DNA of 64,000 nt from Deltaproteobacteria bacterium (lineage in GTDB: Bacteria > Desulfobacterota > Syntrophorhabdia > Syntrophorhabdales > Syntrophorhabdaceae): positions 1 to 64,000 of the forward strand of contig JAKLET010000001.1 of NCBI GenBank assembly GCA_022711595.1, in the 5' to 3' direction. The notes below the pieces were generated by a model that had not been told where the DNA came from, searched no databases, and worked only from the letters and a program-made list of their open reading frames with translations. This document shows, one piece after another, positions 1 through 64,000 of the stretch. Both the position numbers and the translations under genes were made by a program. The first letter of the stretch is position 1. Each line of letters begins with the position of its first letter.

Positions 1-1150
1 ACCGGCAGGGAGCGCCGGTAGAGGGGCTCGGCCTTCGCGTAGTCGCCCATGGATTTGTAGAGCCCGGCCAGGTTGTTGAGGGAGCTTGCGGTTAAGGGGT
101 GGTCCGGGCCGAGGGCCTTCTCGCAGATAGCCAGGGAGCGCCGGTAGAGGGGCTCGGCCTTCGCGTAGTCGCCCATGGATTTGTAGAGCCCGGCCAGGTT
201 GTTGAGGGAGCTTGCGGTTAAGGGGTGGTCCGGGCCGAGGGCCTTCTCACAGACCGCCAGGGAGCGCCGGTAGAGGGGCTCGGCCTTCGCGTAGTCGCCC
301 ATGGACTCGTAGAGCACTGCCAGGTTGTTGAGGGAGCTTGCGGTTAAGGGGTGGTCCGGGCCGAGGGCCTTCTCGCGGACCGCCAGGGAGCGCCTCAAGA
401 GGGGCTCGGCCTTCGCGTAGTCGCCCATGGATTTGTAGAGCCCGGCCAGGTTGTTGAGGGAGGTTGCGGTATCGGGGTGGTCCGGGCCGAGGGCCTTCTC
501 ACAGATCGCCAGGGAGCGCCGGTAGAGCGGCTCGGCCTTCGCGTAGTCGCCCATGGACTCGTAGAGCAAGGCCAGGTTGTTGAGGGAGGTTGCGGTATCG
601 GGGTGGTCCGGGCCGAGGGCCTTCTCGCAGATCGCCAGGGAGCGCCGGTAGAGCGGCTCGGCCTTCGCGTAGTCGCCCATGGACTCGTAGAGCCCGGCCA
701 GGTTGTTGAGGGAGGTTGCGGTATCGGGGTGGTCCGGGCCGAGGGCCTTCTCGCGGACCGCCAGGGAGCGCCGGTAGAGCGGCTCGGCCTTCGCGTAGTC
801 GCCCATGGATTTGTAGAGCCCGGCCAGGTTGTTGAGGGAGGTTGCGGTATCGGGGTGGTCCGGGCCGAGGGCCTTCTCGCGGACCGCCAGGGAGCGCCGG
901 TAGAGGGGCTCGGCCTTCGCGTAGTCGCCCATGGACTCGTAGAGCCCGGCCAGGTTGTTGAGGGAGCTTGCGGTTAAGGGGTGGTCCGGGCCGAGGGCCT
1001 TCTCGCGGACCGCCAGGGAGCGCCGGTAGAGCGGCTCGGCCTTCGCGTAGTCGCCCATGGATTTGTAGAGCCCGGCCAGGTTGTTGAGGGAGGTTGCGGT
1101 ATCGGGGTGGTCCGGGCCGAGGGCCTTCTCGCGGACCGCCAGGGCTTTCT
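1..1150. repeat. Tandem 126-bp TPR-coding repeats
   Basis: The motif GTTGTTGAGGGAG recurs with an exact 126-bp period (for example at 72, 198, 324 and onward to about 1081). This gives roughly nine full copies plus partial ones at each end. Copies differ mainly in two blocks: CTTGCGGTTAAGG versus GTTGCGGTATCGG, and GATTTGTAGAG versus GACTCGTAGAG. The near identity at DNA level suggests recent duplication or gene conversion. Assembly collapse or expansion is possible here. Confidence 0.95.
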
Positions 1151-1325
1151 CGGCTATCGGGATGGCTTCCTTGTAGCGGCCTTCTTTATAGAGTTGTATA
1201 AGCTGTCCATTGAGCTTTTTCGCGTCATCGGTAGATTGTGCCGGAGACGGTGGGGGAAAGAGGAAAACAAGAATAAAGATAAGCAGCAGCGTCCAGAGTG
1301 GTCCTTCACATATGGATCTCTTCAC
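1..1325 (-). CDS. Exported TPR-repeat protein (kinesin-light-chain type), partial
   Basis: The gene reads leftward and runs off the left edge, so only about 441 N-terminal codons are visible. I chose the GTG at 1325 because GGAGGGA lies just upstream and the nearby ATGs run into stops at once. A short basic N-terminus (VKRSICEG) is followed by a hydrophobic run (about residues 9-25) and PPPSPAQ, which looks like a Sec signal peptide. After one degenerate repeat (about residues 35-75) come nine or more copies of a 42-residue TPR with the core ALGPDHP...SLNNLAGLY and DYAKAEPLYRRSLAV. Such repeats usually mediate protein-protein contacts. The partner and the C-terminal half are not visible. The long open frames on the plus strand here are antisense shadows of the repeat. 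Confidence 0.85.
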   Translation of the reverse strand, partial: MKRSICEGPLWTLLLIFILVFLFPPPSPAQSTDDAKKLNGQLIQLYKEGRYKEAIPIAEKALAVREKALGPDHPDTATSLNNLAGLYKSMGDYAKAEPLYRRSLAVREKALGPDHPLTASSLNNLAGLYESMGDYAKAEPLYRRSLAVREKALGPDHPDTATSLNNLAGLYKSMGDYAKAEPLYRRSLAVREKALGPDHPDTATSLNNLAGLYESMGDYAKAEPLYRRSLAICEKALGPDHPDTATSLNNLALLYESMGDYAKAEPLYRRSLAICEKALGPDHPDTATSLNNLAGLYKSMGDYAKAEPLLRRSLAVREKALGPDHPLTASSLNNLAVLYESMGDYAKAEPLYRRSLAVCEKALGPDHPLTASSLNNLAGLYKSMGDYAKAEPLYRRSLAICEKALGPDHPLTASSLNNLAGLYKSMGDYAKAEPLYRRSLP

Positions 1326-1693
1326 AGTCCCTCCATTAACTGAAACATGGCAACGATACCAGGGTATTTGTTCCAAGATCTCTCACCATTTTTCTACAGT
1401 ATCCTGCAAATTGCAAGCGCAAAAAACTGCGTTTGAGATCAGGCCAAAGGCCATCGGGGACGGATCCCGAGGTTTTTCAGAAGTATAGGGGGTGTCCGGA
1501 GAAAGAATTCTTTATTTCCTTATCCCCATTCTTCTTGATCTAGCAAGTGGTACATCATGAGAACCAGGCTTGTGGTGGTACACGACATTCTGGGATTTTG
1601 AACAGTGTGATCTCAACTCCGCTTAAGCGACTCTCTGCAGCAAATTGTGCCTGAGTTGCTACTTCTCTAATTTCTTCTGTCTGCGCCAGGAGA
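1326..1693. other. Intergenic region, nothing recognised
   Basis: About 370 bp lie between the TPR gene start and the end of the ankyrin-repeat gene. Short open frames occur but none has a ribosome binding site or a recognisable product. I see no RNA gene or clear terminator. Confidence 0.5.
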
Positions 1694-2851
1694 TCACTCT
1701 CTCGCCCCGGCCTGCTTGAGGAGTTTGGCCATACCGGTGCGGCCCGCCCGAGATGCAAGAACGAGCGCCGTTTCCCCCTTCTCGTTCCTGGCGTTCACAT
1801 CCGCTTTGGCGGCAATGAGGATTTTGCCCACTTCGGCGTGGCCCTCAAACGATGCCCACATGAGCGCCGTGTTGCCCGATCTCGTTTTGGTATTAACGTC
1901 AACGCCGCTGGCGATGAGGGCCTTGACCTCGGCAAGGTCACCTTTTTGAGCTGCGTTAATCAGCTCCTGGTACCTGGCTGGTGTCGGAAGGTACTTCTTC
2001 GGCACGGTCCCGCCCCAGGTCCAGGATTGGCCGGTTGCGTCGGGGGACAGGGTAAGCGTTTTTCCGTTCAGATCCCGGCGAATATTTTGGAGCACAACCG
2101 TGATGACACCGTCCTTGATGGTGAGCTTTCTTATTTTCGAAGTGATGGCAAAACCGACCATCTCCGTGCACCCGTCATCCTCACAGTCACGATATCTGCC
2201 ATGTGCACACTCCAATCGAAGGCCTTCCATCGCGGAACCCATGGTCTCGTAGACCTGCAGCATGTGCATCCTCCTTTCCGCATCGTGCCCGTTTGTGATG
2301 AAAGCGACGTTCAGACCGATTATCAGAGGAAAGAAAACCAGGGTTGGAAAACCGCCAACTATACCGACCATAAAAGTCAGCCATTTAGGACTTACCCCTC
2401 CCCGGGCAGCAATGGCAGCCTCCTGTTCCTCCCGGGACGGGTGCAACAAGCGTATCTCTGCAAGCGCGTTTTTTACGTGCCGGAAGTAGATATGGTTTGC
2501 CCTTATCGGCCAACTCAGCACTACGAACACCAACAGGGGCAGATGTATGAAGATGATTGGAAATATGGCTGAAGAGAGGCATAAGAGACCGGGGACCAGG
2601 AACGCAGTGACAGCGCGGCCGTACATCTTCCGGTACGCCAACCACGCGGGTGCCGCAAAGAATGCAGGCCAATGCCATGTGGGCCTGAAGTGCCCCTCTC
2701 CTTGCACGCCGAACTTTTTGAACGTGCGGAGGTATTTGTCCGAGCCCTTTCCGATAAAAGCGGCGTAATCGTCGAGCACGGTCCCGCCACCCGTTTCAAG
2801 GACGGAGCCGCTGTCCGTAGCACCCGTTTCGGGATTCTCGCCGTCAGTCAT
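1694..2851 (-). CDS. DUF2628-like membrane protein with pilin-like segment and C-terminal ankyrin repeats
   Basis: 385 residues; the ATG at 2851 follows GAGGG. Residues about 25-75 (YAAFIGKGSDKYL, then FRPTWHWPAFFAAPAWLAYRKMY) match the usual start of DUF2628 membrane proteins. Hydrophobic helices follow at about 80-115 and 155-185. Residues about 185-290 resemble the mature part of a type IV pilin: a helical lead, then DLNGKTLTLSPD and WTWGG...PKKYLP. Residues about 295-385 hold ankyrin repeats (GADV-type turns, GNTALMWASFEGHAEVGKIL). DUF2628, pilin-like and ankyrin parts are each common; this order in one chain is unusual. Probably an inner-membrane protein with a soluble sensory or binding tail. 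Function unknown. Confidence 0.8.
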   Translation of the reverse strand: MTDGENPETGATDSGSVLETGGGTVLDDYAAFIGKGSDKYLRTFKKFGVQGEGHFRPTWHWPAFFAAPAWLAYRKMYGRAVTAFLVPGLLCLSSAIFPIIFIHLPLLVFVVLSWPIRANHIYFRHVKNALAEIRLLHPSREEQEAAIAARGGVSPKWLTFMVGIVGGFPTLVFFPLIIGLNVAFITNGHDAERRMHMLQVYETMGSAMEGLRLECAHGRYRDCEDDGCTEMVGFAITSKIRKLTIKDGVITVVLQNIRRDLNGKTLTLSPDATGQSWTWGGTVPKKYLPTPARYQELINAAQKGDLAEVKALIASGVDVNTKTRSGNTALMWASFEGHAEVGKILIAAKADVNARNEKGETALVLASRAGRTGMAKLLKQAGARE

Positions 2852-3161
2852 CGAAGATTCCCTCCCATCCTCTTGGCAAGGTCTTCCACATATCGCCCGC
2901 CGTCTGCCCGGTGCAGCGTTTTTATCTATAGCCTACACAAAATATATTAAAAAGTCATCGGTATTATGCCAAAGCAGGGCACCGTTTGAAAACGCAAATC
3001 CAACCCACAGTCCCTACGGAAGGTCAGTCCATGCTTCACGCGGGCCGGCAGGGAATATGCTTGTGGGAAGATATTCATTGAAGGAAACGGAAACCAGTAT
3101 CTCATCAATCTGACCTGCCCCTATTTATTGTACCACCCCTAAAGATAGTTTCTCAACTTAT
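2852..3161. other. Intergenic region with a duplicated IS-end-like motif
   Basis: No gene is supported. TCTGACCTGCCCC occurs at 3109-3121 and again at 3161-3173, 52 bp apart. The second copy looks like the left end of the IS3-family element that follows; the first may be a remnant of an earlier insertion. No matching inverted copy was found at the right side. Confidence 0.4.
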
Positions 3162-3205
3162 CTGACCTGCCCCCCCATAAACCGGTCCAGTTTTTATGTT
3201 AGGAT

Positions 3206-3511
3206 ATGGACAGAAAAAGGAGGATATGGGAAATGGGCAGGAACAACTATCAGCCGGAACAGATCATCGCAAAACTGAGGGAGGCCGAGGTGCTCTTAAG
3301 CAAGGGCCAGACCGTCCCGGCCGTCGTCCGCCACCTGGGGATATCGGAGCAGACCTATTACCGGTGGAGGAAGGCATACGGGGGGATGCAGGTGAACCAG
3401 GCAGTAAGGCTCAAGGAACTGGAGAAGGAGAACTCACAGCTCAAGAAGCTCGTCGCCGACCTCTCCCTCGACAACGCCATCCTCAAGGAGGCATCCAGGG
3501 GAAACTTCTGA
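3206..3511 (+). CDS. IS3-family transposase OrfA
   Basis: 101 residues. The N-terminal half is a helix-turn-helix (YQPEQIIAKLREAEVLLSKG ... VVRHLGISEQTYYRWRKAYG). The C-terminal half is a leucine-zipper-like coiled coil (LKELEKENSQLKKLVADLSL) ending NAILKEASRG, typical of OrfA proteins that bind the IS ends. The downstream orfB frame is -1 relative to this one, as needed for programmed frameshifting to OrfAB. Start at the ATG at 3206; an internal ATG at 3233 is possible. Confidence 0.85.
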   Translation: MDRKRRIWEMGRNNYQPEQIIAKLREAEVLLSKGQTVPAVVRHLGISEQTYYRWRKAYGGMQVNQAVRLKELEKENSQLKKLVADLSLDNAILKEASRGNF

Positions 3512-4364
3512 GCCCGGACAGAAAACGCCGGGCGATAGGGCATGTCCGCACTTTGTTTTGCATATCGGAGAGGCGTGCCTGCAGGGTACCGGGACAGGCC
3601 AGGTCGACACAGCGGCATGAACGTCCCGCATCGCAGGAGGAACAGAGGCTGACACAGAGGATAACAGAACTGGCGAAGAAATACGGACGCTACGGCTACC
3701 GGAGGATAACGGCGATGCTGCAAAACGAGGGATGGAAGGTGAACCACAAGAGGGTGGAGAGGATCTGGAGGCAGGAGGGACTGAAGGTGCCGAAGAAACA
3801 GCCCAGAAGGGCAGGCTCTGGCTCAACAACGGCAGCTGTGTAAGACTGCGCCCCTTGCATAAGGACCACGTGTGGACCTACGACTTCATGGAAGAAAGAA
3901 CGACGGACGGAAGGAAGGTGAGGATCCTTTCGATCATTGACGAATATACCCGGGAATGCCTCCACATCACCACGGCCCGCAGGCTCAGCTCCAGGGATGT
4001 CCTCAATGCGCTCTTTGACCTGTTCATCCGCCGGGGGGTCCCCGGGTACATACGGTCTGACAACGGGCCCGAGTTCGCGGCAAAGGCGGTAAGGCTCTGG
4101 CTGGGCAGGCTCGGCGTGGGGACCCTCTTCATAGAGCCCGGCAGCCCCTGGGAGAACGGCTACATCGAATCGTTCAACGGGAAGCTGAGGGATGAATTGC
4201 TCAATGGCGAGATCTTCACCACGCTCATTGAAGCCAGGGTGCTCATAGAAAACTGGAGGAGGCACTACAACACCGTCAGGCCTCACAGCTCCCTGGGATA
4301 CAAACCGCCAGCACCGGAGGCCGTGCTGCCCCAGGGACAGGACCATCCAAGCACAATTTCTTAA
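3508..4364 (+). pseudogene. IS3-family transposase OrfB, frameshifted
   Basis: The N-terminal part (LSPDRKRRAIGHV ... [14 protein letters not shown] ... KKQPRR) is open to a stop at 3841-3843. The catalytic part ([15 protein letters not shown], then [26 protein letters not shown]) continues in another frame to 4364. The family expects K-Q-P-R/K-R-G-R-L-W; one extra G in the AGAAGGGC run near 3807-3812 would restore it. All three DDE acids are present in the second piece. Either a real inactivating deletion or a homopolymer error in the assembly. Confidence 0.8.
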
Positions 4365-4518
4365 AGATACAGTTAAAAAGACCCCCTCAGGCCCGATGGT
4401 CTTCAACCCCAGAATGCCTTTTGAGCCGTTGATAATTTCTTCACGGCTTGCACGGCAAGCGAGAGGGGGAGGCTCCGCGGATTTTATTCGTGGAGGGGGC
4501 GACGCAAGTCCCGGAAAT
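4365..4518. other. Flank between IS3 remnant and left att copy
   Basis: About 150 bp without a gene. It contains small palindromes: GCTTGC-ACG-GCAAGC near 4448, and a CTCCgCG...CGtGGAG hairpin near 4472-4494. In the chromosome before island insertion this would have lain just downstream of tRNA-Sec, so one of them could be a terminator, but no T-run follows on either strand. Confidence 0.35.
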
Positions 4519-4586
4519 GGTAATGGCGGAAGTGCATGGGAATCGAACCCACCCGCCAGCTCGTCACCGGCACACTGGTTTTGAAG
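4519..4586. repeat. Left attachment repeat (attL): displaced 3' part of tRNA-Sec
   Basis: These 68 bp match 44870-44937 exactly, in direct orientation. On the minus strand they read from the anticodon loop through the long variable arm, T-arm and acceptor 3' strand to CCA. The 5' half of the tRNA and the promoter are absent, so this copy is not a gene. It marks the far boundary of the element inserted in selC. Confidence 0.93.
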
Positions 4587-4723
4587 TCCCCTGCTCGATA
4601 ACAAATATCCAATAAAATCAATCACGTCCTTTTTGCATCCAGTGTATGGAGTGTCTTAAAACTCCTTTAATTTCAAGGGGTGTTTTGGGAATCCCCACCG
4701 GACCCCCCACCAAAGGAGGTCAT

Positions 4724-4924
4724 ATGGCAGACATATTCGAATATGAATGCGAGCTTTGCCACAAGCTTACAGCCACCAGTCAACTCAAAGACGGACTTTG
4801 CCCTAAATGTCAGGAATATCTGATCCCTACTTTCTTGCGATTTCAGGCAGACCATTACACAGAGTCTAGTCATCCAACTTTAAAGCTGATCAAAGGAGGA
4901 AAAGATGGAAAGCGAAATCCTTAA
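4724..4924 (+). CDS. Small zinc-ribbon protein
   Basis: 66 residues. The ATG at 4724 follows an AAAGGAGGT Shine-Dalgarno (SD) sequence; upstream in-frame codons are ignored for that reason. CELC near the N-terminus and CPKC about 18 residues later form a probable zinc ribbon. The rest is polar with a basic end (KGGKDGKRNP). First gene inside the left end of the element and head of a tightly packed run of four genes ending with the primase-like protein. Function not recognised. Confidence 0.7.
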   Translation: MADIFEYECELCHKLTATSQLKDGLCPKCQEYLIPTFLRFQADHYTESSHPTLKLIKGGKDGKRNP

Positions 4925-5066
4925 ACTTGCCAAGCAACTCAAGAAGCTGGTTGATAAAGAGGCCGAGAAAGAAAAGAAGGCTCCTCTTGGAACTCCACCC
5001 CTCTTTCGGGAATTCTCAAAGGACCTTCAGTTCTATATTGCTGAATTGGAGGTGGAGAGTGATTGA
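4905..5066 (+). CDS. Small helical protein
   Basis: 53 residues (MESEILKLAKQLKKLVDKEA...). The ATG at 4905 follows AAAGGAGG and overlaps the end of the preceding gene by 20 bp. The N-terminal half is predicted helical and charged; the rest (PPLFREFSKDLQFYIAELEVESD) is acidic. No family recognised. Support comes from the strong SD, the overlap with neighbours and clean coding to a stop. Confidence 0.5.
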   Translation: MESEILKLAKQLKKLVDKEAEKEKKAPLGTPPLFREFSKDLQFYIAELEVESD

Positions 5067-5199
5067 AAAACTCAAAAAGCTTCTCGGAGAGCCCAAACGG
5101 ATAATCCCCGCGGCTAACGGAAAGACTCTCATCTGGTGCCGGAAAAAGAAGACCAGAAAGGAAACCATAATTCTGATAGTTTACGAGGAGGAAAAATGA
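5059..5199 (+). CDS. Small basic protein
   Basis: 46 residues from a GTG at 5059 behind GGAGGTGGA. It overlaps the previous gene by 8 bp and the next gene by 4 bp (ATGA). Sequence begins VIEKLKKLLGEPKRI and is rich in lysine with a hydrophobic strand (TIILIVYEE). No family recognised. Translational coupling with both neighbours argues that it is real. Confidence 0.5.
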   Translation: MIEKLKKLLGEPKRIIPAANGKTLIWCRKKKTRKETIILIVYEEEK

Positions 5200-5960
5200 A
5201 GTATAACGAGGCGATGATGGTTATAAATACGGAAAGAGCCCTAGAGATCCTGTGTTTTCCAACCAAGAAGAATGGCAGCTACTACTATTTCCCCTGCCCC
5301 GAGTGCGGAAGCGAAGTATCGATAAGATTTCACGGAGAAAAGAAGAATGTCTCCTATTGCCCTGGCTGCAAGAAGGGCAATAACATTATCGCCATTGCCG
5401 CCCAGATTAAGGGCATTGGATTCCAGGAAGCCAAGGAATTTCTTCTGGGCAAGGCCACGGCAATCGAGAAGCCTATCGAGGAAGAATTAAGTCTGGCCGG
5501 ACAGCTTGAGTTTTGTCAACTCATAGAACAAGAAGGCTTGAACGCCGAGCTTTGCCAACAGATGGGAGTGGGAAAATGGAAAGGAAAAGGGATCATGGCG
5601 GGACACGTTGCCTTTACTGTTCATAATGAACACGGGGTGAGGATCGCCTATTATGGATTACATATCCCCGACAAGAAAACAAAATTCCCGGCAAACTTCA
5701 ATCCCGAGACCTACCTCTATAATATCCATAACATTAACCTGCACGAGGAAGTCTGGATTACCAAGGATCTGTTTAATTGCTTGCGGATAATCCAAAGCGG
5801 TAAGCAGTCCGTGTGTAATTTCGGGCTTCCTTATTTGTCCACAAGGCAGTATCAGTTTTTGTCTAACTGCGACCAGGTTGTTTTTGACTGGTCCGGAGAC
5901 AAGCGGGATATCGCCTACACCAATATTGCGAGCCTGAAGACGTTTTACAGGTTTGCGTAA
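5196..5960 (+). CDS. CHC2 zinc-finger, primase-like protein
   Basis: 254 residues. The ATG at 5196 overlaps the previous stop and follows GAGGAGG; a start 60 bp upstream is less likely. Residues about 30-75 form a DnaG-type CHC2 zinc finger (CPEC, then CPGC, followed by the helix IIAIAAQIKGIGFQEAKEFL). The C-terminal part (EEVWITKDLFNCLRI... then DQVVFDWSGD) resembles a reduced TOPRIM core without clear catalytic acids. At 254 residues it is much shorter than DnaG. Such proteins occur on phages and integrative elements, where they may prime replication. It ends the left-end operon, followed by a terminator. Confidence 0.75.
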   Translation: MKYNEAMMVINTERALEILCFPTKKNGSYYYFPCPECGSEVSIRFHGEKKNVSYCPGCKKGNNIIAIAAQIKGIGFQEAKEFLLGKATAIEKPIEEELSLAGQLEFCQLIEQEGLNAELCQQMGVGKWKGKGIMAGHVAFTVHNEHGVRIAYYGLHIPDKKTKFPANFNPETYLYNIHNINLHEEVWITKDLFNCLRIIQSGKQSVCNFGLPYLSTRQYQFLSNCDQVVFDWSGDKRDIAYTNIASLKTFYRFA

Positions 5961-5965
5961 GTTAA

Positions 5966-5999
5966 AAGGGGCTTCCTAAATAGGACGCCCCTTGTTTTT
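5966..5999 (+). terminator. Rho-independent terminator
   Basis: AAGGGGC (5966-5972) pairs with GCCCCTT (5987-5993) around a 14-nt loop and is followed by GTTTTT. It lies just after the primase-like gene. Confidence 0.8.
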
Positions 6000-6096
6000 G
6001 ACTATCAAAGTTTTTCATCGTGTTTTGGTTTTGCCGTTCTTTCTTATAATCGTCAGGATTATGATCTAACTGCCAGACAAATTATGAGAAAGATAA

Positions 6097-6588
6097 TTAA
6101 TGCTCTAATCGGTTGAAAGCCAGAATTCCCGCCGCTACCGCCTCGAACATGCGGACAAAATATGGATGTTTATGTTTTCTCTCTTTCTGAAGATCATTGG
6201 CCAAGAACTTATAGCGTGCGACAACACATTCCGCCAGAGCCATTTTATTGGCCACTCCGGCACCTAACGACGCCTTTACATCACTCAGAGAATAATGCAA
6301 CGTTTTGATCCGTTTTCTCTTTGCAAGCCTCTCGATGGATTTTGCCAAGCAGTTGAGATGCCGGGAGCTTCTCGATGGATGGAGTTTCTTCAGCGCAAGC
6401 ATACCCACGCCATATTGCCGTATCAGTTTTTCCAGGGTGGTTTCCACGTTTCTCATTTTTCTCGAACACCATTTTCCTTTGAGAACTTTGATACCCCAGT
6501 AAACAAGATCCTCCGACTCAAAGACGGCAATTCCGAAATATTTTGTTCCCGGATTAACTGCCAGGATAGTAATTGACTCGTGAAACAT
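6097..6588 (-). CDS. RuvC-fold (RNase H-like) protein lacking catalytic acids
   Basis: 163 residues. The N-terminus ITILAVNPGTKYFGIAVF has the RuvC first-strand pattern (usually I-D-P-G-T/S), but Asn replaces the first catalytic Asp. The second acidic position (RuvC A-I-E) is LALKK here, and the C-terminal D-x-x-D region reads MFEAVAAGIL. The fold assignment is by pattern; loss of activity is inferred. Lies downstream of the XRE gene on the same strand with a 96-bp gap. Could be a structural DNA-junction binder or a regulator. Confidence 0.6.
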   Translation of the reverse strand: MFHESITILAVNPGTKYFGIAVFESEDLVYWGIKVLKGKWCSRKMRNVETTLEKLIRQYGVGMLALKKLHPSRSSRHLNCLAKSIERLAKRKRIKTLHYSLSDVKASLGAGVANKMALAECVVARYKFLANDLQKERKHKHPYFVRMFEAVAAGILAFNRLEH

Positions 6589-6684
6589 GTTTTTGGGCAG
6601 GGGTAAAACAGGACCATGAGGCTGTTTTCTTTATTTATCGGCCTTTGCCCTATTTTACCCCATATATTGAATTCCGCTAATTGC

Positions 6685-6987
6685 CTACTCCGGCAATATT
6701 CGCCTCCTTGCTTCCAATTCATCTCTCCGGACTTGAATTTCTTTCCGGACTACTCGAAGAAGACTAAAATACAGAGCGTCTACCATTGTATGGTAAAGCG
6801 CTGCCAGACGAAAAATATTAACCGGGCTGGGAAAGCGCGAACCTTTTTCCCAGCGAGAAATCATCCCGGCGTTTTCAACTCCTAAGAAGAACGCTACTTG
6901 CTTCTGAGTGTAGCCGCTCATCTTCCGAAATTTTCTGAGGTTGTTGGGGATCGTTTTATAATTGTAACCCACTTTTTCCTCCTTCAT
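6685..6987 (-). CDS. XRE-family HTH transcriptional regulator
   Basis: 100 residues from the ATG at 6987 behind AGAGGAGG. Residues about 12-68 form a Cro/CI-type HTH (NLRKFRKMSGYTQKQVAFFLGVENAGMISRWEKG, then FPSPVNIFRLAALYHTMVDALYFS). The C-terminus is charged and basic. Probable repressor for the neighbouring divergent recombinase and its own gene; two palindromes in the shared upstream region (7053-7068 and 7144-7159) are candidate operators. Confidence 0.85.
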   Translation of the reverse strand: MKEEKVGYNYKTIPNNLRKFRKMSGYTQKQVAFFLGVENAGMISRWEKGSRFPSPVNIFRLAALYHTMVDALYFSLLRVVRKEIQVRRDELEARRRILPE

Positions 6988-7052
6988 TTTTTTACCTCCT
7001 CTTATAATCCCAAGGATAGCACTAAACTTTCAGATGATTAAGGGAGAGCTTC

Positions 7053-7068
7053 TTGCCTCATTAGGCAA
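7053..7068. promoter_or_regulatory. Palindrome, candidate operator 1
   Basis: TTGCCT-CATT-AGGCAA is a perfect 6-bp inverted repeat with a 4-bp spacer, between the divergent XRE and recombinase genes. Probably the XRE binding site; this is inference from position and symmetry. Confidence 0.5.
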
Positions 7069-7143
7069 CACGCAATCACAATAGTCCTGCTACGGACCTC
7101 AAAGCGAAATCACATCTGCGTCAGTTTGCTTAGGCGGGTCTTT

Positions 7144-7159
7144 TTGCCTCTTTGGGCAA
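7144..7159. promoter_or_regulatory. Palindrome, candidate operator 2
   Basis: TTGCCT-CTTT-GGGCAA repeats the operator-1 half-sites with one mismatch, 91 bp away. Two similar sites in the same divergent region support a shared regulator. Confidence 0.45.
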
Positions 7160-7247
7160 CTTCTTGATTGCCCTTCGTGCTACATAGTGCCGTCTTTCTT
7201 ACTCGTGGTATCTCTCATACTATGGATATATATGAACATGGAATCAA

Positions 7248-8273
7248 ATGCGTTCTCGGGGGATTGCAAACCAAAATATGAACTGCGATAACACAAAACT
7301 TATCGAACAATTTTTTGTGAATGCCCGCATTACCGACGAGCTTTGTGCTTCATCGATTGAAAAATACCGGGACTCCATCAAGAAATTCTTATCGGTTTGT
7401 GAGAATAAAACAATTGCCGACCTTGAGGACGATGATTTCCGATTATTTGTCCTCAGAATGAAGGACAACGGCGCGAGCAATTCCAGGATCAGCAATGTCA
7501 TTGCCGCCATGAAGAACCTAGTTGGTTATCTGCAAAAGGAACGGCTGATCGGCTTCAAGGTTAACTTGGATAAGATAAGGAAACCCAAGATACCACGAAG
7601 GGAAGTGAACCACTTGACGGTGGAGGAAGTTAAGATGCTTTTAGAAACGATAAAGAAAGATCTCGAAGACGGCGAAATGATCAGAAAGGTTAGGATGATG
7701 GCGCTTATCATGATTCTTCTTCAAACCGGAGCGCGAGTTGGCGAGGCACTCTCTATTAAAGTTAAAGATATTGACCGGATAAATATGGAGATCCCAATAA
7801 TAGGTAAGGGCTCAAAACCGAGAAGCCTCTACTTGTCGCCGTATACACTCTATTGGATCGACCGATATCTTTCGATCAGAAATAGCGACCAGGATTTATT
7901 ATTCTCGACGCTTGATGGAAAGTCAAAGTGGAGCCAAACCGATGTCGGCAGATCTTTTCGAAGATACCGGAACAGATCCGGAATTACCAAGCATTTTGTT
8001 CTTCACACCCTGAGACACACAACTGCCACCCAGCTTTCTGACAAAGGGGTCCCCATGAATTGCATTCAGCATATCCTGGGACATTCCCGGCTTGAAACGA
8101 CGATTAAATATTACATCGGAGCGGCGGAAAAAAGCAGGGCCAAAGAGGTTATGCGAGATGACTATTACAGGTTTATTCCGAAGGAAATGGTAGGTGAAAT
8201 ACAAAACAGGAAAACGGGTTTGGATTGTCAACACGAGCGAAACCATGGATACATAATGGTAAGGAAAAGCTGA
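7248..8273 (+). CDS. Tyrosine recombinase (phage-integrase family), first of a related pair
   Basis: 341 residues (about 331 if translation starts at the internal ATG at 7278; neither has a strong SD). The N-terminal SAM-like core-binding domain (SSIEKYRDSIKKFLSVCENKTIADL) is followed by a catalytic domain with R (QTGARVGEALSI), K (GKGSKPRSLYL), HxxR (HTLRHTTATQL), H (LGHSRLETT) and Y (IKYYIG), so all key residues are present. It lies just upstream of the methyltransferase/PLD cluster and is clearly related to the recombinase at 16720-17715, which faces it from the far side. Together they look like a mobility pair for the cluster. Confidence 0.9.
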   Translation: MRSRGIANQNMNCDNTKLIEQFFVNARITDELCASSIEKYRDSIKKFLSVCENKTIADLEDDDFRLFVLRMKDNGASNSRISNVIAAMKNLVGYLQKERLIGFKVNLDKIRKPKIPRREVNHLTVEEVKMLLETIKKDLEDGEMIRKVRMMALIMILLQTGARVGEALSIKVKDIDRINMEIPIIGKGSKPRSLYLSPYTLYWIDRYLSIRNSDQDLLFSTLDGKSKWSQTDVGRSFRRYRNRSGITKHFVLHTLRHTTATQLSDKGVPMNCIQHILGHSRLETTIKYYIGAAEKSRAKEVMRDDYYRFIPKEMVGEIQNRKTGLDCQHERNHGYIMVRKS

Positions 8274-8320
8274 AAACAAATGTGGTATATTAGACAGATA
8301 CAGGGAGAACTGATCTGGAT

Positions 8321-10141
8321 ATGCGCTCCGAAAAACGTCCTAAGCCTAGTAAATTAGAGGGGTTATACTCTACTCCATTGCCAGCCTCGCGTAGCGGGTC
8401 CTTGTTTTCCGCATTTCCATACCCTACGAAAATTTCCCCAGAGTCAATTGCGGTCTTCATCGCCTCACACACCAAACCAGGTGATACGGTATTGGATGTT
8501 TTTGGGGGAAGTGGCACGACTGGTCTCGGGGCTATGTTATGCGAAAACCCTCCCTCAGAGGTAGTCGACCTTGCAAATATACTTAAAGCCCCTGTGCAAT
8601 GGGGTCCGCGTAATGCAATTATTTATGAGCTTTCAACATTGGGGGCGTTCGTGGCTCAGACTATGGCTGATCCTCCTGATCCTGCACGATTTCTTGTTGA
8701 AGCGGAGAAGCTAATTGCCCGATGCGAGGCCAGTACGGGAAACCTCTACGATGCAAAATCACCCAACGGGGAATGCGGGATTCTTCGTCATGCTATTTGG
8801 AGTGAAATAATTGAGTGTCCTCATTGCGGAGCGCACACACGCTTTTGGGACGCTGCAGTACGTTTTGATCCTCTTCGTTTGGAGGAATCATTTGATTGTT
8901 CCCGTTGCCGCAAAAACACACTGATTGCTGGGGCTCCCCGAAGCGACGAAATATTCTATGACCCCATTTTACGATCGTCCGAATTGCGTCGCCGCAGGGA
9001 GATCGTCATGATGTATGGTCGTAGCGGGAAATATAACTGGAGACGACCCGCGACTGAAGAAGATGCTGCGTTGGCCGAACATGCCATTGACTTCAAGATC
9101 CCTACCTCCGCACCCATCGCCTCCATTCCGTGGGGTGATCTGCACAGAAACGGTTATCATACGGGTATCACTCACGCTCATCACTTCTACACACCAAGAA
9201 ACTGGTTGGCGTTTGCCACCATCTGGGATGAAATAGAAAATGCACCGCGCCATATGCGCGATCCTTTAAGATTCCTAGCCCTCAGTTATAACGCCACTCA
9301 TGCGACACTAATGACGCGCGTCGTGGTAAAGAAAAGCAACCAAAGAGACTTTGTTTTAACTGGAGCACAGACTGGTGTTCTATATGTGAGCAGTTTACCC
9401 GTTGAGAAGAATCTATTCGAAGGGCTGAGGCGTAAGGCGAAGACAATCGGTCGCGCCTTCACTGTTCTAAACAATCGCGGGACTGTCCGAGTGGTCAATG
9501 CGAGCAGCCGTCAACTTGATCTCCAGGACAATTCTATTGATTATGTATTCACTGATCCTCCTTTCGGAGGGTTCATTCCTTATGCTGAGCTTAATTTTCT
9601 GAATGAAATCTGGCTTGGGCGTCTCACGAACCGTAGGGATGAGATCATAGTAAGCAATGCGCAGGTAAAATCAGTCGAGACTTACGGCTTGCTTATGAAG
9701 GAAGTTTTTGCCGAGATTTCACGGGTTCTAAAAGATGACGGAAAGGCTACTGTTGTATTCCATTCGGCAAAAGCTGATATCTGGCGCAGATTACAGGAAG
9801 CACATATTAAGGCAGGTCTGTGCGTGGAGTTTTCGAGTATCCTAGATAAACTTCAAGGCAGTTTTAAGCAAGTTAATTCTGGTGTTTCGGTCAGAGGTGA
9901 CCCTCTTCTCCTGCTCGCTAAATCTGCCATACCGGGAAGCTTAAAGAACAAGACTGCCGATACAGAAGCTATTTTAATGCAATTGTTGATGGCAGCCACA
10001 GAAGCTCCGGACAAGAAAGAACGTACTCCAGAAAGACTCTACTCTCGTTATGTAGCTCACTGTATGCAGCAGGGCCTTCCGATTTCAATTGACGCTGCTG
10101 GATTCTATAGTCGAGCGAGAGAAATATTGGGTTCTATATGA
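8321..10141 (+). CDS. Site-specific DNA methyltransferase (DPPF motif, zinc-ribbon insert)
   Basis: 606 residues; the ATG at 8321 follows AGGGAG. SAM-binding motif I (TVLDVFGGSGTTGLG) lies at about residues 54-68 and the catalytic TDPPF at about 405, so the two are separated by a long insert. The insert has a probable zinc ribbon (CPHC ... CSRC, about residues 165-200). DPPF with FxGxG places it among N6-adenine or N4-cytosine amino-methyltransferases. First gene of a four-gene rightward operon with another methyltransferase (4-bp overlap), a PLD nuclease and a third methyltransferase. Likely protects host DNA at the site cut by the partner nuclease. Confidence 0.85.
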   Translation: MRSEKRPKPSKLEGLYSTPLPASRSGSLFSAFPYPTKISPESIAVFIASHTKPGDTVLDVFGGSGTTGLGAMLCENPPSEVVDLANILKAPVQWGPRNAIIYELSTLGAFVAQTMADPPDPARFLVEAEKLIARCEASTGNLYDAKSPNGECGILRHAIWSEIIECPHCGAHTRFWDAAVRFDPLRLEESFDCSRCRKNTLIAGAPRSDEIFYDPILRSSELRRRREIVMMYGRSGKYNWRRPATEEDAALAEHAIDFKIPTSAPIASIPWGDLHRNGYHTGITHAHHFYTPRNWLAFATIWDEIENAPRHMRDPLRFLALSYNATHATLMTRVVVKKSNQRDFVLTGAQTGVLYVSSLPVEKNLFEGLRRKAKTIGRAFTVLNNRGTVRVVNASSRQLDLQDNSIDYVFTDPPFGGFIPYAELNFLNEIWLGRLTNRRDEIIVSNAQVKSVETYGLLMKEVFAEISRVLKDDGKATVVFHSAKADIWRRLQEAHIKAGLCVEFSSILDKLQGSFKQVNSGVSVRGDPLLLLAKSAIPGSLKNKTADTEAILMQLLMAATEAPDKKERTPERLYSRYVAHCMQQGLPISIDAAGFYSRAREILGSI

Positions 10142-12192
10142 AATCAGTCGTCGGCGCCAGCAGCTTGGGACTCGGATCGGGTAATATGGTTTCCCGAAAA
10201 AAACGGTTAGGCCAGTATTTTACGGGCGTAAAGCTAGCGAGTCTCCTAGCTAGGATATCCTTTGCAGAAAACGTAACCAGTGCAATTGATCCCATGGCGG
10301 GAGATGGTGATATGCTTGTTGCAGTCTCACGCTTATCGCCCGAAGCGCACCTTTACGGGATTGAGCTTGATAAAAACCATGCAGAATCGGCCAAACAACG
10401 TCTTGATCAAAATGCATGCATCATAACAGGAAACGTCTTTTCGTGGGAAACCTTAGGGGCTCTCCCTCGCAGAGTATTTGACCTTGTAATTACAAATCCA
10501 CCTTATGTACGCTATCAGTATACCTCATGCTGTGCCGAAGATGGTCTGCCGAATGCTGAAGAAGTACGAACCGGGCTATTGAACATAACCTATCAACTGC
10601 CGGACTTGAGTGCTGGCGACAGGAGAATCTTCGAAGTCTTGGTTCAGTCTTATAGTGGACTCTCCGACTTAGCAGTACCCTCATGGATTCTTTCGGCGAT
10701 GCTGGTCAAAGTGGGAGGGACTCTCGCGATGGTCGTGCCTGAATCATGGCTCACACGCGACTATGCCCACCCGATTCACTATCTTCTCATCAAACTTTTT
10801 CGACTACGGTGGGTAGTAGAAAACGAGGCACGAGATTGGTTTAACGACGCTCAAATTAAAACCTCTCTAATTGTCGCTGAGCGTATTCCCTGCCGGGATG
10901 ATTTGTCCACTTTGCGTCTCGGAGAAAATTTCTTGTGTGTTTCTTTGGGATGCGAGGCAAGTGACAATCGGAGCCCAGCAGGAGGCCTGTTTCCGGAGCA
11001 TGTTGATCCGGCTATTGTGTTACGTGAAAAAATGGTGAACATTTTGGCCGGAATATATGACCCTATCCCAGGTGCCGTTATTCTCAAGAGAGAATTAGCT
11101 GCCAAATTCGATGATCTTCTCATTGGTGCGGGCAATTCTTCATGGCTGCACCACTTAGAGCCTTGGGTTTGTTCTCAAAAGCAGACATCCAACATACGCA
11201 CGGCAAAGACACCACAGCCCTTACTGAATCTTCTGCCACTAGACACGCGCGGGAGGCTATGCTGTCTTTCTGAAATTGGAGTCAATGTTGGCCAAGGCCT
11301 GCGCACCGGCGCTAACATCTTTTTTTATTGCAACCTCATTGAAGCAGGTAACGAATTCAGCGTCGTAACATCGAACCTGATGACAGGTATTCCCATCCGT
11401 GTTCCCAACGAAGTTCTCATCCCTGTCTTGCACAGACAATCAGACGTGCATGACACCTACACTTTAGACGTAGCTATCCTCAGAAATCGACTCTTGATGC
11501 TAGATCGTTTCTCACCACCCGAGGCGGAAGCTCCAGAAGAAGGTAGGCGCCTAATGCCCGAAGATCTGTGTCGTTTAGTTTTGACTGCACAAATGACGCA
11601 CCCGGACCGAGGACCCATTCATAGCACGATACCAGAGTTATCCGCAGTTCGAACCAACGTGAGTGTCCCGAACTCAAAGAATGGATGGAGGGGCCGTCAC
11701 TGGTTTATGCTTCCGCCTCTGGCCAATCGTCATTGTCCTGATTTGTTCGTAGCGCGTATAAACAATTTGCACCCCAGAACCATACTTAATACCAATCGTG
11801 ACAGCGTAATAGACGCAAACTTCTCCACGATCTGGCTAGAATCAGATAATAAAGAGTTCAAGCCAACCGCTATTTTAGCCGTTCTGAATTCTAGTTGGTG
11901 TGTCGCAGCCATGGAGCTTCTCGGAGCAGTCATGGGCGGAGGTGCTCTGAAGCTTGAAGCTACTCATATTCGCAAACTACCAATTCCAAAATTCACAGCG
12001 GCGGATTGGTTACATTTAGCGGACCTTGGAAACAGACTTACTGTTTACCGGTCACCCGAGACGGTTTTGATGAAAATTGATCAAATAGTTGTAAACGCTT
12101 TGGTTGGTTCAAAAGCATCTTCGCAGACGCTCAACACACTACGACAAATCAATGAAACCTGCCTTCGTGCCCGCAAGAGGACGTGTGACTAG
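10138..12192 (+). CDS. Eco57I/TaqI-type N6-adenine DNA methyltransferase
   Basis: 684 residues. The ATG overlaps the previous stop (ATGA); a second ATG at 10186 is possible. KRLGQYFT near the N-terminus and motif I (IDPMAGDGDMLVAV, about residue 46) lead to the catalytic NPPYVRYQY (about residue 120), typical of gamma-class m6A enzymes. The C-terminal half ends with a TaqI-like specificity segment (GGGALKLEATHIRKLPIPKF). No nuclease domain was seen. Its pairing with a second, different methyltransferase and a PLD nuclease fits a system that modifies the two strands of an asymmetric site separately. Confidence 0.88.
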   Translation: MKSVVGASSLGLGSGNMVSRKKRLGQYFTGVKLASLLARISFAENVTSAIDPMAGDGDMLVAVSRLSPEAHLYGIELDKNHAESAKQRLDQNACIITGNVFSWETLGALPRRVFDLVITNPPYVRYQYTSCCAEDGLPNAEEVRTGLLNITYQLPDLSAGDRRIFEVLVQSYSGLSDLAVPSWILSAMLVKVGGTLAMVVPESWLTRDYAHPIHYLLIKLFRLRWVVENEARDWFNDAQIKTSLIVAERIPCRDDLSTLRLGENFLCVSLGCEASDNRSPAGGLFPEHVDPAIVLREKMVNILAGIYDPIPGAVILKRELAAKFDDLLIGAGNSSWLHHLEPWVCSQKQTSNIRTAKTPQPLLNLLPLDTRGRLCCLSEIGVNVGQGLRTGANIFFYCNLIEAGNEFSVVTSNLMTGIPIRVPNEVLIPVLHRQSDVHDTYTLDVAILRNRLLMLDRFSPPEAEAPEEGRRLMPEDLCRLVLTAQMTHPDRGPIHSTIPELSAVRTNVSVPNSKNGWRGRHWFMLPPLANRHCPDLFVARINNLHPRTILNTNRDSVIDANFSTIWLESDNKEFKPTAILAVLNSSWCVAAMELLGAVMGGGALKLEATHIRKLPIPKFTAADWLHLADLGNRLTVYRSPETVLMKIDQIVVNALVGSKASSQTLNTLRQINETCLRARKRTCD

Positions 12193-12207
12193 TTCAAGGA
12201 GACCGCA

Positions 12208-13287
12208 ATGTTGATTATCCAGACCGAAAGGTATCCTGCGGAAATAAGAAATGCGATTATCGACTCCCTAAAAAAGGACGTCAGCGAATTGAGAATTTGC
12301 AGCGCTTATATTACCCTGTCTGGTAGTAAGATTTTTCGCGATTGCTGTGACCGTTTTTTTACTAAATATGAATTTGAGAGTCTACCTAAAAAAGTCATCA
12401 CATCGTTTGACTATGGATTAACTGATCCCAACGCCATAAGGTTTTGGGGCAACCTTCCAGCGACCGAAATTCGGGTCGCAAGACCAGACATGATTATAAA
12501 GGGAAGCCTGACTCCTGATGCCGCGTTCCATCCGAAAATGTATGTTTTTTGTTTCCCAAACGGATTAGGCACCGTGCTAACCGGATCTGCAAATATGACA
12601 GGCCGTGGTCTGACAATAAATACGGAGACCGTCTGGTTACAACAAAATGTGCCTCGGAGTGAGATTGACCGAGTCTGGAATCTCGCTCTCCTTAACACCG
12701 AACCAGTCGATGACCTATTGCTGACTTCTTATGAGACGCTTCGAGGGAAAATACCACCGTCCCCGCATCATATCGATACCGGCCCGGTTTCAAAACCCGT
12801 TATCCCCGCCTCGCCGGTGCTTTCGGTATTTCCGGAAAGCATATCTACTGGTGTCCTCATGCCCGAAAGTTACGACCAGATGTGGGTTCAAGTGGCTCAA
12901 CTTCAAGGAGGCTCCGGAAATCAGCTCGAACTACCGCGCGGTGCTCATCGTTTTTTTGGTTATCAATTCAACAAATATGAAATCTCAAATGTCGTACATA
13001 TTGGGCAACCGGTTTTGGTGTCCGGTTCACACACCTGGACCGATAGGCCACTTACATGGCACGGAGACAATGGAATGGAACGAATTAACCTCCCCACGGC
13101 GGCTCAAGGTGGATTCAAGTACGATAACTCAGCCGTTCTCTTTCGACGTTTAAGGGGAAACCATTTTGAGATCGATGTTGTTGCCTGGGACTCTGATCTG
13201 GCAAGGGCGTGGTTGAACGCTTCGAAGAACATTTCTAAGTTATACCGACTTGGCTACAGAACAGATAGGATAGTTGGCTTTATTTAA
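12208..13287 (+). CDS. PLD-family restriction endonuclease (NgoFVII/BfiI-like)
   Basis: 359 residues from the ATG at 12208 behind AAGGAG. A phospholipase-D-type nuclease domain fills the N-terminal half, with one HKD-like motif (FHPKMYVF ... GSANMTGRG, about residues 107-137). One such motif per chain usually means a dimeric active site. The C-terminal half (ELPRGAHRFFGYQFNKYEI ...) is probably the DNA-recognition domain. BfiI, the known metal-independent PLD-type type IIS enzyme, has nearly the same length and layout. The position between methyltransferases supports a restriction role. Target sequence unknown. Confidence 0.8.
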   Translation: MLIIQTERYPAEIRNAIIDSLKKDVSELRICSAYITLSGSKIFRDCCDRFFTKYEFESLPKKVITSFDYGLTDPNAIRFWGNLPATEIRVARPDMIIKGSLTPDAAFHPKMYVFCFPNGLGTVLTGSANMTGRGLTINTETVWLQQNVPRSEIDRVWNLALLNTEPVDDLLLTSYETLRGKIPPSPHHIDTGPVSKPVIPASPVLSVFPESISTGVLMPESYDQMWVQVAQLQGGSGNQLELPRGAHRFFGYQFNKYEISNVVHIGQPVLVSGSHTWTDRPLTWHGDNGMERINLPTAAQGGFKYDNSAVLFRRLRGNHFEIDVVAWDSDLARAWLNASKNISKLYRLGYRTDRIVGFI

Positions 13288-13404
13288 AGACAGATTATTG
13301 CGATGAAGAGACCTGCTCCGTCTTGGAGACTAATCAACAATAGTATAGACTTAAAAGCTACATTTGGTTGTGAAGCAAATTATCCTACTCAAGGAGGCAT
13401 CATA

Positions 13405-16400
13405 GTGACATCGACGAATAACTTTTTCTTCGAACCTGAGCAAATTCAGGCGGCCACTGAATGCCTGCGGGAAGCCGTAACCCTTATAGGTCGAGGGGTA
13501 GTAGAAGATGTTATTCGACATAACTTCACTTCTCATATCTATCGGATGTTTCCGGATCGTCCTCGCTGGGCAAAACTCCACATAGAAGGCGGGGAGACCC
13601 GCGTCAGGTTTGCGCGCGGCGGAAAGGCTCACGGTGGATTCGTAGATAACCTCGTGGACTCAACTGCAATCGAATATGAGGCGAATCTGTCCTCTCGCGC
13701 CAAGTTTTCTTGCGGATACGGACAGGTTAAAGAATACTGCGCTGCCCTTCTGAATGAAGGCCGTACCCCTGACATAATCATAGGGGTTCTCTCTGACACG
13801 GTCCACTGGCGTGCATATCGCATCACTTCAATTTTGAAACCGCCCAGCGGCCCTATGGGCGGTGAGAACATTGAGCTTGAAGAGATCGACCATATTGATG
13901 GAAGCGCCGCCAGTGAAGCTGACGCAAAACACATTCTTGAGTTTCTCGTTCGCTATCTCGGACGTCTGGGTGCACGGCCCCTTTCGGCTTCGTCTATCTC
14001 GCGAGACCTCGGTTTCGATAGCATATTCTGTTTAGAACATATTGAGCAGCTGCGCGAACTAGTGGAGCGGGCATTTGAAACAAATCCGAGCTATGGTGCC
14101 CTTGTAGAGACTCTTTGGAGGCGATTCGTAAGCTTTGTCGGCGCTCCGGATAGAGCTGGCGCGTTTGAGCGCACCAGTTATGCTGACGAACTCTACCTCC
14201 TGACGCTTGCCAAGCTGGTCTGTGCCAATGCTCTTGAAAAAAGGACATTGTATGGAAACCATGTTCAGGTCGAGTCAATTCTAAAAGGCGACTATTTTAA
14301 ATCAAAGGGTTTTAATAACCTTGTGGAATATGATTACTTCGGGTGGTTACACCAATCACCTTTTCTCGATGACATTGTTGCTGTTGCCGACGAAATACAG
14401 GACGATTTACGAGCTTACGACTTTGGCAGTACCCCCGCCGAGGACCTGTTCGGACAGTTAATGGCTCAGCTTGCAAAACGCGCGCAACGTCTTCTGCTAG
14501 GGCAGGCATGGACCCCACGATGGCTGGCCCGTGCGCTGGTAAGCAGAGTCATCAGTAGTCTGCCCAAAAATGAGGAGCCTCGCTTGGTGGACATGTGCTG
14601 TGGATCGGGCGCTATGATTGTTGAAGCAGTGCTAGCGGCAAAGGAACTTATTTCTTCCAGCATCCCAGAAAAAGATCACGATGTCCGGGTAAGAGAGCTT
14701 GCGCTAACGATCACCGGCTTTGATATTGATCCTCTCGCCGTCATCTTGGCCAAAATCAGTTGGGTTCTCGCTGCCCGCGATTGGCTTGAACCATTGGGCA
14801 CTTTTTCAATTTCAATTCCGATCTATCATGCCGATTCCCTGTTTGCGATCACGCCCCTGTCTTCTACTCTTGGCCTTGAAGAAACGCAAGAATTCCATCG
14901 TTTACATATTGCTGGCACTTCTCTTGAATTGCCACGTTTTCTGATTTCGCCCGGTTTTCAAGGAGCATTTGATGCAATTATCGATAGATGTTACGAATTG
15001 GCCATGTCTGGAGGCGACAAGCCGATCCTTGTAAACGATTCGGTTCTCGAAACTGCCACGCGTTCGGCGCTGTCAAGCGCCATAGAAGAACCTAATACCG
15101 ACCAAATTGGATCGGCAAAAACATTTCTCAAGTCTTTTACCGAAACCGTGGATCAGCTTAATCGGGAAGGACGTAATGGAATTTGGGCCTTCATACTACG
15201 CAACAGCTATCGACCAGGAGTGGTTGCCGGACAATTCAATGGATTAGTTTCCAATCCTCCGTGGTTGGCGTTGAGCCGAATAGCGGACAATCCATACCGA
15301 GACGCTTTGCGTAAAAAAGCCGAGCAATTTGGTATAAAACCGCCCGGCCCTTCATTTTTACACATCGAAATGTCTACTATTTTCTTACTACATGCAGTGG
15401 ATCGGTATTTGAGACCCGGCGCAAAGGTTGGATGCATAGTCCCTGATTCTGTGCTCACCGGCTACAACCATAATCCGTTCCGTAATGCGGCCTACAGCGT
15501 TGCTGATAAGCCCGTCGACTTCAACGTCGAAGAAGTGTGGCGCATGCCTGAAACAACATTCAAGAATCGTGGAGCGGCCCTCATAGGATCCAAAAGTCCC
15601 GCAGCAATCCAGTCTTCCGTGCTTGTTGGGTTCCGAGTGGACGAATCTGGCGAAACTCCAGTGAGGATTCATCTTAACGTTCAAGGTAATCGTACCGCAT
15701 GGAGTGAACATGCGATGCCAGCAGGAACTGTAGGATTCTTTGATCCAGCAAGTTTCCGTCAAGGAGCTGATATCATGCCGCGTTCACTCTTCTTCCACGA
15801 GCTAACAGCGGTTCCTGCGGATCAAGGTCGAGCTCAGTGGTACGTAAAACCAATCGATCCTCAAATAAGCCCCCTAGCTTTCGCCATCAAAGACGCAAAG
15901 AAACAGAAGGATTTTCGCTTGATGCCATGCGTCCTTCCGGATGACCTGTTTTTTGATGTGCTCACTTCAAACTTGCTCACACCCTTCCACCTTGCCATCC
16001 CGCTACGTGCTTTGCTTCCAATCCGGAAAGGTGAGAACGAACTATGGGAACCCTTAGGCGATATGGAACTAATAGCTATGGGTTCGTCAGTAGCTAGCGC
16101 ATTTCGGCAAATTTGCTCCGCAACAGGTGGTCCTTCTGGGACTGTTGCTAATATTTGGACTCTCATCAATACTCGTGGTAAGCTCGTCCAGCAACAAATA
16201 GGACCAAGCGGTCACATTGTCTTGACGGGGACTAGCGGAGAAATCGTGTGCTCTGCATTCTGTAACGCAGATAGTCTTCGCGCTGGTCGACTTATAATAG
16301 ATCAGACACTGAACTGGGCTTGCGTTGAAACATTTGAAGAGGCCCTATATCTCACAGGATTGCTAAATAGCGAGGCAATTAATGACGTGATCCGCGACTT

Positions 16401-16689
16401 TCAGCCAGAAGGAGCTTTCGGAAGACGACACATTCACTCGTTGCCGTTCCGAGCCACTCCCCCGTTTGATCCGATGCAAGCATTACACCAGGATGTAGTT
16501 ACGCAAACTCGACTTCTTATAGATCAGTACTCGGATGCTATGGCCTCAGATTCAACATTAAGGGCTAGACTTGATCCCAACGTTGGAACATTGGCACAAA
16601 GAAGATTAGCAGTCAACCGAATTCTAAAAAAACTACCCGTGTATGCGGATTATGCTGGTGTGTGTAGAAATTTATACGGTGTATCATAG
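13405..16689 (+). CDS. Large N6-adenine methyltransferase with possible N-terminal nuclease domain
   Basis: 1094 residues from the GTG at 13405, chosen because AAGGAGG lies 8 nt upstream; an ATG at 13303 has no SD. Motif I (VDMCCGSGAMIVEA) is at about residue 395 and GFDIDPLAVILAKI follows. The catalytic NPPW (VSNPPWLALS) is near residue 615. The tail has a TaqI-like segment (EGAFGRRHIHSLPF). Near residues 80-110, GFVDNLVDSTAIEYEANL followed by GYGQVKEYCAALL resembles a PD-(D/E)XK core with the lysine replaced. If real, this is a type IIG-like fused nuclease-methylase. Last gene of the cluster, convergent with the second recombinase. Confidence 0.82.
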   Translation: MTSTNNFFFEPEQIQAATECLREAVTLIGRGVVEDVIRHNFTSHIYRMFPDRPRWAKLHIEGGETRVRFARGGKAHGGFVDNLVDSTAIEYEANLSSRAKFSCGYGQVKEYCAALLNEGRTPDIIIGVLSDTVHWRAYRITSILKPPSGPMGGENIELEEIDHIDGSAASEADAKHILEFLVRYLGRLGARPLSASSISRDLGFDSIFCLEHIEQLRELVERAFETNPSYGALVETLWRRFVSFVGAPDRAGAFERTSYADELYLLTLAKLVCANALEKRTLYGNHVQVESILKGDYFKSKGFNNLVEYDYFGWLHQSPFLDDIVAVADEIQDDLRAYDFGSTPAEDLFGQLMAQLAKRAQRLLLGQAWTPRWLARALVSRVISSLPKNEEPRLVDMCCGSGAMIVEAVLAAKELISSSIPEKDHDVRVRELALTITGFDIDPLAVILAKISWVLAARDWLEPLGTFSISIPIYHADSLFAITPLSSTLGLEETQEFHRLHIAGTSLELPRFLISPGFQGAFDAIIDRCYELAMSGGDKPILVNDSVLETATRSALSSAIEEPNTDQIGSAKTFLKSFTETVDQLNREGRNGIWAFILRNSYRPGVVAGQFNGLVSNPPWLALSRIADNPYRDALRKKAEQFGIKPPGPSFLHIEMSTIFLLHAVDRYLRPGAKVGCIVPDSVLTGYNHNPFRNAAYSVADKPVDFNVEEVWRMPETTFKNRGAALIGSKSPAAIQSSVLVGFRVDESGETPVRIHLNVQGNRTAWSEHAMPAGTVGFFDPASFRQGADIMPRSLFFHELTAVPADQGRAQWYVKPIDPQISPLAFAIKDAKKQKDFRLMPCVLPDDLFFDVLTSNLLTPFHLAIPLRALLPIRKGENELWEPLGDMELIAMGSSVASAFRQICSATGGPSGTVANIWTLINTRGKLVQQQIGPSGHIVLTGTSGEIVCSAFCNADSLRAGRLIIDQTLNWACVETFEEALYLTGLLNSEAINDVIRDFQPEGAFGRRHIHSLPFRATPPFDPMQALHQDVVTQTRLLIDQYSDAMASDSTLRARLDPNVGTLAQRRLAVNRILKKLPVYADYAGVCRNLYGVS

Positions 16690-16706
16690 GGTTAGACCCT
16701 TTCTTT
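16688..16706 (+). terminator. Weak terminator-like hairpin
   Basis: AGGGT-TAG-ACCCT followed by TTCTTT, overlapping the stop codon of the large methyltransferase and lying between convergent genes. The stem is only 5 bp. Confidence 0.35.
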
Positions 16707-16719
16707 AGGTTGCGTTGCG

Positions 16720-17715
16720 TTAACTCACAAAACTCAAATACTGCCGGTGCGCCTTCTTGGCTTGTTCTTTGTCGACGCCAAGATAATACTTGCAGGTCGT
16801 ATCAAGTCTTTCGTGGCCGAGGATCTCCTTTACATGAACTATCGGGCAGCCGTTGAAAACAAGATTAGTGGCAACGGTATGCCGGAGAATGTGAGGGGTT
16901 AATTTCTTATCTATCCGGGCAAGTTTTCTGTGCCGGTCGAAGAATCTCCAGATATCATCGCGGTGAAGTCTCGCAATGGGCCTCTTTGTTACAAATACGG
17001 CTTCATGAGAATCATCGCGAGCTTCAAGATATCTTCGCAGCCAGTCCAGGGACCTTTGGGTGAAAAATACTCGCCTCTCTTTGTTGCCTTTCCCGACTAC
17101 TTTCGCCTCCTTTCGGTTCCAGTTTATGCTCTTGCGGTTAAGCGACAAAGTTTCCCCTATTCTCATTCCGGTTCCCAGAAGCACTTCGACAAGCACCCGG
17201 AAACGGAATCCGTTCCATGTTTTTACGTTTATGGTTTTGATAAATCGTTCTATTTCTTCCTTGGTTAAAAAGATTACCTCTCTTCTGTATCGTTTTGGAG
17301 GCCGAATTTGCTTCGGAGCTAAAGTGGAAAGCTTCAAAAAGTTCTGACAGTAGGATAGAAAGCTTCTCATAGCATAAACCACGCTTGAGATCCTGGCTTC
17401 GCTGGCTCCCCTATCCATCATAACTTTTTTAAGATGAAGGAAGTCCTGGACGTCAAGATCTTCGACGGGCTTATTCTCTATGTCGCGCATGAAGCATCGG
17501 ATGGAATCTCTGTATTTAATAATCGTCTGTGGAGAGAAGTTCAACTCGTATCTCGCATACTCTAGGAAGTCTTCCATGAGGTCGGCGATTGTCGGATTTC
17601 GCCGCGCGTCTATTCCCTGGTCCGTCCTGCTTTCTAGGGTGGTTTTTTGTTGGTTAAAGCGTGTGTCTGTGCCGTAGAATGCCTTTCTTTCTACGGCGCT
17701 TTTTTGGGTTTTCAT
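16720..17715 (-). CDS. Tyrosine recombinase, second of a related pair
   Basis: 331 residues from the ATG at 17715 (a TTG two codons upstream is possible; no good SD). The N-terminal core-binding domain (FSPQTIIKYRDSIRCFMRDIENKPVEDL) and catalytic residues R (GTGMRIGETLSL), K (GKGNKERRVFF), HxxR (HILRHTVATNL), H (LGHERLDTT) and Y (CKYYLG) are all present. It shares domain order and many motifs with the recombinase at 7248-8273, in inverted orientation around the methyltransferase/PLD cluster. An imperfect 11-6-11 palindrome lies immediately upstream of its start. Confidence 0.9.
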   Translation of the reverse strand: MKTQKSAVERKAFYGTDTRFNQQKTTLESRTDQGIDARRNPTIADLMEDFLEYARYELNFSPQTIIKYRDSIRCFMRDIENKPVEDLDVQDFLHLKKVMMDRGASEARISSVVYAMRSFLSYCQNFLKLSTLAPKQIRPPKRYRREVIFLTKEEIERFIKTINVKTWNGFRFRVLVEVLLGTGMRIGETLSLNRKSINWNRKEAKVVGKGNKERRVFFTQRSLDWLRRYLEARDDSHEAVFVTKRPIARLHRDDIWRFFDRHRKLARIDKKLTPHILRHTVATNLVFNGCPIVHVKEILGHERLDTTCKYYLGVDKEQAKKAHRQYLSFVS

Positions 17716-17721
17716 AAACAA

Positions 17722-17749
17722 AAAACTGCAACCAAATAGTTACAGTTTT
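17722..17749. repeat. dif-like 11-6-11 palindrome beside recombinase gene
   Basis: AAAACTGCAAC (17722-17732), six-base spacer CAAATA, then GTTACAGTTTT (17739-17749). The arms match at 10 of 11 positions when inverted. Xer-type core sites have this geometry. It sits 7 bp before the start codon, so it may be a recombination core or an operator. No second copy was found by eye near the other recombinase. Confidence 0.45.
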
Positions 17750-18209
17750 GCTCTCAATTTTTTGTGATTAGTCCTGAGTCTATGCATACCCTTGTACAAG
17801 AGATATGACTACCAATTATTTGGCTTGGTTAAGCCGTTGCTGTTCCTATTGGCGAACCAATAAGTCGACCAGCTGGTCTTGACCACACTGCTCCATTTCC
17901 AACTATGAGGAAGGAAATGTTTTTGCGAGCAATGCTCTAGGTCAAAATCGGTATCTCCCTAGAAAGGAGGTGTTTGAGAACGGGCGTAAACACGGACTTT
18001 ATCGCTTAAAATAGAGATTTTTTGTCTGTAACGATTTGGGCAAAATTAATTATGAATTATTAAAGGTCTTTCTAGTGTATTATAGGTTTTCCAGATAGCA
18101 AAGGTGGTGTTTGTTGGCGTGGTAGACACAATTTTTAGATGGCAATATTTTCAAAGAAGAACAGAATCCGGATTGTTGTCGTTTCTTGTAATATACAGAA
18201 AAAGTATAT
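17750..18209. other. Non-coding region with an orphan Shine-Dalgarno hairpin
   Basis: About 460 bp with no supported gene. CTCCCTAGAAAGGAGGTG (about 17955-17972) is a near-perfect Shine-Dalgarno whose GGAG can pair with the CTCC just upstream. It matches the leaders of the small genes at 37188 and 37663. Only an 11-codon frame follows (TTG near 17975), so it may be the remnant of a lost gene. Confidence 0.4.
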
Positions 18210-18830
18210 TTAGGGAATCATTGCTTCATTAACCTTTTCTCGGATGTTTTGTTTCACCTCATCCCAATCCGCTTCTTGAATCATTTTCGGCAGCGGTTCA
18301 TTTTCAGCATCTTCGAAATATGTAAGGCTCTTGAGGATATGAAGCTTATTGTAATTTATATCTTTGTATTTTTGTTCAAAAAATCCGATGAGATTTTCAA
18401 GTGTGTATTTTTTGAGCAGAAAATATATGTCAATGAAGTCTTTCTTGCTTCCCCTAGATGAAGCCGCATCAATCTTCATTGCCGCAATATCGCGTTCGTC
18501 AGCCAATTTCACTCCTTCAAAATCAACCAAGGGATAAAGAAGTGAATACTTATATCGAAGAAAACTCACTTTGACTTCATCAAGCGTTGCATTGATAGTC
18601 CCATCTTCTTCTCCGACAATCTCCAGTCTTCCGAGAGAGGATAACTTTTCTTTTGCAGCAGCGTTTGAAAAATCATTTTGAGAAAACCAATCCAGATCGA
18701 TTGATTCACGATGTCCAAGCTGAATAGCAAGAGCAGTGCCGCCCCCAAGGTAAAAACTATCCGAAAGACCGCTCTGGGCTATCTTTTCCAGAACAAGCTT
18801 TGTTTTGTTGTTGATTGACTGATTGAACAT
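18210..18830 (-). CDS. AbiEii/AbiGii-type nucleotidyltransferase toxin
   Basis: 206 residues. The polymerase-beta-like core FYLGGGTALAIQLGHRESIDLDWF (about residues 26-49) carries the GG and DxD-type metal-binding pattern of AbiEii nucleotidyltransferases. KKDFIDIYFLLKKY (about 130-143) is the second family signature. Known members act as toxins that modify tRNA or other targets during phage infection. The start lies inside the 3' end of the DUF6922 gene (52-bp overlap), the usual antitoxin-toxin order. Length is a little short for the family. Confidence 0.85.
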   Translation of the reverse strand: MFNQSINNKTKLVLEKIAQSGLSDSFYLGGGTALAIQLGHRESIDLDWFSQNDFSNAAAKEKLSSLGRLEIVGEEDGTINATLDEVKVSFLRYKYSLLYPLVDFEGVKLADERDIAAMKIDAASSRGSKKDFIDIYFLLKKYTLENLIGFFEQKYKDINYNKLHILKSLTYFEDAENEPLPKMIQEADWDEVKQNIREKVNEAMIP

Positions 18831-19063
18831 TTATTTGGATCAAGATTAAAATATTGGCACCAGAAAACGAGGGACTTCTTGTTAAGGTTCCTGCTTTCGA
18901 GTATTACGCTTATTATCTTCTTGTTTCCATATAGCTCCAGAGCCCTTTGAAAATCGTTCTCATCGCCAAAGTTGAGGACCCTTTCAATTATGAATTTGCT
19001 GTTGGCTCTTTCATCAACTTGTTCCACATCCCAGAAGAGCGTTCTTTTGAATGAATTAGGCAT
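18779..19063 (-). CDS. DUF6922-type antitoxin-like protein
   Basis: 94 residues. MPNSFKRTLFWDV, then FIIERVLNFGDENDFQRALELYGNKKI and the closing NKKSLVFWCQYFNLD match the short DUF6922 proteins found directly upstream of AbiEii nucleotidyltransferases. It overlaps the toxin gene, suggesting translational coupling. Function as antitoxin is inferred from this arrangement. Confidence 0.75.
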   Translation of the reverse strand: MPNSFKRTLFWDVEQVDERANSKFIIERVLNFGDENDFQRALELYGNKKIISVILESRNLNKKSLVFWCQYFNLDPNKCSISQSTTKQSLFWKR

Positions 19064-19233
19064 TGCGATGAATCATATTAATTATGTATGCTTTTGATAT
19101 TTTCAATGATTGTTTAAAGCGTTTACCAGTTATCTCAAGAGGTTATATCTCAATTATATCATTAATATGCGAACCGGTCAAAACTCCTGATTCCTTAGAA
19201 AGACTGGTTTTACCGAGATAAAATGTTCCGGAT

Positions 19234-19959
19234 TTATTTTAATGATAGATAGGCCTCTATCACTGACCGGACGTATTGCTCTGCGGAATGTTTCAGATTT
19301 TTCTCGCCTTGAGCAAGAGCATATCCCGATAGAATAATGCCATAAACAATATTTATGCCAACAGCCAACAAAAACTTAATATCCTTATTTGACCCATAGA
19401 AATAAATCGCCAGAAGAATAGCAATGCCCGATATCGATAGGATGAGCCCCCAATGCCAGGAGCCCAAGAAATTCCTATAAAAGCCGTATTCCATATTATG
19501 AATTTCCCATAATCTCCCCATTTTCTTCGTTGCTCGTATCTTCTCTCGTATGGAATCAAAGGCGTCATTAATCACTCGATCCGCGTCTTTGGGTCTTGCG
19601 CTTTCCTCTTCTTTTGAACACAATTGTATTTTAAAATCCTTCTTGATCTTATTATGGATGATCACTTTCTTTTGATCTGATAGGTTCACATCGGACCATC
19701 TAAGAAACCTTGTGGATGGAGCCCCTCCCCACTTTGTATACATCTTCTGCTGTAAATCCACACCACCGTGACGTAATAACATTGACAGTCCATAGCTTAA
19801 GACAATACTAATGAAGGCGCTGCCAAGGATTGAGGTTAGCCAATTGAAATAATCAAGACCCACAGCACCGATAGTGATTAAGACGGGAAGGCACAACAAA
19901 AGACCAGGAATTATCCTCGCTCTTATTTCATATTTATCTATTTTGTCTGTGATGCCCAT
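19234..19959 (-). CDS. Four-helix membrane protein, candidate effector
   Basis: 241 residues from the ATG at 19959 behind AAGGATG. Two hydrophobic helices near the N-terminus (about 15-36 and 39-62) follow the charged lead DKIDKYEIRARIIPG. A soluble central part (about 65-160) precedes two more helices (about 168-190 and 194-215). No catalytic motif is visible. It is the last gene of the LexA-led operon, 3 bp after the metallo-beta-lactamase/sensor gene. Position and topology are like those of membrane-disrupting effectors in nucleotide-signalling defence systems, but that role is only inferred. Confidence 0.65.
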   Translation of the reverse strand: MGITDKIDKYEIRARIIPGLLLCLPVLITIGAVGLDYFNWLTSILGSAFISIVLSYGLSMLLRHGGVDLQQKMYTKWGGAPSTRFLRWSDVNLSDQKKVIIHNKIKKDFKIQLCSKEEESARPKDADRVINDAFDSIREKIRATKKMGRLWEIHNMEYGFYRNFLGSWHWGLILSISGIAILLAIYFYGSNKDIKFLLAVGINIVYGIILSGYALAQGEKNLKHSAEQYVRSVIEAYLSLK

Positions 19960-19962
19960 AAC

Positions 19963-21321
19963 TCAATCATCCTTAAAACCGTTTACGACGAATATTTTTG
20001 TCACGTCAAATCCCTTTTTCGTATTTCTCACTCTGCATCTAAGCAAATGCCTACCTTCATAGGCAACAGCCCGGTGAAATTCAAATTTATTTCCTTTCTC
20101 ATTGTCTCCTTTGTAATATATTTCCTGATGTTCGTGAAAAGAATTTATTCCACCATTCGATACTTCCCAATAAGTGTTGACTGAGGAAACGGGATCTGTC
20201 AGACCGCCATGACCTATTATGGAAAAATCTAAACTCCCCCCTATAGGAAACATGCCTCCATCTATCCCTTTGTAAAGATTTCCCTTGTAATTAAGCTGAC
20301 ACCGGATGTCAAATGAAACTGACGACTTATCTACAGGTTTGAATCTTGCGGGAATCACACTCCATCTCCCAAACTTATCAATAAAACCGCAGAAACTGCC
20401 CTTTTCTTGAGTTGTATATACCTGACCGTGGGTCGCTTTGGCTTTGTATATCTGTAAGGCCTCTTTATTCGGATGCCTGGCCGATTCGTAGTCTCCGCAA
20501 GGTATCAGAACGATTGACGGGTCAATATAATCAATTGATTCCACATAGGTAGTATCAGGATTGGCTTCCACATCAATTGTGTCGTTGAGATTTTCATCAG
20601 TAAAGAAAGAGCGTGAGCCATGATGACTGGCAACTAGAATATTGGATTTCAGGAAACCATCCTGGTTAAAGTTTGGAACAATCTTTTCCTGCCAAGCTTT
20701 CCAGTCAGAATCGCTGGGCAGCAAGATTGATCTACCTGCGTATTTCACTAGTAGCACTATTGAATTTGTGTGCTGTATCTTGGCTTCAAGTACTTCTCTC
20801 AATTGTTTTGATCTATCTTTATCACTGAATTCTTCCGAAGAGCACAAACAGTAGACCTGAGATCCTCCGAATTCAAAAAATGATTTTCGGGAAGGGAGGG
20901 GCACTATTACGGCACTGTCTCCATATTTTTTTATAAGATCAAGCCTGAGCCGCATGTAATATTTGTAATCGTCATCTTGAGTAGTTGCCCCGGTCTCTCC
21001 AGAATCCCATATTGATTTGATGTCAAAGACCGCTCTTACTTCCTTTAAACCCCTATAGTGATCTTGATCGCGATGCGAATTAACAAAAATATCTATCCAC
21101 TGGGTTTTCTTTTGTTCTTCCTTGCTGTAGCGTAGCGGTATGTTAGCCTTAAGATAATTGATTATCCAGTTCTTATTATCCTGAGTGATATTGCAATCAT
21201 AAAGCATGGTGGTTTGATCAGGGTAGATCAGTAATACCATTAAACCCTCACCAACGTTCAGGAGATGGAACATAAGAGGAACACTTCCTGATTCTGCGTA
21301 GTAACTGAGTGGTCTAGTCAT
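19963..21321 (-). CDS. ComEC-type metallo-beta-lactamase with C-terminal sensor-like domain
   Basis: 452 residues. The N-terminal MBL fold starts at FHLLNVGEGLMVLL and has the metal motif NSHRDQDHY (HxDxDH, about residue 107), PSDSD (about 205) and SHHGSR (about 230). The C-terminal 120 residues (YWEVSNGG ... EGRHLLRCRVRN ... KIFVVNGF) resemble the AGS-C sensor domain described at the end of SMODS/nucleotide-cyclase defence enzymes; this match is by pattern only. No transmembrane helix is present, unlike ComEC. A second MBL gene precedes it and a membrane protein follows. Possible nuclease or nucleotide hydrolase gated by a ligand. Confidence 0.7.
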   Translation of the reverse strand: MTRPLSYYAESGSVPLMFHLLNVGEGLMVLLIYPDQTTMLYDCNITQDNKNWIINYLKANIPLRYSKEEQKKTQWIDIFVNSHRDQDHYRGLKEVRAVFDIKSIWDSGETGATTQDDDYKYYMRLRLDLIKKYGDSAVIVPLPSRKSFFEFGGSQVYCLCSSEEFSDKDRSKQLREVLEAKIQHTNSIVLLVKYAGRSILLPSDSDWKAWQEKIVPNFNQDGFLKSNILVASHHGSRSFFTDENLNDTIDVEANPDTTYVESIDYIDPSIVLIPCGDYESARHPNKEALQIYKAKATHGQVYTTQEKGSFCGFIDKFGRWSVIPARFKPVDKSSVSFDIRCQLNYKGNLYKGIDGGMFPIGGSLDFSIIGHGGLTDPVSSVNTYWEVSNGGINSFHEHQEIYYKGDNEKGNKFEFHRAVAYEGRHLLRCRVRNTKKGFDVTKIFVVNGFKDD

Positions 21322-21368
21322 ATAATTCCGCAGGCACTTTCCAATAATCTCTTCTTGAGATTATTTGT

Positions 21369-22421
21369 TTATTCCTCAACATAATCATGAAAAGGCTCTG
21401 GAGAGGCAGCCCCCCATCCTCGAATATTCCCATTAAAATGATGAAGACGTGAGTTTCCTTTTGTCACGTAGACGTTCATATCATGCTTTTTCAACGCATT
21501 AGTAAGCTTTTTGGCTGGATGTTTTTTGGATTCCTTTGCCGCTGAAATATACGCTGTACTTGCTTTAATTCTCTTGAGCACACTACTGCTCAGATTCCGT
21601 TTGCTCCCGTGATGTGGCACATCAAAAAACTGCAAATCAGTTAACGCGATGCCTATGCCTTCAGCATAATCGGCGGCCAGATGCAAGCCGGTTTTACCAG
21701 CATCCCCGGTAAATAATAATTTGTGGCCTTCGATATTGAATAATATAATCGCGCTAGTATTGTTTTCCGGCGAAGTAGTATCCTCGTCGTCATCAAGAAG
21801 ATCGATGTAGGGGTTGTCTTTAATCCATTGAATCGCTTCGTCGACAATCTTCTTTACTGGTTCCCAAAAAGATAATTCTTTTGCTGGTTCAGGAGTCCCT
21901 CGAAAATGAGGTAATAATTCTTCGTAGAAAGCCTTTGAGGGTCCCAGAACATGCATGACCTTATTAAAATCCGTAAGACCTTGAAAAGGCTCGTAAATAG
22001 GAATTCCTTTTCTTGTAGCAAGAGTTTCAAGATCGCTTGCACCCTGTAAAGACCTTTCCAATTTATCTTCAAGTCCAGACGCTGTTATCCTGCCATTTTT
22101 GAACAGATTTCTAATCTCCGCCGCGTGATCCCAAGGTTTATGCATCACAAGATTATTTACTTCCATCTTATCCAATATCACTTTTAATCCCGATGCATGA
22201 TCCATATCAGGATGAGTTGAAATGACTATGTCAACTATATTGGTGTCATAAAATTGGTTTATGTGTTTAACTAATTGCTCCCCTGAATCTTCAAATCCAG
22301 CATCGATAATTACAACTTCCTGCTCAGACCGTGGACCGTAGAGATTACCAAAACGCAGGGCAATTGCATCGCCACTTCGCTCTCCATCACCGACTGGTAT
22401 GTAATCTATCTCGAATGCCAT
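21369..22421 (-). CDS. ComEC/Rec2-type metallo-beta-lactamase protein
   Basis: 350 residues. MBL motifs: VIIDAGF, STHPDMDHASGL (HxDxDH, about residue 67), LLFTGDAGKTGL (about 235) and DVPHHGSKRN (about 265). An acidic insert (LLDDDEDTTSPENN) precedes the second metal motif. There are no membrane helices, so it is a soluble paralogue of the ComEC catalytic domain. It follows DUF2188 by 11 bp and precedes the MBL/sensor gene by 47 bp, so two different MBL enzymes are co-expressed. Substrate unknown; related folds cut DNA, RNA or cyclic nucleotides. Confidence 0.8.
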   Translation of the reverse strand: MAFEIDYIPVGDGERSGDAIALRFGNLYGPRSEQEVVIIDAGFEDSGEQLVKHINQFYDTNIVDIVISTHPDMDHASGLKVILDKMEVNNLVMHKPWDHAAEIRNLFKNGRITASGLEDKLERSLQGASDLETLATRKGIPIYEPFQGLTDFNKVMHVLGPSKAFYEELLPHFRGTPEPAKELSFWEPVKKIVDEAIQWIKDNPYIDLLDDDEDTTSPENNTSAIILFNIEGHKLLFTGDAGKTGLHLAADYAEGIGIALTDLQFFDVPHHGSKRNLSSSVLKRIKASTAYISAAKESKKHPAKKLTNALKKHDMNVYVTKGNSRLHHFNGNIRGWGAASPEPFHDYVEE

Positions 22422-22432
22422 ATATTCTTGTC

Positions 22433-22666
22433 CTAATGTTTATTATCTTTAGGCGGATTGGGATCTTTGCCATAACTGTCTTTGTCCTGAATCCTGCCAT
22501 CCTTGCCATGAATTACATGCTCAACGTGGTCCTTCTTGGCCTGGGTAGCTGCCTTCTGCATGGCATTTGATTTTGTGTTATGAGTCGAAAGCGGTGTTTT
22601 ATTTCCTTCTTGCTTCACAGCCCATTTGTTCCCAGCAGGAACGGTATGAATGTTTTTGTTTCTCAT
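22433..22666 (-). CDS. DUF2188 protein
   Basis: 77 residues. HTVPAGNKWAVKQEGN near the start and VIHGKDGRIQDKDSYGKDP near the end are the two halves of the DUF2188 family. The ATG at 22666 follows AAGGGGG. Function of the family is unknown; it is common on mobile elements. Here it is the second gene of the LexA-led operon (12-bp gap). Confidence 0.85.
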   Translation of the reverse strand: MRNKNIHTVPAGNKWAVKQEGNKTPLSTHNTKSNAMQKAATQAKKDHVEHVIHGKDGRIQDKDSYGKDPNPPKDNKH

Positions 22667-22678
22667 AATATTGCCCCC

Positions 22679-23305
22679 TTATTCAAAATTGGAAATTGCC
22701 GTCACGACAACTCCCTGAATCTCAAAATTACTTGTTAGAATAATTGGCTGATGTTTTTTGTTGGATGATCTCGGCTTAAGAATTACGGCGCTTTTCTTTC
22801 GATGAAATTCCTTTATAGTTGCCTCATCGTCAATAAGGGCAACTACGATGTCGCCATCATTCGCGCTCTGTTGTCGCCGGACCAATACAAAATCGCCATC
22901 ATCAATACCCGCTTCGTTCATCGAGTCGCCTATTGCTCTAAGGAAGAAATATCTTGATCCTGGATGTGCAAGCTTTGTCGAAACAGGAAGCATTGCTTCT
23001 ATATTTTCCTCCGCAAGTATCGGCAGTCCACACGCCACTCTTCCGACAAGCGGAATATTCACCGTGCGTTCATGGTAAACATCATTTTCGGAACCTCTGA
23101 TTAGCTGTATTTCCCCATCTGGTCTTTTTTTCAGAAAACCTTTTTTTATTAAGCTATCGATAATCAAGGTCGCGGAGCGAGGGGACTTGTATCCCAAAGA
23201 AGCCATCAATTCTCGCATTGAAGGGATTTTGCCGCGATGCATAAAGTAGTTCCTGATGCTCTTGAGCGCTTCTGATTCTTTTGGTTTAAGTTTGTCGTCA
23301 ATCAT
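22679..23305 (-). CDS. lexA: LexA-type S24 repressor
   Basis: 208 residues if translated from the ATG at 23305. The winged-helix domain (SEALKSIRNYFMHRGKIPSMREL ... KSPRSATLIIDSLIKKGFL) is followed by an S24 peptidase domain with cleavage site VACGLP (Cys-Gly), catalytic Ser in GDSMNEAGIDDGD and Lys in ATIKEF. This is the complete LexA layout for RecA-stimulated self-cleavage. A strong promoter places the transcript start within 1-3 nt of this ATG, so translation may be leaderless; an ATG at 23314 would lie inside the -10 element. It is the first gene of a five-gene operon and overlaps its own presumed operator, so the operon is probably SOS-inducible. Confidence 0.88.
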   Translation of the reverse strand: MIDDKLKPKESEALKSIRNYFMHRGKIPSMRELMASLGYKSPRSATLIIDSLIKKGFLKKRPDGEIQLIRGSENDVYHERTVNIPLVGRVACGLPILAEENIEAMLPVSTKLAHPGSRYFFLRAIGDSMNEAGIDDGDFVLVRRQQSANDGDIVVALIDDEATIKEFHRKKSAVILKPRSSNKKHQPIILTSNFEIQGVVVTAISNFE

Positions 23306-23343
23306 TATACACAAGTATACAGCACGTATAATGCAGTTGTCAA
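23306..23343 (-). promoter_or_regulatory. lexA operon promoter with overlapping operator
   Basis: On the minus strand: -35 TTGACA (23343-23338), 18-bp spacer, -10 TATACT (23319-23314). The perfect inverted repeat TATAC-TTGT-GTATA (23319-23306) covers the -10 element and start point, a natural site for repression by the LexA-type product. Confidence 0.75.
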
Positions 23344-23507
23344 GTCCGGGTTATTGCATAAGAAAACTATTTGTAGAGAAAATCATCTTGTTGAGACTGG
23401 GATTAGCATTCACTGTCCTCTGATGATCTATTGGATTAATTCGAAAAGAGTCAGGGTCAAAAAACAACCGGAAGAGAGTCTCTTTATGCATTTCGAGCGA
23501 GTCCGTG

Positions 23508-25505
23508 TTATGCCATCCTCTTGAGCTTCTCACATAGTTGCGTAATGTTATTCACAACCGATTCTAAGATGGGCAATGTTTTCCCATCGGCATAAACTTT
23601 TTCAATAAAGCAGGCCGATCCTTCTATGTTCTTGAGAGCTTTGCTAGGCTCTTGGTATCCTAGCTCCGATGCAACCTTATCACACAGCGATAGGAAATAT
23701 TCTTCGCCCAATTCACTCTTCATCAGTCCTTCAAAATTCTCTTCGAAGACCGCCCATGTATTGTGAACCTGCGTTTCAGGAAAGTCTTCCGCGGCGACTC
23801 CTGCCAAGCGCAGATGGCAACGGTTTCGTCGTATTGTTTCTTTGTCGGTCTTGCCCTTGAATTTTATGTCCCCATCAAATACAAAGTAGGTTGGAATATT
23901 AAAACCCCTGAAAACGACTACGGGCCGGTCTATATTGTTCTTCCCTCCTGCCGGAACAATGGCGATTCCAAGCTGAGGCCAGTTTGCTTTTAAGATATCT
24001 TGGAGTCTCCACAATGCGCCTAACTCCGTCTGCCCTTCGACAACCACAACCGCATCGGCAAAGAAACCCTCATTAACAATGGTGTTCATCACCGACATGG
24101 CCCTGGCCCGGAAACTGTCTTCTGTGAACCTCGCAGGATCTTCTTCGCAGACCTCTGCGAGGTTTTTTGCAGCCTGTTCCAATGTGAAGGCGCGGACGGT
24201 AGTCTGAGGAATATCCGCTTCTTCCGACGGGCTCTTGCGGACCATCCTGATTCTATTGAAGCGAAAGAGATCAACGAAATATGGCGAATGAGTTGCATAG
24301 ATAACCTGATTTCTCGAACCTGAGCCAAGATCCGGCTTATCAATGAGTTGAAATAACAAGTCTGAAAAATATCGGCATCTGGAGGGATGAAGATATAGTT
24401 CAGGTTCTTCTATTGCCAAGATGAGATCAGGTCCTTGTGCTGTTTCCTTGACCTCTTGCTCATTGGCAGCGCCTTCTTCCGTTCCGCCCTCTGTTGGCGG
24501 CGGTGAAGGAGCGGTCATGGCGAGATGTTGAAGCAATGTGACAATCAAGGCTCTCTGTAGCCCATGTCCTTTATAGTTTATCTCACCTTCAAAATTGTCT
24601 TCTATCAAGGTAGCCTTTGCCGCTGGAAGCTGAACTTCCGGCGGTTTCACTTCATCCCATCTCAACCGCAACTGTGAGCCTGGCGAGAACTTCTCCAAGG
24701 TCTCAGAAATAGAATCTCCAAGTGCAGGCAGCTCAGTTAAGTTATCTGAACTGTAAAGCTTTTTAACTCTTTCCTCGAACTCTGACCTAAAATCCTGAAT
24801 GTCTTTCCGGGCATTGACCTTTCGCAAAACAATCATATCCAGCAATTGATATATTGCACCCTTCTTCCCGCTTGCTTCGTCAGACGCTTCCCTTACGGCA
24901 GGGACAAGAACATATTTGGTAAATTTGTCTAGTTTGCCGCCACCTATGCTACGCGGACCAAAGAACTGTTCCTCTCGCTCTATCGGTTGCATGAGATCGG
25001 GATGGTTTGTCTCGTATTCTGACATAAGGCGTTCAACGTCATCCGCCGTTTTAGCCTTCCCGCCTAGGCCTGCAAATGTTCCCGTTTCAAGCAATTCATT
25101 CCAGGCACTGATACGATCCCTCTTCCCAGTTATTACTCTTATCGACGCAAACTCGGGTATTTGCAGCGCAGCACCGTAATAGCGCTGAGACAATTTGCCG
25201 TTTTCAAAGAAGATTTTTTTGGAGACAATTAGTTTCTCGTCTTTTATGTAGTGGCCGAATTCTTCCTTTTCATCTCCGCGAAGACCACCGAAGGTTACCC
25301 TTATTTCTATAGGGACATTTACATCACGATCCCAGAAATCTTCTTGGGATATAGGGGCAGATACGTTGTAAAAGATGTCAATGGCGTAGAGGAAAGAAGA
25401 TTTTCCGCTTCCATTCCGTCCTACCAAAGCGGTGAGATCATCGCACTGGAGAACCTCATCTCTTATTGCCCTGAAATTTTTTACTTCGACGGTTTTTATA
25501 AGCAT
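23508..25505 (-). CDS. OLD-family ATP-dependent endonuclease (ABC ATPase + TOPRIM)
   Basis: 665 residues. N-terminal ABC ATPase: KTVEVKNFRAIRDE, Walker A GRNGSGKSS (about residue 30), ABC-signature-like region near GHGLQRALIV (about 325), Walker B LAIEEPELYLHPSR (about 360) and the H-loop ATHSPYFVDL. C-terminal TOPRIM: VVVVEGQTELGALW (about 490), VPAGGKNN and FVFDGDIKFKG. This is the class 1 OLD layout; no UvrD-like helicase partner (as in Gabija) lies beside it. A role in phage defence or DNA processing is likely but unproven. It lies upstream of the lexA promoter with a 200-bp gap. Confidence 0.88.
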   Translation of the reverse strand: MLIKTVEVKNFRAIRDEVLQCDDLTALVGRNGSGKSSFLYAIDIFYNVSAPISQEDFWDRDVNVPIEIRVTFGGLRGDEKEEFGHYIKDEKLIVSKKIFFENGKLSQRYYGAALQIPEFASIRVITGKRDRISAWNELLETGTFAGLGGKAKTADDVERLMSEYETNHPDLMQPIEREEQFFGPRSIGGGKLDKFTKYVLVPAVREASDEASGKKGAIYQLLDMIVLRKVNARKDIQDFRSEFEERVKKLYSSDNLTELPALGDSISETLEKFSPGSQLRLRWDEVKPPEVQLPAAKATLIEDNFEGEINYKGHGLQRALIVTLLQHLAMTAPSPPPTEGGTEEGAANEQEVKETAQGPDLILAIEEPELYLHPSRCRYFSDLLFQLIDKPDLGSGSRNQVIYATHSPYFVDLFRFNRIRMVRKSPSEEADIPQTTVRAFTLEQAAKNLAEVCEEDPARFTEDSFRARAMSVMNTIVNEGFFADAVVVVEGQTELGALWRLQDILKANWPQLGIAIVPAGGKNNIDRPVVVFRGFNIPTYFVFDGDIKFKGKTDKETIRRNRCHLRLAGVAAEDFPETQVHNTWAVFEENFEGLMKSELGEEYFLSLCDKVASELGYQEPSKALKNIEGSACFIEKVYADGKTLPILESVVNNITQLCEKLKRMA

Positions 25506-25616
25506 GAATATATTCTCCTACTATTTCAGTATATACCCTGCAATTATAATTACAAACATTAAACGATATCGCGGTTCGAATAAAGCCCCACAATTCTGTG
25601 AGGCTGTTTTTGTAAT

Positions 25617-26330
25617 CTACAGCTTATACCCGGAGATTATCTCCAAGCCTTCGTCTTTGAACATTTCCTTCAGTGTTTCGCTGAAGGCTTTGATCTGGGT
25701 GCTGCTTTCCGAGAAAGCTTCGGTTGCTTTCTTTACGTCGTCGGTTCCATAGAATCCGGCTTCGTCATAGATGCTCGAATACTCTACATACCTTTCGGTA
25801 AGTTCGATAATCTTGCAGACAGCGATGTGAGCCTTCACCCCGGCGAACTGCGTCTTACAGAAAAACCCTTCATAATAATGGACAAGATGAGGAGTGCGGT
25901 CATGCCGCTGGTAATTGGAGAGTTCCAGAGAAGCGAGATCGAATACGAATTCGAGGGTCTCGCAGTTAGGATGGATATCGAGCCATATCCCTTTTGTTTT
26001 GGCGTCCACTGAGAACTTCGGCCAGATTCCTTTTTGGAAAGCCTGGCGGTAGACCTCCTGATATTTGGAATCCCAAAGCTTGAAATAACCGTTGCAGTCT
26101 TTTGTCACCATGGCGGGAAAGTATCTGATATTTTCCCTTTTTATTTCCTCCTTATTCGGAATATACCCGAAACCGTATCCCCAGGACGGGCAGAGTTCGC
26201 CTTTGATTTCTTCCTCCACGAGTCCGTGATCCCAACCAAACCTTTCCGATGTTTTCCGGAGCTGTTCGATTAAGGTATCGATTGCCTCAAGGCTTTTCGC
26301 CTTTCCTTTGTAGTGAATCGTTATTCCCAT
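25617..26330 (-). CDS. Hypothetical protein
   Basis: 237 residues from the ATG at 26330, chosen for AAAGGAGGG upstream; an in-frame ATG 13 codons earlier has none. It begins GITIHYKGKAKSLEAIDTLI and contains EFVFDLASLELSNYQRHDRTPHL. It appears soluble with mixed alpha/beta character and no catalytic motif I recognise. It follows no operon partner closely and is divergent from the HNH gene. Proteins with a similar start occur on mobile elements, but I cannot name a family. Confidence 0.55.
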   Translation of the reverse strand: MGITIHYKGKAKSLEAIDTLIEQLRKTSERFGWDHGLVEEEIKGELCPSWGYGFGYIPNKEEIKRENIRYFPAMVTKDCNGYFKLWDSKYQEVYRQAFQKGIWPKFSVDAKTKGIWLDIHPNCETLEFVFDLASLELSNYQRHDRTPHLVHYYEGFFCKTQFAGVKAHIAVCKIIELTERYVEYSSIYDEAGFYGTDDVKKATEAFSESSTQIKAFSETLKEMFKDEGLEIISGYKL

Positions 26331-26511
26331 GATTCTTCCCTCCTTTGAGTTTTTAAGAACTGATTTCATGGTAGAGGGAATGGGAAATGAAATAAGACGG
26401 GTCTTTATGCCGTCTGCGACATCTTCCTTCGATTATATCTTGTATTTACACGTGAAGCTGCTATAAGATCGGAAAATACATTAGCCATGAATAACGGAGG
26501 GGGTTTCACTT

Positions 26512-27774
26512 ATGCAAGAGTACGAATTCTTCTTTCTTTCCTTGAACCGTAGTTTCATCATGACCATAGGCACTGATGAGCAAGGCTTAGTAGACTTCCT
26601 GTCTATGTTTTCGCTTTCCGTTGATGCAGAGAATTCGATAATCCAAATCCGCCCTTTTCAACAGACTACTTTGGAATTAAGAAATAACATCAATAGTTTT
26701 GTAGACAAACACAAAGCCAATACCCCGCAAGTCCACAGTCTGAGACAATTTGTTGAGGGTATTGGCGAAGGAGAATTCTTTTTCTTCCATCCTAACAGAA
26801 ATTTTTCCACCCAGGATATAGTGACGATCGGAAATTATCTTAGGGCAGCGAATGGTAACGAGGATTTTGAGCTACTTACGTCTCAAACGCAAGAATCGCT
26901 TGGCCGCGTCTTAGAGAACTATGAGCCTGTGGCATACGCTAATTCGAGGCGGACAATGATCGGCGAATCAGAACGAAAAAAGAGAGTATGCAGATTTTGC
27001 GGTCAATCGGAGCCAGTGGTTAAGTTTCGAAAGGTTGCGCACGCAATATCAGAATCCCTCGGCAATAAGTCGATAATCTTGAACGAAGAATGTGACACGT
27101 GTAATGAGGTATTGGGTGATGAGGTAGAGATAGATATGATCAACTATCTGAGCCTCTATAGAACATTCTTTACTGTACACGGTAAGGACGGCATCCCCAA
27201 AATGAAAGAAAAGACCTTCCGGTTTCAGCACCTCAAGGACCGCGAATTTGCTTTTGTGCTTCAAGGGGATAACACCGCTACCGAGTATGGGCCTCCAAAG
27301 GCTATCATTGCCAAAACGAACCAAAGGGTTGCCCTTCAAAATATATACAAGACGCTCTGCAAGTATGCGTTAAGTGTAATAGAAAGAAAATACATCCCGT
27401 ACTTTACGGAAACGATTGAGTGGATCAGAGGTCGGAAAGATTTCAGCGAACTTCCGAAGATTGCCATGTTAACGACGTATCAATTTATGGATTCAGTAGC
27501 TTCTCCAGCCATTATTGTTTACCGAAGAAAGACCAATGACAAGAACCTGCCCTATCTTGTCGGTGAGTTTCACTTCACATGTCTAGTTTTTATTTTTGTT
27601 GTTCCTCTGAGTTCTCAGGACGATAGAACGTTTACATACTCAACCGATTATGATGGATTCTGGAATTGTTTTCCTTACAGCAGAATCCAAGACACTAACT
27701 GGAAATTCGACGATTTCTCAGATTCCCAAAAAAGATTGCTTGAATTCAAGATAAAACTATTACAAAGAAAATAG
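26512..27774 (+). CDS. HNH endonuclease-like protein
   Basis: 420 residues from the ATG at 26512 (GGAGGG upstream). Residues about 160-205 hold an HNH zinc-finger nuclease core: CRFCGQ, then KVAHAISESLGN and ECDTCNEVLGD, giving two CxxC pairs around the central His. The N-terminal 155 residues are probably a separate recognition domain. The C-terminal 200 residues carry hydrophobic strands (FTCLVFIFVVPL). It stands alone between divergent and convergent neighbours. In this setting a defence or element-maintenance role is plausible. Confidence 0.75.
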   Translation: MQEYEFFFLSLNRSFIMTIGTDEQGLVDFLSMFSLSVDAENSIIQIRPFQQTTLELRNNINSFVDKHKANTPQVHSLRQFVEGIGEGEFFFFHPNRNFSTQDIVTIGNYLRAANGNEDFELLTSQTQESLGRVLENYEPVAYANSRRTMIGESERKKRVCRFCGQSEPVVKFRKVAHAISESLGNKSIILNEECDTCNEVLGDEVEIDMINYLSLYRTFFTVHGKDGIPKMKEKTFRFQHLKDREFAFVLQGDNTATEYGPPKAIIAKTNQRVALQNIYKTLCKYALSVIERKYIPYFTETIEWIRGRKDFSELPKIAMLTTYQFMDSVASPAIIVYRRKTNDKNLPYLVGEFHFTCLVFIFVVPLSSQDDRTFTYSTDYDGFWNCFPYSRIQDTNWKFDDFSDSQKRLLEFKIKLLQRK

Positions 27775-27800
27775 CTCACATCTGTGATAATCTTGATAAT

Positions 27801-30800
27801 TTATTTTACAATCAACCAGTTAAATTCAATATTGTTATCCAGTTCTTCGCCGTCCAGTTTAACTTTGAAACTCTCCCCTTCTTTTACATCCTCCATGTCT
27901 ACATAGAGGTTTCCGCCACCGAGTTTTCCGAGGGGAGTGATGTATATTTGAGAGCTATTAGATACTGCTTTGGTTTCGATCTCCGCTTCCTTGTCTCCCG
28001 CTTCTATTTCAGCCTTTCCTCTGGTTTCCTCTCCAAGTTCGAGGTTATCACCCTTGATAGTCTCTTCCGCCTCAATATTTTTTGCCTTAACCGTTCCAAG
28101 AGCCTCGATATCTTCGGCAGTAAGCTTTCCGCTGAGGAGATCGACGTCTCCGGCTACCGACAAAGATCCGAGAACGTTTATATTGCTTCCAGCCACGTTC
28201 AGGGCAATCTCAAGATTGCCGAGCCTGGTTTCAATGAGCCCGATTCCTTCTTCGCTGTTTTGGAGTTGAATTTTTGCCATTTGATCTTCCAGGGTATTTG
28301 TTCGATCCGAGATGTCTGAAACACTTTCGTCCAGATCTCCTATCGCTTCTTCGAAGACCTTAGTATTCTTGTCCACCAAATTCTTTATATCTTCCAGTGT
28401 GGTAATGTTGTCGGTCGTTTGGAGTTGGAGGCTAGCGATATTTTGGCTCTGTTCCTGAAGTTCTTTGATAGCCAGTGGAGTTTCGACATCCGGTAGGGAT
28501 TCGTCATATGATCCAGATTTGAGGTTCTTGAGATAGATAAGCTGTTCTCCGGACAGTTGTTCTATGAGGCGGACCGCTTTAGCCATGTCAACATTCACGG
28601 CTTTATTCCCCCGCTGGGAATAATATGACCAAGCGAGATCTTCCGACCGGCCTTCAGGAATGAGAGAGAAATTGTGAGGCGAAAGAGTTGTAATATTTCC
28701 AGCTTCATCTCGGACTTTCAGTTCAGATGAATCAGAAACGTCTTCGGAGTAGAGCTGGATTGAATCAGCGGGGGAAGTGGAAGGAATAGTGCCGTTCGAA
28801 AGCACCAAGACCCTGGTGCCGGAAGTTCCTGCGGCAACATTTCCTATGCTCAGATTGCCAGCAACGGATAGAATTGAATTTGGGTTTGTTGTCCCGATTC
28901 CGACGTTGCCGCCACTTGAAACCGTCATCCTGATAATATTGTTTGTTCCAAATTGCAGAGGGTAATTACCGATATGCGCTATTACTCCTGCATAAGCAGC
29001 GGAATCGGTTAACAATCCTCCTCCTGTGCTCTTGTCTTGCCCAATTCTGAATGTTCCGCCAGTATTAGCATAATTCGTATAAGCGGAATTGGCGCCTGTT
29101 GTTGACTTTATTTGCTGGCTCGCCCCTGGGGCCTGAACATCCAGAGTTGATCCCGGACTCACCGTCCCGATGCCGACGTTGCCATTTATTATTGTACTTC
29201 CTTCACTACCAGGAGTTATTATGAGACTCCCTGGATAGGTAGCGGCTTCATTGCCGTAAAAGGAAATAAAACTTCCCCTTGTAGTTGTAACGTCTCCACC
29301 TCCACCTATACGAGTGATATGGCTATCCGCATCATCTGTTGTATTTCCATAAATATCAAAGTAGGTAGTTCCGCCTCCTCGTATGGAAGCAGTAGATCCA
29401 GTGCTTGCAATATCCAATTTTGCTCCGGGCGCTGTCGTCCCGATACCAACATTGCCGCTTTTTACTGTAATCGTTCCACCAGCAACCTGAAGTGATGTAT
29501 TTGTATTATCCCAATATATTCCGGTTTTGATTGTTCCATTGTTTGCAAAATCCAACTCTGTGTACCGGGAACCATCATTGTCAATAATCATAGTATTTGC
29601 ATTTCCACCTTTAACAACCAACATTGCATTTGGGTTCGTCGCCCCAAGTGGACCTATATATGTTTTTCCTGATGTTGCTCCAAGTCGAGTGTCTCCATGT
29701 TCTATGTATAGAGCCGAACTAACAGTTCCTTCAGTTGGAGCAGATTCGATATATAATGAAGATGCTTTGTTAACAGTTGCTCCAGAGCTTACAGTAACCT
29801 GCGGTTCTGTAATTCTAAGTGATTCAATATGTCCAATAGTTTCATTCTCTTGAGTAGTAATGCCAAACCCATCAATTCCGACGTAAGCCGCAAAGGAAAT
29901 ATCCCCAGGCGCCATTGTAATAGTTGGATCTATATCCATTCCTAGAACAAAAGTGCTACCACCATCAGAGGTAAAAACATTTGTAAAACGATTTCCTACC
30001 CATCCCACGGTTGCTCCGACACCGAAAGCATTATGAGCACCCGCCGCGATAATCCCGCCAGAAGCAACAATTCCGTAGTTTTTTTGTATTTCCAATTTGC
30101 TTACTCCTCCGGCATCTTGAAAAATCAAATCATTGGAGAAAGTAATATGTGCCTTTGCCGTTCCAGTATTTCTAAAAAACAGATTTTGGCTTGTTGAATC
30201 TGATCCATTTGCATCAAGGTAAAAAGTTGCACCTGTGCCTTGGAGCCATATATTCCCGTTTCGAATATCTAAAGCATGTTGCGGACTTGTCGTTCCGATC
30301 CCGACGTTGCCACCAGTTGTTATTCGCATAACTTCTGTTGAACTCTCCCCCATTCGAAATGTTAATGAGCCCGTGTCGATTTTATCGATAGTTGAATTTC
30401 CATTATTTGGCCGATTAAACTCAAGATTGTTGCCAGTCAATCGCATTCCTGAAGTAGTGGAAACGTTATAAATATGAAGTAAGTTCGTAGGGCTCGTCGT
30501 CCCGATGCCGACATTGCCGTCATTTTTAATTGTCATCCTTACTTGCCCAGTTGTGCTTCCATCAGGTGTTGTATAGAAAGTAATTTTTCCGGGCATATCA
30601 TTAATTCCAGGCGTATCATCAACCTCAAACATGATGCGCGACGTCATAAAATAATTCGCACCGTCATATCCATACCCCCGTATGTCACCAATTGTATCAG
30701 CTAAAGCAACAATGGATGGTCCCGCCTTAGCACGACGCAGAAATATCGAGCTTGCATCAATATTCGCCTGAGTCGTAAGTTGCATATCGGCATCAGTCGT

Positions 30801-31598
30801 ACTAAAAATATCCAACAATTCCCCCGGGCTCGGCGTCCCAATCCCGACCTTGCCGGAAGTAGCATCAACAAAAAGCTTTCCGGAATTGACATTGAAGTCT
30901 CCGGCCATGTTTAACCCTCCGGCGCTGGTGAAATCCGTTCCAGCATTTCCGATATTAAGCAAAAGATTATTTTGAACATTCAGATTGCCGGAGAAAGCGG
31001 CCGCTCCAGTGACCATATTTCGGGCAGTGAGGTCATTGGCGATAATCTCCGCTACTGTGATCTCCGTATCCCTGTTAATGTCTTTTCCCAGGATCGAGTT
31101 GTTTTTGATGGTTCTTGATATAATGGAATTCCGGTCAATATGCTCTGATTCGATGCTCCGGAGCTGTATATTCTTGGCTGTTATCGCGTCTTTCTTAACC
31201 CGGATTATTCCATATTCATCCATTACCAAATCTCCGCTTATGTAAGCGTATTTTTCAAAAGACGGGGTAGGGTCTTCAATTTTACTGAAATTGATTTGGG
31301 GTAAATTATTCCCGACTGACAAAGCGCTGCTTTGTGAACTATAGGCTGCGCTATTTGATTCTGTTTCCTCTCCGCTCACGATTCCGAAGTCTTGGCCTGT
31401 GCCACTTCTCTCTTCCAAAGGCTTAGTAAAATTTAGTCTGTTTTCCGAAGGTGTCTGTTTATCCAACCTTAAATTGTAAATGGCGGCGCAACCAAGAAGG
31501 ATGAAGGTAACACTTGAAACGCGAAATAGGGTTTGATGATTCCATTTCATTTTTTTGGTGCTAGTCTGCCCATCTAAAGCTGTTTTACTTTTCCACAT
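27801..31598 (-). CDS. Giant surface/tail-fibre-like protein with GNVGIGTTSP repeats
   Basis: 1265 residues, the largest gene of the island. An N-terminal hydrophobic segment (about residues 25-42, LFRVSSVTFILLGCAAIYNL) suggests membrane anchoring or export. Residues about 130-215 contain parallel-repeat-like motifs (DITAKNI-type turns). At least six copies of G-x-VGIGT-x-x-P (GKVGIGTPSP, GNVGIGTTSP and variants) are spread over residues about 250-960, as in phage tail fibres and endosialidase-chaperone-type surface proteins. Then comes a coiled-coil region (about 1020-1130) and a C-terminal beta domain. The start is uncertain; no SD was found. Probably a host- or partner-binding fibre. Confidence 0.75.
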   Translation of the reverse strand: MWKSKTALDGQTSTKKMKWNHQTLFRVSSVTFILLGCAAIYNLRLDKQTPSENRLNFTKPLEERSGTGQDFGIVSGEETESNSAAYSSQSSALSVGNNLPQINFSKIEDPTPSFEKYAYISGDLVMDEYGIIRVKKDAITAKNIQLRSIESEHIDRNSIISRTIKNNSILGKDINRDTEITVAEIIANDLTARNMVTGAAAFSGNLNVQNNLLLNIGNAGTDFTSAGGLNMAGDFNVNSGKLFVDATSGKVGIGTPSPGELLDIFSTTDADMQLTTQANIDASSIFLRRAKAGPSIVALADTIGDIRGYGYDGANYFMTSRIMFEVDDTPGINDMPGKITFYTTPDGSTTGQVRMTIKNDGNVGIGTTSPTNLLHIYNVSTTSGMRLTGNNLEFNRPNNGNSTIDKIDTGSLTFRMGESSTEVMRITTGGNVGIGTTSPQHALDIRNGNIWLQGTGATFYLDANGSDSTSQNLFFRNTGTAKAHITFSNDLIFQDAGGVSKLEIQKNYGIVASGGIIAAGAHNAFGVGATVGWVGNRFTNVFTSDGGSTFVLGMDIDPTITMAPGDISFAAYVGIDGFGITTQENETIGHIESLRITEPQVTVSSGATVNKASSLYIESAPTEGTVSSALYIEHGDTRLGATSGKTYIGPLGATNPNAMLVVKGGNANTMIIDNDGSRYTELDFANNGTIKTGIYWDNTNTSLQVAGGTITVKSGNVGIGTTAPGAKLDIASTGSTASIRGGGTTYFDIYGNTTDDADSHITRIGGGGDVTTTRGSFISFYGNEAATYPGSLIITPGSEGSTIINGNVGIGTVSPGSTLDVQAPGASQQIKSTTGANSAYTNYANTGGTFRIGQDKSTGGGLLTDSAAYAGVIAHIGNYPLQFGTNNIIRMTVSSGGNVGIGTTNPNSILSVAGNLSIGNVAAGTSGTRVLVLSNGTIPSTSPADSIQLYSEDVSDSSELKVRDEAGNITTLSPHNFSLIPEGRSEDLAWSYYSQRGNKAVNVDMAKAVRLIEQLSGEQLIYLKNLKSGSYDESLPDVETPLAIKELQEQSQNIASLQLQTTDNITTLEDIKNLVDKNTKVFEEAIGDLDESVSDISDRTNTLEDQMAKIQLQNSEEGIGLIETRLGNLEIALNVAGSNINVLGSLSVAGDVDLLSGKLTAEDIEALGTVKAKNIEAEETIKGDNLELGEETRGKAEIEAGDKEAEIETKAVSNSSQIYITPLGKLGGGNLYVDMEDVKEGESFKVKLDGEELDNNIEFNWLIVK

Positions 31599-31680
31599 TT
31601 TTATTTTTGTTTTAGATTATTGAAAAAAGAAGTTAAGGAAGGTTTGCGATATTTGAATTATATAACACCTATAATTTCCG

Positions 31681-32151
31681 TCAACTTTCTTGATTCTCAA
31701 AGGCTCGTGTAATTTGCTTCTTGAGATTGCTCGTGTAAAATCTCGTAGCGCGAAGCTCCTTAAGATTCGGAATTTCGGTCTGTGATGAACCGGTATGCTG
31801 GATAATAGTTGAAAAGCACGCTATCATTTTGTCTAGAATACAGATAACCTCCCGGCCATTGTCACTTTTCAAATGCTCAAGCCCTTCATCGCAATAGACG
31901 ATCATTTCAGTGCAATAGCTCGTCTTGCCAAGAACAATCGATTCCTTTTCGTCCAGCTTGGCATACTTGCCAAGAATGTCCTGGTAATGTTTCGCAATGA
32001 GCGAGAAAAAGCAGCAAATTTCCTCCAGCTGGTTCTTGATGGCGAAGCCTTTTGCGCCATTGCCGTGATCCGGCTTAGGTTTCTCTTGGATTTTCTGTTT
32101 CATTGAATTGGAATTTGAGAGACGGGTTTGAACATGCGGCGATTTACCCAA
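31681..32151 (-). CDS. Hypothetical helical protein
   Basis: 156 residues; translation could also begin at Met17. After a basic lead the chain is mostly helical with several Cys (EEICCFFSLIAKHYQDILGKY; GREVICILDKMIACFSTII), suggesting a four-helix bundle. No family recognised. It is separate from the fibre gene by an 82-bp A+T-rich gap on the same strand. Confidence 0.5.
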   Translation of the reverse strand: MGKSPHVQTRLSNSNSMKQKIQEKPKPDHGNGAKGFAIKNQLEEICCFFSLIAKHYQDILGKYAKLDEKESIVLGKTSYCTEMIVYCDEGLEHLKSDNGREVICILDKMIACFSTIIQHTGSSQTEIPNLKELRATRFYTSNLKKQITRAFENQES

Positions 32152-32286
32152 TACTGGCTTACCGTTATTCCATTACCCTGTTCATTGCTTCAACAAGATG
32201 ATTCCGATGCTTGAATTATATAACAACTAAAATATTTGTCAAAAAAGTAAAGCTGTGGATAACATAAGTGAGGCTCAACAAAAACT

Positions 32287-33693
32287 TCAACTTTCTAAAC
32301 CAAGGTGGTTTTTGGATTTTGCCAGTTTACTGGCAAGCTGTCCATGATTCTTGACAATAGCTTCGATTTCGTCGCCGGAAAACCCTAACAGTTTTAATAA
32401 GTGTAGCTGAAAAAGACCTTCGATCTTCATGCAAACACTCCAAAGCTCAACACCGGTTAAGGATTTTGTTTCCAAGCTCTTATCGTAATGAACAAGATAG
32501 TTTCTGGTATTTACTATATTACCTATTAAAGCGTTTCTGTCCCTTGCTGTGCCAAAATATGATTTGAAAGGGTCGATCATTTTCTTCAGACGCTTTCTTA
32601 ATGATATTTCGTTAGCATATTTAAGCAACCCTTCCAGCCATTCTTTTCTTGACTGTGGACAAGCCAACAAAAGCTGCGCGACCAATTCGCTGAATTCAGT
32701 GCCAGGCATGGTTGTTTCTTCGAAGGTTCTCCTGTGAAACGTCTCTATCGCTTGGGCGAGAGAAAGGAACTTGCTTTCCAGGTATCTGTGTGCGCCGGAT
32801 GTTGAAGCAAAATAGAGATTGAAGGCGGGTTCGATACGCTCGTAGGCATCCAACCACTTGGATAATATTTTGCCCAGTTTGTTGCCTATTTGACCATATC
32901 GAAAAACCATCTTATGCCATTGCACATCAGGCACTGTTTTTGAGAATGGCAAGCTGGGGTAAATTATCTTGATCGGAACCTCAAATTCCCGATCGCCGAG
33001 TTTCTGTTTAAGTTCATCTGAAGTCCCGATGAAAGACGTAAAAGTCACTGTTTCATCCATGGCAAAACAGAAAAAATTATTTAACCTAAATGCGAGTCGG
33101 GTAAAATCCTCAAGTGCCAGCAACTTTTTTGATACCAATTTGACCAGGGCTCTTTGGCTGATTTTCGCTTCTGTAACATTACCGCCACCGGGAAGTGTCC
33201 ATTCAAATGTGAATAACAGATCAATGTCTTTTGTAAGTTTTGTCCGGATCTCTTTGGGCGCACGGAATTTAATGGACATGTCTTGGAACTTCGAGCCGTG
33301 TTTGGTTTTAATGCCCGAAATGGACAACCACTCATCAAATCCTTCCAAGGAGAACCTAAGGCTTGAAAACTTTATATCTTCCCCGTCCACATAGTGAGCG
33401 CCAATAAAAACACGATTTACATGAATGAGGGATTTCGATATACCTTGGGAAGAAAAGTTTCTTCTCTTGTAATGACATTTTTCAAGCGTTACTAATCCCT
33501 CACCCTCCACAACCCCATTTAGTCTTTCGATATTATGATCATTATCAAGCATCTTTGTTATGCCACCAAATACGCCAATAACTTCGACTTCAGCTTCACC
33601 TGAGTTTGATACCTTGAGAGTTCCGGGTAATTTTGCATCAGGGCTTGCGGGCAGCCAGAAGTAACCAATTTTGGAAAACTCAGATATTCTCAT
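32287..33693 (-). CDS. apeA: ApeA-type HEPN-domain defence protein
   Basis: 468 residues. The N-terminal ~290 residues match the ApeA N-terminal domain pattern (IGYFWLPASPDAKLPGTL at the start; LEGFDEWLSISG near residue 118). The C-terminal domain carries the HEPN RNase signature RNYLVHYD (R-x4-H, about residue 402) preceded by RNALIGNIVNT. ApeA proteins are single-gene anti-phage systems presumed to cut RNA on infection. The gene stands alone on its strand with a 287-bp intergenic region upstream, fitting an autonomous unit. Confidence 0.78.
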   Translation of the reverse strand: MRISEFSKIGYFWLPASPDAKLPGTLKVSNSGEAEVEVIGVFGGITKMLDNDHNIERLNGVVEGEGLVTLEKCHYKRRNFSSQGISKSLIHVNRVFIGAHYVDGEDIKFSSLRFSLEGFDEWLSISGIKTKHGSKFQDMSIKFRAPKEIRTKLTKDIDLLFTFEWTLPGGGNVTEAKISQRALVKLVSKKLLALEDFTRLAFRLNNFFCFAMDETVTFTSFIGTSDELKQKLGDREFEVPIKIIYPSLPFSKTVPDVQWHKMVFRYGQIGNKLGKILSKWLDAYERIEPAFNLYFASTSGAHRYLESKFLSLAQAIETFHRRTFEETTMPGTEFSELVAQLLLACPQSRKEWLEGLLKYANEISLRKRLKKMIDPFKSYFGTARDRNALIGNIVNTRNYLVHYDKSLETKSLTGVELWSVCMKIEGLFQLHLLKLLGFSGDEIEAIVKNHGQLASKLAKSKNHLGLES

Positions 33694-33979
33694 TCGGTAA
33701 AATTCCTAACAATTGTACTTTGTGCGTCCAATGGAATATATCCTACCTAGACTCCAGATTATATCGCCTTCCCTGTGATATGAAAGCTATTATTGCTCGC
33801 TTTTCGCTATTATATCCCTAGGATAAAAGGACAGTCAAAGATTTTGGTCTCCAATTTACAAATCTCTTTCCCCTTCCGGCAACTCTCCCCTTCTTTTCAG
33901 CATCTCCCAATCCTCTAAACTGGAATAATCCGAACGACAGCTATTTAACAACCCATTGGGACTAAAAGGAGGTGTGCCC
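33694..33979. other. Divergent intergenic region
   Basis: About 285 bp between apeA (leftward) and the small-gene operon (rightward). A+T-rich, must hold both promoters; I cannot assign -35/-10 boxes firmly. Confidence 0.4.
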
Positions 33980-34144
33980 ATGAATTACGACGAAATGTCA
34001 AACGAAGAACTTCAGAGATTATTACTCAAAAGGCTGCTGGGACCCGAACTTGGCGAGGTTCACGAAGGCAACCGCCAAACGGTGATCGCAATCCTCAAGA
34101 TTGGGGAAGATGAAGAAGCGGAAGATGAGGACAAAGGACGATGA
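33980..34144 (+). CDS. Small acidic protein upstream of RadC-like gene
   Basis: 54 residues from the ATG at 33980 behind AAAGGAGGTG. Begins MNYDEMSNEELQRLLLKRLLG and ends in a strongly acidic tail (GEDEEAEDEDKGR). It overlaps the next gene by 4 bp (ATGA), so the two are translationally coupled. No family recognised. Confidence 0.65.
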   Translation: MNYDEMSNEELQRLLLKRLLGPELGEVHEGNRQTVIAILKIGEDEEAEDEDKGR

Positions 34145-34548
34145 TTCTTTCAAGAGAAAAAACCGAACTTTCAAATCCCCAGGCAGTCTCAGAGCATATC
34201 CGCAAGATTCTCCGGAAACTTGACCGGCTGGATCGGAACAAGGAGCACTTCTTTTTGATCAGCCTCAATACCAAGAACAGAGTGAAGTTTGTGGAACTGG
34301 TGAGCATCGGCACGGCAAACACGAGCCTCGTCCACCCGAGAGAAGTTTTCCGGCGCTGCATAATAAGGGGAGCGTCAGCGGCCATAGTCTGCCACAACCA
34401 TCCGTCCGGAGAAAGCGAGCCAAGCGAGGAAGACATTAGTATCACCAAGAGGCTTGTCGAGGCGGGAAAGATTATCGGAATCGAAATACTGGACCATGTC
34501 ATTATCGGCCAGGGATGGTCTTCCATGAAGGAGAAAGGAATAATCTAA
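34141..34548 (+). CDS. RadC-family JAB/MPN domain protein
   Basis: 135 residues. Only the JAB (MPN+) domain of RadC is present: RNKEHFFLISLNTKNRV, then VCHNHPSGESEPSEEDISITKRL with HxHPSG...SxxD metal ligands, and DHVIIGQGWSSMKEKG. Short RadC proteins of this type are typical of plasmids, ICEs and prophages; their function is unsettled. It overlaps the upstream small gene and lies 10 bp before the DUF932 gene, a pairing common on mobile elements. Confidence 0.9.
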   Translation: MILSREKTELSNPQAVSEHIRKILRKLDRLDRNKEHFFLISLNTKNRVKFVELVSIGTANTSLVHPREVFRRCIIRGASAAIVCHNHPSGESEPSEEDISITKRLVEAGKIIGIEILDHVIIGQGWSSMKEKGII

Positions 34549-34558
34549 GGAGGATGTT

Positions 34559-35275
34559 ATGGATGAGTTTGTAATTCATCGAGGCGGAGAACTGGTTAAA
34601 CGTGAGCATCTGGATCTAGTGAAAGTGCCGGAGGAAACCGATTCATATATCCCGGTTCCGCACTATCATCTGGCGGACAAGCTTTTAACCGTCTCCCAGG
34701 ATCTTTTAACCGACTTCACTCTGGTCGGGGAGAATTACGCCCTGGCCCGGCAAGGCCAACAGCTTTTCGCGCTTCTCAAGTTCCAGAAAGATGATTCCGA
34801 AATCGGGTTATCCGTGGCTTTCCGGAACAGTTATGACCGGTCCATGAGCGTGGGCCTGGCTATCGGGGCGTCCGTTTTCATTTGCGACAACCTGGCGCTT
34901 CACGGCGAAATCGCCGTCATGAAGAAGCACACCAAGGGCGTCTGGAACGCCTTGGAGGATCTGGCCATTACCAGCCTTTACAAGGCCCAGCACAAATGGG
35001 AAAAGGTTTTAACCGACGCCCAGCGCCTCAAAGGAATTCCGACAAGCGACCGGGAAGCCTTCCAGCTTCTGGGACTGCTTTACGGAAACGACATTGTGAG
35101 CCCCAGGCAGCTTCCCGTTGTTCGGGATGAATGGCTGAGGCCCACCCATGAGGAGTTCTCGGAGCGGAACCGGTGGAGCTTTTTCAATGCCGTGACGGAG
35201 GCGCTTAAATCAACGCCGCCTGTCTCCATAATGGAGAAGCACGTCAAGGCGTATCAGGAAATCGTGGAGGCGTAA
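34559..35275 (+). CDS. DUF932 family protein
   Basis: 238 residues from the ATG at 34559 behind AGGAGG. The diagnostic segment is AFRNSYDRSMSVGLAIGASVFICDNLALHG (quoted in part: SMSVGLAIGASVFICDN), as in plasmid/phage DUF932 proteins. Family function is unknown. Next to the RadC-like gene in one operon with the 49-residue protein that follows directly. Confidence 0.85.
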   Translation: MDEFVIHRGGELVKREHLDLVKVPEETDSYIPVPHYHLADKLLTVSQDLLTDFTLVGENYALARQGQQLFALLKFQKDDSEIGLSVAFRNSYDRSMSVGLAIGASVFICDNLALHGEIAVMKKHTKGVWNALEDLAITSLYKAQHKWEKVLTDAQRLKGIPTSDREAFQLLGLLYGNDIVSPRQLPVVRDEWLRPTHEEFSERNRWSFFNAVTEALKSTPPVSIMEKHVKAYQEIVEA

Positions 35276-35425
35276 ATGTTCGCCATTGTCCATTGGGACG
35301 ATCCCAAAAGCGCGAGATTGGTTATTGATGAAGAAGGAGCCGTGAAACTTTTTGAAACCCACGCCCAAGCGGAAAACTTCGCCGAGGCGAACCTTATTTG
35401 GAGCTGGATAGTTCTCGAATTATGA
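35276..35425 (+). CDS. Small hypothetical protein
   Basis: 49 residues (MFAIVHWDDPKSARLVIDEE ... ANLIWSWIVLEL). The ATG directly follows the DUF932 stop, with the SD GGAGG inside the end of that gene. The pattern resembles very short single-domain accessory proteins of mobile elements. No family name can be given. Confidence 0.6.
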   Translation: MFAIVHWDDPKSARLVIDEEGAVKLFETHAQAENFAEANLIWSWIVLEL

Positions 35426-35641
35426 CCCAAGGGGAAGGACCGAAACCGGATCTTCCCCTCTCTTCTTACCCCGGCCATACCTGAAAACATACCTTCGGCC
35501 ATCCATAGATACGTTATCCCCTGCTTTTAGCCCGATAGAGCTCACTGATTGACGCCGAATTTGGAGAAAATCGGCTTTAATAAGTAATTAATTTGGGGGA
35601 GATGCACTGTCTGTGGCTCAATCAGCGAGCATGATATGAAC

Positions 35642-35692
35642 CCCAGCGCAGAGCTTTAACCGCGATTCGACGGTATAAACCCCTGCGCTGGG
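35642..35692. other. Strong hairpin upstream of replication-relaxation-like gene
   Basis: CCCAGCGCAG (35642-35651) and CTGCGCTGGG (35683-35692) form a perfect 10-bp stem around a 31-nt loop containing a smaller CCG...CGG stem. No T-run follows. It lies in the 305-bp gap before the next gene and may be a leader element or a DNA-level palindrome. The rest of that gap shows nothing else. Confidence 0.5.
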
Positions 35693-35730
35693 CTTCGCCA
35701 CAGAAAGACATCCCCCCGTTTATTCAATTT

Positions 35731-36408
35731 ATGAAACTTAGCCGCCACGTCATCCGTCAGTATATATCCAAAGTCGAATGGGCTACCGCCTCCAACGTCT
35801 GCTTCCTCCTTTCCGGGAAACGCAAGCGCCGCGATTATGCCGTAGTCGCTGCCGAGCTGAACAGCATGTGCCGGACCAAGCGGAGGGAGATCCGCCTCAA
35901 GAAACTCCATCATGAGTTCTACACCTGCTACGCCCTGGCTACCAACCCCCGGTCAACCCTTAACCACCGCCAGGTCGAACACGATATTAAGCTCCGAAAT
36001 TGTCTGGGCAAATATTTTCATTACTGCGGCTATGAACTTATTGAGTATCTGAGCATCAAGACGCACGCTGACGCGGTTCTGGGGCTCAGCGCCGGAGACC
36101 TCTATTTTGAATTCGACAGCGGACATATGGGAAGGGGCCAGCTCAAGGACAAGATTAAGGCCCACTATATATGTAAAGGGGCTTACAGGGTAGTCTTCTG
36201 GACCGGAACCGCCGAATACGCCCACTGGAAGAACCTGGCCACGATTAAATGCCTCGAAAAAAACCGCCTCAATTTATTATTTGAAGTCGCGAGGAGAGTG
36301 CTGAAAGACAAGCCCAATCGATTGCTGGGAGCCTGCTATCACGAGTATTTGGAAGACGGAAAGATATACAACCACAAGGGGTTGGTGGTGTGGAGCGAGG
36401 ATGAGTAG
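35731..36408 (+). CDS. Replication-relaxation-like protein (winged helix + nuclease-like fold)
   Basis: 225 residues. The N-terminal ~70 residues look like a winged helix (HVIRQYISKVEWATASNVCFLL). The rest carries HDIKLRNCLGKYF, then THADAVLGLSAGDLYFEFDSGHMGRGQLKDKI, the conserved core of replication-relaxation-type proteins on plasmids and ICEs. The D...E-x-D arrangement recalls a restriction-like fold. No SD precedes the ATG; the leader contains a strong hairpin. A replication or mobilisation role is inferred from the family. Confidence 0.6.
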   Translation: MKLSRHVIRQYISKVEWATASNVCFLLSGKRKRRDYAVVAAELNSMCRTKRREIRLKKLHHEFYTCYALATNPRSTLNHRQVEHDIKLRNCLGKYFHYCGYELIEYLSIKTHADAVLGLSAGDLYFEFDSGHMGRGQLKDKIKAHYICKGAYRVVFWTGTAEYAHWKNLATIKCLEKNRLNLLFEVARRVLKDKPNRLLGACYHEYLEDGKIYNHKGLVVWSEDE

Positions 36409-36475
36409 CACCTTAAAAAGAACCTTGATAGAGTTGGAAAGATAAGTTATTTATTATCAAAAGATTTGATTATGG

Positions 36476-36493
36476 GTAGGGGCAAGCCCCTAC
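36476..36493. repeat. Perfect palindrome, REP-like
   Basis: GTAGGGGC-AA-GCCCCTAC is a perfect 8-bp stem with a two-base loop, flanked by GG and AACCCC. It resembles extragenic palindromes that spread in many genomes. The gap 36409-36659 around it holds no supported gene. Confidence 0.6.
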
Positions 36494-36659
36494 AACCCCA
36501 TCGGAATTGAATTCATTTTAGAGATAGCGGATGTGTTGCGAGATTTGGACGGTTGCAAGAGACACCTTGAACGGCAATACGGAAACACTTTTGGCGGCTT
36601 CGCATCGTCAATTTTTGAAAGAAAGATGCAAAGCTATTTAACTACCGAATGGAGGAAAA

Positions 36660-37094
36660 GTGAAAATCAAACGTATGTTCGTAATTGCTGACATTTTACT
36701 TATTGTTTTCGGTCTCGCAATTTCCCTGCTTCCATATACTCCCGAACCCGCTCCGATAGTGGGTATTCCACTCTTCGTTATAGGAATAGTCCTGGTCCTT
36801 ATTATTGGTATTCGTATCGGCAATTCGATTCATCAGAAACCTAGAATTGACCGCGACGAAGAAGAAGTTATGCTCTATCTGGAAACAGTCCAGAAATTCT
36901 ATATGACTAATAAAGTTAAAGGCTACGCGATTGCTCTATTAGGATTCTCTTTTCTTGGCCTGATTATCCAAGAACTATTGCATTTCCGCTATGCCATCAT
37001 AGACCGTCTGATCATTGCTGGTTGGATCATCTGGTTTCTAATATTCTTGCTCCATAGCCATCTCTCAGAGAAGATGATGTCTAAAGAACGATGA
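36660..37094 (+). CDS. Small integral membrane protein
   Basis: 144 residues from the GTG at 36660 behind GGAGG. Two N-terminal helices (about 7-27 and 33-55) with a PYTPEPAP turn, a charged central loop (RIDRDEEEVMLYLETVQKFY), then two helices (about 88-105 and 112-134). No family recognised. Probably an inner-membrane accessory protein of the element. Confidence 0.6.
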   Translation: MKIKRMFVIADILLIVFGLAISLLPYTPEPAPIVGIPLFVIGIVLVLIIGIRIGNSIHQKPRIDRDEEEVMLYLETVQKFYMTNKVKGYAIALLGFSFLGLIIQELLHFRYAIIDRLIIAGWIIWFLIFLLHSHLSEKMMSKER

Positions 37095-37143
37095 CCCAAA
37101 CCGGTGTCGCAAACCGCAATAATTCCGATTTTTCGTTGAAAAA

Positions 37144-37180
37144 GCACCTCCGAGCCGAAGGGCTCCTAGAAAGGAGGTGC
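37144..37180 (+). promoter_or_regulatory. RBS-sequestering leader hairpin
   Basis: GCACCTCC (37144-37151) is perfectly complementary to GGAGGTGC (37173-37180), which is the Shine-Dalgarno of the gene at 37188. Inside the loop, GAGCC/GGCTC and CTCCT/AGGAG can form alternatives. Translation is probably controlled by this fold. Confidence 0.6.
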
Positions 37181-37187
37181 TAATCAA

Positions 37188-37361
37188 ATGACTGAAGAAA
37201 AAATTCAGCAGTTCCTCACCTGGCTTCTGGAGTGTGAAGCCAAAGAAGTGTCCAAGAGCATCCATGTTGCGAATTACTCTTGGGAGGACCGAGGAAGGTG
37301 TGAAGCTTTCCGCTATGTGAAGGAGATGTTCCAGACAGCCTTCCGAGAAGAGCTTCAGTAG
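37188..37361 (+). CDS. Small hypothetical protein
   Basis: 57 residues (MTEEKIQQFLTWLLECEAKE ...). The ATG at 37188 follows a near-perfect AAAGGAGGTG. The chain is helical and charged, with two Cys and no recognised motif. Its SD is fully masked in a leader hairpin, so expression is probably conditional. Confidence 0.6.
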   Translation: MTEEKIQQFLTWLLECEAKEVSKSIHVANYSWEDRGRCEAFRYVKEMFQTAFREELQ

Positions 37362-37515
37362 TCCCCCGGTGCTTTGTAAAGGAGCCCTTCAGCTCAAAGG
37401 TAATACACCAAAAAATCGCAATCATTTCATTTTGCTCTTTTACAATTGGTATTCCCCAAACCCACCCTATTGCTTTACTCACCCCACAAGGGGATTCCCA
37501 AAGCAAAGAGTTTAA

Positions 37516-37652
37516 GTCCTCGCGGCGAGGACCGGGTCAAATTTGTTTTTGAAAGGAATCATCCCGCTAAGCGGGACTCCACCTTGACAATTGACGGGTT
37601 CTGTCCGCTGTCCTTCCTTTCACCGGAGTGAAAAGCTCCGGACTAGAAAGGA
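37516..37652 (+). promoter_or_regulatory. Structured leader of zinc-ribbon gene
   Basis: Three perfect hairpins in a row: GTCCTCG/CGAGGAC (37516-37532), TCCCGC/GCGGGA (37562-37576) and CCGGAG/CTCCGG (37623-37641). The last is followed by ACTAGAAAGGAG, whose GGAG could instead pair with the CTCC of that stem. This is similar in design to the leader at 37144. Likely a post-transcriptional control region. Confidence 0.5.
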
Positions 37653-37662
37653 GATGAGAAAA

Positions 37663-37881
37663 ATGACCGACGAAAATGTGATCGTCGTCGATTGCGGCGA
37701 TGAAGTCCTTTGCGACTTCTGTAATGACAGCTATACCGACTCCGAAGAGGTTGGAGGCTGCGCCATCGGCACCTGGGCGATCTGTCCCAAGTGCAAGGGA
37801 AAACTGACAGAAGAGCCCGATCAAAGCGCGGGAGAAAACGAAACCTTCAGAGATTTCGTATATCGCCTGCGAAGACAATAA
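37663..37881 (+). CDS. Small zinc-ribbon protein
   Basis: 72 residues from the ATG at 37663 (AGAAAGGAG about 11 nt upstream); an ATG at 37654 is too close to the SD. CDFC and CPKC pairs about 24 residues apart form a probable zinc ribbon; the N-terminus is acidic (TDENVIVVDCGDEVL). It has a structured leader, is flanked by nested inverted repeats and is followed by a strong hairpin. Role unknown. Confidence 0.65.
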   Translation: MTDENVIVVDCGDEVLCDFCNDSYTDSEEVGGCAIGTWAICPKCKGKLTEEPDQSAGENETFRDFVYRLRRQ

Positions 37882-37887
37882 TCGCAG

Positions 37888-37927
37888 GAGTGGAAATGGC
37901 TTCCCTTAAGCGGAAGGCTTTTCACTC
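37888..37927 (+). terminator. Long hairpin after zinc-ribbon gene
   Basis: GAGTG (37888-37892) pairs with CACTC (37923-37927), continued inward by GAAA/TTTT and GCTTCC/GGAAGG. Position directly after the stop suggests a terminator or mRNA-stabilising stem, but no T-run follows. Confidence 0.5.
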
Positions 37928-38032
37928 TCGGGCCTATGAATTGTAGCAGACACCCTCAATTGTCAAGGTCCTACAATTTGGCAAATTTGACCCCCGGCCA
38001 AGAATCTAATCAGCTTAAGCCTACACAATTTT

Positions 38033-38368
38033 ATGAACACCCAGGAACTGCAATTTGAACTCATGAAGAAGGCCTCATTCAACGATTTCCAGGCGGAGCA
38101 AGTCGTCGAGGATCTCAAAGCCAACGCCCATCTCTGGGACGCAGTCCTTATGGACCAGCCGGGTTTAATGAAGCTCCGGGATCTGCCGGAAGATATCTGG
38201 AACGTCAATACGCTCTACATACTCACCGGCATCAAAAGCGATCAGCTTTACGAACTGGCTCTTTCCTGGAACCCGAGCAGCATCCGCTGGATCGAAGACA
38301 AAGAGGCGACGAAAAAACTCGACGCCTATGTATCCGGAGACTACATCCTCTGCCTCCGATGGGATTAA
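38033..38368 (+). CDS. Hypothetical protein
   Basis: 111 residues from the ATG at 38033, which lacks a clear SD. Sequence is acidic and helical (MNTQELQFELMKKASFNDFQ ... YELALSWNPSSIRWIEDKEA) with no known motif. Coding pattern and length support a real gene. No operon partner. Confidence 0.5.
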   Translation: MNTQELQFELMKKASFNDFQAEQVVEDLKANAHLWDAVLMDQPGLMKLRDLPEDIWNVNTLYILTGIKSDQLYELALSWNPSSIRWIEDKEATKKLDAYVSGDYILCLRWD

Positions 38369-38408
38369 TATGCCCACGAGAACCAGGGGTAATTAACTGG
38401 AAGTCAAT

Positions 38409-38480
38409 GAGGCGAAGATGCTGCTGCCTACTGAGCCGGAGATGCTACTGCCTGCTGAGCCGGAGATGTTACTGCCTCAC
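38409..38480. repeat. Three tandem 24-bp repeats
   Basis: Units at 38409, 38433 and 38457 share GAGCCGGAGATGCTACTGCC with few changes. In one frame they read E-P-E-M-L-L-P-A repeats up to a TAA, but that frame has no credible start. Confidence 0.8.
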
Positions 38481-39221
38481 GATTAATCACAATCCCCTGC
38501 CGCTACGCTTGCGATGATCTTGGATTTTGTTTTTGAAGACCTAGTCGGTCCGACCACTTTTTTTGAGCGGTGGCTGTTTCAAAACAGCACAGCTTATAGT
38601 CCCTTTTACGTTCTTGATTGGTCCGACTTGTCGGACCTAAACAAAGGAAGGGACATTCCCGTTTGGGATTACAAGGAAGATTTCATCTTTCCATTTTGAA
38701 GAGATCCTTATCTCTGGGAAGTCAATTCCATTGAAAGGCAAATACAAATATTTAAAGTTTTACAAGTCGTTGTAGTCGAATCTGGAATCAGATGTAATTC
38801 ATCGAGTATGGCGATGGGCATAGAACCAAGGTTCAGTTATAAAGAGATTTATGATTTTGAGACAGTCTTATGAAGACGAGAGCGTGAGAAGATGAGGCAG
38901 AGCCGCCTATATAGGGCTGAGTTAAGAATAAAGATTAGAGATACGGCGGTTTTGGAAAGCTGGAGGTAAATAATAGTTCAAGAACTAAAGGGCGTGTCAG
39001 ATGGACGAGGGACGCAAGCCTTCGGCTTGCTGATGAGTAATTGCATTACGAGCTAAGAAGGGGAAGAAAGAAGAGAAGAAAAGGAAACGAATAAAGAAGA
39101 ATAAGAAAAAAATGAGAGAAGCAGGAGGCAATGAAAATATTAAGATTAAATATAGAAAAAGGAATCTTTCACCGATATTTAACTCGTCAATATTAAAGCC
39201 GATATACAGTTATTAAAAAAC
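38481..39221. other. Long non-coding stretch, possible origin or RNA region
   Basis: About 740 bp without a convincing gene. It contains GGTCCGAC-TT-GTCGGACC (38620-38637), a hairpin with a CTTCGG tetraloop (GCAAGCCTTCGGCTTGC, 39014-39030), and a highly purine-rich run at about 39052-39130. These features would fit a replication or transfer origin, but no iterons or nick site were identified. Confidence 0.4.
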
Positions 39222-39293
39222 GACGGCTGGCGGAACTCCATAGAGAATCCTTACCCGCCCTACATTCGTAGGCGTCAGGCTTAACCAGCCGTC
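39222..39293 (+). ncRNA. RNA-like structured unit 1 (unknown family)
   Basis: A 9-bp closing stem (GACGGCTGG / CCAGCCGTC) encloses CGGAACTCCATAGAG, CATCC-like AATCCTT, a small hairpin with CTAC/GTAG, and AGGCTTAA. The same core recurs in unit 2 with a different closing stem, which suggests selection on pairing. Strand assignment is by position ahead of the downstream membrane-protein gene. Confidence 0.5.
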
Positions 39294-39299
39294 TACAAC

Positions 39300-39361
39300 A
39301 GTCGGCGGAACTCCATAGAGCATCCTTGTCTCCCCCCATAAGGGCTGAGGCTTAACCGACT
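39300..39361 (+). ncRNA. RNA-like structured unit 2 (unknown family)
   Basis: The closing stem AGTCGG / CCGACT encloses the same core: CGGAACTCCATAGAG, CATCCTT, a variable hairpin with CCC/GGG, and GAGGCTTAA. It follows unit 1 by 6 nt and ends 50 nt before the ATG of the membrane protein at 39412. Could be tandem cis-regulatory elements, a small RNA pair, or DNA sites. Confidence 0.5.
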
Positions 39362-39411
39362 AATTGCCTCAATCAAATTATCATGAACTCCTTGAACACA
39401 ACAACTTTAAT

Positions 39412-39987
39412 ATGTTATCTAAAACTATGGTTATTGCCCTGCTGAGTGTAGTCGTTTATGTTTTCTTGTTGTTTTTTCTGGCTTTTCTCAATTGGAACGT
39501 GTTCGGTCCCGTGGCTGTCCCAATATTTTTCGTAATAACATTACTTCCTGTCGCTTTTGTTCTATTTTCTTTATTCTATTGGTTCATCGCTCTCCATTAT
39601 GTTCGCAAAAACGAAATGCTCTATCCTGAACTAACAGCAAGATTTCACAAGATACTCTTTCCGTTATTATTATTTTTTTATCGCAATCAGCACCGTCCCG
39701 AGTCAATTGAATTTGATTATATATTTGTCAAAAAACTTAACCGCCTATATCTGAATAAGTTTACATGGATCGCATTTATATTATTAGTCGTTGCTTCGAT
39801 GGTTGGATTTATTCTTCGCGCGTTCTTTAATTCTCTTTTGCAATTCAAGTTCCCTATTTATGGTACTATATCCTTCCATTCCTCATACTTTGAAGTAATC
39901 TCTGTCCTTTGGATTTTATTGGCGCTAGTGATAATTGCTCAAAATGCTATATATCATCACAGAATACTAGATAACCGTTTTGAATAA
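39412..39987 (+). CDS. Integral membrane protein
   Basis: 191 residues from the ATG at 39412; a TTG at 39364 would add 16 residues but would begin inside the structured region, and neither has a clear SD. Hydrophobic segments at about residues 4-28, 34-60, 118-142 and 165-185 suggest four helices. No recognised domain. Located directly behind the two RNA-like units, which may control it. Confidence 0.6.
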   Translation: MLSKTMVIALLSVVVYVFLLFFLAFLNWNVFGPVAVPIFFVITLLPVAFVLFSLFYWFIALHYVRKNEMLYPELTARFHKILFPLLLFFYRNQHRPESIEFDYIFVKKLNRLYLNKFTWIAFILLVVASMVGFILRAFFNSLLQFKFPIYGTISFHSSYFEVISVLWILLALVIIAQNAIYHHRILDNRFE

Positions 39988-40431
39988 TTATTTATTGGCT
40001 TTGTGCCATTCCTGGCTTACCATCGAAAACCACGCACTCGATAAAATATTAAATGCCTCTTTTGTAAATTTCCTTTTATCTGGTAAGTTTCCAAAAAGGT
40101 AATAAGGATTTTTTACAAAAAGCCTAAGTGCATTGCGAACATCGTTTTTCCACTCACTCTTGACGATTCTATCTGCCACCTGTTTAGCATCCAAATGTTC
40201 CTTTCCCGGATTAATCTGAAAGAGCAAGAATTCCAAGCTGATGAGGCACAGGTAATCAATAATATTACCGTCAAACTGTTCGGCCCTTATTTCTTTGTAA
40301 GCCCTCTGCACTTCGCTTCCACCAACCCCTATCGACTCAATAGTTGGAGTCTTTAACAGATCAGTCTTGGCAATTGTCTCTAAGGAATTCAGGTAATACC
40401 CATATCTTTCAAGCACTTTCTTAGATTCCAT
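39988..40431 (-). CDS. Hypothetical protein
   Basis: 147 residues from the ATG at 40431 (MESKKVLERYGYYLNSLETI); an upstream start at 40491 adds 20 residues of hydrophobic character unlike the rest. Mostly helical; contains DGNIIDYLCLISLEFLLFQI and KNDVRNALRLFVKNPYYLFG. No family recognised. Convergent with the membrane protein and divergent from the gene at 40539. Confidence 0.55.
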   Translation of the reverse strand: MESKKVLERYGYYLNSLETIAKTDLLKTPTIESIGVGGSEVQRAYKEIRAEQFDGNIIDYLCLISLEFLLFQINPGKEHLDAKQVADRIVKSEWKNDVRNALRLFVKNPYYLFGNLPDKRKFTKEAFNILSSAWFSMVSQEWHKANK

Positions 40432-40538
40432 AGAAAACCTTATAACCCTCACAGAACTTATTGTCAATAAGTTAAAGATTTTAATTGACACGTCAAACTG
40501 TTTCTATATATATTTAAATATTATTATGGAGGTTGAAA

Positions 40539-41102
40539 ATGATTATAGCTGATGAGTTAAAACACCTCTTGCAGGCCATCAAGGTAGCGAACGACGATCT
40601 TCTTGGGAACACGGCGCGATTGCTTTACAGCCTTAATTGGAAGGAGGGACTGTCGGCCAGGAATCAGGCACACAAGATCTTGGATGAGTTGGCATTAACA
40701 GGGCAGATCATTAAGGGCAAAGGATTTTACGCGGTTAAAGAGTATCAGGGACACTTTAAAGAACATGACAGGCTCCTAAGCAAACTTATTACCCAGCTCC
40801 TCTGTTTGAAACTCCCCATGACTATTCACCGTGAAGTATCTTTCCCCATCGGAATCCGTTCAGACCTTGTTGCTCTTATCGGAAAAAATGGCAAAGCAAT
40901 CTGTGCGGTAATTGAGGTAGCAAATCACGAAACGGCACCATTTTTCGAACAGAAGATGGTCGCCTGGAAAAACTGGACCGAAGCTTCCCAGGCTCTCTCC
41001 AACCTTTTCAAAACCCCTATTCCCCATTTTTCAATAGTCACGGAAGGTATTACCCATCCTCTTGCCATTGATTTCAAGTCTTTTTTGGAGGCGATACAGT
41101 GA
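40539..41102 (+). CDS. Winged-helix / restriction-fold-like protein
   Basis: 187 residues; the ATG at 40539 is placed by GGAGG 6 nt upstream. Residues about 1-75 look like a winged helix (TARLLYSLNWKEGLSARNQAHKIL ... GFYAVKEYQGH). The rest holds REVSFPIGIRSDLVALI and KAICAVIEVANHE, a D...E-x-A pattern like a PD-(D/E)XK fold. Organisation is similar to the replication-relaxation-like gene at 35731. First gene of the operon leading to the HerA/VirD4-like ATPase. Confidence 0.55.
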   Translation: MIIADELKHLLQAIKVANDDLLGNTARLLYSLNWKEGLSARNQAHKILDELALTGQIIKGKGFYAVKEYQGHFKEHDRLLSKLITQLLCLKLPMTIHREVSFPIGIRSDLVALIGKNGKAICAVIEVANHETAPFFEQKMVAWKNWTEASQALSNLFKTPIPHFSIVTEGITHPLAIDFKSFLEAIQ

Positions 41103-41578
41103 AAGCTTTCTTAGCAATTATCTTTGTTTTCGTAGTCGTAATTGTGCTCGTGTTCCAGACCGGATACGAGTCCCATCGTCAAACCGAGAAACAAGTGGAA
41201 GCCGTTAAAATTGAACCAGCAAAACAAGACGTAGTTATTGAACCTGTGGCAGCAGTTCCCGAACCAGCGCGCCAGGTCGAACATACGGAGCCCGCCGAAG
41301 AAGATCCCGAACCCGAGCAGGAAGAGCCTGAACGGGCGCACGTTATATACATCGAGAAAACTTACGTCAAAGAAATTTACCATACCGAACGTGTGGTTTA
41401 CCGTGAGCCGGAGCAGCACAATTACCGACAGACATCCATCGAGACCGGTGATTGTTGCTCCAATTTCACTGGCAGCGCCAGGACTAAATGCTACAGATAC
41501 ATAAATGCCGGATACACCTGTCCTCAGTTCGAAGCAACGATTTCCTATGTGTATCAACCAAATAATATACGGAGGTGA
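41099..41578 (+). CDS. Membrane-anchored Pro/Glu-rich protein
   Basis: 159 residues from the GTG at 41099, overlapping the previous stop by 4 bp. An N-terminal helix (about residues 3-20, AFLAIIFVFVVVIVLVF) is followed by a Pro/Glu-rich stretch (about 40-80) and a Cys-containing C-terminus (CCSNFTGSARTKC ... CPQ). The shape recalls periplasm-spanning TonB- or VirB10-like linkers, but no domain is recognised. Possibly part of an envelope complex with the ATPase encoded downstream. Confidence 0.55.
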   Translation: MKAFLAIIFVFVVVIVLVFQTGYESHRQTEKQVEAVKIEPAKQDVVIEPVAAVPEPARQVEHTEPAEEDPEPEQEEPERAHVIYIEKTYVKEIYHTERVVYREPEQHNYRQTSIETGDCCSNFTGSARTKCYRYINAGYTCPQFEATISYVYQPNNIRR

Positions 41579-41581
41579 AGT

Positions 41582-41764
41582 ATGAGTATGATTTATTGGG
41601 TTATCGGTTCAAATGTCGCAACGTTTATCCTGGCATGGATGATTTCAAGGACACTGGCCAGACATCAGCTGCTGGAAGAACAGGCGCAGCGGGAACAGGA
41701 GTTGGCCAAGACCCAGGCATGGGTCAGTTATCTTAATACCTTACAAGGAGGGCGTCATGTCTAG
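41582..41764 (+). CDS. Small single-helix membrane protein
   Basis: 60 residues from the ATG at 41582 behind ACGGAGGTG. One transmembrane helix (about residues 3-22) followed by a Gln/Glu-rich amphipathic helix (LLEEQAQREQELAKTQAW). It overlaps the next gene by 8 bp. Likely an accessory of the same complex. Confidence 0.55.
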   Translation: MSMIYWVIGSNVATFILAWMISRTLARHQLLEEQAQREQELAKTQAWVSYLNTLQGGRHV

Positions 41765-42194
41765 TATGAAACCGTTTGAATCGCCTTTACCCGCACTACC
41801 CCAGTTCTTTGAGAAACTAAAACCCATCGAAACCCCCGAACTGTCCTTCAATAAGGGTCTTATCGCCGGTTGGTTTCACGAAAAGAAGCTGGCAAGAATG
41901 GATAGGGTATCCGAATCCGAGGCCAGGATCGCCGAACACCGGTTGAGAGTGACCAAGGCCACCAGTGAGGGAATTCTCGAAGCCTTAACCTTCGGGAAAA
42001 AATACGAATTGGCTATGGCGCGCCTCGATCACGAATTTGAGATGATGCACCTCGATAAGGTCTTCAAGCAGGAAGTTATTAGAGAACAGGTCTACAAGAA
42101 CCAGCTCCTCGAAATGGAAGTCAAGGATGCCGGATTCAACCTCAAGGTTAGGCTCAAGGAGATGGGATATGATTCAGAGGATGAAGCTGGGTAA
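41757..42194 (+). CDS. Coiled-coil protein
   Basis: 145 residues from the ATG at 41757 behind AAGGAGGG. After a Pro-rich lead (FESPLPALPQFF) the chain is a long charged helix, probably coiled-coil (MDRVSESEARIAEHRLRVTK ... LDHEFEMMHLDKVFKQEVI). It shares its end with the start region of the ATPase gene. No family recognised; probably an adaptor of the ATPase. Confidence 0.55.
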   Translation: MSSMKPFESPLPALPQFFEKLKPIETPELSFNKGLIAGWFHEKKLARMDRVSESEARIAEHRLRVTKATSEGILEALTFGKKYELAMARLDHEFEMMHLDKVFKQEVIREQVYKNQLLEMEVKDAGFNLKVRLKEMGYDSEDEAG

Positions 42195-42210
42195 TGACGT
42201 GGAGACATAT

Positions 42211-43368
42211 ATGCCTATTTTCGTGAAAGACAACGATCGATTTAAACATGTATTCCAGTGCGGGAAGACAGGAACCGGCAAGAGCCAGTTCCTTCTCAAC
42301 GCCTGGCAGAATGATAGCTATACGAAGGTTGCCAAGATCCTCATCGACCCGTCGGGGTTTTTGGCGAAAGACGCCTATTCGGTAATGAAAGGGAAAGTTC
42401 ATTATTGTTCGCTGAATACCCCGATCGGTCTTAATCCGATGATAGCTCCTTACAAACCTTACCAGATAGCCGACATCATAGCCGAAACGACAAATCAGAT
42501 GGTCGCGATGACCACGCCAAACCAGAAGTTCACGGCCAAGATGAGAGAGATCCTCGATGAAGAAGTTGTAAGATGCATCGGGTTGGGACGGACCACGCTG
42601 GAGGAAGTAAAAGCAAATCTTGAAGCCCAACGGGGAAACGCTGAGACGAGAGACGGGATAACCGCCCGTCTCAGTCTCCTGCTCAAAGATCCCGACTTCA
42701 AGGAAATAGTCTGCGGCAAAAGTTCTTTTGAAATAAACAGGCTGATTGAAAATCAGGAGACTTTTATCCTGGACTGCTCTGGAATGGGATACGACAAAAA
42801 AGTTTTCATCGGAACCCTGGTCACGAATCTGGTCAAGAGCTATTTTATCTACGCCCGCCCGAAAGAATACAAGCCTCTCATTTTGGTGGTTGACGAGTGT
42901 CATAACTTCTTAAACCAGGATTTCTCCCTTGTGCTCAAGGAAGGTCGGAAATACAAAATCTCGGTCGTAATGGCGACGACAGATTTCAGTTCGATACCCA
43001 GCTCTTTGATACATACCATTCTTTCGAATGTTGGGACCCTTGTCTGTCTCAGGGCTGGCTACATTGAAGCATCAATGATCGCTCATGAGTTTCGCAGCAT
43101 TGCGGCTAGTGACATTCAGGGACTGGAAAAATACCATGCAGCGGTCAAGACGCCGGATACTGAAGCTATTGTGAAATTGCCCAGGCCGCTTTTTATAAAA
43201 CCGATGGAGGTCAAACCTACCAAGATTGAAAGAAGGACTTTTGATCTTCAATGGTTTGATCTCCCGTCCTACTCGTTTCAATTTGACTACGACCAAAATG
43301 GACGAGTCGTCGGTAACGGCTTCCAGCAAGAGCCGGAAACACCGCCTAACTCAACGGAGGGAGGCTAG
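42211..43368 (+). CDS. HerA/VirD4-like DNA-translocating ATPase
   Basis: 385 residues from the ATG at 42211 (GGAG 6 nt upstream); the ATG at 42181 in the same frame lacks spacing for its SD. Walker A is GKTGTGKSQF (about residue 19), followed by ILIDPSGFLAKDAY; Walker B is LILVVDECHNFL, and the following segment (LVLKEGRKYKISVVMATTDFSSI) matches the TraG/TraD and HerA sensor region. No N-terminal membrane helix is present. A coupling-type ATPase with small membrane partners but no T4SS genes is unusual. It may move DNA for transfer, segregation or defence. Confidence 0.75.
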   Translation: MPIFVKDNDRFKHVFQCGKTGTGKSQFLLNAWQNDSYTKVAKILIDPSGFLAKDAYSVMKGKVHYCSLNTPIGLNPMIAPYKPYQIADIIAETTNQMVAMTTPNQKFTAKMREILDEEVVRCIGLGRTTLEEVKANLEAQRGNAETRDGITARLSLLLKDPDFKEIVCGKSSFEINRLIENQETFILDCSGMGYDKKVFIGTLVTNLVKSYFIYARPKEYKPLILVVDECHNFLNQDFSLVLKEGRKYKISVVMATTDFSSIPSSLIHTILSNVGTLVCLRAGYIEASMIAHEFRSIAASDIQGLEKYHAAVKTPDTEAIVKLPRPLFIKPMEVKPTKIERRTFDLQWFDLPSYSFQFDYDQNGRVVGNGFQQEPETPPNSTEGG

Positions 43369-43465
43369 GCAATATGCTGACGGTGACGTGATTGTGCTGG
43401 CGACGGGTCAAGCTCATTCGATTTCACGCGATGAGTTTGATCCTAAAGGACGAATAAGTTTAGCT

Positions 43466-43498
43466 CCCCTCTCAGCTGCCGATGGTGGCTGAGAGGGG
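43466..43498 (+). terminator. Strong hairpin after the ATPase gene
   Basis: CCCCTCTCAGC (43466-43476) and GCTGAGAGGGG (43488-43498) form a perfect 11-bp stem with an 11-nt loop. No T-run follows and the SD of the next gene starts 16 nt later, so attenuation or mRNA processing is as likely as termination. Confidence 0.5.
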
Positions 43499-43519
43499 GC
43501 AAACCCCTCTGGAGGGAAA

Positions 43520-43756
43520 ATGAAAAATATATTCACGTTTTGGAAAAACTCAAAAGAAACAGCGCTGCGTCTAAAATGCGAACAAAATACTATAACCCTT
43601 GGTTTGGAAACGCTGAAACTGAAAATAGAACAGCAGATATATGAAAAGCGAGCAAAAATAATCGAAGAGACCAACAAGAGGATATCCGAGAAGATGCAGC
43701 TAATTGCAGATAAGCTAGTCCAAGAGGATAAAAAAGATGGAACTCCTCACCGCTGA
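43520..43756 (+). CDS. Small coiled-coil protein
   Basis: 78 residues from the ATG at 43520 behind GGAGGG. Strongly helical, charged (LKLKIEQQIYEKRAKIIEET ... IADKLVQEDKK). Its end overlaps the excisionase-like gene by 20 bp. No motif recognised; sits in the integration module. Confidence 0.55.
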   Translation: MKNIFTFWKNSKETALRLKCEQNTITLGLETLKLKIEQQIYEKRAKIIEETNKRISEKMQLIADKLVQEDKKDGTPHR

Positions 43757-44081
43757 AGAAGTGGCGAAACTCTTAAAATGTTCGATTGAATTTGTATATA
43801 AAAACCGCCTTTTATTGGGCGGAATAAAGATAGGCAGATTGGTTCGTTTCCAACTGAATAAAATCAAGGAGGTGATAAGAAATGGCCGTTTACAGGCACA
43901 GGGACAAGTGGACCTACGACTTCGAGAAGAACGGGAAGAGATACCGCCAAGGAGGATTCCCGACCCGCAAGCAAGCGGTCGAGGGGGAGGCGAAAGCAAG
44001 GTCGACCACCCCAAAGATAAATATGGATTTCGCCAGACTCTGCACATCAAGGCTTCAGGAACTGGCTTCGAGGAGGACTAA
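43737..44081 (+). CDS. Excisionase-like HTH protein overlapping integrase
   Basis: 114 residues. The first ~55 residues form a MerR/excisionase-type winged helix (MELLTAEEVAKLLKCSIEFV ... GGIKIGRLVRFQLNKIKEVI). Such proteins direct integrase toward excision. The frame then runs on for 200 bp inside the integrase gene, giving a low-complexity basic and acidic tail that is probably not conserved. Directly upstream of and overlapping int, the usual xis-int order. Confidence 0.7.
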   Translation: MELLTAEEVAKLLKCSIEFVYKNRLLLGGIKIGRLVRFQLNKIKEVIRNGRLQAQGQVDLRLREEREEIPPRRIPDPQASGRGGGESKVDHPKDKYGFRQTLHIKASGTGFEED

Positions 44082-44874
44082 AGGACACTGGGAAAGAAAC
44101 GTCTTAATTTTTGAGAAACTGATGGATAAATGGGGACACAAGCGGGAAATAACGATGGTTGATGTCGAGGAACTGTTGGGAGAAATATCCCAGGAATCAA
44201 AACACAAAGCCAATCGCTATTTGGCGATGATTAAAGCTCTCTTCAGGCACGGGATTAAGCGGAAACTTGTCGATTACGACCCCACTATCGGAGTTGACCC
44301 TTACGGGATAAAGAAAGAACGCAAATACATTCCTCCAGAGGAAGATATGGAAAAGGTTTTAAACCTTGCCCCTAAAGAGTTTAAAGACTATCTCATTACC
44401 CTTCTGCATACTGCCGGAAGAATGAGGGAAATTAACAGACTCAAATGGGAAGATGTTAACCTGGACGAGGATTATTTAATCCTTCGCACCCGCAAAGCCA
44501 AGAACTCAGATGTGGTAGAAAGAAAAGTCCCACTCACCAAGACGCTTAAATCCATACTGGAAGCCCTTCCACAAAAGGGCGAGTATGTTTTTTCCCACCC
44601 AGACGGGACGAGATACGACAACCGGATTAAGATGATTCGTTCACTCTGCGAAAAGGCAAAGGTAAAAAGGTTTACTTTTCACAATTTAAGGCATTATTCA
44701 GCTTCTAAACTGGCAAATGCAGGAGTAGCAATAACCGACATACAGGAGATTTTAGGACACACCAGACCCACTACGACGGATAATTACTTGCAGGCAATTA
44801 AAGGAAGCGTCCGAAATGCGATTGATAAATTGGAAAATCCCCCACCAAAGCCCCCACCGCAAGATTTGGGGTAA
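43882..44874 (+). CDS. int: Tyrosine integrase of the selC island
   Basis: 330 residues from the ATG at 43882 behind AAGGAGGTGATAAGA. N-terminal AP2-like arm-binding domain (YRHRDKWTYDFEKNGKRYRQ), core-binding helices (about 60-160), then catalytic residues R (HTAGRMREINRLKWED), K (TRKAKNSDVVERKVPL), HxxR (HNLRHYSASKL), H (LGHTRPTTT) and Y (DNYLQ). All are intact. The gene ends exactly where the tRNA-Sec CCA begins, and its TAA stop (44872-44874) is inside the 68-bp att repeat, so the gene stays intact after excision. It is distinct from the two internal recombinases. Confidence 0.93.
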   Translation: MAVYRHRDKWTYDFEKNGKRYRQGGFPTRKQAVEGEAKARSTTPKINMDFARLCTSRLQELASRRTKGHWERNVLIFEKLMDKWGHKREITMVDVEELLGEISQESKHKANRYLAMIKALFRHGIKRKLVDYDPTIGVDPYGIKKERKYIPPEEDMEKVLNLAPKEFKDYLITLLHTAGRMREINRLKWEDVNLDEDYLILRTRKAKNSDVVERKVPLTKTLKSILEALPQKGEYVFSHPDGTRYDNRIKMIRSLCEKAKVKRFTFHNLRHYSASKLANAGVAITDIQEILGHTRPTTTDNYLQAIKGSVRNAIDKLENPPPKPPPQDLG

Positions 44875-44937
44875 TGGCGGAAGTGCATGGGAATCGAACC
44901 CACCCGCCAGCTCGTCACCGGCACACTGGTTTTGAAG
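44870..44937. repeat. Right attachment repeat (attR) within tRNA-Sec
   Basis: Perfect direct copy of 4519-4586. It includes the integrase stop codon and the tRNA-Sec sequence from CCA back to the anticodon loop, so integration restores a complete tRNA. Confidence 0.93.
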
Positions 44938-44969
44938 ACCAGGAGGCCCACCAGGACCCCTCCACTTCC
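44875..44969 (-). tRNA. selC: tRNA-Sec (anticodon TCA)
   Basis: 95 nt including encoded CCA. 5' GGAAGTGG pairs with 3' GCACTTCC (7 of 8 positions). The anticodon stem CTGGT/ACCAG encloses CTTCAAA with anticodon TCA. A long variable arm and the T-arm GTGGG-TTCGATT-CCCAT follow. Length and layout match bacterial selenocysteine tRNAs. The host therefore decodes UGA as selenocysteine. The gene serves as the island's integration site. Confidence 0.95.
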
Positions 44970-44978
44970 GTTGGCTAT

Positions 44979-45007
44979 AGTGTAAGGATTACGCACCGTA
45001 ATGTCAA
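44979..45007 (-). promoter_or_regulatory. Promoter of tRNA-Sec
   Basis: On the minus strand: -35 TTGACA (45007-45002), 17-bp spacer, -10 TACACT (44984-44979), then 9 nt to the tRNA 5' end. Confidence 0.8.
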
Positions 45008-45089
45008 TTGGGGTTTTCATTCACTAACAGAATTAAAAGACGGCTTGAACCCGAAAGAAGGCTTGAGCCGCTTAAACCGCTTGAACGAG

Positions 45090-45135
45090 GAAAACCAAAG
45101 AAACAGAACAAACCGGAGAAACCAGGAAGAATGAA
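45090..45135. repeat. Low-complexity AACC/GAAAC repeat, copy 1
   Basis: GAAAACCAAAGAAACAGAAC followed by AAACCGGAGAAACCAGG. A similar stretch (AACCAAAGAAACATAAGAAA then GAAACCGGAGAAACCAAAG) occurs at about 47005-47049, so the two copies bracket the S23-like and HD-GYP genes. Also here: GCTTGAACC/GCTTGAGCC/GCTTAAACC repeats at 45044-45086. Confidence 0.6.
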
Positions 45136-45194
45136 AAGTAATATATATCTAAACACACAAGGAGACTAAACGCGTCTTCAATAAAGGAGGGTTT

Positions 45195-45605
45195 ATGGCA
45201 ATTCCGTCTTTTGAAGGTCTTCAGATCTGGCAGGAGGCAAGGAGGCTCACGAACAGGATATACGATATAACAAAACAACCATCTTTTTCGAAGGATTTCG
45301 GGCTAATCAATCAGATCAGGAAGGCATCCATATCAATAGGCTCCAATATAGCTGAGGGCCATGAACGCGGGGGCACGCAGGAGTTTCTCCAATTCCTCTC
45401 CATAGCAAAAGGATCTTCGGGCGAAGTGCGTTCCCAGCTGTATCTTGCACTCGATCAAGGTTACGCAGGAAAAGAAAGCTGTGAGCAATTGATCGATGAT
45501 TTTAAGAAGCTCACCATTATGATAAATAACTTTATGAAATACCTGAAAACGACTGCCTATAAAGGAACGAAATACAAGACTAACCAAGAGGAAAAAAAGA
45601 TCTGA
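45195..45605 (+). CDS. Four-helix-bundle protein (S23/IVS-type)
   Basis: 136 residues from the ATG at 45195 behind AAAGGAGGG. FEGLQIWQEARRLTNRIYDI, then GLINQIRKASISIGSNIAEG and FLQFLSIAKGSSGEVRSQLY match the four-helix-bundle family first found in 23S rRNA intervening sequences. In most genomes members are free-standing, of unknown function and often mobile. Flanked by imperfect low-complexity repeats. First gene beyond selC on the chromosomal side. Confidence 0.9.
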   Translation: MAIPSFEGLQIWQEARRLTNRIYDITKQPSFSKDFGLINQIRKASISIGSNIAEGHERGGTQEFLQFLSIAKGSSGEVRSQLYLALDQGYAGKESCEQLIDDFKKLTIMINNFMKYLKTTAYKGTKYKTNQEEKKI

Positions 45606-45659
45606 ACCAAAGAAGGGGGATGCGGTTTAAGCTGCTCGAACTGTTCGAGCCAGTCTTTC

Positions 45660-46886
45660 CTATTCGAAGGTGAATTCTTTCGTCTCGAAGAGCGTTTTGC
45701 ACACCTCGACCACATTGGGGTCGTATCGCGTCCCGCTGTTCTCGATGACCTCTTTGAGCGCGATCTCGATCCCGAGGGACGGACGGTAAGGTCTGTGTGT
45801 GGCCATGGCCTCCACCACGTCCGCGACGGCCAGGATCCGCGCTTCCATGATGATCGTGTCCCCGCTTATGCCATGGGGATACCCTGAGCCATCGAGCCTT
45901 TCGTGGTGCTGGATCGTGGCCGCTCCCACAGGCCAGGGGAACTCGATGCCCCGCAGTATATTATAGCCAGCCTGAGCGTGCGCCTTGATAATATTGAACT
46001 CGAACTCGTTGAGAACACCCGGCTTGCTCAGGATCTCCGCGGGAACGATGATCTTTCCGATGTCATGAAGGAACCCCATGACCTCGAGACCATCCACGAA
46101 TTCCTGCGAAAAACCCATCTTTCTCCCAATTGCGCGTGAAAGCTGCGCCACGCGCCTCTGATGCCCGGCCGTGTAAGGGTCTCTCATCTCTATTGTCGTC
46201 GCCAGGGCCCTGACCGTACCGTCAAGGGTCTTTCTCATGCTGACAAGGTTGTCCTTGATGGCGTTTTCCGCCTTGACCCGCTCCGCTATCTCCTCTTCGA
46301 GGAAGCGGGTCTTCTCCCGCACCTTTTCCTCGAGATTGTTGTTGAGCCTCTTCAGCTCCTGCTTGGTGAAAAAAAGGTTCTGGTTCTGATTGATGAGGTT
46401 CTCATAGGTGGAGCAGAAAAAATTCATGATCCTCTGGGGATCGACCTCGAACCGGTGCATGTCGCCGTTATAATCGACATGGACACTGACCGGTCCCGCT
46501 GTCCCGTTCCCGCTGTATTCCCTTTTGAGCACCGACTCCACCGTTGAGAGCAACACTTCGCTGTCATAGGGCTTCGTGATGAAATAATCCGCGCCCGCCT
46601 CCAGGCCCTTGACCACATCCTTTATACTGGAAAGAAGGGTAAGCATAATGAAGGGTATGCGTTTGAGCTCCCTGTCATTTTTGACGGTCCTGCAGAACTC
46701 GTATCCGTCCATCTGCGGCATCTCGACATCGCTTATGATAAGGTCAGGCTTGGCCTCGTTGACCTTGTAGAGCCCTTCCAGGCCGTTTTCTGCAAGAACT
46801 ACGGCATATCCCCTGCCCGTAAGCGTTTCATGGAGAATCTTCGCCTGGGACCTGCTGTCTTCAGCTATGCAGATCAGTTTATCCAT
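45660..46886 (-). CDS. Response regulator with HD-GYP domain
   Basis: 408 residues. N-terminal REC domain: ICIAEDS acidic pocket, phospho-acceptor Asp in DLIISDVEMPQMDG (about residue 53) and Lys in YFITKPYD. A coiled-coil linker (about 170-215, KRLNNNLEEKVREKTRFLEE) leads to an HD-GYP domain with GFLHDIGKI, HHERLDGSGYPHG and ADVVEAMATHRPYRPS. HD-GYP enzymes hydrolyse cyclic-di-GMP. No histidine kinase gene is adjacent. Confidence 0.92.
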   Translation of the reverse strand: MDKLICIAEDSRSQAKILHETLTGRGYAVVLAENGLEGLYKVNEAKPDLIISDVEMPQMDGYEFCRTVKNDRELKRIPFIMLTLLSSIKDVVKGLEAGADYFITKPYDSEVLLSTVESVLKREYSGNGTAGPVSVHVDYNGDMHRFEVDPQRIMNFFCSTYENLINQNQNLFFTKQELKRLNNNLEEKVREKTRFLEEEIAERVKAENAIKDNLVSMRKTLDGTVRALATTIEMRDPYTAGHQRRVAQLSRAIGRKMGFSQEFVDGLEVMGFLHDIGKIIVPAEILSKPGVLNEFEFNIIKAHAQAGYNILRGIEFPWPVGAATIQHHERLDGSGYPHGISGDTIIMEARILAVADVVEAMATHRPYRPSLGIEIALKEVIENSGTRYDPNVVEVCKTLFETKEFTFE

Positions 46887-47080
46887 ACTTTTCCGCCGTG
46901 AAACCGGAGTTTCACATTAGTATTATCGGAAAAACCGGGGGAAACTTTAAAAAAACGGTTTCAGCCGCTTGAACGGGGCTTATTCGGTTTGCCTGGTTTG
47001 CACAACCAAAGAAACATAAGAAACTGAAGAAACCGGAGAAACCAAAGGGCCGGTTCACAAACATTCAAACCGTGAAACGC
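46887..47080. repeat. Intergenic region with low-complexity repeat, copy 2
   Basis: Contains AACCAAAGAAACATAAGAAA and GAAACCGGAGAAACCAAAG (about 47005-47049), similar to the copy at 45090-45135, and CCGCTTGAACGGGG near 46969. No gene or RNA recognised. Confidence 0.45.
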
Positions 47081-48334
47081 TCAAACTGTTTTTATGAGGG
47101 CGCGGCAGTAATCACGGAAGTTGTTGACGGCGATGAAGAACTCCCTCATCATGATGACCCAGTAATACTGTCCTTTCGGTGTGAGGGTGAGGATGTTGCC
47201 GCTTTTCTTGAGGCCCCCTGCCATATGGAAAAAGGAAACCTCCGGCAGGAGAAGGAACGGTGCGTTGACCCCGTGCTTTTCCGAAAGCTCATCAAGATCA
47301 AGGGTGGTCCCGAAAAGCTTCATCAGGAAATCGTAAAGGAGGCGCTCCCTGATCCCGCAGTCCTTCCGTGCCGCCACGGGAAACTCGTTTCTTTTCAGGC
47401 GCTCTATGTAATCGGCGATGTCGAAGGTATTTGCGTATACGCTCCCTCCCAGGTATCCGATGGAGCCGCTGCCGAGCCCCGCGTATTCGTCGTAATTTAC
47501 GACATACTCGTCTATCATGGCGGTGTTGCGGGAGAAGCACCAGGCTGTGCTGTGGTGGTAGTTCTCCTTGAGTGCATCCGTTATCATCATGTAGAAATCC
47601 CTGCCGCGGTCATAATCGACGCGTCCGAGCTTCTTCCCCATGATCTTTTCCGTGGAGGTCGAGACCATGAGGGGATAGAACGTCACCTGGTCCGCGGCAA
47701 GGCCAAGAAGGACATTGAGGTCTTTTTCGAGCATTTCCATGGTCTGGGTGGGAAAATTGAAGATCATGTCCACGTTCAGGGTGTCGAAGCGGCCCATGGT
47801 CGCACCGAGCTTCCGTGCTATCTCCTCCCCGCTTCCGTATTTATGAAAGCGTTCTACCGCCTTCAATATCCCGTCGTCAAAGGTCTGGACACCTACGGAA
47901 AGGCGTTTGACACCCATGTTCTTGAGGAGCACTATATTGCCTTCGGTAAGGTGGTTCGGGTTCGTCTCCACCGAGGCTTCGTCTATCCTGAAAAGCCCGT
48001 TCACGAGCTTCATCGTCTCCGATAGTTCGTCCATGAGAACAGTCGGCGTGCCCCCGCCGACATAGACGGCCCGGAAATCGTAGCCGAGGTCCCCGTACAT
48101 CCTGATCTCTTTCCTGAGGGCTTCGAAATAGGCCCTCGCGATCTCCTCCCTGAAGACCACCCGGTTGAACGAACAATAGGGGCAAAGCTCCTCGCAGAAA
48201 GGCACGTGGATATACAGGAGCCTGGGGATGGCATTTCCCGGCCTCGGCACCTCGTAAGAAACACCGGGAACAAAGCGCAGGTAGTTTGCGTTCTTCTTCC
48301 GCGCCATATGGCATATGAATTTTTCGATCACCAT
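47081..48334 (-). CDS. Radical SAM protein, HemN/HemW (coproporphyrinogen dehydrogenase) family
   Basis: 417 residues. LLYIHVPFCEELCPYCSFNR carries the CxxxCxxC cluster motif (about residue 50) with the family's preceding Tyr. VYVGGGTPTVL, ASVETNPNHLTEGNI and RLSVGVQTFDDGIL follow in HemN/HemW order. The C-terminal HemN-type domain (about 300-410) is present. Family members include oxygen-independent coproporphyrinogen oxidase and heme chaperones; the precise role cannot be fixed from sequence. The start could be internal, at Met10 (MARKKNANY). Confidence 0.85.
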   Translation of the reverse strand: MVIEKFICHMARKKNANYLRFVPGVSYEVPRPGNAIPRLLYIHVPFCEELCPYCSFNRVVFREEIARAYFEALRKEIRMYGDLGYDFRAVYVGGGTPTVLMDELSETMKLVNGLFRIDEASVETNPNHLTEGNIVLLKNMGVKRLSVGVQTFDDGILKAVERFHKYGSGEEIARKLGATMGRFDTLNVDMIFNFPTQTMEMLEKDLNVLLGLAADQVTFYPLMVSTSTEKIMGKKLGRVDYDRGRDFYMMITDALKENYHHSTAWCFSRNTAMIDEYVVNYDEYAGLGSGSIGYLGGSVYANTFDIADYIERLKRNEFPVAARKDCGIRERLLYDFLMKLFGTTLDLDELSEKHGVNAPFLLLPEVSFFHMAGGLKKSGNILTLTPKGQYYWVIMMREFFIAVNNFRDYCRALIKTV

Positions 48335-48430
48335 GAATTTTAAAAAAAACGCTGTTTTAGTTTAAGGGGCGGGGCCTTGAAAAATCAAGCACATATTCCC
48401 TTTCGGCGTGTCTTTGCCGGATTAAAAAAC

Positions 48431-48459
48431 TTGACATGTCCGCCAAAGGTGGCTAAAAC
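48431..48459 (+). promoter_or_regulatory. Promoter of EF-hand lipoprotein gene
   Basis: TTGACA (48431-48436), 17-bp spacer, TAAAAC (48454-48459). The ATG at 48460 would touch the -10 box, so translation must start later, at 48481. Confidence 0.65.
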
Positions 48460-48480
48460 ATGGAAGTCTTAGGGATAATC

Positions 48481-49239
48481 ATGATCAGGCAAACATTCAT
48501 AAAGCTGCTGTTCCTTCCCCTTCTTTTCGCTGTTATCGCCTCATGCAGCACTCTGGGGGACGACGGGCCAGATGGCTACATCCTCAGGAGGTCCGACAAA
48601 CCAAAAACCGCCGTTCCCGAGGAACCCAAACCGAAGTCATCGAACGAAACGGTGGCCTCCGAAACAATTGGAGGAACGGCCGGACCTGTCAGGCAGAGCC
48701 TGGCCGGCAGCGGCCCCGCCGCTCCGAGGAACACGGGGTCCGGCGTCATATTCACCGGGGCTGTCACGGGTGTCGACACCGCCCGGAAAACGATCTCCCT
48801 GCTGAGCACCGGCAAGAATCTGACCTTCGACCTTACCAATCCTGTCATACGGGGCTACAAGGACATAAATGAGATAAAGACGGGCGATACCGTAACGGTC
48901 GGGTACATAAAGGGCGGGATCGGGATAGTCAAGGGCGAGAACTTCCATGACGACCTGAAACAGTTGGCCGCTCCCGATGAGCCGGTCCCCCTGAAATCCA
49001 AAAAAGGGTCAAAATCGGGGAATGCGAGGCAATCGAACAGGGCGGCCCCCGTAAAAGTCAAATACAAGGTCAATTCATTTGCCTTCAAGGATGTTGACAA
49101 CAACAAAGACGGCAGGGTCTCTCCTGTTGAGCTCAGCAACGTCATCCCGAACGTCACCATGGAAGAATTCAAGAAATATGACCGCAACAGTGACGGCGGC
49201 ATCGACGAGAGCGAATACCGCAGCGTGAGAAAAAGATAA
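48481..49239 (+). CDS. EF-hand lipoprotein
   Basis: 252 residues from the ATG at 48481. Signal peptide with lipobox (FIKLLFLPLLFAVIASC, Cys at about residue 21). A Pro/Ser-rich linker leads to a small beta domain (about 95-150, GAVTGVDTARKTISLL ... GDTVTVGYIKGG). The C-terminal third has two EF-hand loops, DVDNNKDGRVSPVE and DRNSDGGIDESE. Probably an outer-membrane-attached calcium-binding lipoprotein. It stands alone with its own promoter. Confidence 0.8.
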   Translation: MIRQTFIKLLFLPLLFAVIASCSTLGDDGPDGYILRRSDKPKTAVPEEPKPKSSNETVASETIGGTAGPVRQSLAGSGPAAPRNTGSGVIFTGAVTGVDTARKTISLLSTGKNLTFDLTNPVIRGYKDINEIKTGDTVTVGYIKGGIGIVKGENFHDDLKQLAAPDEPVPLKSKKGSKSGNARQSNRAAPVKVKYKVNSFAFKDVDNNKDGRVSPVELSNVIPNVTMEEFKKYDRNSDGGIDESEYRSVRKR

Positions 49240-49244
49240 ATAAG

Positions 49245-49353
49245 ATAGGTTATAGGTTATTGGTCACAGGTTATGGGAACGACCGTAAACCTTTCCCGCT
49301 TTTTGCTTTCCCCATGACCTGTGGCCTATTACCCATAACCTGTTTTTTTATTT
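49245..49353. terminator. Bidirectional terminator / long inverted repeat
   Basis: AGGTTATAGG...TTGGTCACAGGTTATGGG on the left is complementary, with small bulges, to CCCATGACCTGTGGCC...TACCCATAACCT on the right, followed by GTTTTTTT. It lies between convergent genes (EF-hand lipoprotein and ModE-like regulator). Confidence 0.75.
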
Positions 49354-49674
49354 GAAATGTTTCTGGAAGGTCTTTTCGAGGACTATCTTGATGTCTTTCC
49401 GGAAGGCCTCGTAGCTTTTAATGAATTTTTTACCATCGGGCGTGATGCGTGAGCCCCCGCCGGATACGCCTCCCACTTTTCTTTCGATAAGTGCAAAGCC
49501 GAGCCGCTCCTCGATGGCCTGGAGCATGAGCCATGCCTTGCGGTATGACATGTTGAGTTCTATCGCCGCCTGATGCAGGGAGCCGGTTTCTTCTATCCGT
49601 TTGAGCACCTGGTAGGGACCTTCCCCAAATGCCTTTCCGTTGTTGTCTATCCACACCTTGTATCCTACCTTCAT
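49348..49674 (-). CDS. ModE-type LysR-HTH transcriptional regulator
   Basis: 108 residues from the ATG at 49674 (GGGAGC upstream). One winged-helix domain of the ModE N-terminal type: KVWIDNNGKAFGEGPYQVLK, ETGSLHQAAIELNMSYRKAW, and GGVSGGGSRITPDGKKFI. No molybdate-binding C-terminal (TOBE) domains, as in many short ModE relatives. It is divergent from the methyltransferase/radical-SAM operon and may regulate it or a molybdenum/tungsten-related function. Confidence 0.88.
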   Translation of the reverse strand: MKVGYKVWIDNNGKAFGEGPYQVLKRIEETGSLHQAAIELNMSYRKAWLMLQAIEERLGFALIERKVGGVSGGGSRITPDGKKFIKSYEAFRKDIKIVLEKTFQKHFK

Positions 49675-49788
49675 TGATGCTCCCTTGTGTTTGATATGAT
49701 GAATTATATTAGATTGCTTAAAATTCCGCAAGTTCCAATTCAGCCGCCCTCATTCCTGTCTGTCAATATCACGCAAGGCAAACATTTA

Positions 49789-49819
49789 TTGACAAGCGTT
49801 ATTCCCAATGGTATATAAT
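49789..49819 (+). promoter_or_regulatory. Promoter of methyltransferase/radical-SAM operon
   Basis: TTGACA (49789-49794) with TATATA (49812-49817, 17-bp spacer) or TATAAT (49814-49819, 19-bp spacer). Confidence 0.7.
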
Positions 49820-49854
49820 GAACGATATTCCTTACCCTGCACAGGAGGCGATCC

Positions 49855-50658
49855 ATGAATATCAGCGCAAGCCGGCAGGCAACGATCCATGCTGAAGATG
49901 CCGCTGTTTCCATCCCCGTGAGCAAACGTGAATCCTGGGACAAACGCGCGCAATATTTCTCAAGACACGCAGCCGCCACGGGATATGCCGGGGCATTCAT
50001 CAAGATCATACAGACTTTCAGGAGCTGGACGGTCCTCGATATGGCATGCGGAGCCGGGACAATAGCCGTCCCTATCGCAAAAAAGGTACGATCCGTAACC
50101 GCGGTCGATCCTTCGAAAGAGATATTGAATGTCGTTGAAGGACGCTGCCGTATCGGCGGCATTACCAATGTGAAGACCATCCAGGGATGTTGGGATGATG
50201 ATTGGGACCGTCTGGGGATAGGCATCCACGATGTGGCTGTTGCATCAAGATCGCTTGTCGCCGACAACGCAAAGGATTCCATAGCCAAACTGGACAGGAG
50301 CGCCCGAAAAGCGGTCTATATATCGATGGCAGTCGGTTCGGGCCCTCTTGACAAAAAACTCTTCGAATCGACAGGCAGGAAACTCGATACGGACCGGGAT
50401 TACATCTATTATTACACCATCCTCCATGAAATGGGCATTATGGCCAACGTTGCGTTTATTCCGGAATACCGCCGGAACAATTGGAAAAACCACGAAGAGG
50501 CCCTTGAGGACCATCGGTGGATGTTCAATGGAATGACGAAAAATGAGGAAGACAAGGTGCGGGCATATCTGAAACGCAACCTTGTGCCGGTCCTGAAACA
50601 CTGGCGGCTCCCCTATTCCAGAGATTGCCACTGGGCGGTCATGTGGTGGATAAAATAA
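49855..50658 (+). CDS. Class I SAM-dependent methyltransferase, paralogue 1
   Basis: 267 residues from the ATG at 49855 behind AGGAGG. SAM motif I is VLDMACGAGTIAVPIAKK (about residue 60) with the motif II acid in VTAVDPSKEIL. The N-terminal SWDKRAQYFSRHA and the C-terminal CHWAVMWW tail are shared with the gene at 52262. Substrate unknown. First gene of a four-gene rightward operon with a radical-SAM enzyme (15-bp gap), a DUF4213 protein and the second paralogue. Confidence 0.85.
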   Translation: MNISASRQATIHAEDAAVSIPVSKRESWDKRAQYFSRHAAATGYAGAFIKIIQTFRSWTVLDMACGAGTIAVPIAKKVRSVTAVDPSKEILNVVEGRCRIGGITNVKTIQGCWDDDWDRLGIGIHDVAVASRSLVADNAKDSIAKLDRSARKAVYISMAVGSGPLDKKLFESTGRKLDTDRDYIYYYTILHEMGIMANVAFIPEYRRNNWKNHEEALEDHRWMFNGMTKNEEDKVRAYLKRNLVPVLKHWRLPYSRDCHWAVMWWIK

Positions 50659-50673
50659 CCCGAGATATGAGAC

Positions 50674-51669
50674 ATGCGCTGTAATTATTGCGAACGAAGA
50701 TGCAGGATAACGAACGGAGGCACCGGTTTTTGCCGCATGTACACGGTATCAAGGGGCTCCATCGTCGAGAGGTTCCCATACCGCTGGAGCTCCTGCGGAA
50801 CAACGCTCACGGAATCGATCCCTTTTTACCACGTATATCCCGGAAGCAGATGCCTTGTTATAGGCACGGCGAGCTGCAATTTCCGCTGCCGGTACTGCTC
50901 CAACGCCTATATCGCAAAGGAGGATCCGGAGACCCAGCAGGACCGGATGTACAACCTCACACCGCGCAAGCTGGTGGGCATGGCCCAAAAGCTCAACTGC
51001 CGCAGCATCGTGTTCAACGTCAACGAGCCAACCGTTTCCATACCTTCCCTTCTCGAAGTGGCGCGGGAGGCAAAGGCTGCAGCCATCCCGATGGGATGCC
51101 TGACGAACGGCTACATGACCGTGGAGTCCACTGAGATCATGGCGGCCATATTTTCCTTCTTCAATATCAGTCTTAAGGGGCTCTCCTCCTCTTTCAACAA
51201 AACCTACATCGGCATCGATTCATCCAAGCCTGTGCTGCGTAATATCAGGAGACTGGCATGGGACCACCACGTGGAAGTGGCAACGCCCATCATCGAGGGC
51301 GCTAACGACAATGAGATAGACCCCATCGCCGACTTCCTCGCGGGGATCGACCCCGAGATACCATGGCACGTCTTCCGTCTCCTGCCGGAGGATGAGATGA
51401 AGGGCACCGAATATCCCAGCATCCAGGCCATAGACAACGCTTTACAGTCCGCGAGGGAAAATCTCCCCTACATCTATTTTCATAATTTTGTCGGCTCCGA
51501 ATGGGTGAACACCCTCTGCCCCGACTGCGGACGCACCGTCATCGAGCGCTTCAGCCTGGGGTGCGGAGGAGACAAACTCAGCAAAATGCTCTGTGAAGAA
51601 GGCCGGTGCCCGGATTGCGGCCGTAAGATCAGACTGCTGCGTGAAAGCGCATTCCCGGGGAACGTTTAA
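50674..51669 (+). CDS. Radical SAM enzyme (PFL-activase/AmmeMemoRadiSam-like)
   Basis: 331 residues. Cluster motif SCNFRCRYCSN (CxxxCxxC, about residue 70), preceded by a Cys-rich N-terminus (CNYCERRCRI ... GFCRMY) and followed by a C-terminal zinc ribbon (CPDCGRTVIERF ... CPDCGRKIRLL). SIVFNVNEPTVS and CLTNGYMT are the usual GGE and strand motifs of the activase subfamily. No obvious glycyl-radical partner lies nearby. Likely works with the flanking methyltransferases on a shared small molecule or cofactor. Confidence 0.85.
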   Translation: MRCNYCERRCRITNGGTGFCRMYTVSRGSIVERFPYRWSSCGTTLTESIPFYHVYPGSRCLVIGTASCNFRCRYCSNAYIAKEDPETQQDRMYNLTPRKLVGMAQKLNCRSIVFNVNEPTVSIPSLLEVAREAKAAAIPMGCLTNGYMTVESTEIMAAIFSFFNISLKGLSSSFNKTYIGIDSSKPVLRNIRRLAWDHHVEVATPIIEGANDNEIDPIADFLAGIDPEIPWHVFRLLPEDEMKGTEYPSIQAIDNALQSARENLPYIYFHNFVGSEWVNTLCPDCGRTVIERFSLGCGGDKLSKMLCEEGRCPDCGRKIRLLRESAFPGNV

Positions 51670-51711
51670 TGGGTACAGAAATGAGCATTGCGATCCTGGA
51701 AGACAGGGAAT

Positions 51712-52206
51712 ATGATCATTGAGGAAATAACCGACCTTATGGAGACCTTCTGCGATGAAAGCCTAAAAAAGATCACCATCGAGAGGATAGTCATTGGCGT
51801 CTATTTTACCGGCATCAAACTGTCAAACGGCTCTTGCTGCTTCATCCACAACATAAAGGGGCAGGGGGCGTTGAAGGGCGGAACTGTTTACGACATCCTT
51901 CGATTGCCCCCTGCCTCACCCCTGACACGCACGATAAAGATAGTTGCACTCAACGCGCTGTCGCCGTTTCCCGTGTCTGACAGCAAATATTATGTCGTTC
52001 ATGATGCCGGCGCTCTCTTCCGCCGGGGCGTCGATGCCGTGGGCGGTATTGTTGTCACCGGTGCAGACCGCACCCTTGACATGCTTACCGAATGGACAGG
52101 CACCCATCGGCTCTTCAATGCCTGCGTTTGCAAGATCAACATCCTCAATAAAAAACCCAAAAGGTCACGCAATAAGATATGTTTTCGGCATTCTTCAATG
52201 ATATAA
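51712..52206 (+). CDS. DUF4213 protein, C-terminal domain missing or diverged
   Basis: 164 residues from the ATG at 51712. GVYFTGIKLSNGSCCFIHNI and YDILRLPPASPLTRTIKIVA match DUF4213, the enolase-N-like domain that precedes DUF364 in putative heavy-metal-chelation proteins. After about residue 105 only a short segment (GIVVTGADRTLDMLTEWTGT) remains, ending in a basic tail, so the DUF364 half appears truncated. Sits between the radical-SAM gene and methyltransferase paralogue 2. Confidence 0.7.
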   Translation: MIIEEITDLMETFCDESLKKITIERIVIGVYFTGIKLSNGSCCFIHNIKGQGALKGGTVYDILRLPPASPLTRTIKIVALNALSPFPVSDSKYYVVHDAGALFRRGVDAVGGIVVTGADRTLDMLTEWTGTHRLFNACVCKINILNKKPKRSRNKICFRHSSMI

Positions 52207-52261
52207 GGCGGGAGGTAAAATACCCGCCGGCGGGTAAACAAATCAAGACAGAGAGGTTTCG

Positions 52262-53071
52262 TTGGAAAAAGCGTCGATAGACTGGAATGAGGCCTGGAAA
52301 GAACAAAGATCCAAGAGGTCCTTGATAAAACGCGACGTGCGTTTCTGGAATGAAAAGGCCAAATACTTCACCAAAGACCCCTGGGAATCAAACTATGGGA
52401 GAGACTTTCTGAAGATCATGGAGCCCAGGCGCTGTTGGAGCGTCCTTGACATAGCGTGCGGCACGGGCACCATTGCCCTTCCGCTCGCCAGATACGTGAG
52501 AAGGGTGACCGCCGTCGATTTCTCTCCGAAGATGCTCGAAGCCCTGGCCGGGCAATGCAGGATCCACGGCATAGAGAACATCACCGCCGTCAACGCGAGC
52601 TGGGAAGACAACTGGAGGTCGAAGGGCATCGAGAAGCACGATGTGGTGGTGGCTTCACGCTGCCTCATCGTCGAAGACCTGCAGGCTGCCATAACGAAAC
52701 TGAATGCCTTTGCGAAGGAACGTGTCTATACATCCACCATCGTCGGCGACGGGCCCCACGACCGGCGCGTGTATGAAGCCGTCGGCCGAAAACTCGTCCC
52801 AGGACCGGATTACATATACAACTACAACCTCCTCCACCAGATGGGAATATACGCCAACATCACCTTCATCACGGACCAGAGGCAGGAATCATTCCGCGAT
52901 CATGATGACGCCCTCGATCATTTCAGCAGGGACCTGAAAAAACTGACCATTGACGAAAAGATCCGCCTGAAGCAATATCTCGATGAACACCTTCTATGCA
53001 AAAACGGAAAATGGTGCCTTGATTATAAAAAAAGTACCCGCTGGGCGGTGATATGGTGGGAAAGAACATAA
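52262..53071 (+). CDS. Class I SAM-dependent methyltransferase, paralogue 2
   Basis: 269 residues from a TTG at 52262 (AGAGAGG upstream). FWNEKAKYFTKDPW, motif I VLDIACGTGTIALPLARYV, VTAVDFSPKMLEAL and the C-terminal TRWAVIWWER align with paralogue 1 at 49855. The two clearly arose by duplication and bracket the radical-SAM and DUF4213 genes. Substrate unknown. Confidence 0.85.
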   Translation: MEKASIDWNEAWKEQRSKRSLIKRDVRFWNEKAKYFTKDPWESNYGRDFLKIMEPRRCWSVLDIACGTGTIALPLARYVRRVTAVDFSPKMLEALAGQCRIHGIENITAVNASWEDNWRSKGIEKHDVVVASRCLIVEDLQAAITKLNAFAKERVYTSTIVGDGPHDRRVYEAVGRKLVPGPDYIYNYNLLHQMGIYANITFITDQRQESFRDHDDALDHFSRDLKKLTIDEKIRLKQYLDEHLLCKNGKWCLDYKKSTRWAVIWWERT

Positions 53072-53217
53072 CCGGACAATCGGAAAAAAGGGCCGGAGAT
53101 GTCGTCCGTTCATGAAGGCATGACATATTGAAACATAGTTTTTCCACCCACACCCGGACAGTGGAAATTCATATCATGTGGGACAGGAACGCAAGAAACA
53201 AGTTTGGCTGTTTATAG

Positions 53218-54366
53218 TTATTGCAATTTGTCCTCTCGATGTATGACGGCCATCGTACCCTGATTGTACAGGTTGCGGGCAAAGCACTCCACCGAGATGT
53301 CTGTGCCGGTAACCATGTGCATGAACATGCTCTTGTTCCCTACGGTGACGCTTCTGCCTGGAAACTCGCTTGCAAAGGTACCTGCCGGAATCGTTTCGAA
53401 AAGCCCGGAGAATGGATATTCCCGTGTTTTAGCCTTTTTGTTGAGATATTTATCCCCCGATCCCGTGGGATAGTCCAGAAAACGGTGTTCACCTGCAGTT
53501 ATTGTCAGATATTGCGCCTCTCCAGGTTCATAATAATGCCATCCTCTGCCGTTTCTGCATTTCAGACAGGGCCACGGAAAGTCATTCAATCCTACACCTT
53601 CCATGACGATCAGGGCCAGATTCTTTTCCGTGATATCCTCCTCGACCACCTTGCGTATATCAGTAATGTTTTCCACTGTATGCCCCGGTGCATACAGTGG
53701 AACATTGAAATTGAGGGCCGGTATCCTCACCGGTGTCTTCATGGCGCTGTTTATAGTCTTGAAGGCATGGCCCTTTCTGGCAAGCATCAGGTATTCAGGC
53801 ACTTTCGATGCCTGTTCCGGAACTCCCTTAAAAAGGCCCACGATCTCCTCCCGCGGTACTATCTTTTCTACATGAGGATGTCTTTCCATGGATCTCATAT
53901 CGTCAGGACTTGGTCCATACAAGCCTGCATACCTGGCAGACCAGTGCGTGCATACCGCAAGACCATCGAGACCGGTAACATCGATAAAGCCCAGAAGCGG
54001 CGTCATGTCCCCGGTTCCCATAACTATGGCAGAAAAGCCGGATTTATCAATGAAGCGCTCAACCTCCAGGAATGCGTCGCTGATCATGCCCGCCCGCATC
54101 TGCCCTGTCATGGGTGTATATCGGCCTGAGAAATACTGTGCCGCATACGTAAGGAAGACAAAGCCCGGACCATAACGGTCAATGAGATCAAGCGCTGTAT
54201 CGCTGACCCAGCGGTTGCTGCCCGGGTCCAAATCACCGGGATAGGGGTGTCTTTGCAGCACGCCTTTGATCATTTCGGCCACGGGCCCGGTTTTTTCGGC
54301 CTTCTCGCCGGATCTTAAATCGAGGGTGTTTTGCCACCCCCTGGCATCCACGATCACCGTACTCAT
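53218..54366 (-). CDS. Unknown protein of the uptake operon
   Basis: 382 residues from the ATG at 54366 (AAAGGATT upstream); an ATG at 54411 overlaps the ATPase gene end but lacks an SD. It begins STVIVDARGWQNTLDLRSG. LDLIDRYGPGFVFLTYAAQY, then MISDAFLEVERFIDKSGF and IVMGTGDMTPL loosely recall alkaline-phosphatase-superfamily folds, but the metal ligands are not evident. LKCRNGRGWHYYEPGEAQ carries two Cys-flanked turns. No signal peptide. Last gene of the leftward ABC operon. Confidence 0.5.
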   Translation of the reverse strand: MSTVIVDARGWQNTLDLRSGEKAEKTGPVAEMIKGVLQRHPYPGDLDPGSNRWVSDTALDLIDRYGPGFVFLTYAAQYFSGRYTPMTGQMRAGMISDAFLEVERFIDKSGFSAIVMGTGDMTPLLGFIDVTGLDGLAVCTHWSARYAGLYGPSPDDMRSMERHPHVEKIVPREEIVGLFKGVPEQASKVPEYLMLARKGHAFKTINSAMKTPVRIPALNFNVPLYAPGHTVENITDIRKVVEEDITEKNLALIVMEGVGLNDFPWPCLKCRNGRGWHYYEPGEAQYLTITAGEHRFLDYPTGSGDKYLNKKAKTREYPFSGLFETIPAGTFASEFPGRSVTVGNKSMFMHMVTGTDISVECFARNLYNQGTMAVIHREDKLQ

Positions 54367-54403
54367 TGATGAATCCTTTCCATATTTTAAGGTCCCTTTT
54401 TGA

Positions 54404-55348
54404 TCATCCATCCGGTCGCTTGTTTGAGAAAACTCCGCTCTCGTCTTTTTCGGAGATCCGGCCGTGATGAGATGCCTTGATATTTTTTTTCATTTTGTCT
54501 TCAGGGATCCCTGCGAGATCATGAAAAGCGTTCGTTTGCGGTGAGCCGGTCAATTCCATGCAGCCGCATATGGTCCGGGGGACACAGACCCTCAAAGACC
54601 CGTTGAGCTTCAACACACTGACCCTGGCATTGTAAAGGTGAAAGAGGTTTTCGTCGCTGATGACATTATCGCATGCGCCGTCTGCCACAACAGCACCATT
54701 CTTTATCATGATGGCGCGGTCCGCGACCCAGAGGGCATGCTCCGGGGAGTGGGTTGATTTGATAAAGGTGTATCCTTCCCGGGAAAGCTTAACGATCTGG
54801 TCGAGAAGCCTCAACTGATTCCCGTAATCAAGACCGCTTGCCGGTTCATCCATGATGAACGTTTTCGCTCCCTGTGCAAGCGCTCGTGCAATGAGTGTGA
54901 GCTGCCTTTCTCCGCCGCTTATTTCCGTGTATGCCCTGTTCGCAAGATGGAGAATAGAGAGCCTTTCAAGGGCATCAACTGCAATATTCATATCATTTTT
55001 TGAGTAGCTGAAAAAAAAGGTCTTGTGAGGTATCCTTCCCATAAGCACTACATCCATGACTGTATATGGAAAAGAGCTTTTATGGATCTGCGGCACATAG
55101 GCGATTTCCCTTGCAAGATATTTGGGACTCATATGCGCGATATTTTCACCGTTAAAGATAATTCTTCCGCTTAACGGGCTCAGGAGACCGAGCATGACCT
55201 TTATAAGGGTGCTCTTTCCACAGCCATTGGGACCCAGCAGAGTGACGACCTCACCCTCCGCAATCGTGAAACTGATATTGTTCAGCACTGTTTTCCGGGA
55301 ATAGGCAAAAGATACCCTATCCGCCTTGATCAAGGTTTTCAGTTCCAT
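54404..55348 (-). CDS. Iron/siderophore-type ABC transporter ATPase (FepC/BtuD-like)
   Basis: 314 residues. Walker A GPNGCGKST (about residue 39), Q-loop in AYVPQIHKSSF, signature SGGERQLTLIARAL, Walker B TFIMDEPASGLD, and H-loop KSTHSPEHAL. About 55 extra residues after the core end in a polar tail. It overlaps the permease gene by 10 bp. Cytoplasmic energy unit of the uptake system. Confidence 0.92.
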   Translation of the reverse strand: MELKTLIKADRVSFAYSRKTVLNNISFTIAEGEVVTLLGPNGCGKSTLIKVMLGLLSPLSGRIIFNGENIAHMSPKYLAREIAYVPQIHKSSFPYTVMDVVLMGRIPHKTFFFSYSKNDMNIAVDALERLSILHLANRAYTEISGGERQLTLIARALAQGAKTFIMDEPASGLDYGNQLRLLDQIVKLSREGYTFIKSTHSPEHALWVADRAIMIKNGAVVADGACDNVISDENLFHLYNARVSVLKLNGSLRVCVPRTICGCMELTGSPQTNAFHDLAGIPEDKMKKNIKASHHGRISEKDESGVFSNKRPDG

Positions 55349-56352
55349 CCTTTCTTTGCCTTCCTCAATATAATTGCAAAAAACGGTATGCCGATAAGCG
55401 ATGTAGTGATACCGATGGGAATCTCCACGTTGAAGAGCATCCGAGAAACATCATCTACGACCACAAGGTAAATGGCCCCGATAAAAGCGCTTGCAGGAAC
55501 CAGCACCTTGTTGTCGGGACCAACAATCATCCGTGCGGCATGAGGGATGATCAGTCCTACCCAGCCGATAATTCCCGCCAATACAACCGTCAGGGCGCTC
55601 ATGAGGGTCGCAAGGAATATGAGGAACATTCGTATCTTTTCGACCGGAATGCCGAGCGCCCGGGCTTCTTCGTCGCCCATACTGAGCGCATTGAGATACC
55701 CTGAAAAAAAGGTAATGAGAACAATACTCACCAACTGGGGTATACCGGCCGTCAGCAGTACTTTTCTGTCCACAAATGACAATCCGCCCATAAGCCACTG
55801 GACAATGGCCGGCAACTGGTTGAAAGGATCGGCAATGTACTTTATGATCGATAAAAGAGAGGTGAAAAGCGCACCGCTGATAACACCGCCCAGGACGAGG
55901 AGCAGGATCGTATTGCCTTTGTGCATCCTGGCGATGCCCACAGAAATAAGGACAGCAACAAAACCAAAACAAAATGTCAAGAGCTGTACGGCGACCCAGC
56001 TTTTAGAAAAAACCATACCAAGCGCCGCGCCGAACGAAGCACCTGCGAGAACACCAAGGAGTGAAGGTGAAACAAGAGGATTTACAAACATTGCCTGAAA
56101 GGATGTACCTGCCACGGCGAGTGACGCACCGATGAGAATAGCCGCGATAATACGCGGCAAACGGATGTCGATGAGCAGACTCCTCAGCAGTTGGTACCGT
56201 TCGGGTTCCATACTGCCGGCACCGAATATTTTAAAAAGAAAGAAGCCTCCAATGTCGTTGAGTGTAAGAGGATATTTGCCCAATGTCATAGAGAAGGCGG
56301 CTGTTAAAACAAGAATGAACAGCATAACCGGGAAAAACAGGTTGCTTTTCAC
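55339..56352 (-). CDS. FecCD-family ABC transporter permease
   Basis: 337 residues with about ten hydrophobic helices. RLPRIIAAILIGASLAVAGT and GVLAGASFGAALGM near the middle and GWVGLIIPHAARMIVGPDNK toward the end are FecCD hallmarks. Overlaps the binding-protein gene by 4 bp and the ATPase gene by 10 bp. Transports iron-siderophore, cobalamin or a similar metal chelate. Confidence 0.92.
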   Translation of the reverse strand: MKSNLFFPVMLFILVLTAAFSMTLGKYPLTLNDIGGFFLFKIFGAGSMEPERYQLLRSLLIDIRLPRIIAAILIGASLAVAGTSFQAMFVNPLVSPSLLGVLAGASFGAALGMVFSKSWVAVQLLTFCFGFVAVLISVGIARMHKGNTILLLVLGGVISGALFTSLLSIIKYIADPFNQLPAIVQWLMGGLSFVDRKVLLTAGIPQLVSIVLITFFSGYLNALSMGDEEARALGIPVEKIRMFLIFLATLMSALTVVLAGIIGWVGLIIPHAARMIVGPDNKVLVPASAFIGAIYLVVVDDVSRMLFNVEIPIGITTSLIGIPFFAIILRKAKKGWN

Positions 56353-57398
56353 GGATAGATGACCCCTTTCATCTCATCCCTGGATAGTTCTACGCCGAGA
56401 AACAACCGATAGAAATCCCTCGCCTCTTTGACCATATCTATCTTGTATTCCCCGGGATAGAGAATATTCGCCAGCCATTTAAGGCCAAGGATACGCATAA
56501 ACGAAGGGGGACGGTCGAACCAGTTGAAGGGATGCCTGGGAATAAGATACACGCGCTTCTCCTTCACGGCCTTGACATTCTGCCAGGCGGGATCTTTGAA
56601 GACCTTGTCGAAAAAGACCTTATCCTGCGCTATGATGACATCAGGCTTATAAAGTATGACCTGCTCCAGGGAAACCTTCTCAAATCCCTTGTGATTCGAC
56701 GTATGGCAGCGATGAACATTCTTGTCTCCTGCAAGCTGGAGGAGTTCCACATGAATCGAATCGTTGCATTCCGTGCTGAGTCCATCAACCCCTTCCGCGT
56801 AATAGACAGACGGTCTTCTTTCTACGGGGATTCTGTTCACTATGCCTTTGATCTCTTCCAGTGTTTTTCTGCTGTATCCGCTCAGCTTCTTTGTCCGTTC
56901 TTCTCTCTTGAGGACCTTACCCAGAAATAGGTAAACATCGGGATAATCGGAAAGGTTCTCGGCGACAGCATAGACAAACGGGACATTCAACCTCTTCAAG
57001 GATTCCTCTGTCTTTTTGTTAATGGCTGACCTGTTCGCCGACCACATGATCAACAGGTCCGGTTTTGCCTTTAAGAGCACTTCAATATTGGCAGATTGTC
57101 CCTGTCCGGCAATGGAACCTATAACGGGCAGATTCCGCACCTCTTTCGGAAAATATTTCTTGTCCTCATCCTTTATGGGAAGGTTAAGCCCTGCAAGCAT
57201 AGATGGATCAACAGAATACATTATGTATGAACCGTAAGGTGAAGGCGCGTATACCTTCCTGACGGGGTCCGGCAAGTCCACTTTGCGTCCCGCCATATCG
57301 GTGACCGGCAGCGCTTGCGCGATGGTCGTGACAGAAATGGACAGTGCGATAAAAACGACAATGGCCGCGATAATCCGCGTGTTCTTTTGATCAAACAT
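56349..57398 (-). CDS. Periplasmic metal-chelate-binding protein (FecB/BtuF-like)
   Basis: 349 residues from the ATG at 57398, chosen for AAAGGAG upstream; the longer frame starting at 57440 overlaps the methyltransferase. Signal peptide: IIAAIVVFIALSISVTTIAQA. VTDMAGRKVDLPDPVRKVYA is the standard start of the PF01497 fold, followed by KPDLLIMW and KPDVIIAQ. The C-terminal region HPFNWFDRPPSFMRILGLKW is typical of iron/molybdate-type members. Ligand not determinable from sequence. Confidence 0.9.
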   Translation of the reverse strand: MFDQKNTRIIAAIVVFIALSISVTTIAQALPVTDMAGRKVDLPDPVRKVYAPSPYGSYIMYSVDPSMLAGLNLPIKDEDKKYFPKEVRNLPVIGSIAGQGQSANIEVLLKAKPDLLIMWSANRSAINKKTEESLKRLNVPFVYAVAENLSDYPDVYLFLGKVLKREERTKKLSGYSRKTLEEIKGIVNRIPVERRPSVYYAEGVDGLSTECNDSIHVELLQLAGDKNVHRCHTSNHKGFEKVSLEQVILYKPDVIIAQDKVFFDKVFKDPAWQNVKAVKEKRVYLIPRHPFNWFDRPPSFMRILGLKWLANILYPGEYKIDMVKEARDFYRLFLGVELSRDEMKGVIYP

Positions 57399-57414
57399 TA
57401 TGCTGACTCCTTTA

Positions 57415-58044
57415 TCATGAATTTTGTTTCCGTATTTCAATCCACAATCCCACTTCGCTCCTTGTTACGGAAGAGTCCACAATGCACGCCTTTTGCAATG
57501 CCTCTCTGTATTCCGCCTGATGGTCGTTTTTTTTATTGTTCATGCCAGGCAAGGTTCTGCTGGCCTGTTTCATCTTTTCCATGACCTGTTGCCGGACCTC
57601 CCGCGCACCCAGGCCTCCGCCTATGTAAGCAACGCCTCCCGGTGCGAGCACCCTGTATATCTCCCGGAAAGCCTTCACTTTATCCTTCCAGAAGAATATC
57701 GAGCCCCTGCTGATGACCAGTTCTACCGAAGACTCCGCAAGAGGAATGTCATGAACATCGCCGTGTATTGCGTGAAGCCTTCCCGTGAGTCCTGCGTCAA
57801 TAATATTGCAGCGTGCAATCTCGACCATTTCCCTTGAACTGTCCAGGAGATAGAAATCGAGGTCGGTGATCCTTGCAAGGGCAATACCGAGATAACCTCC
57901 TCCTGTGCCCAGATCGAGGCACACCCCCTTTGTTATGCATGTTTTTGCCTTTATCTGTCCCGCGATGGAAATATAAACAGGCCCGAATATTTCACGGGCG
58001 ATCCTGTCAAATTCCGGAGCATTCATATTCATATTAACGGTCAT
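57415..58044 (-). CDS. Class I SAM-dependent methyltransferase (cytoplasmic)
   Basis: 209 residues. Motif I is GVCLDLGTGGGYLGIALAR, followed by DLDFYLLDSS, GDVHDIPLAE, and VISRGSIFFWKDKVKAFREI. It is closely related to the gene at 59430 but lacks its signal peptide. The start overlaps the APC permease gene by 4 bp. Being inside the transporter operon suggests it acts on the imported or synthesised ligand. Confidence 0.85.
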   Translation of the reverse strand: MTVNMNMNAPEFDRIAREIFGPVYISIAGQIKAKTCITKGVCLDLGTGGGYLGIALARITDLDFYLLDSSREMVEIARCNIIDAGLTGRLHAIHGDVHDIPLAESSVELVISRGSIFFWKDKVKAFREIYRVLAPGGVAYIGGGLGAREVRQQVMEKMKQASRTLPGMNNKKNDHQAEYREALQKACIVDSSVTRSEVGLWIEIRKQNS

Positions 58045-59414
58045 TCAAGCCCTCCCGGCTGACCGGCTTTTCGGGAAGATGATGGGAATGCGGTGACATC
58101 AGGTGCATTTAAATTTTCCTTCCGTATTGCATAAAGGCAAAAAGGTATTCCGGACAGGGTGATCGTAATACCGAGAACTGATTTCGCGGGGCTGGACAGA
58201 AAAACCTGTATGGCAATCCACGAGTAAGCCACAATAAAGACCAATGTGGTAAAGGGATAACCCCAGGTTTTATAAGGTCTTTTGACGGCAGGTTCACGAC
58301 GGCGCAGGATCAGATGCGCCAGACCAGATCCTATGGAGGAAAGAAGCATAATAAAAACAACAGCCCCGAGAAGACCTTCAAATGTTTCCGCAACAACATA
58401 AAGACTGGCCAGTACCGACTGGACAAGCAAAGCCGCATGAGGCGTACCGTAGCGGGCGTGAAGTTTCTTAAAACGAGACCAGCACAATCTGTCCTTTGCT
58501 ATTGCGTAAGATAATCGTGCACCGGCAAGAACAGTGGCGTTTATGCTTGCGGCAATGGCCAGAACAATAGCGAGAATAACCACCTGGGCAAATCTGCCGC
58601 TCAGAAGACGTTCACCTGCAACCTGCCCGACATTGACGACCCCCTCGAGGTCCGCAATGGGTATGGCATAAAGATAGACCACATTGATGGCCGCATAGAG
58701 GACCATGACAATGATCGTCCCAAGGGTGAGAGAAAGAGGGAGGTTGCGTTCCGGATGTTTTACTTCATCCCCTATATAAGCCGTGACAAACCATCCACTG
58801 TAGGAAAATACCACGGCAATCATGGCAGGGCCAAGGAGCTTCGACATGGGAAATGCTCCTGTTTCCCGCCCCGCAAAATGATGCCAGTCACCCTTTCCCG
58901 ATACCAACCCCCCAATTATGAAAAAAATTAGAATTGCAAGACTTCCCGTGGTCCAGAGGTTCTGGGTTGTTCCGGTTAATCTGACCCCTCTGTAATTAAT
59001 GACAGTAAAAAAAACAATGACGGCCACGGCCAGTGATTTCTCACCCAGGGTGCCAGGGCAACCGAAAAAACCGGTCATGTATTTCACAAGGGCAAGGGAA
59101 AGAACGGCGATGGACCCAGGGTTTATTATCCAGAAACAGATCCATCCCAAAAGATAACCCGCCCACGGCCCATATGCCGCCTTCAGGTAGAGATAATCGC
59201 CGCCGGAGCGGGGAAACATACTCGTCATCTCCGCATAGGTAAGCGCTCCGCACAGCGTGAGAACACCCCCGATAATCCATATCCCCGCAAAGAGCCACGG
59301 ATTGGGCAGTTCCTTTGCCATAAAACCGGCGGTTGTAAAAATGCCCGCACCCACTGTGTTGCCCACAACAAGTATGGTGGCATCAAAGAGGTTCAGCTTT
59401 CTCTTGAAGGACAT
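58041..59414 (-). CDS. APC-superfamily amino-acid permease
   Basis: 457 residues with about 12 hydrophobic helices. LFDATILVVGNTVGAGIFTTAG is the conserved first-helix signature; GALTYAEMTSMFPRSGGDYLYLK and YSGWFVTAYIGDEVKHPERN are further family motifs. Gene lies between the two related methyltransferase genes, 15 bp from the exported one and overlapping the other by 4 bp. An amino-acid transporter within a metal-uptake operon hints at an amino-acid-derived ligand. Confidence 0.88.
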   Translation of the reverse strand: MSFKRKLNLFDATILVVGNTVGAGIFTTAGFMAKELPNPWLFAGIWIIGGVLTLCGALTYAEMTSMFPRSGGDYLYLKAAYGPWAGYLLGWICFWIINPGSIAVLSLALVKYMTGFFGCPGTLGEKSLAVAVIVFFTVINYRGVRLTGTTQNLWTTGSLAILIFFIIGGLVSGKGDWHHFAGRETGAFPMSKLLGPAMIAVVFSYSGWFVTAYIGDEVKHPERNLPLSLTLGTIIVMVLYAAINVVYLYAIPIADLEGVVNVGQVAGERLLSGRFAQVVILAIVLAIAASINATVLAGARLSYAIAKDRLCWSRFKKLHARYGTPHAALLVQSVLASLYVVAETFEGLLGAVVFIMLLSSIGSGLAHLILRRREPAVKRPYKTWGYPFTTLVFIVAYSWIAIQVFLSSPAKSVLGITITLSGIPFCLYAIRKENLNAPDVTAFPSSSRKAGQPGGLE

Positions 59415-59429
59415 GATGGTCCCTGCGCG

Positions 59430-60176
59430 CTACTTACGCACCTGTATCCACATGCCGTCGTCGCCCCTGTTTATTGAATATTTTGTAATGCCGGCATTTT
59501 TCAATATTTCCTCATAATTACGCTGCGGGAATTTTCCATGGCTTTTGTCTGTGCGGCCTTTGTCCGGTTTTGACCCGTCTTGCGTCTTCATCCCCAACTC
59601 TTTCCTTTTGGCCTCGATCTGCGCCTTTATTTCCGGTGTCCCTTTGCCTCCACCTATATATGCCATCCCTCCCGGTACAAGCACCCTGTATATTTCCTTC
59701 AAAGCCATTGCAGGGTCTTTCCAGAAGGGTATGGAACCCCGGCTGATGACAAGGTTTATCGAGCCATCAGGAAGAGGGATACTGTGAACGTCGGCGAGCA
59801 GGGTTTTCCCCCTTTTCTGCAGGCCGTCCTCAACTATGTGCAGTTTTGCCTTCTCAAGCATTTGCGGTGATATATCGAGAAAAATAAAATCAAGGTCCGT
59901 GATCTTTGCAAGGGCCAGGCCCATATATCCTCCGCCCGACCCTGCGTCAATACAAACGCCTTTCGTAATGCCTGTTTTTTCCTTGATCACTTTCGCATAG
60001 TAGTCATACATGGGTGCATTGACGCCGCGTGCGGTTTCGTCATACCCTGACACGTTCATTTTTTTCTGTGCGTCCCCGGCCTGTCCGTGCTTTTCTTCTG
60101 TAAAGCCCCTTTGGCACATAAACAAGACCATGATAATACTCATACTCACAATCAGACCTCTTAAGTTGATTTTCAT
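59430..60176 (-). CDS. SAM-methyltransferase-like protein with signal peptide
   Basis: 248 residues. An N-terminal signal peptide (about residues 1-26, LIVSMSIIMVLFMCQRGFTEE) precedes a methyltransferase fold: GVCIDAGSGGGYMGLALAKI, DLDFIFLDIS, ADVHSIPLPDG, and VISRGSIPFWKDPAMALKEI. SAM-binding residues look intact. Export of a SAM-dependent enzyme is unusual because SAM is cytoplasmic; the segment may instead be an uncleaved membrane anchor, or the fold may bind another ligand. It lies between the TonB receptor and permease genes. Confidence 0.8.
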   Translation of the reverse strand: MKINLRGLIVSMSIIMVLFMCQRGFTEEKHGQAGDAQKKMNVSGYDETARGVNAPMYDYYAKVIKEKTGITKGVCIDAGSGGGYMGLALAKITDLDFIFLDISPQMLEKAKLHIVEDGLQKRGKTLLADVHSIPLPDGSINLVISRGSIPFWKDPAMALKEIYRVLVPGGMAYIGGGKGTPEIKAQIEAKRKELGMKTQDGSKPDKGRTDKSHGKFPQRNYEEILKNAGITKYSINRGDDGMWIQVRK

Positions 60177-60310
60177 CTTTTAGCCTCCCGATAGATTCAT
60201 TATTTATTTCATTTGCTTTCTTCTTTGATGGAAACACGGCAGGAGCAGATATCTTACAAGCAATCATGCCGGGCTCCTCAACACACGCTTCCACTCTCAA
60301 AACACCTTTG

Positions 60311-62413
60311 CTACCAAAAATTGTACGCCAGCTCTATACCATACTGCCGGCCTGGGTCGTAGTAGATGCGCGAGGTGGTCAGATAGGCTTTGTCACCCAG
60401 ATTTCTGCCGTAGAGGGTAATTTTCATGTCTCTGTCAAATACCTTGCACTTGTATCCCACGTTGGCGTCAACCCTCGTATAATCGCCAAGCTCGTAGTAA
60501 AGGGTACGACTGTATGAACTCACGTAACGAAAGCTGAGGTTTAAGCTGGCATTTTTGTAACGGTAGCTGAAGAGGCCGCTCGCCATATGGTGGGGACTGC
60601 TAATATTCGTGTCCGTGTCGTCAGTCGTGATATGGGTATACTGGAGACGGTATGAAAATGGCTCCATTATCTGCCCCGATATGCTGAATTCCAGCCCCTT
60701 GGTCCGCACGTCCGAGACATCGACAAAGCTGATCTCTTCCCCTGTCATGGGGTCTATATATGAGGAGACGGTTGCCCCTGTCTCGGGATCAATACCCGTG
60801 GAGCTTACCTTTTGATCTTTTGTATCGTAATAGAAAAGCGTGAGTAAAGGATTGAAGGAGGGATGGATGTTTGCAAGAATACCTGCCTCGTATCTGGATC
60901 GTTTCTCGGGGGGCAGGCTTGACCCGGTGCTGCTCACCTGATAACTGGCAAGGCTGTTCTCCGAATAAGCATACCTTCCGGTAAGGGTTAGAATCGAGCC
61001 CAGTTTATATGAACCACCCAGGGTATAGGTATAGGTCTCCTTTGCCCATTCATCGGCAGGCAAACCCGTTACAGGGCTGTTTCCATATTTCTTCTTGTCT
61101 ACCCTGATCCCGGCGTCAACGGTGAGCCTGTCGTTGAACATGCGGTATTCATCCTGTATGAAGGCACTGTACATGTCCTCGTCTGTTCTTCGGCCGATAT
61201 TGGGGGCAAGGCCGTCAGGACTCACGTAATCAAGCCACTGCACCCCGACTTTAAAGATGTTGCCGCGGGAATTGATAATATGTCTGAGGCTGGCACTCTG
61301 GCCGCGGCTGTTTTGATCGCTCACGTTCATCGGTTTTGAATATTCCGGGAAGCTTGTCGTCATGCTGCTCACAATGAGATTGTTATATCCGTAGCTGAAG
61401 GTCGTCGTGTGTGCATCGTTCCAGGGCTTGCTTAGATTGATGGCAAACATGTCGGAGATCATTGGATCTATCTTCCATTTGTCCGTGCTCAGAGATCCCA
61501 CTTTCGAATAATCAAGATAAGTGTAGGTCACGGTTTTTTTCCCTTGTTTGACCTTTACCGTAACCTTGGAGGGTTCAACGATCTCTGCGCGCTGGAATTC
61601 TCTCATGCCCTGACTGTGATAGTAAAATATATCGGCTTTGAATGCCGGCACCGTGTACCCGCCCCTAAAAAGCAGAGAGGTGTTTCGACTCGCGTTGTAC
61701 CAGTTTGTTTTGCCCAGTGTACTGTTGTGGGTTCCGGCGATCCGATAATCAAAGTTGCCTATTTTAGCCCCTTGATAGACGTGTTCCTTTTCTGTATGGA
61801 AACTTCCATAGCTCGCCACAAAACCACCTTCAAGTTTTGAAGACCGCTTTGTTTTGATAATTACAAACCCCTGGTTCGATGAACCGGTTCCCGACCCGAA
61901 GTTGGTTAGAGGGCCGAGGGTAAGCGCAGTTGCATCCCTCACGACGGTCATGGACTCGATGGCATCAACGGGCAGGGTTTTAAAAAGTCTGTCAAGGCTG
62001 GGAACATATACGCCGTCCAGTATGACACCATAACTCCCCGTCCCTCTCATATTGGAAAAATCCATGTGCTGCCTCCCCTGAAAGGTCACCTCCATACCGG
62101 GAGACTGTTCTATGACATCCCATAAGCTTTCCGGGTGTATGGCTTCGATCTCTTCCCGCGTAAATGTGTCTGTCTGGAGCTTGCTGCTCTCAGTCACTGC
62201 ATAGGGGCTTGTTACCGGTTCCTGGGCACCCTTACCAGACACAGTGATCTCTTCAAGGCTGTATGAATCATGCTTTTCTTTTTTTTGATCTGATTTTTTC
62301 TCCTTCTGTTCTTTCTTTTGTTCAGTACTCTCTTCTGCAAGAACAGTTTGAGTAAAAAAACATACTCCCAATAAGAATACGAGCACCAACAAAGCCCTGC
62401 AAAGTGTTTTCAT
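60311..62413 (-). CDS. TonB-dependent outer-membrane receptor
   Basis: 700 residues. The signal peptide ends near TVLAEES. A lysine-rich linker precedes LEEITVSG (TonB-box-like). The plug domain (about 60-185) has ESLWDVIEQSPGMEVTFQGR, SNMRGTGSYGVILDGVYVPS and ESMTVVRDATALTLGP. The beta-barrel ends in RQYGIELAYNFW with the terminal aromatic residue. Likely imports a metal chelate that is then handed to the FecB-type protein. A Fur-like site lies directly upstream. Confidence 0.93.
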   Translation of the reverse strand: MKTLCRALLVLVFLLGVCFFTQTVLAEESTEQKKEQKEKKSDQKKEKHDSYSLEEITVSGKGAQEPVTSPYAVTESSKLQTDTFTREEIEAIHPESLWDVIEQSPGMEVTFQGRQHMDFSNMRGTGSYGVILDGVYVPSLDRLFKTLPVDAIESMTVVRDATALTLGPLTNFGSGTGSSNQGFVIIKTKRSSKLEGGFVASYGSFHTEKEHVYQGAKIGNFDYRIAGTHNSTLGKTNWYNASRNTSLLFRGGYTVPAFKADIFYYHSQGMREFQRAEIVEPSKVTVKVKQGKKTVTYTYLDYSKVGSLSTDKWKIDPMISDMFAINLSKPWNDAHTTTFSYGYNNLIVSSMTTSFPEYSKPMNVSDQNSRGQSASLRHIINSRGNIFKVGVQWLDYVSPDGLAPNIGRRTDEDMYSAFIQDEYRMFNDRLTVDAGIRVDKKKYGNSPVTGLPADEWAKETYTYTLGGSYKLGSILTLTGRYAYSENSLASYQVSSTGSSLPPEKRSRYEAGILANIHPSFNPLLTLFYYDTKDQKVSSTGIDPETGATVSSYIDPMTGEEISFVDVSDVRTKGLEFSISGQIMEPFSYRLQYTHITTDDTDTNISSPHHMASGLFSYRYKNASLNLSFRYVSSYSRTLYYELGDYTRVDANVGYKCKVFDRDMKITLYGRNLGDKAYLTTSRIYYDPGRQYGIELAYNFW

Positions 62414-62430
62414 TGCCGTGGTCCCTTCCT

Positions 62431-62449
62431 TTATAATTATTGATTATCA
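62431..62449 (-). promoter_or_regulatory. Fur-box-like site upstream of TonB receptor
   Basis: On the minus strand TGATAATCAATAATTATAA resembles the Fur consensus GATAATGATAATCATTATC (matching GATAAT and the AATTAT arm). It lies 18 bp before the receptor ATG. The match is partial. Confidence 0.45.
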
Positions 62450-62637
62450 GCACCATTTTGTATTTGTTTGCCCCGCCGGATCACTGCCCATCACGTTGTT
62501 CTTTAATGATCCATCATCCATCGCCTGCATCACGGGCAGGATGTCTGTCAAAGTTTTTTTTCATCCTCCATTCCTGTCAATTATCTGAAAATTCGTGTTT
62601 TTGTTGCCCGGGCATCCATCGGGAATATTGTATTTTC

Positions 62638-63237
62638 TTACTGACCAGGATCGACCAATGTATAGTAACGTCCACCATCTGCACAGGGCTTGCAAAGAAT
62701 GCTGCCGTTTCTATAAACCTCCCTCTTGTCCATAATGCGCTCTCCGCAAACAGAACAGATCACAATCTGCAAAGGTTTTCCCGGCAGGTCTTCAGGTTTC
62801 AGATCCACAGAGACCTGTGTAATGTTAAAAAGATCTTCATCTGGAATCATTGCGTAAACATTTGCATGGGGCGGCTTTTCAAGCTGTTCATTATTAAGCT
62901 GTTTGTTTCTATCCTTGTCTTTCACAACGATCCTTACGGCCTTGCCTGTTTTCAAATTCACGAATGTTGCGGCCATCTTGCCGTAATCAAATATCTTCAT
63001 GGTCCGTTTGCCCGGATGGCAGCCCGTTGTCGCAAGGAGCGCATCCGTCACGCATCTGTCCGTTTCCGCAAATACAATGATATTCTTTCTATCCTGCCCT
63101 TTCGGATCATTGATCCCGACTGCTTTGAGCCCCAAAATGGACATTCTCGTGCCCAGTGTGATCCCTGCACAAAGGCCGCCGTGAAACGCCTTTGCCTTTT
63201 CAAGGCATGTTTCAAAATCAAGGTTGTCTGTATCCAT
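62638..63237 (-). CDS. FmdE-family protein with C-terminal zinc ribbon
   Basis: 199 residues. KAFHGGLCAGITLGTRM matches the FmdE HG-x-L-C-x-G start, followed by ETDRCVTDALLATTGCHPGKR with the conserved Cys pair. The C-terminus is a zinc ribbon (CSVCGERI ... CKPCAD). FmdE proteins were first named from molybdenum formylmethanofuran dehydrogenase operons and occur in many anaerobes near metal-uptake genes. Here it lies between the TonB-like and receptor genes, supporting a metal-linked role. Confidence 0.88.
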   Translation of the reverse strand: MDTDNLDFETCLEKAKAFHGGLCAGITLGTRMSILGLKAVGINDPKGQDRKNIIVFAETDRCVTDALLATTGCHPGKRTMKIFDYGKMAATFVNLKTGKAVRIVVKDKDRNKQLNNEQLEKPPHANVYAMIPDEDLFNITQVSVDLKPEDLPGKPLQIVICSVCGERIMDKREVYRNGSILCKPCADGGRYYTLVDPGQ

Positions 63238-63276
63238 ACATGTCTCCTTTCTGCAAATGCCTTTCAGTATCTTTGA

Positions 63277-64000
63277 CTATCCGAGCCTGTATGATACTGG
63301 AATGATTATTTCCGCCCTTACCGGTGGTTTAGGGAATGGCTGTACATCCATGATTGTGTGTGCCACATTCTCATCGAGGATTTTATGCCCCGAGCTCTTT
63401 ACAATTCTGATGCGCTCGACGGTTCCTTTTTCGCAGATTATAAAGGAAACGGTCACCTGTCCCTTCCACCCCATTTTTCTGGCCTGTATCGGATAGGTAA
63501 GATTCTTCATGATCAGATCTCGTATGTATTGAAAATGTTTCAACAGATATTGCGCCTTCCTGATCTCGTCCGACATATCGGAACCAGTGCCGTACCCTTT
63601 ACCGGTCCCCCCTGTGCCATGTTTTCCTTCGCCCCCAAAGCCAGATCCGGGGCCGTATCCGCCAGCGCCCCTGCCCCCGCCTCCAAAACCTACCGCCGAC
63701 TCATCCGCGTCATGTTCAACCCCGGCGGGCGCAGGTTCGCCGAGCAAGGCAAGCTCCGAAGACTCGTTTGACGGTACGACATCATTTTCATCAGCTTCTT
63801 TTAAAACGGATTTTTTGCTTGTTTCTTCGTTCTTGCCCGTGACCAACATTTTCTGAAGCTTTTCAACCTTTGATATTTCCTTGTTTATCCTTTTTTCGGT
63901 CTTTTCCATCGATTGAGATCCAGGTATCTTTCCGTCACCGCCCGAACCGCCCGCCATAAATGCATCATTGCTTAAAACAACTGTTACCATTTCGGAAGAT
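63277..64000 (-). CDS. TonB-like energy-transducing protein, partial
   Basis: At least 237 residues; the frame stays open to the right edge, so the N-terminal membrane anchor lies outside. A Lys/Glu-rich helix and a Gly-rich linker (FGGGGRGAGGYGPGSGFGGE) lead to the C-terminal TonB domain (about the last 90 residues): NLTYPIQARKMGWKGQVTVS, RIRIVKSSGHKILDENVAHT and PFPKPPVRAEIIIPVSYRL. It would power the receptor encoded two genes downstream on the same strand. Confidence 0.88.
   Translation of the reverse strand, partial: SSEMVTVVLSNDAFMAGGSGGDGKIPGSQSMEKTEKRINKEISKVEKLQKMLVTGKNEETSKKSVLKEADENDVVPSNESSELALLGEPAPAGVEHDADESAVGFGGGGRGAGGYGPGSGFGGEGKHGTGGTGKGYGTGSDMSDEIRKAQYLLKHFQYIRDLIMKNLTYPIQARKMGWKGQVTVSFIICEKGTVERIRIVKSSGHKILDENVAHTIMDVQPFPKPPVRAEIIIPVSYRLG

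Follow-up and report, generated by a model that had tools for sequence, protein, structure and literature searches.

A conserved three-methyltransferase operon with an accessory BfiI-like nuclease: a probable Type IIG-centred restriction-modification module on an integrative element

How could three different DNA methyltransferases and a PLD nuclease serve one operon that encodes no helicase or ATPase? Three such methyltransferases without a motor in one conserved operon are unusual, and no description of a set of this kind was found in the literature searched. The question is raised by a window of 64,000 nucleotides (the whole stretch of DNA analysed, positions 1 to 64,000 of contig JAKLET010000001.1, from a deltaproteobacterium of the Syntrophorhabdaceae), in which four tightly packed open reading frames on the plus strand, together spanning 8321-16689, form one operon:

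8321-10141, plus strand: gene 1, a 606-aa stand-alone DNA methyltransferase, PglXI-like (Pfam, PADLOC, homologues)
10138-12192, plus strand: gene 2, a 684-aa stand-alone gamma-class adenine methyltransferase (Pfam, PDB relative, alignment)
12208-13287, plus strand: gene 3, a 359-aa BfiI-like endonuclease, PLD plus B3-like, accessory (Foldseek, HMM against PDB)
12529-12594, plus strand: PLD active-site segment of gene 3, H108-x-K110 ... G126-S127-A-N129 (invariant in gene 3 alignments)
13303-16689, plus strand: gene 4, a 1128-aa Type IIG-like restriction-modification enzyme (PADLOC, N-terminal model, alignments)
13594-13725, plus strand: nuclease-motif segment of gene 4, G-x-E98...D115...I-E124-Y-E126...Q141-V (alignment of nine core loci and outgroups)

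The junctions are close throughout: an ATGA overlap joins genes 1 and 2, gene 3 has an AAGGAG ribosome-binding site and starts 15 bp past gene 2, and gene 4 starts 15 bp past gene 3. GC content stays between 0.465 and 0.488 across the four genes, and a search with gene 3 found a single copy of the operon in the source genome. The initial annotation had described a four-gene operon with three methyltransferases of different kinds and no motor gene, and all of this holds. The coordinates and common strand were confirmed by an ORF check, Pfam places the three enzymes in N6_N4_Mtase (gene 1), Eco57I/N6_Mtase (gene 2) and N6_Mtase (gene 4), no helicase or ATPase gene lies in the operon, and a PADLOC scan of the neighbours revealed no BREX or DISARM motor. 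The same annotation gave the gene 4 product as a methyltransferase of 1094 aa; the assignment stands, and the length reflects another start codon, 1128 aa being counted from the first ATG. Since homologues start near residue 41-50, translation may in fact begin at an internal codon.

Whether these genes belong together can be judged from their company elsewhere. Genes 1, 2 and 4 occur in the same order at nine loci, namely the window, a Hymenobacter plasmid, six IMG/VR contigs and one genome, which between them represent plasmid, phage/island and chromosome contigs. A tblastn search of plasmids found the collinear set on NZ_CP095047.1 of Hymenobacter cellulosilyticus (Bacteroidota; locus L016), at identities of 51-56% for gene 1, 39% for gene 2 and 48% for gene 4. 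Scans of IMG/VR added L039, L040 and L041, an alignment scan added L042, L043 and L044, each with genes 1-2-4 in order (the contig end of L041 falls inside gene 1), and a genome search added the ninth collinear locus, G456:C27 (L063). Viral contigs scanned with gene 1 or gene 3 as a single sequence gave no match. With gene order kept in nine loci, chance adjacency is untenable: what is conserved as a unit is the trio of methyltransferase genes, and the possibility that they do not co-occur, which the initial annotation had allowed for, can be set aside.

In 395 genomes of the window's phylum, a gene 4 profile matched two distant relatives and, apart from them, nothing but the source genome, and genes 1, 2 and 3 joined as one query found only distant gene 1 homologues (26-38% identity), mostly within open frames of 820-1200 aa; the three-methyltransferase set was not found in this sample apart from the window's own genome. 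At L041:6104-9258 the cassette adjoins phage capsid and portal genes, which indicates that a phage or prophage carries it; a large serine recombinase lies upstream in L042-L044; and L063 holds a Mob_Pre-type protein.

In the window itself, the cassette is bracketed by recombinases and sits within a larger element:

4519-4586, no strand: copy of a 68-bp att-like repeat, left element end
7248-8273, plus strand: tyrosine recombinase left of the cassette (Phage_integrase, 1.4e-33)
16720-17721, minus strand: tyrosine recombinase right of the cassette, convergent (Phage_integrase, 1.7e-38)
43882-44874, plus strand: integrase adjoining the tRNA-Sec gene, the likely integrase of the ~40-kb element (PHROG integrase, 7.8e-54)
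44870-44937, no strand: 68-bp att-like direct repeat, an exact copy of 4519-4586, overlapping the 3' part of tRNA-Sec
44875-44969, minus strand: tRNA-Sec gene

The perfect 68-bp tRNA-Sec repeat and the abutting integrase identify the cassette as cargo of an integrative element of ~40.4 kb whose insertion site is the selenocysteine tRNA gene. The two tyrosine recombinases, 38% identical to each other, bracket exactly the four genes and may have mobilised the cassette independently of that element; a search for terminal inverted repeats flanking the cassette gave weak 72% matches only. Between 18210 and 33693 the same element carries a cluster of defence genes that includes AbiEii-like, OLD-like ATPase/TOPRIM and HNH proteins, a LexA/S24-like repressor, metallo-beta-lactamase-fold defence candidates (PADLOC PDC-M48B), an ApeA/HEPN protein (PDC-S58) and a protein of 1265 aa unmatched in Pfam.

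The two stand-alone methyltransferases are of different classes. Gene 1 combines DVFGGSG and DPPF motifs with a Cys zinc-ribbon-like insert, and matches Pfam N6_N4_Mtase at 7.7e-15 and the PADLOC model PglXI at 9.8e-113 over residues 23-597; its homologues at the other core loci are 46-49% identical. The Hymenobacter copy (L016:8089-9865) is split into two annotated ORFs by a frame change, either a sequencing error or a real inactivation. Gene 2 has M.BseCI as a PDB sequence relative (1.3e-5), and NPPYVRYQ is invariant in its alignment. Both motifs, DPPF in gene 1 and NPPY in gene 2, are kept across homologues.

What, then, is the third methyltransferase for? The initial annotation had left it unexplained, and a Type IIG-like reading is now available. 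Gene 4 matches the PADLOC model REase_MTase_IIG at 2.2e-45, and Type IIG models are matched by eight of the eight gene 4 members scanned. A central gamma methyltransferase carries DMCCGSG and NPPW, the latter kept across homologues except at L063. There the gene (L063:255-3401) reads SNTPWL rather than SNPPWL, which suggests that methylation is altered or lost in that copy. The N-terminal region, modelled mostly at pLDDT 75-95 over residues 1-180, follows an alpha-beta-beta-beta-alpha-beta order, and E98, D115, E124, E126 and Q141 are conserved in all nine core loci, with the G of G-x-E98 shifted in L063. The E-Y-E places a glutamate at the position of the classical lysine, as in BamHI, which has E-x-E and not E-x-K. 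Neither Foldseek against the PDB (best E 0.16) nor Pfam returned a significant match for the N-terminus; the conserved residues and the predicted topology fit a probable PD-(D/E)XK-like nuclease domain, and the C-terminal region is presumed to recognise the target. Gene 4 looks like a Type IIG-like restriction-modification enzyme with a probable nuclease, a methyltransferase and a presumed recognition region in one chain. The core members L042 and L044 have lost the tyrosine of the Q-x3-Y motif, so that, with the NTPW of L063, some copies need not be fully active.

Gene 3 resembles a restriction endonuclease of another kind. It matches Pfam PLDc_2 and RE_NgoFVII weakly, both under cut-off, and a 45%-identical homologue passes the RE_NgoFVII cut-off (28.3 against 23.8 bits). 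H108, K110, S127 and N129 are kept across homologues, with one HxK motif per chain. A gene 3 profile run against PDB sequences found SauUSI (3.4e-8) and R.NgoVII (4rct, 0.0084), the latter matching at the active site, and a structure model searched with Foldseek found full-length BfiI (2c1l, 3.6e-7) as its best match, followed by SauUSI, and also the isolated B3 domain of BfiI (3zi5, E 0.028, probability 0.97). These results support the two-domain layout of BfiI, an N-terminal PLD domain and a C-terminal B3-like domain, the B3 assignment deriving from fold matches to a poor model (mean pLDDT 50), and they bear out the earlier label of a BfiI/NgoFVII-like PLD nuclease. BfiI needs no metal ion and works as a dimer that has a single catalytic site (PMC4081073), and by analogy the gene 3 protein may do likewise.

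Unlike genes 1, 2 and 4, the PLD gene is accessory to the core. It is present in three of the eight core loci where its presence can be judged: in the window it separates gene 2 from gene 4, and in the near-identical contigs L042 and L044 a 45%-identical copy directly follows gene 4 and overlaps its end. It is absent from Hymenobacter, L039, L040, L041 and L043, which rules out a fixed four-gene system; L063 has none between genes 2 and 4, and its contig ends 254 bp beyond gene 4, so absence there is not judgeable. The conserved four-gene neighbourhood raised at the outset therefore survives for genes 1, 2 and 4, but not for the PLD gene with its two positions. In the gene 4 tree the window stands apart from L042-L044, a joint group being rejected by an AU test (p 0.027); the gene 2 tree arranges the lineages in another way, with an AU test against window plus Hymenobacter at p 0.021. 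Two separate acquisitions of the PLD gene, or rearrangement with recombination, could both produce this pattern.

Outside the core loci, the PLD family recurrently adjoins Type IIG-like enzymes. On three Methylobacterium/Methylorubrum plasmids, full-length relatives at 33-35% identity lie directly 3' of an MmeI-like Type IIG protein, and in Methylocystis iwaonis such a relative is convergent with a gene-4-like protein. More distant relatives follow DrmMI in a DISARM locus (L006) and, in Methylosinus (L007), an MmeI-like protein, with a DEAD-box neighbour. The partners are thus MmeI-like (L002, L003, L005, L007), PDLC03630-type (L004) or DrmMI (L006). This pairing too is optional, since plasmid records with MmeI-like relatives number 452 and those with relatives of the Methylorubrum PLD protein only five. 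The MmeI-like enzymes of L002, L003 and L005 are ~98% identical and the adjoining PLD proteins only ~78%, which implies that evolution or recombination is faster in the PLD gene than in the gene beside it. On the Methylosinus trichosporium plasmid (L007:9221-16213), an MmeI-like protein whose nuclease motif is degenerate, the PLD protein, a DEAD-box helicase and a GIY-YIG nuclease stand in a row that is possibly an ATP-dependent restriction system.

How might these parts work together? The cassette is probably a mobile Type II restriction-modification module, in which a IIG core is joined by two helper methyltransferases and, as an accessory, by a BfiI-like endonuclease, the whole being cargo of the ~40-kb element; we hold this reading with moderate confidence. 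The interpretation refines the first reading of the locus. Gene 4 would recognise an asymmetric site, mark one strand and cut unmarked DNA, and gene 1, gene 2 or both would mark the other strand or otherwise protect host DNA. Type IIA enzymes are often accompanied by one or two methyltransferases that modify a single strand apiece, and a Type IIG enzyme may or may not be accompanied by separate methyltransferases (PMC4081073). That two methyltransferases may protect both strands of an asymmetric site, as the initial annotation had suggested, fits Type IIA/IIS practice (PMC4081073). Gene 3 would act as a second restriction enzyme, metal- and ATP-independent, with a recognition domain of its own, and one of the resident methyltransferases could protect its site, which would give three methyltransferases a use.

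Could the PLD protein instead be the main nuclease? Where the PLD gene is present, the PD-(D/E)XK domain of gene 4 might be weakened or dead, leaving gene 4 to recognise and methylate and the BfiI-like protein to cut. The residue after the E-x-E motif of gene 4 (position 127) invites this idea: it is K or R in most of the loci that lack a PLD gene (L016, L039, L040, L041) and also in L063, and mostly K in solitary relatives. In the loci with a PLD gene it is A (the window) or S (L042/L044). The separation of these two lineages by the gene 4 AU test makes the losses look independent, and the MmeI-like partner of the PLD relative in Methylosinus (L007) has no recognisable D-ExK motif. However, the association is only partly borne out by the alignments of core loci and relatives. 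L043 has P at this position yet carries no PLD gene, a solitary homologue (L058) has N, the four acidic residues of gene 4 are invariant in all loci, and the motifs are intact in the PLD-linked enzymes of Methylobacterium (EQK) and Methylocystis iwaonis (EWEK). With two or three lineages only, and a gene 2 tree that groups them otherwise, such a transfer of the cutting role appears unlikely. We regard as similarly doubtful the broader proposal of a modular lineage, in which a BfiI-like PLD-B3 endonuclease was repeatedly recruited beside various Type IIG-type enzymes (MmeI-like, DrmMI and the present core) and sometimes replaced a decayed PD-(D/E)XK domain; if true, it would mean that recognition with modification on one side and cleavage on the other are exchanged as separate modules.

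Gene 3 might also have nothing to do with the core, or even conflict with it, for instance as a modification-dependent, Type IV-like nuclease that resembles the SauUSI PLD domain and attacks DNA marked by rival methyltransferases. Its top PDB relative by HMM is SauUSI, an ATP-dependent restriction endonuclease, and its absence from five loci and variable position would suit a loose attachment. Against this, it lies within the operon and overlaps gene 4 in L042/L044, its family is paired with IIG-like enzymes in several lineages, and its layout is that of BfiI, which cuts unmodified DNA, with no ATPase domain; on balance an unrelated role is improbable. A motor-less relative of BREX or DISARM, with genes 1 and 4 as epigenetic marking subunits of a non-nucleolytic phage exclusion, is very improbable: the PglXI match of gene 1 to a BREX type 3 methyltransferase model and a gene 3 relative within a DISARM locus speak for it, but PglZ, BrxC, BrxHII, DrmA and DrmB are unmatched among the scanned ORFs around the cassette, no such genes are annotated beside the Hymenobacter copy, and Type IIG models suit gene 4 much better than PglX does.

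If genes 1 and 2 protect against the nucleases of genes 4 and 3, as the favoured Type IIG-centred reading would have it, the operon would let one test cleanly, in a natural system, how a single restriction module keeps several activities of marking and cutting in balance. The recurrent pairing of BfiI-like nucleases with Type IIG-like enzymes suggests that cutting domains can be added to or swapped between restriction systems, and new recognition specificities could have practical use.

The operon can be compared with several known systems. The PglXI of BREX type 3 aligns with nearly the whole length of gene 1, although ~110 N-terminal and ~220 C-terminal profile positions are missing from gene 1, and its companions were not found either: PADLOC matched neither PglZ nor BrxC/PglY among the ORFs scanned between 7 and 36 kb (some small ORFs went unscanned), and BrxHII and BrxA were likewise not found near the cassette. 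For DISARM, Pfam and PADLOC left the DrmA helicase and DrmB (DUF1998) unmatched near the cassette. From the Mad1-8 set of MADS, genes 1, 2 and 4 show generic mad2 methyltransferase similarity only; a generic mad3 ATPase match falls in the OLD-like gene at 23508-25505 (PADLOC). With their core genes unmatched in these scans, membership in BREX, DISARM or MADS is rejected. NgoAVII and CglI share a PLD endonuclease with gene 3, but these systems have a cognate DEAD-family ATPase, and CglI requires H.CglI and NTP (PMC5737866). By ORF and Pfam analysis, no DEAD-family ATPase gene for such a pair lies in or adjoining the operon. BfiI/BmrI, the PLD Type IIS enzymes, are like gene 3 in length (~358-360 aa), in the single HxK motif and in joining PLD to a B3-like domain. 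Identity to BfiI in the fold alignment is 13%, and gene 3 sits inside a IIG operon, BfiI being described as an independent restriction endonuclease. A further parallel is with Type IIA/IIG systems of the Eco57I/MmeI type, in which a single-chain restriction-modification-type protein likewise bears gamma methyltransferase motifs and stand-alone methyltransferases stand alongside with no ATPase. Unlike these, the operon described here pairs stand-alone methyltransferases from two classes, one of them the PglXI-like zinc-ribbon type, and combines a fixed three-gene order with an optional BfiI-like endonuclease.
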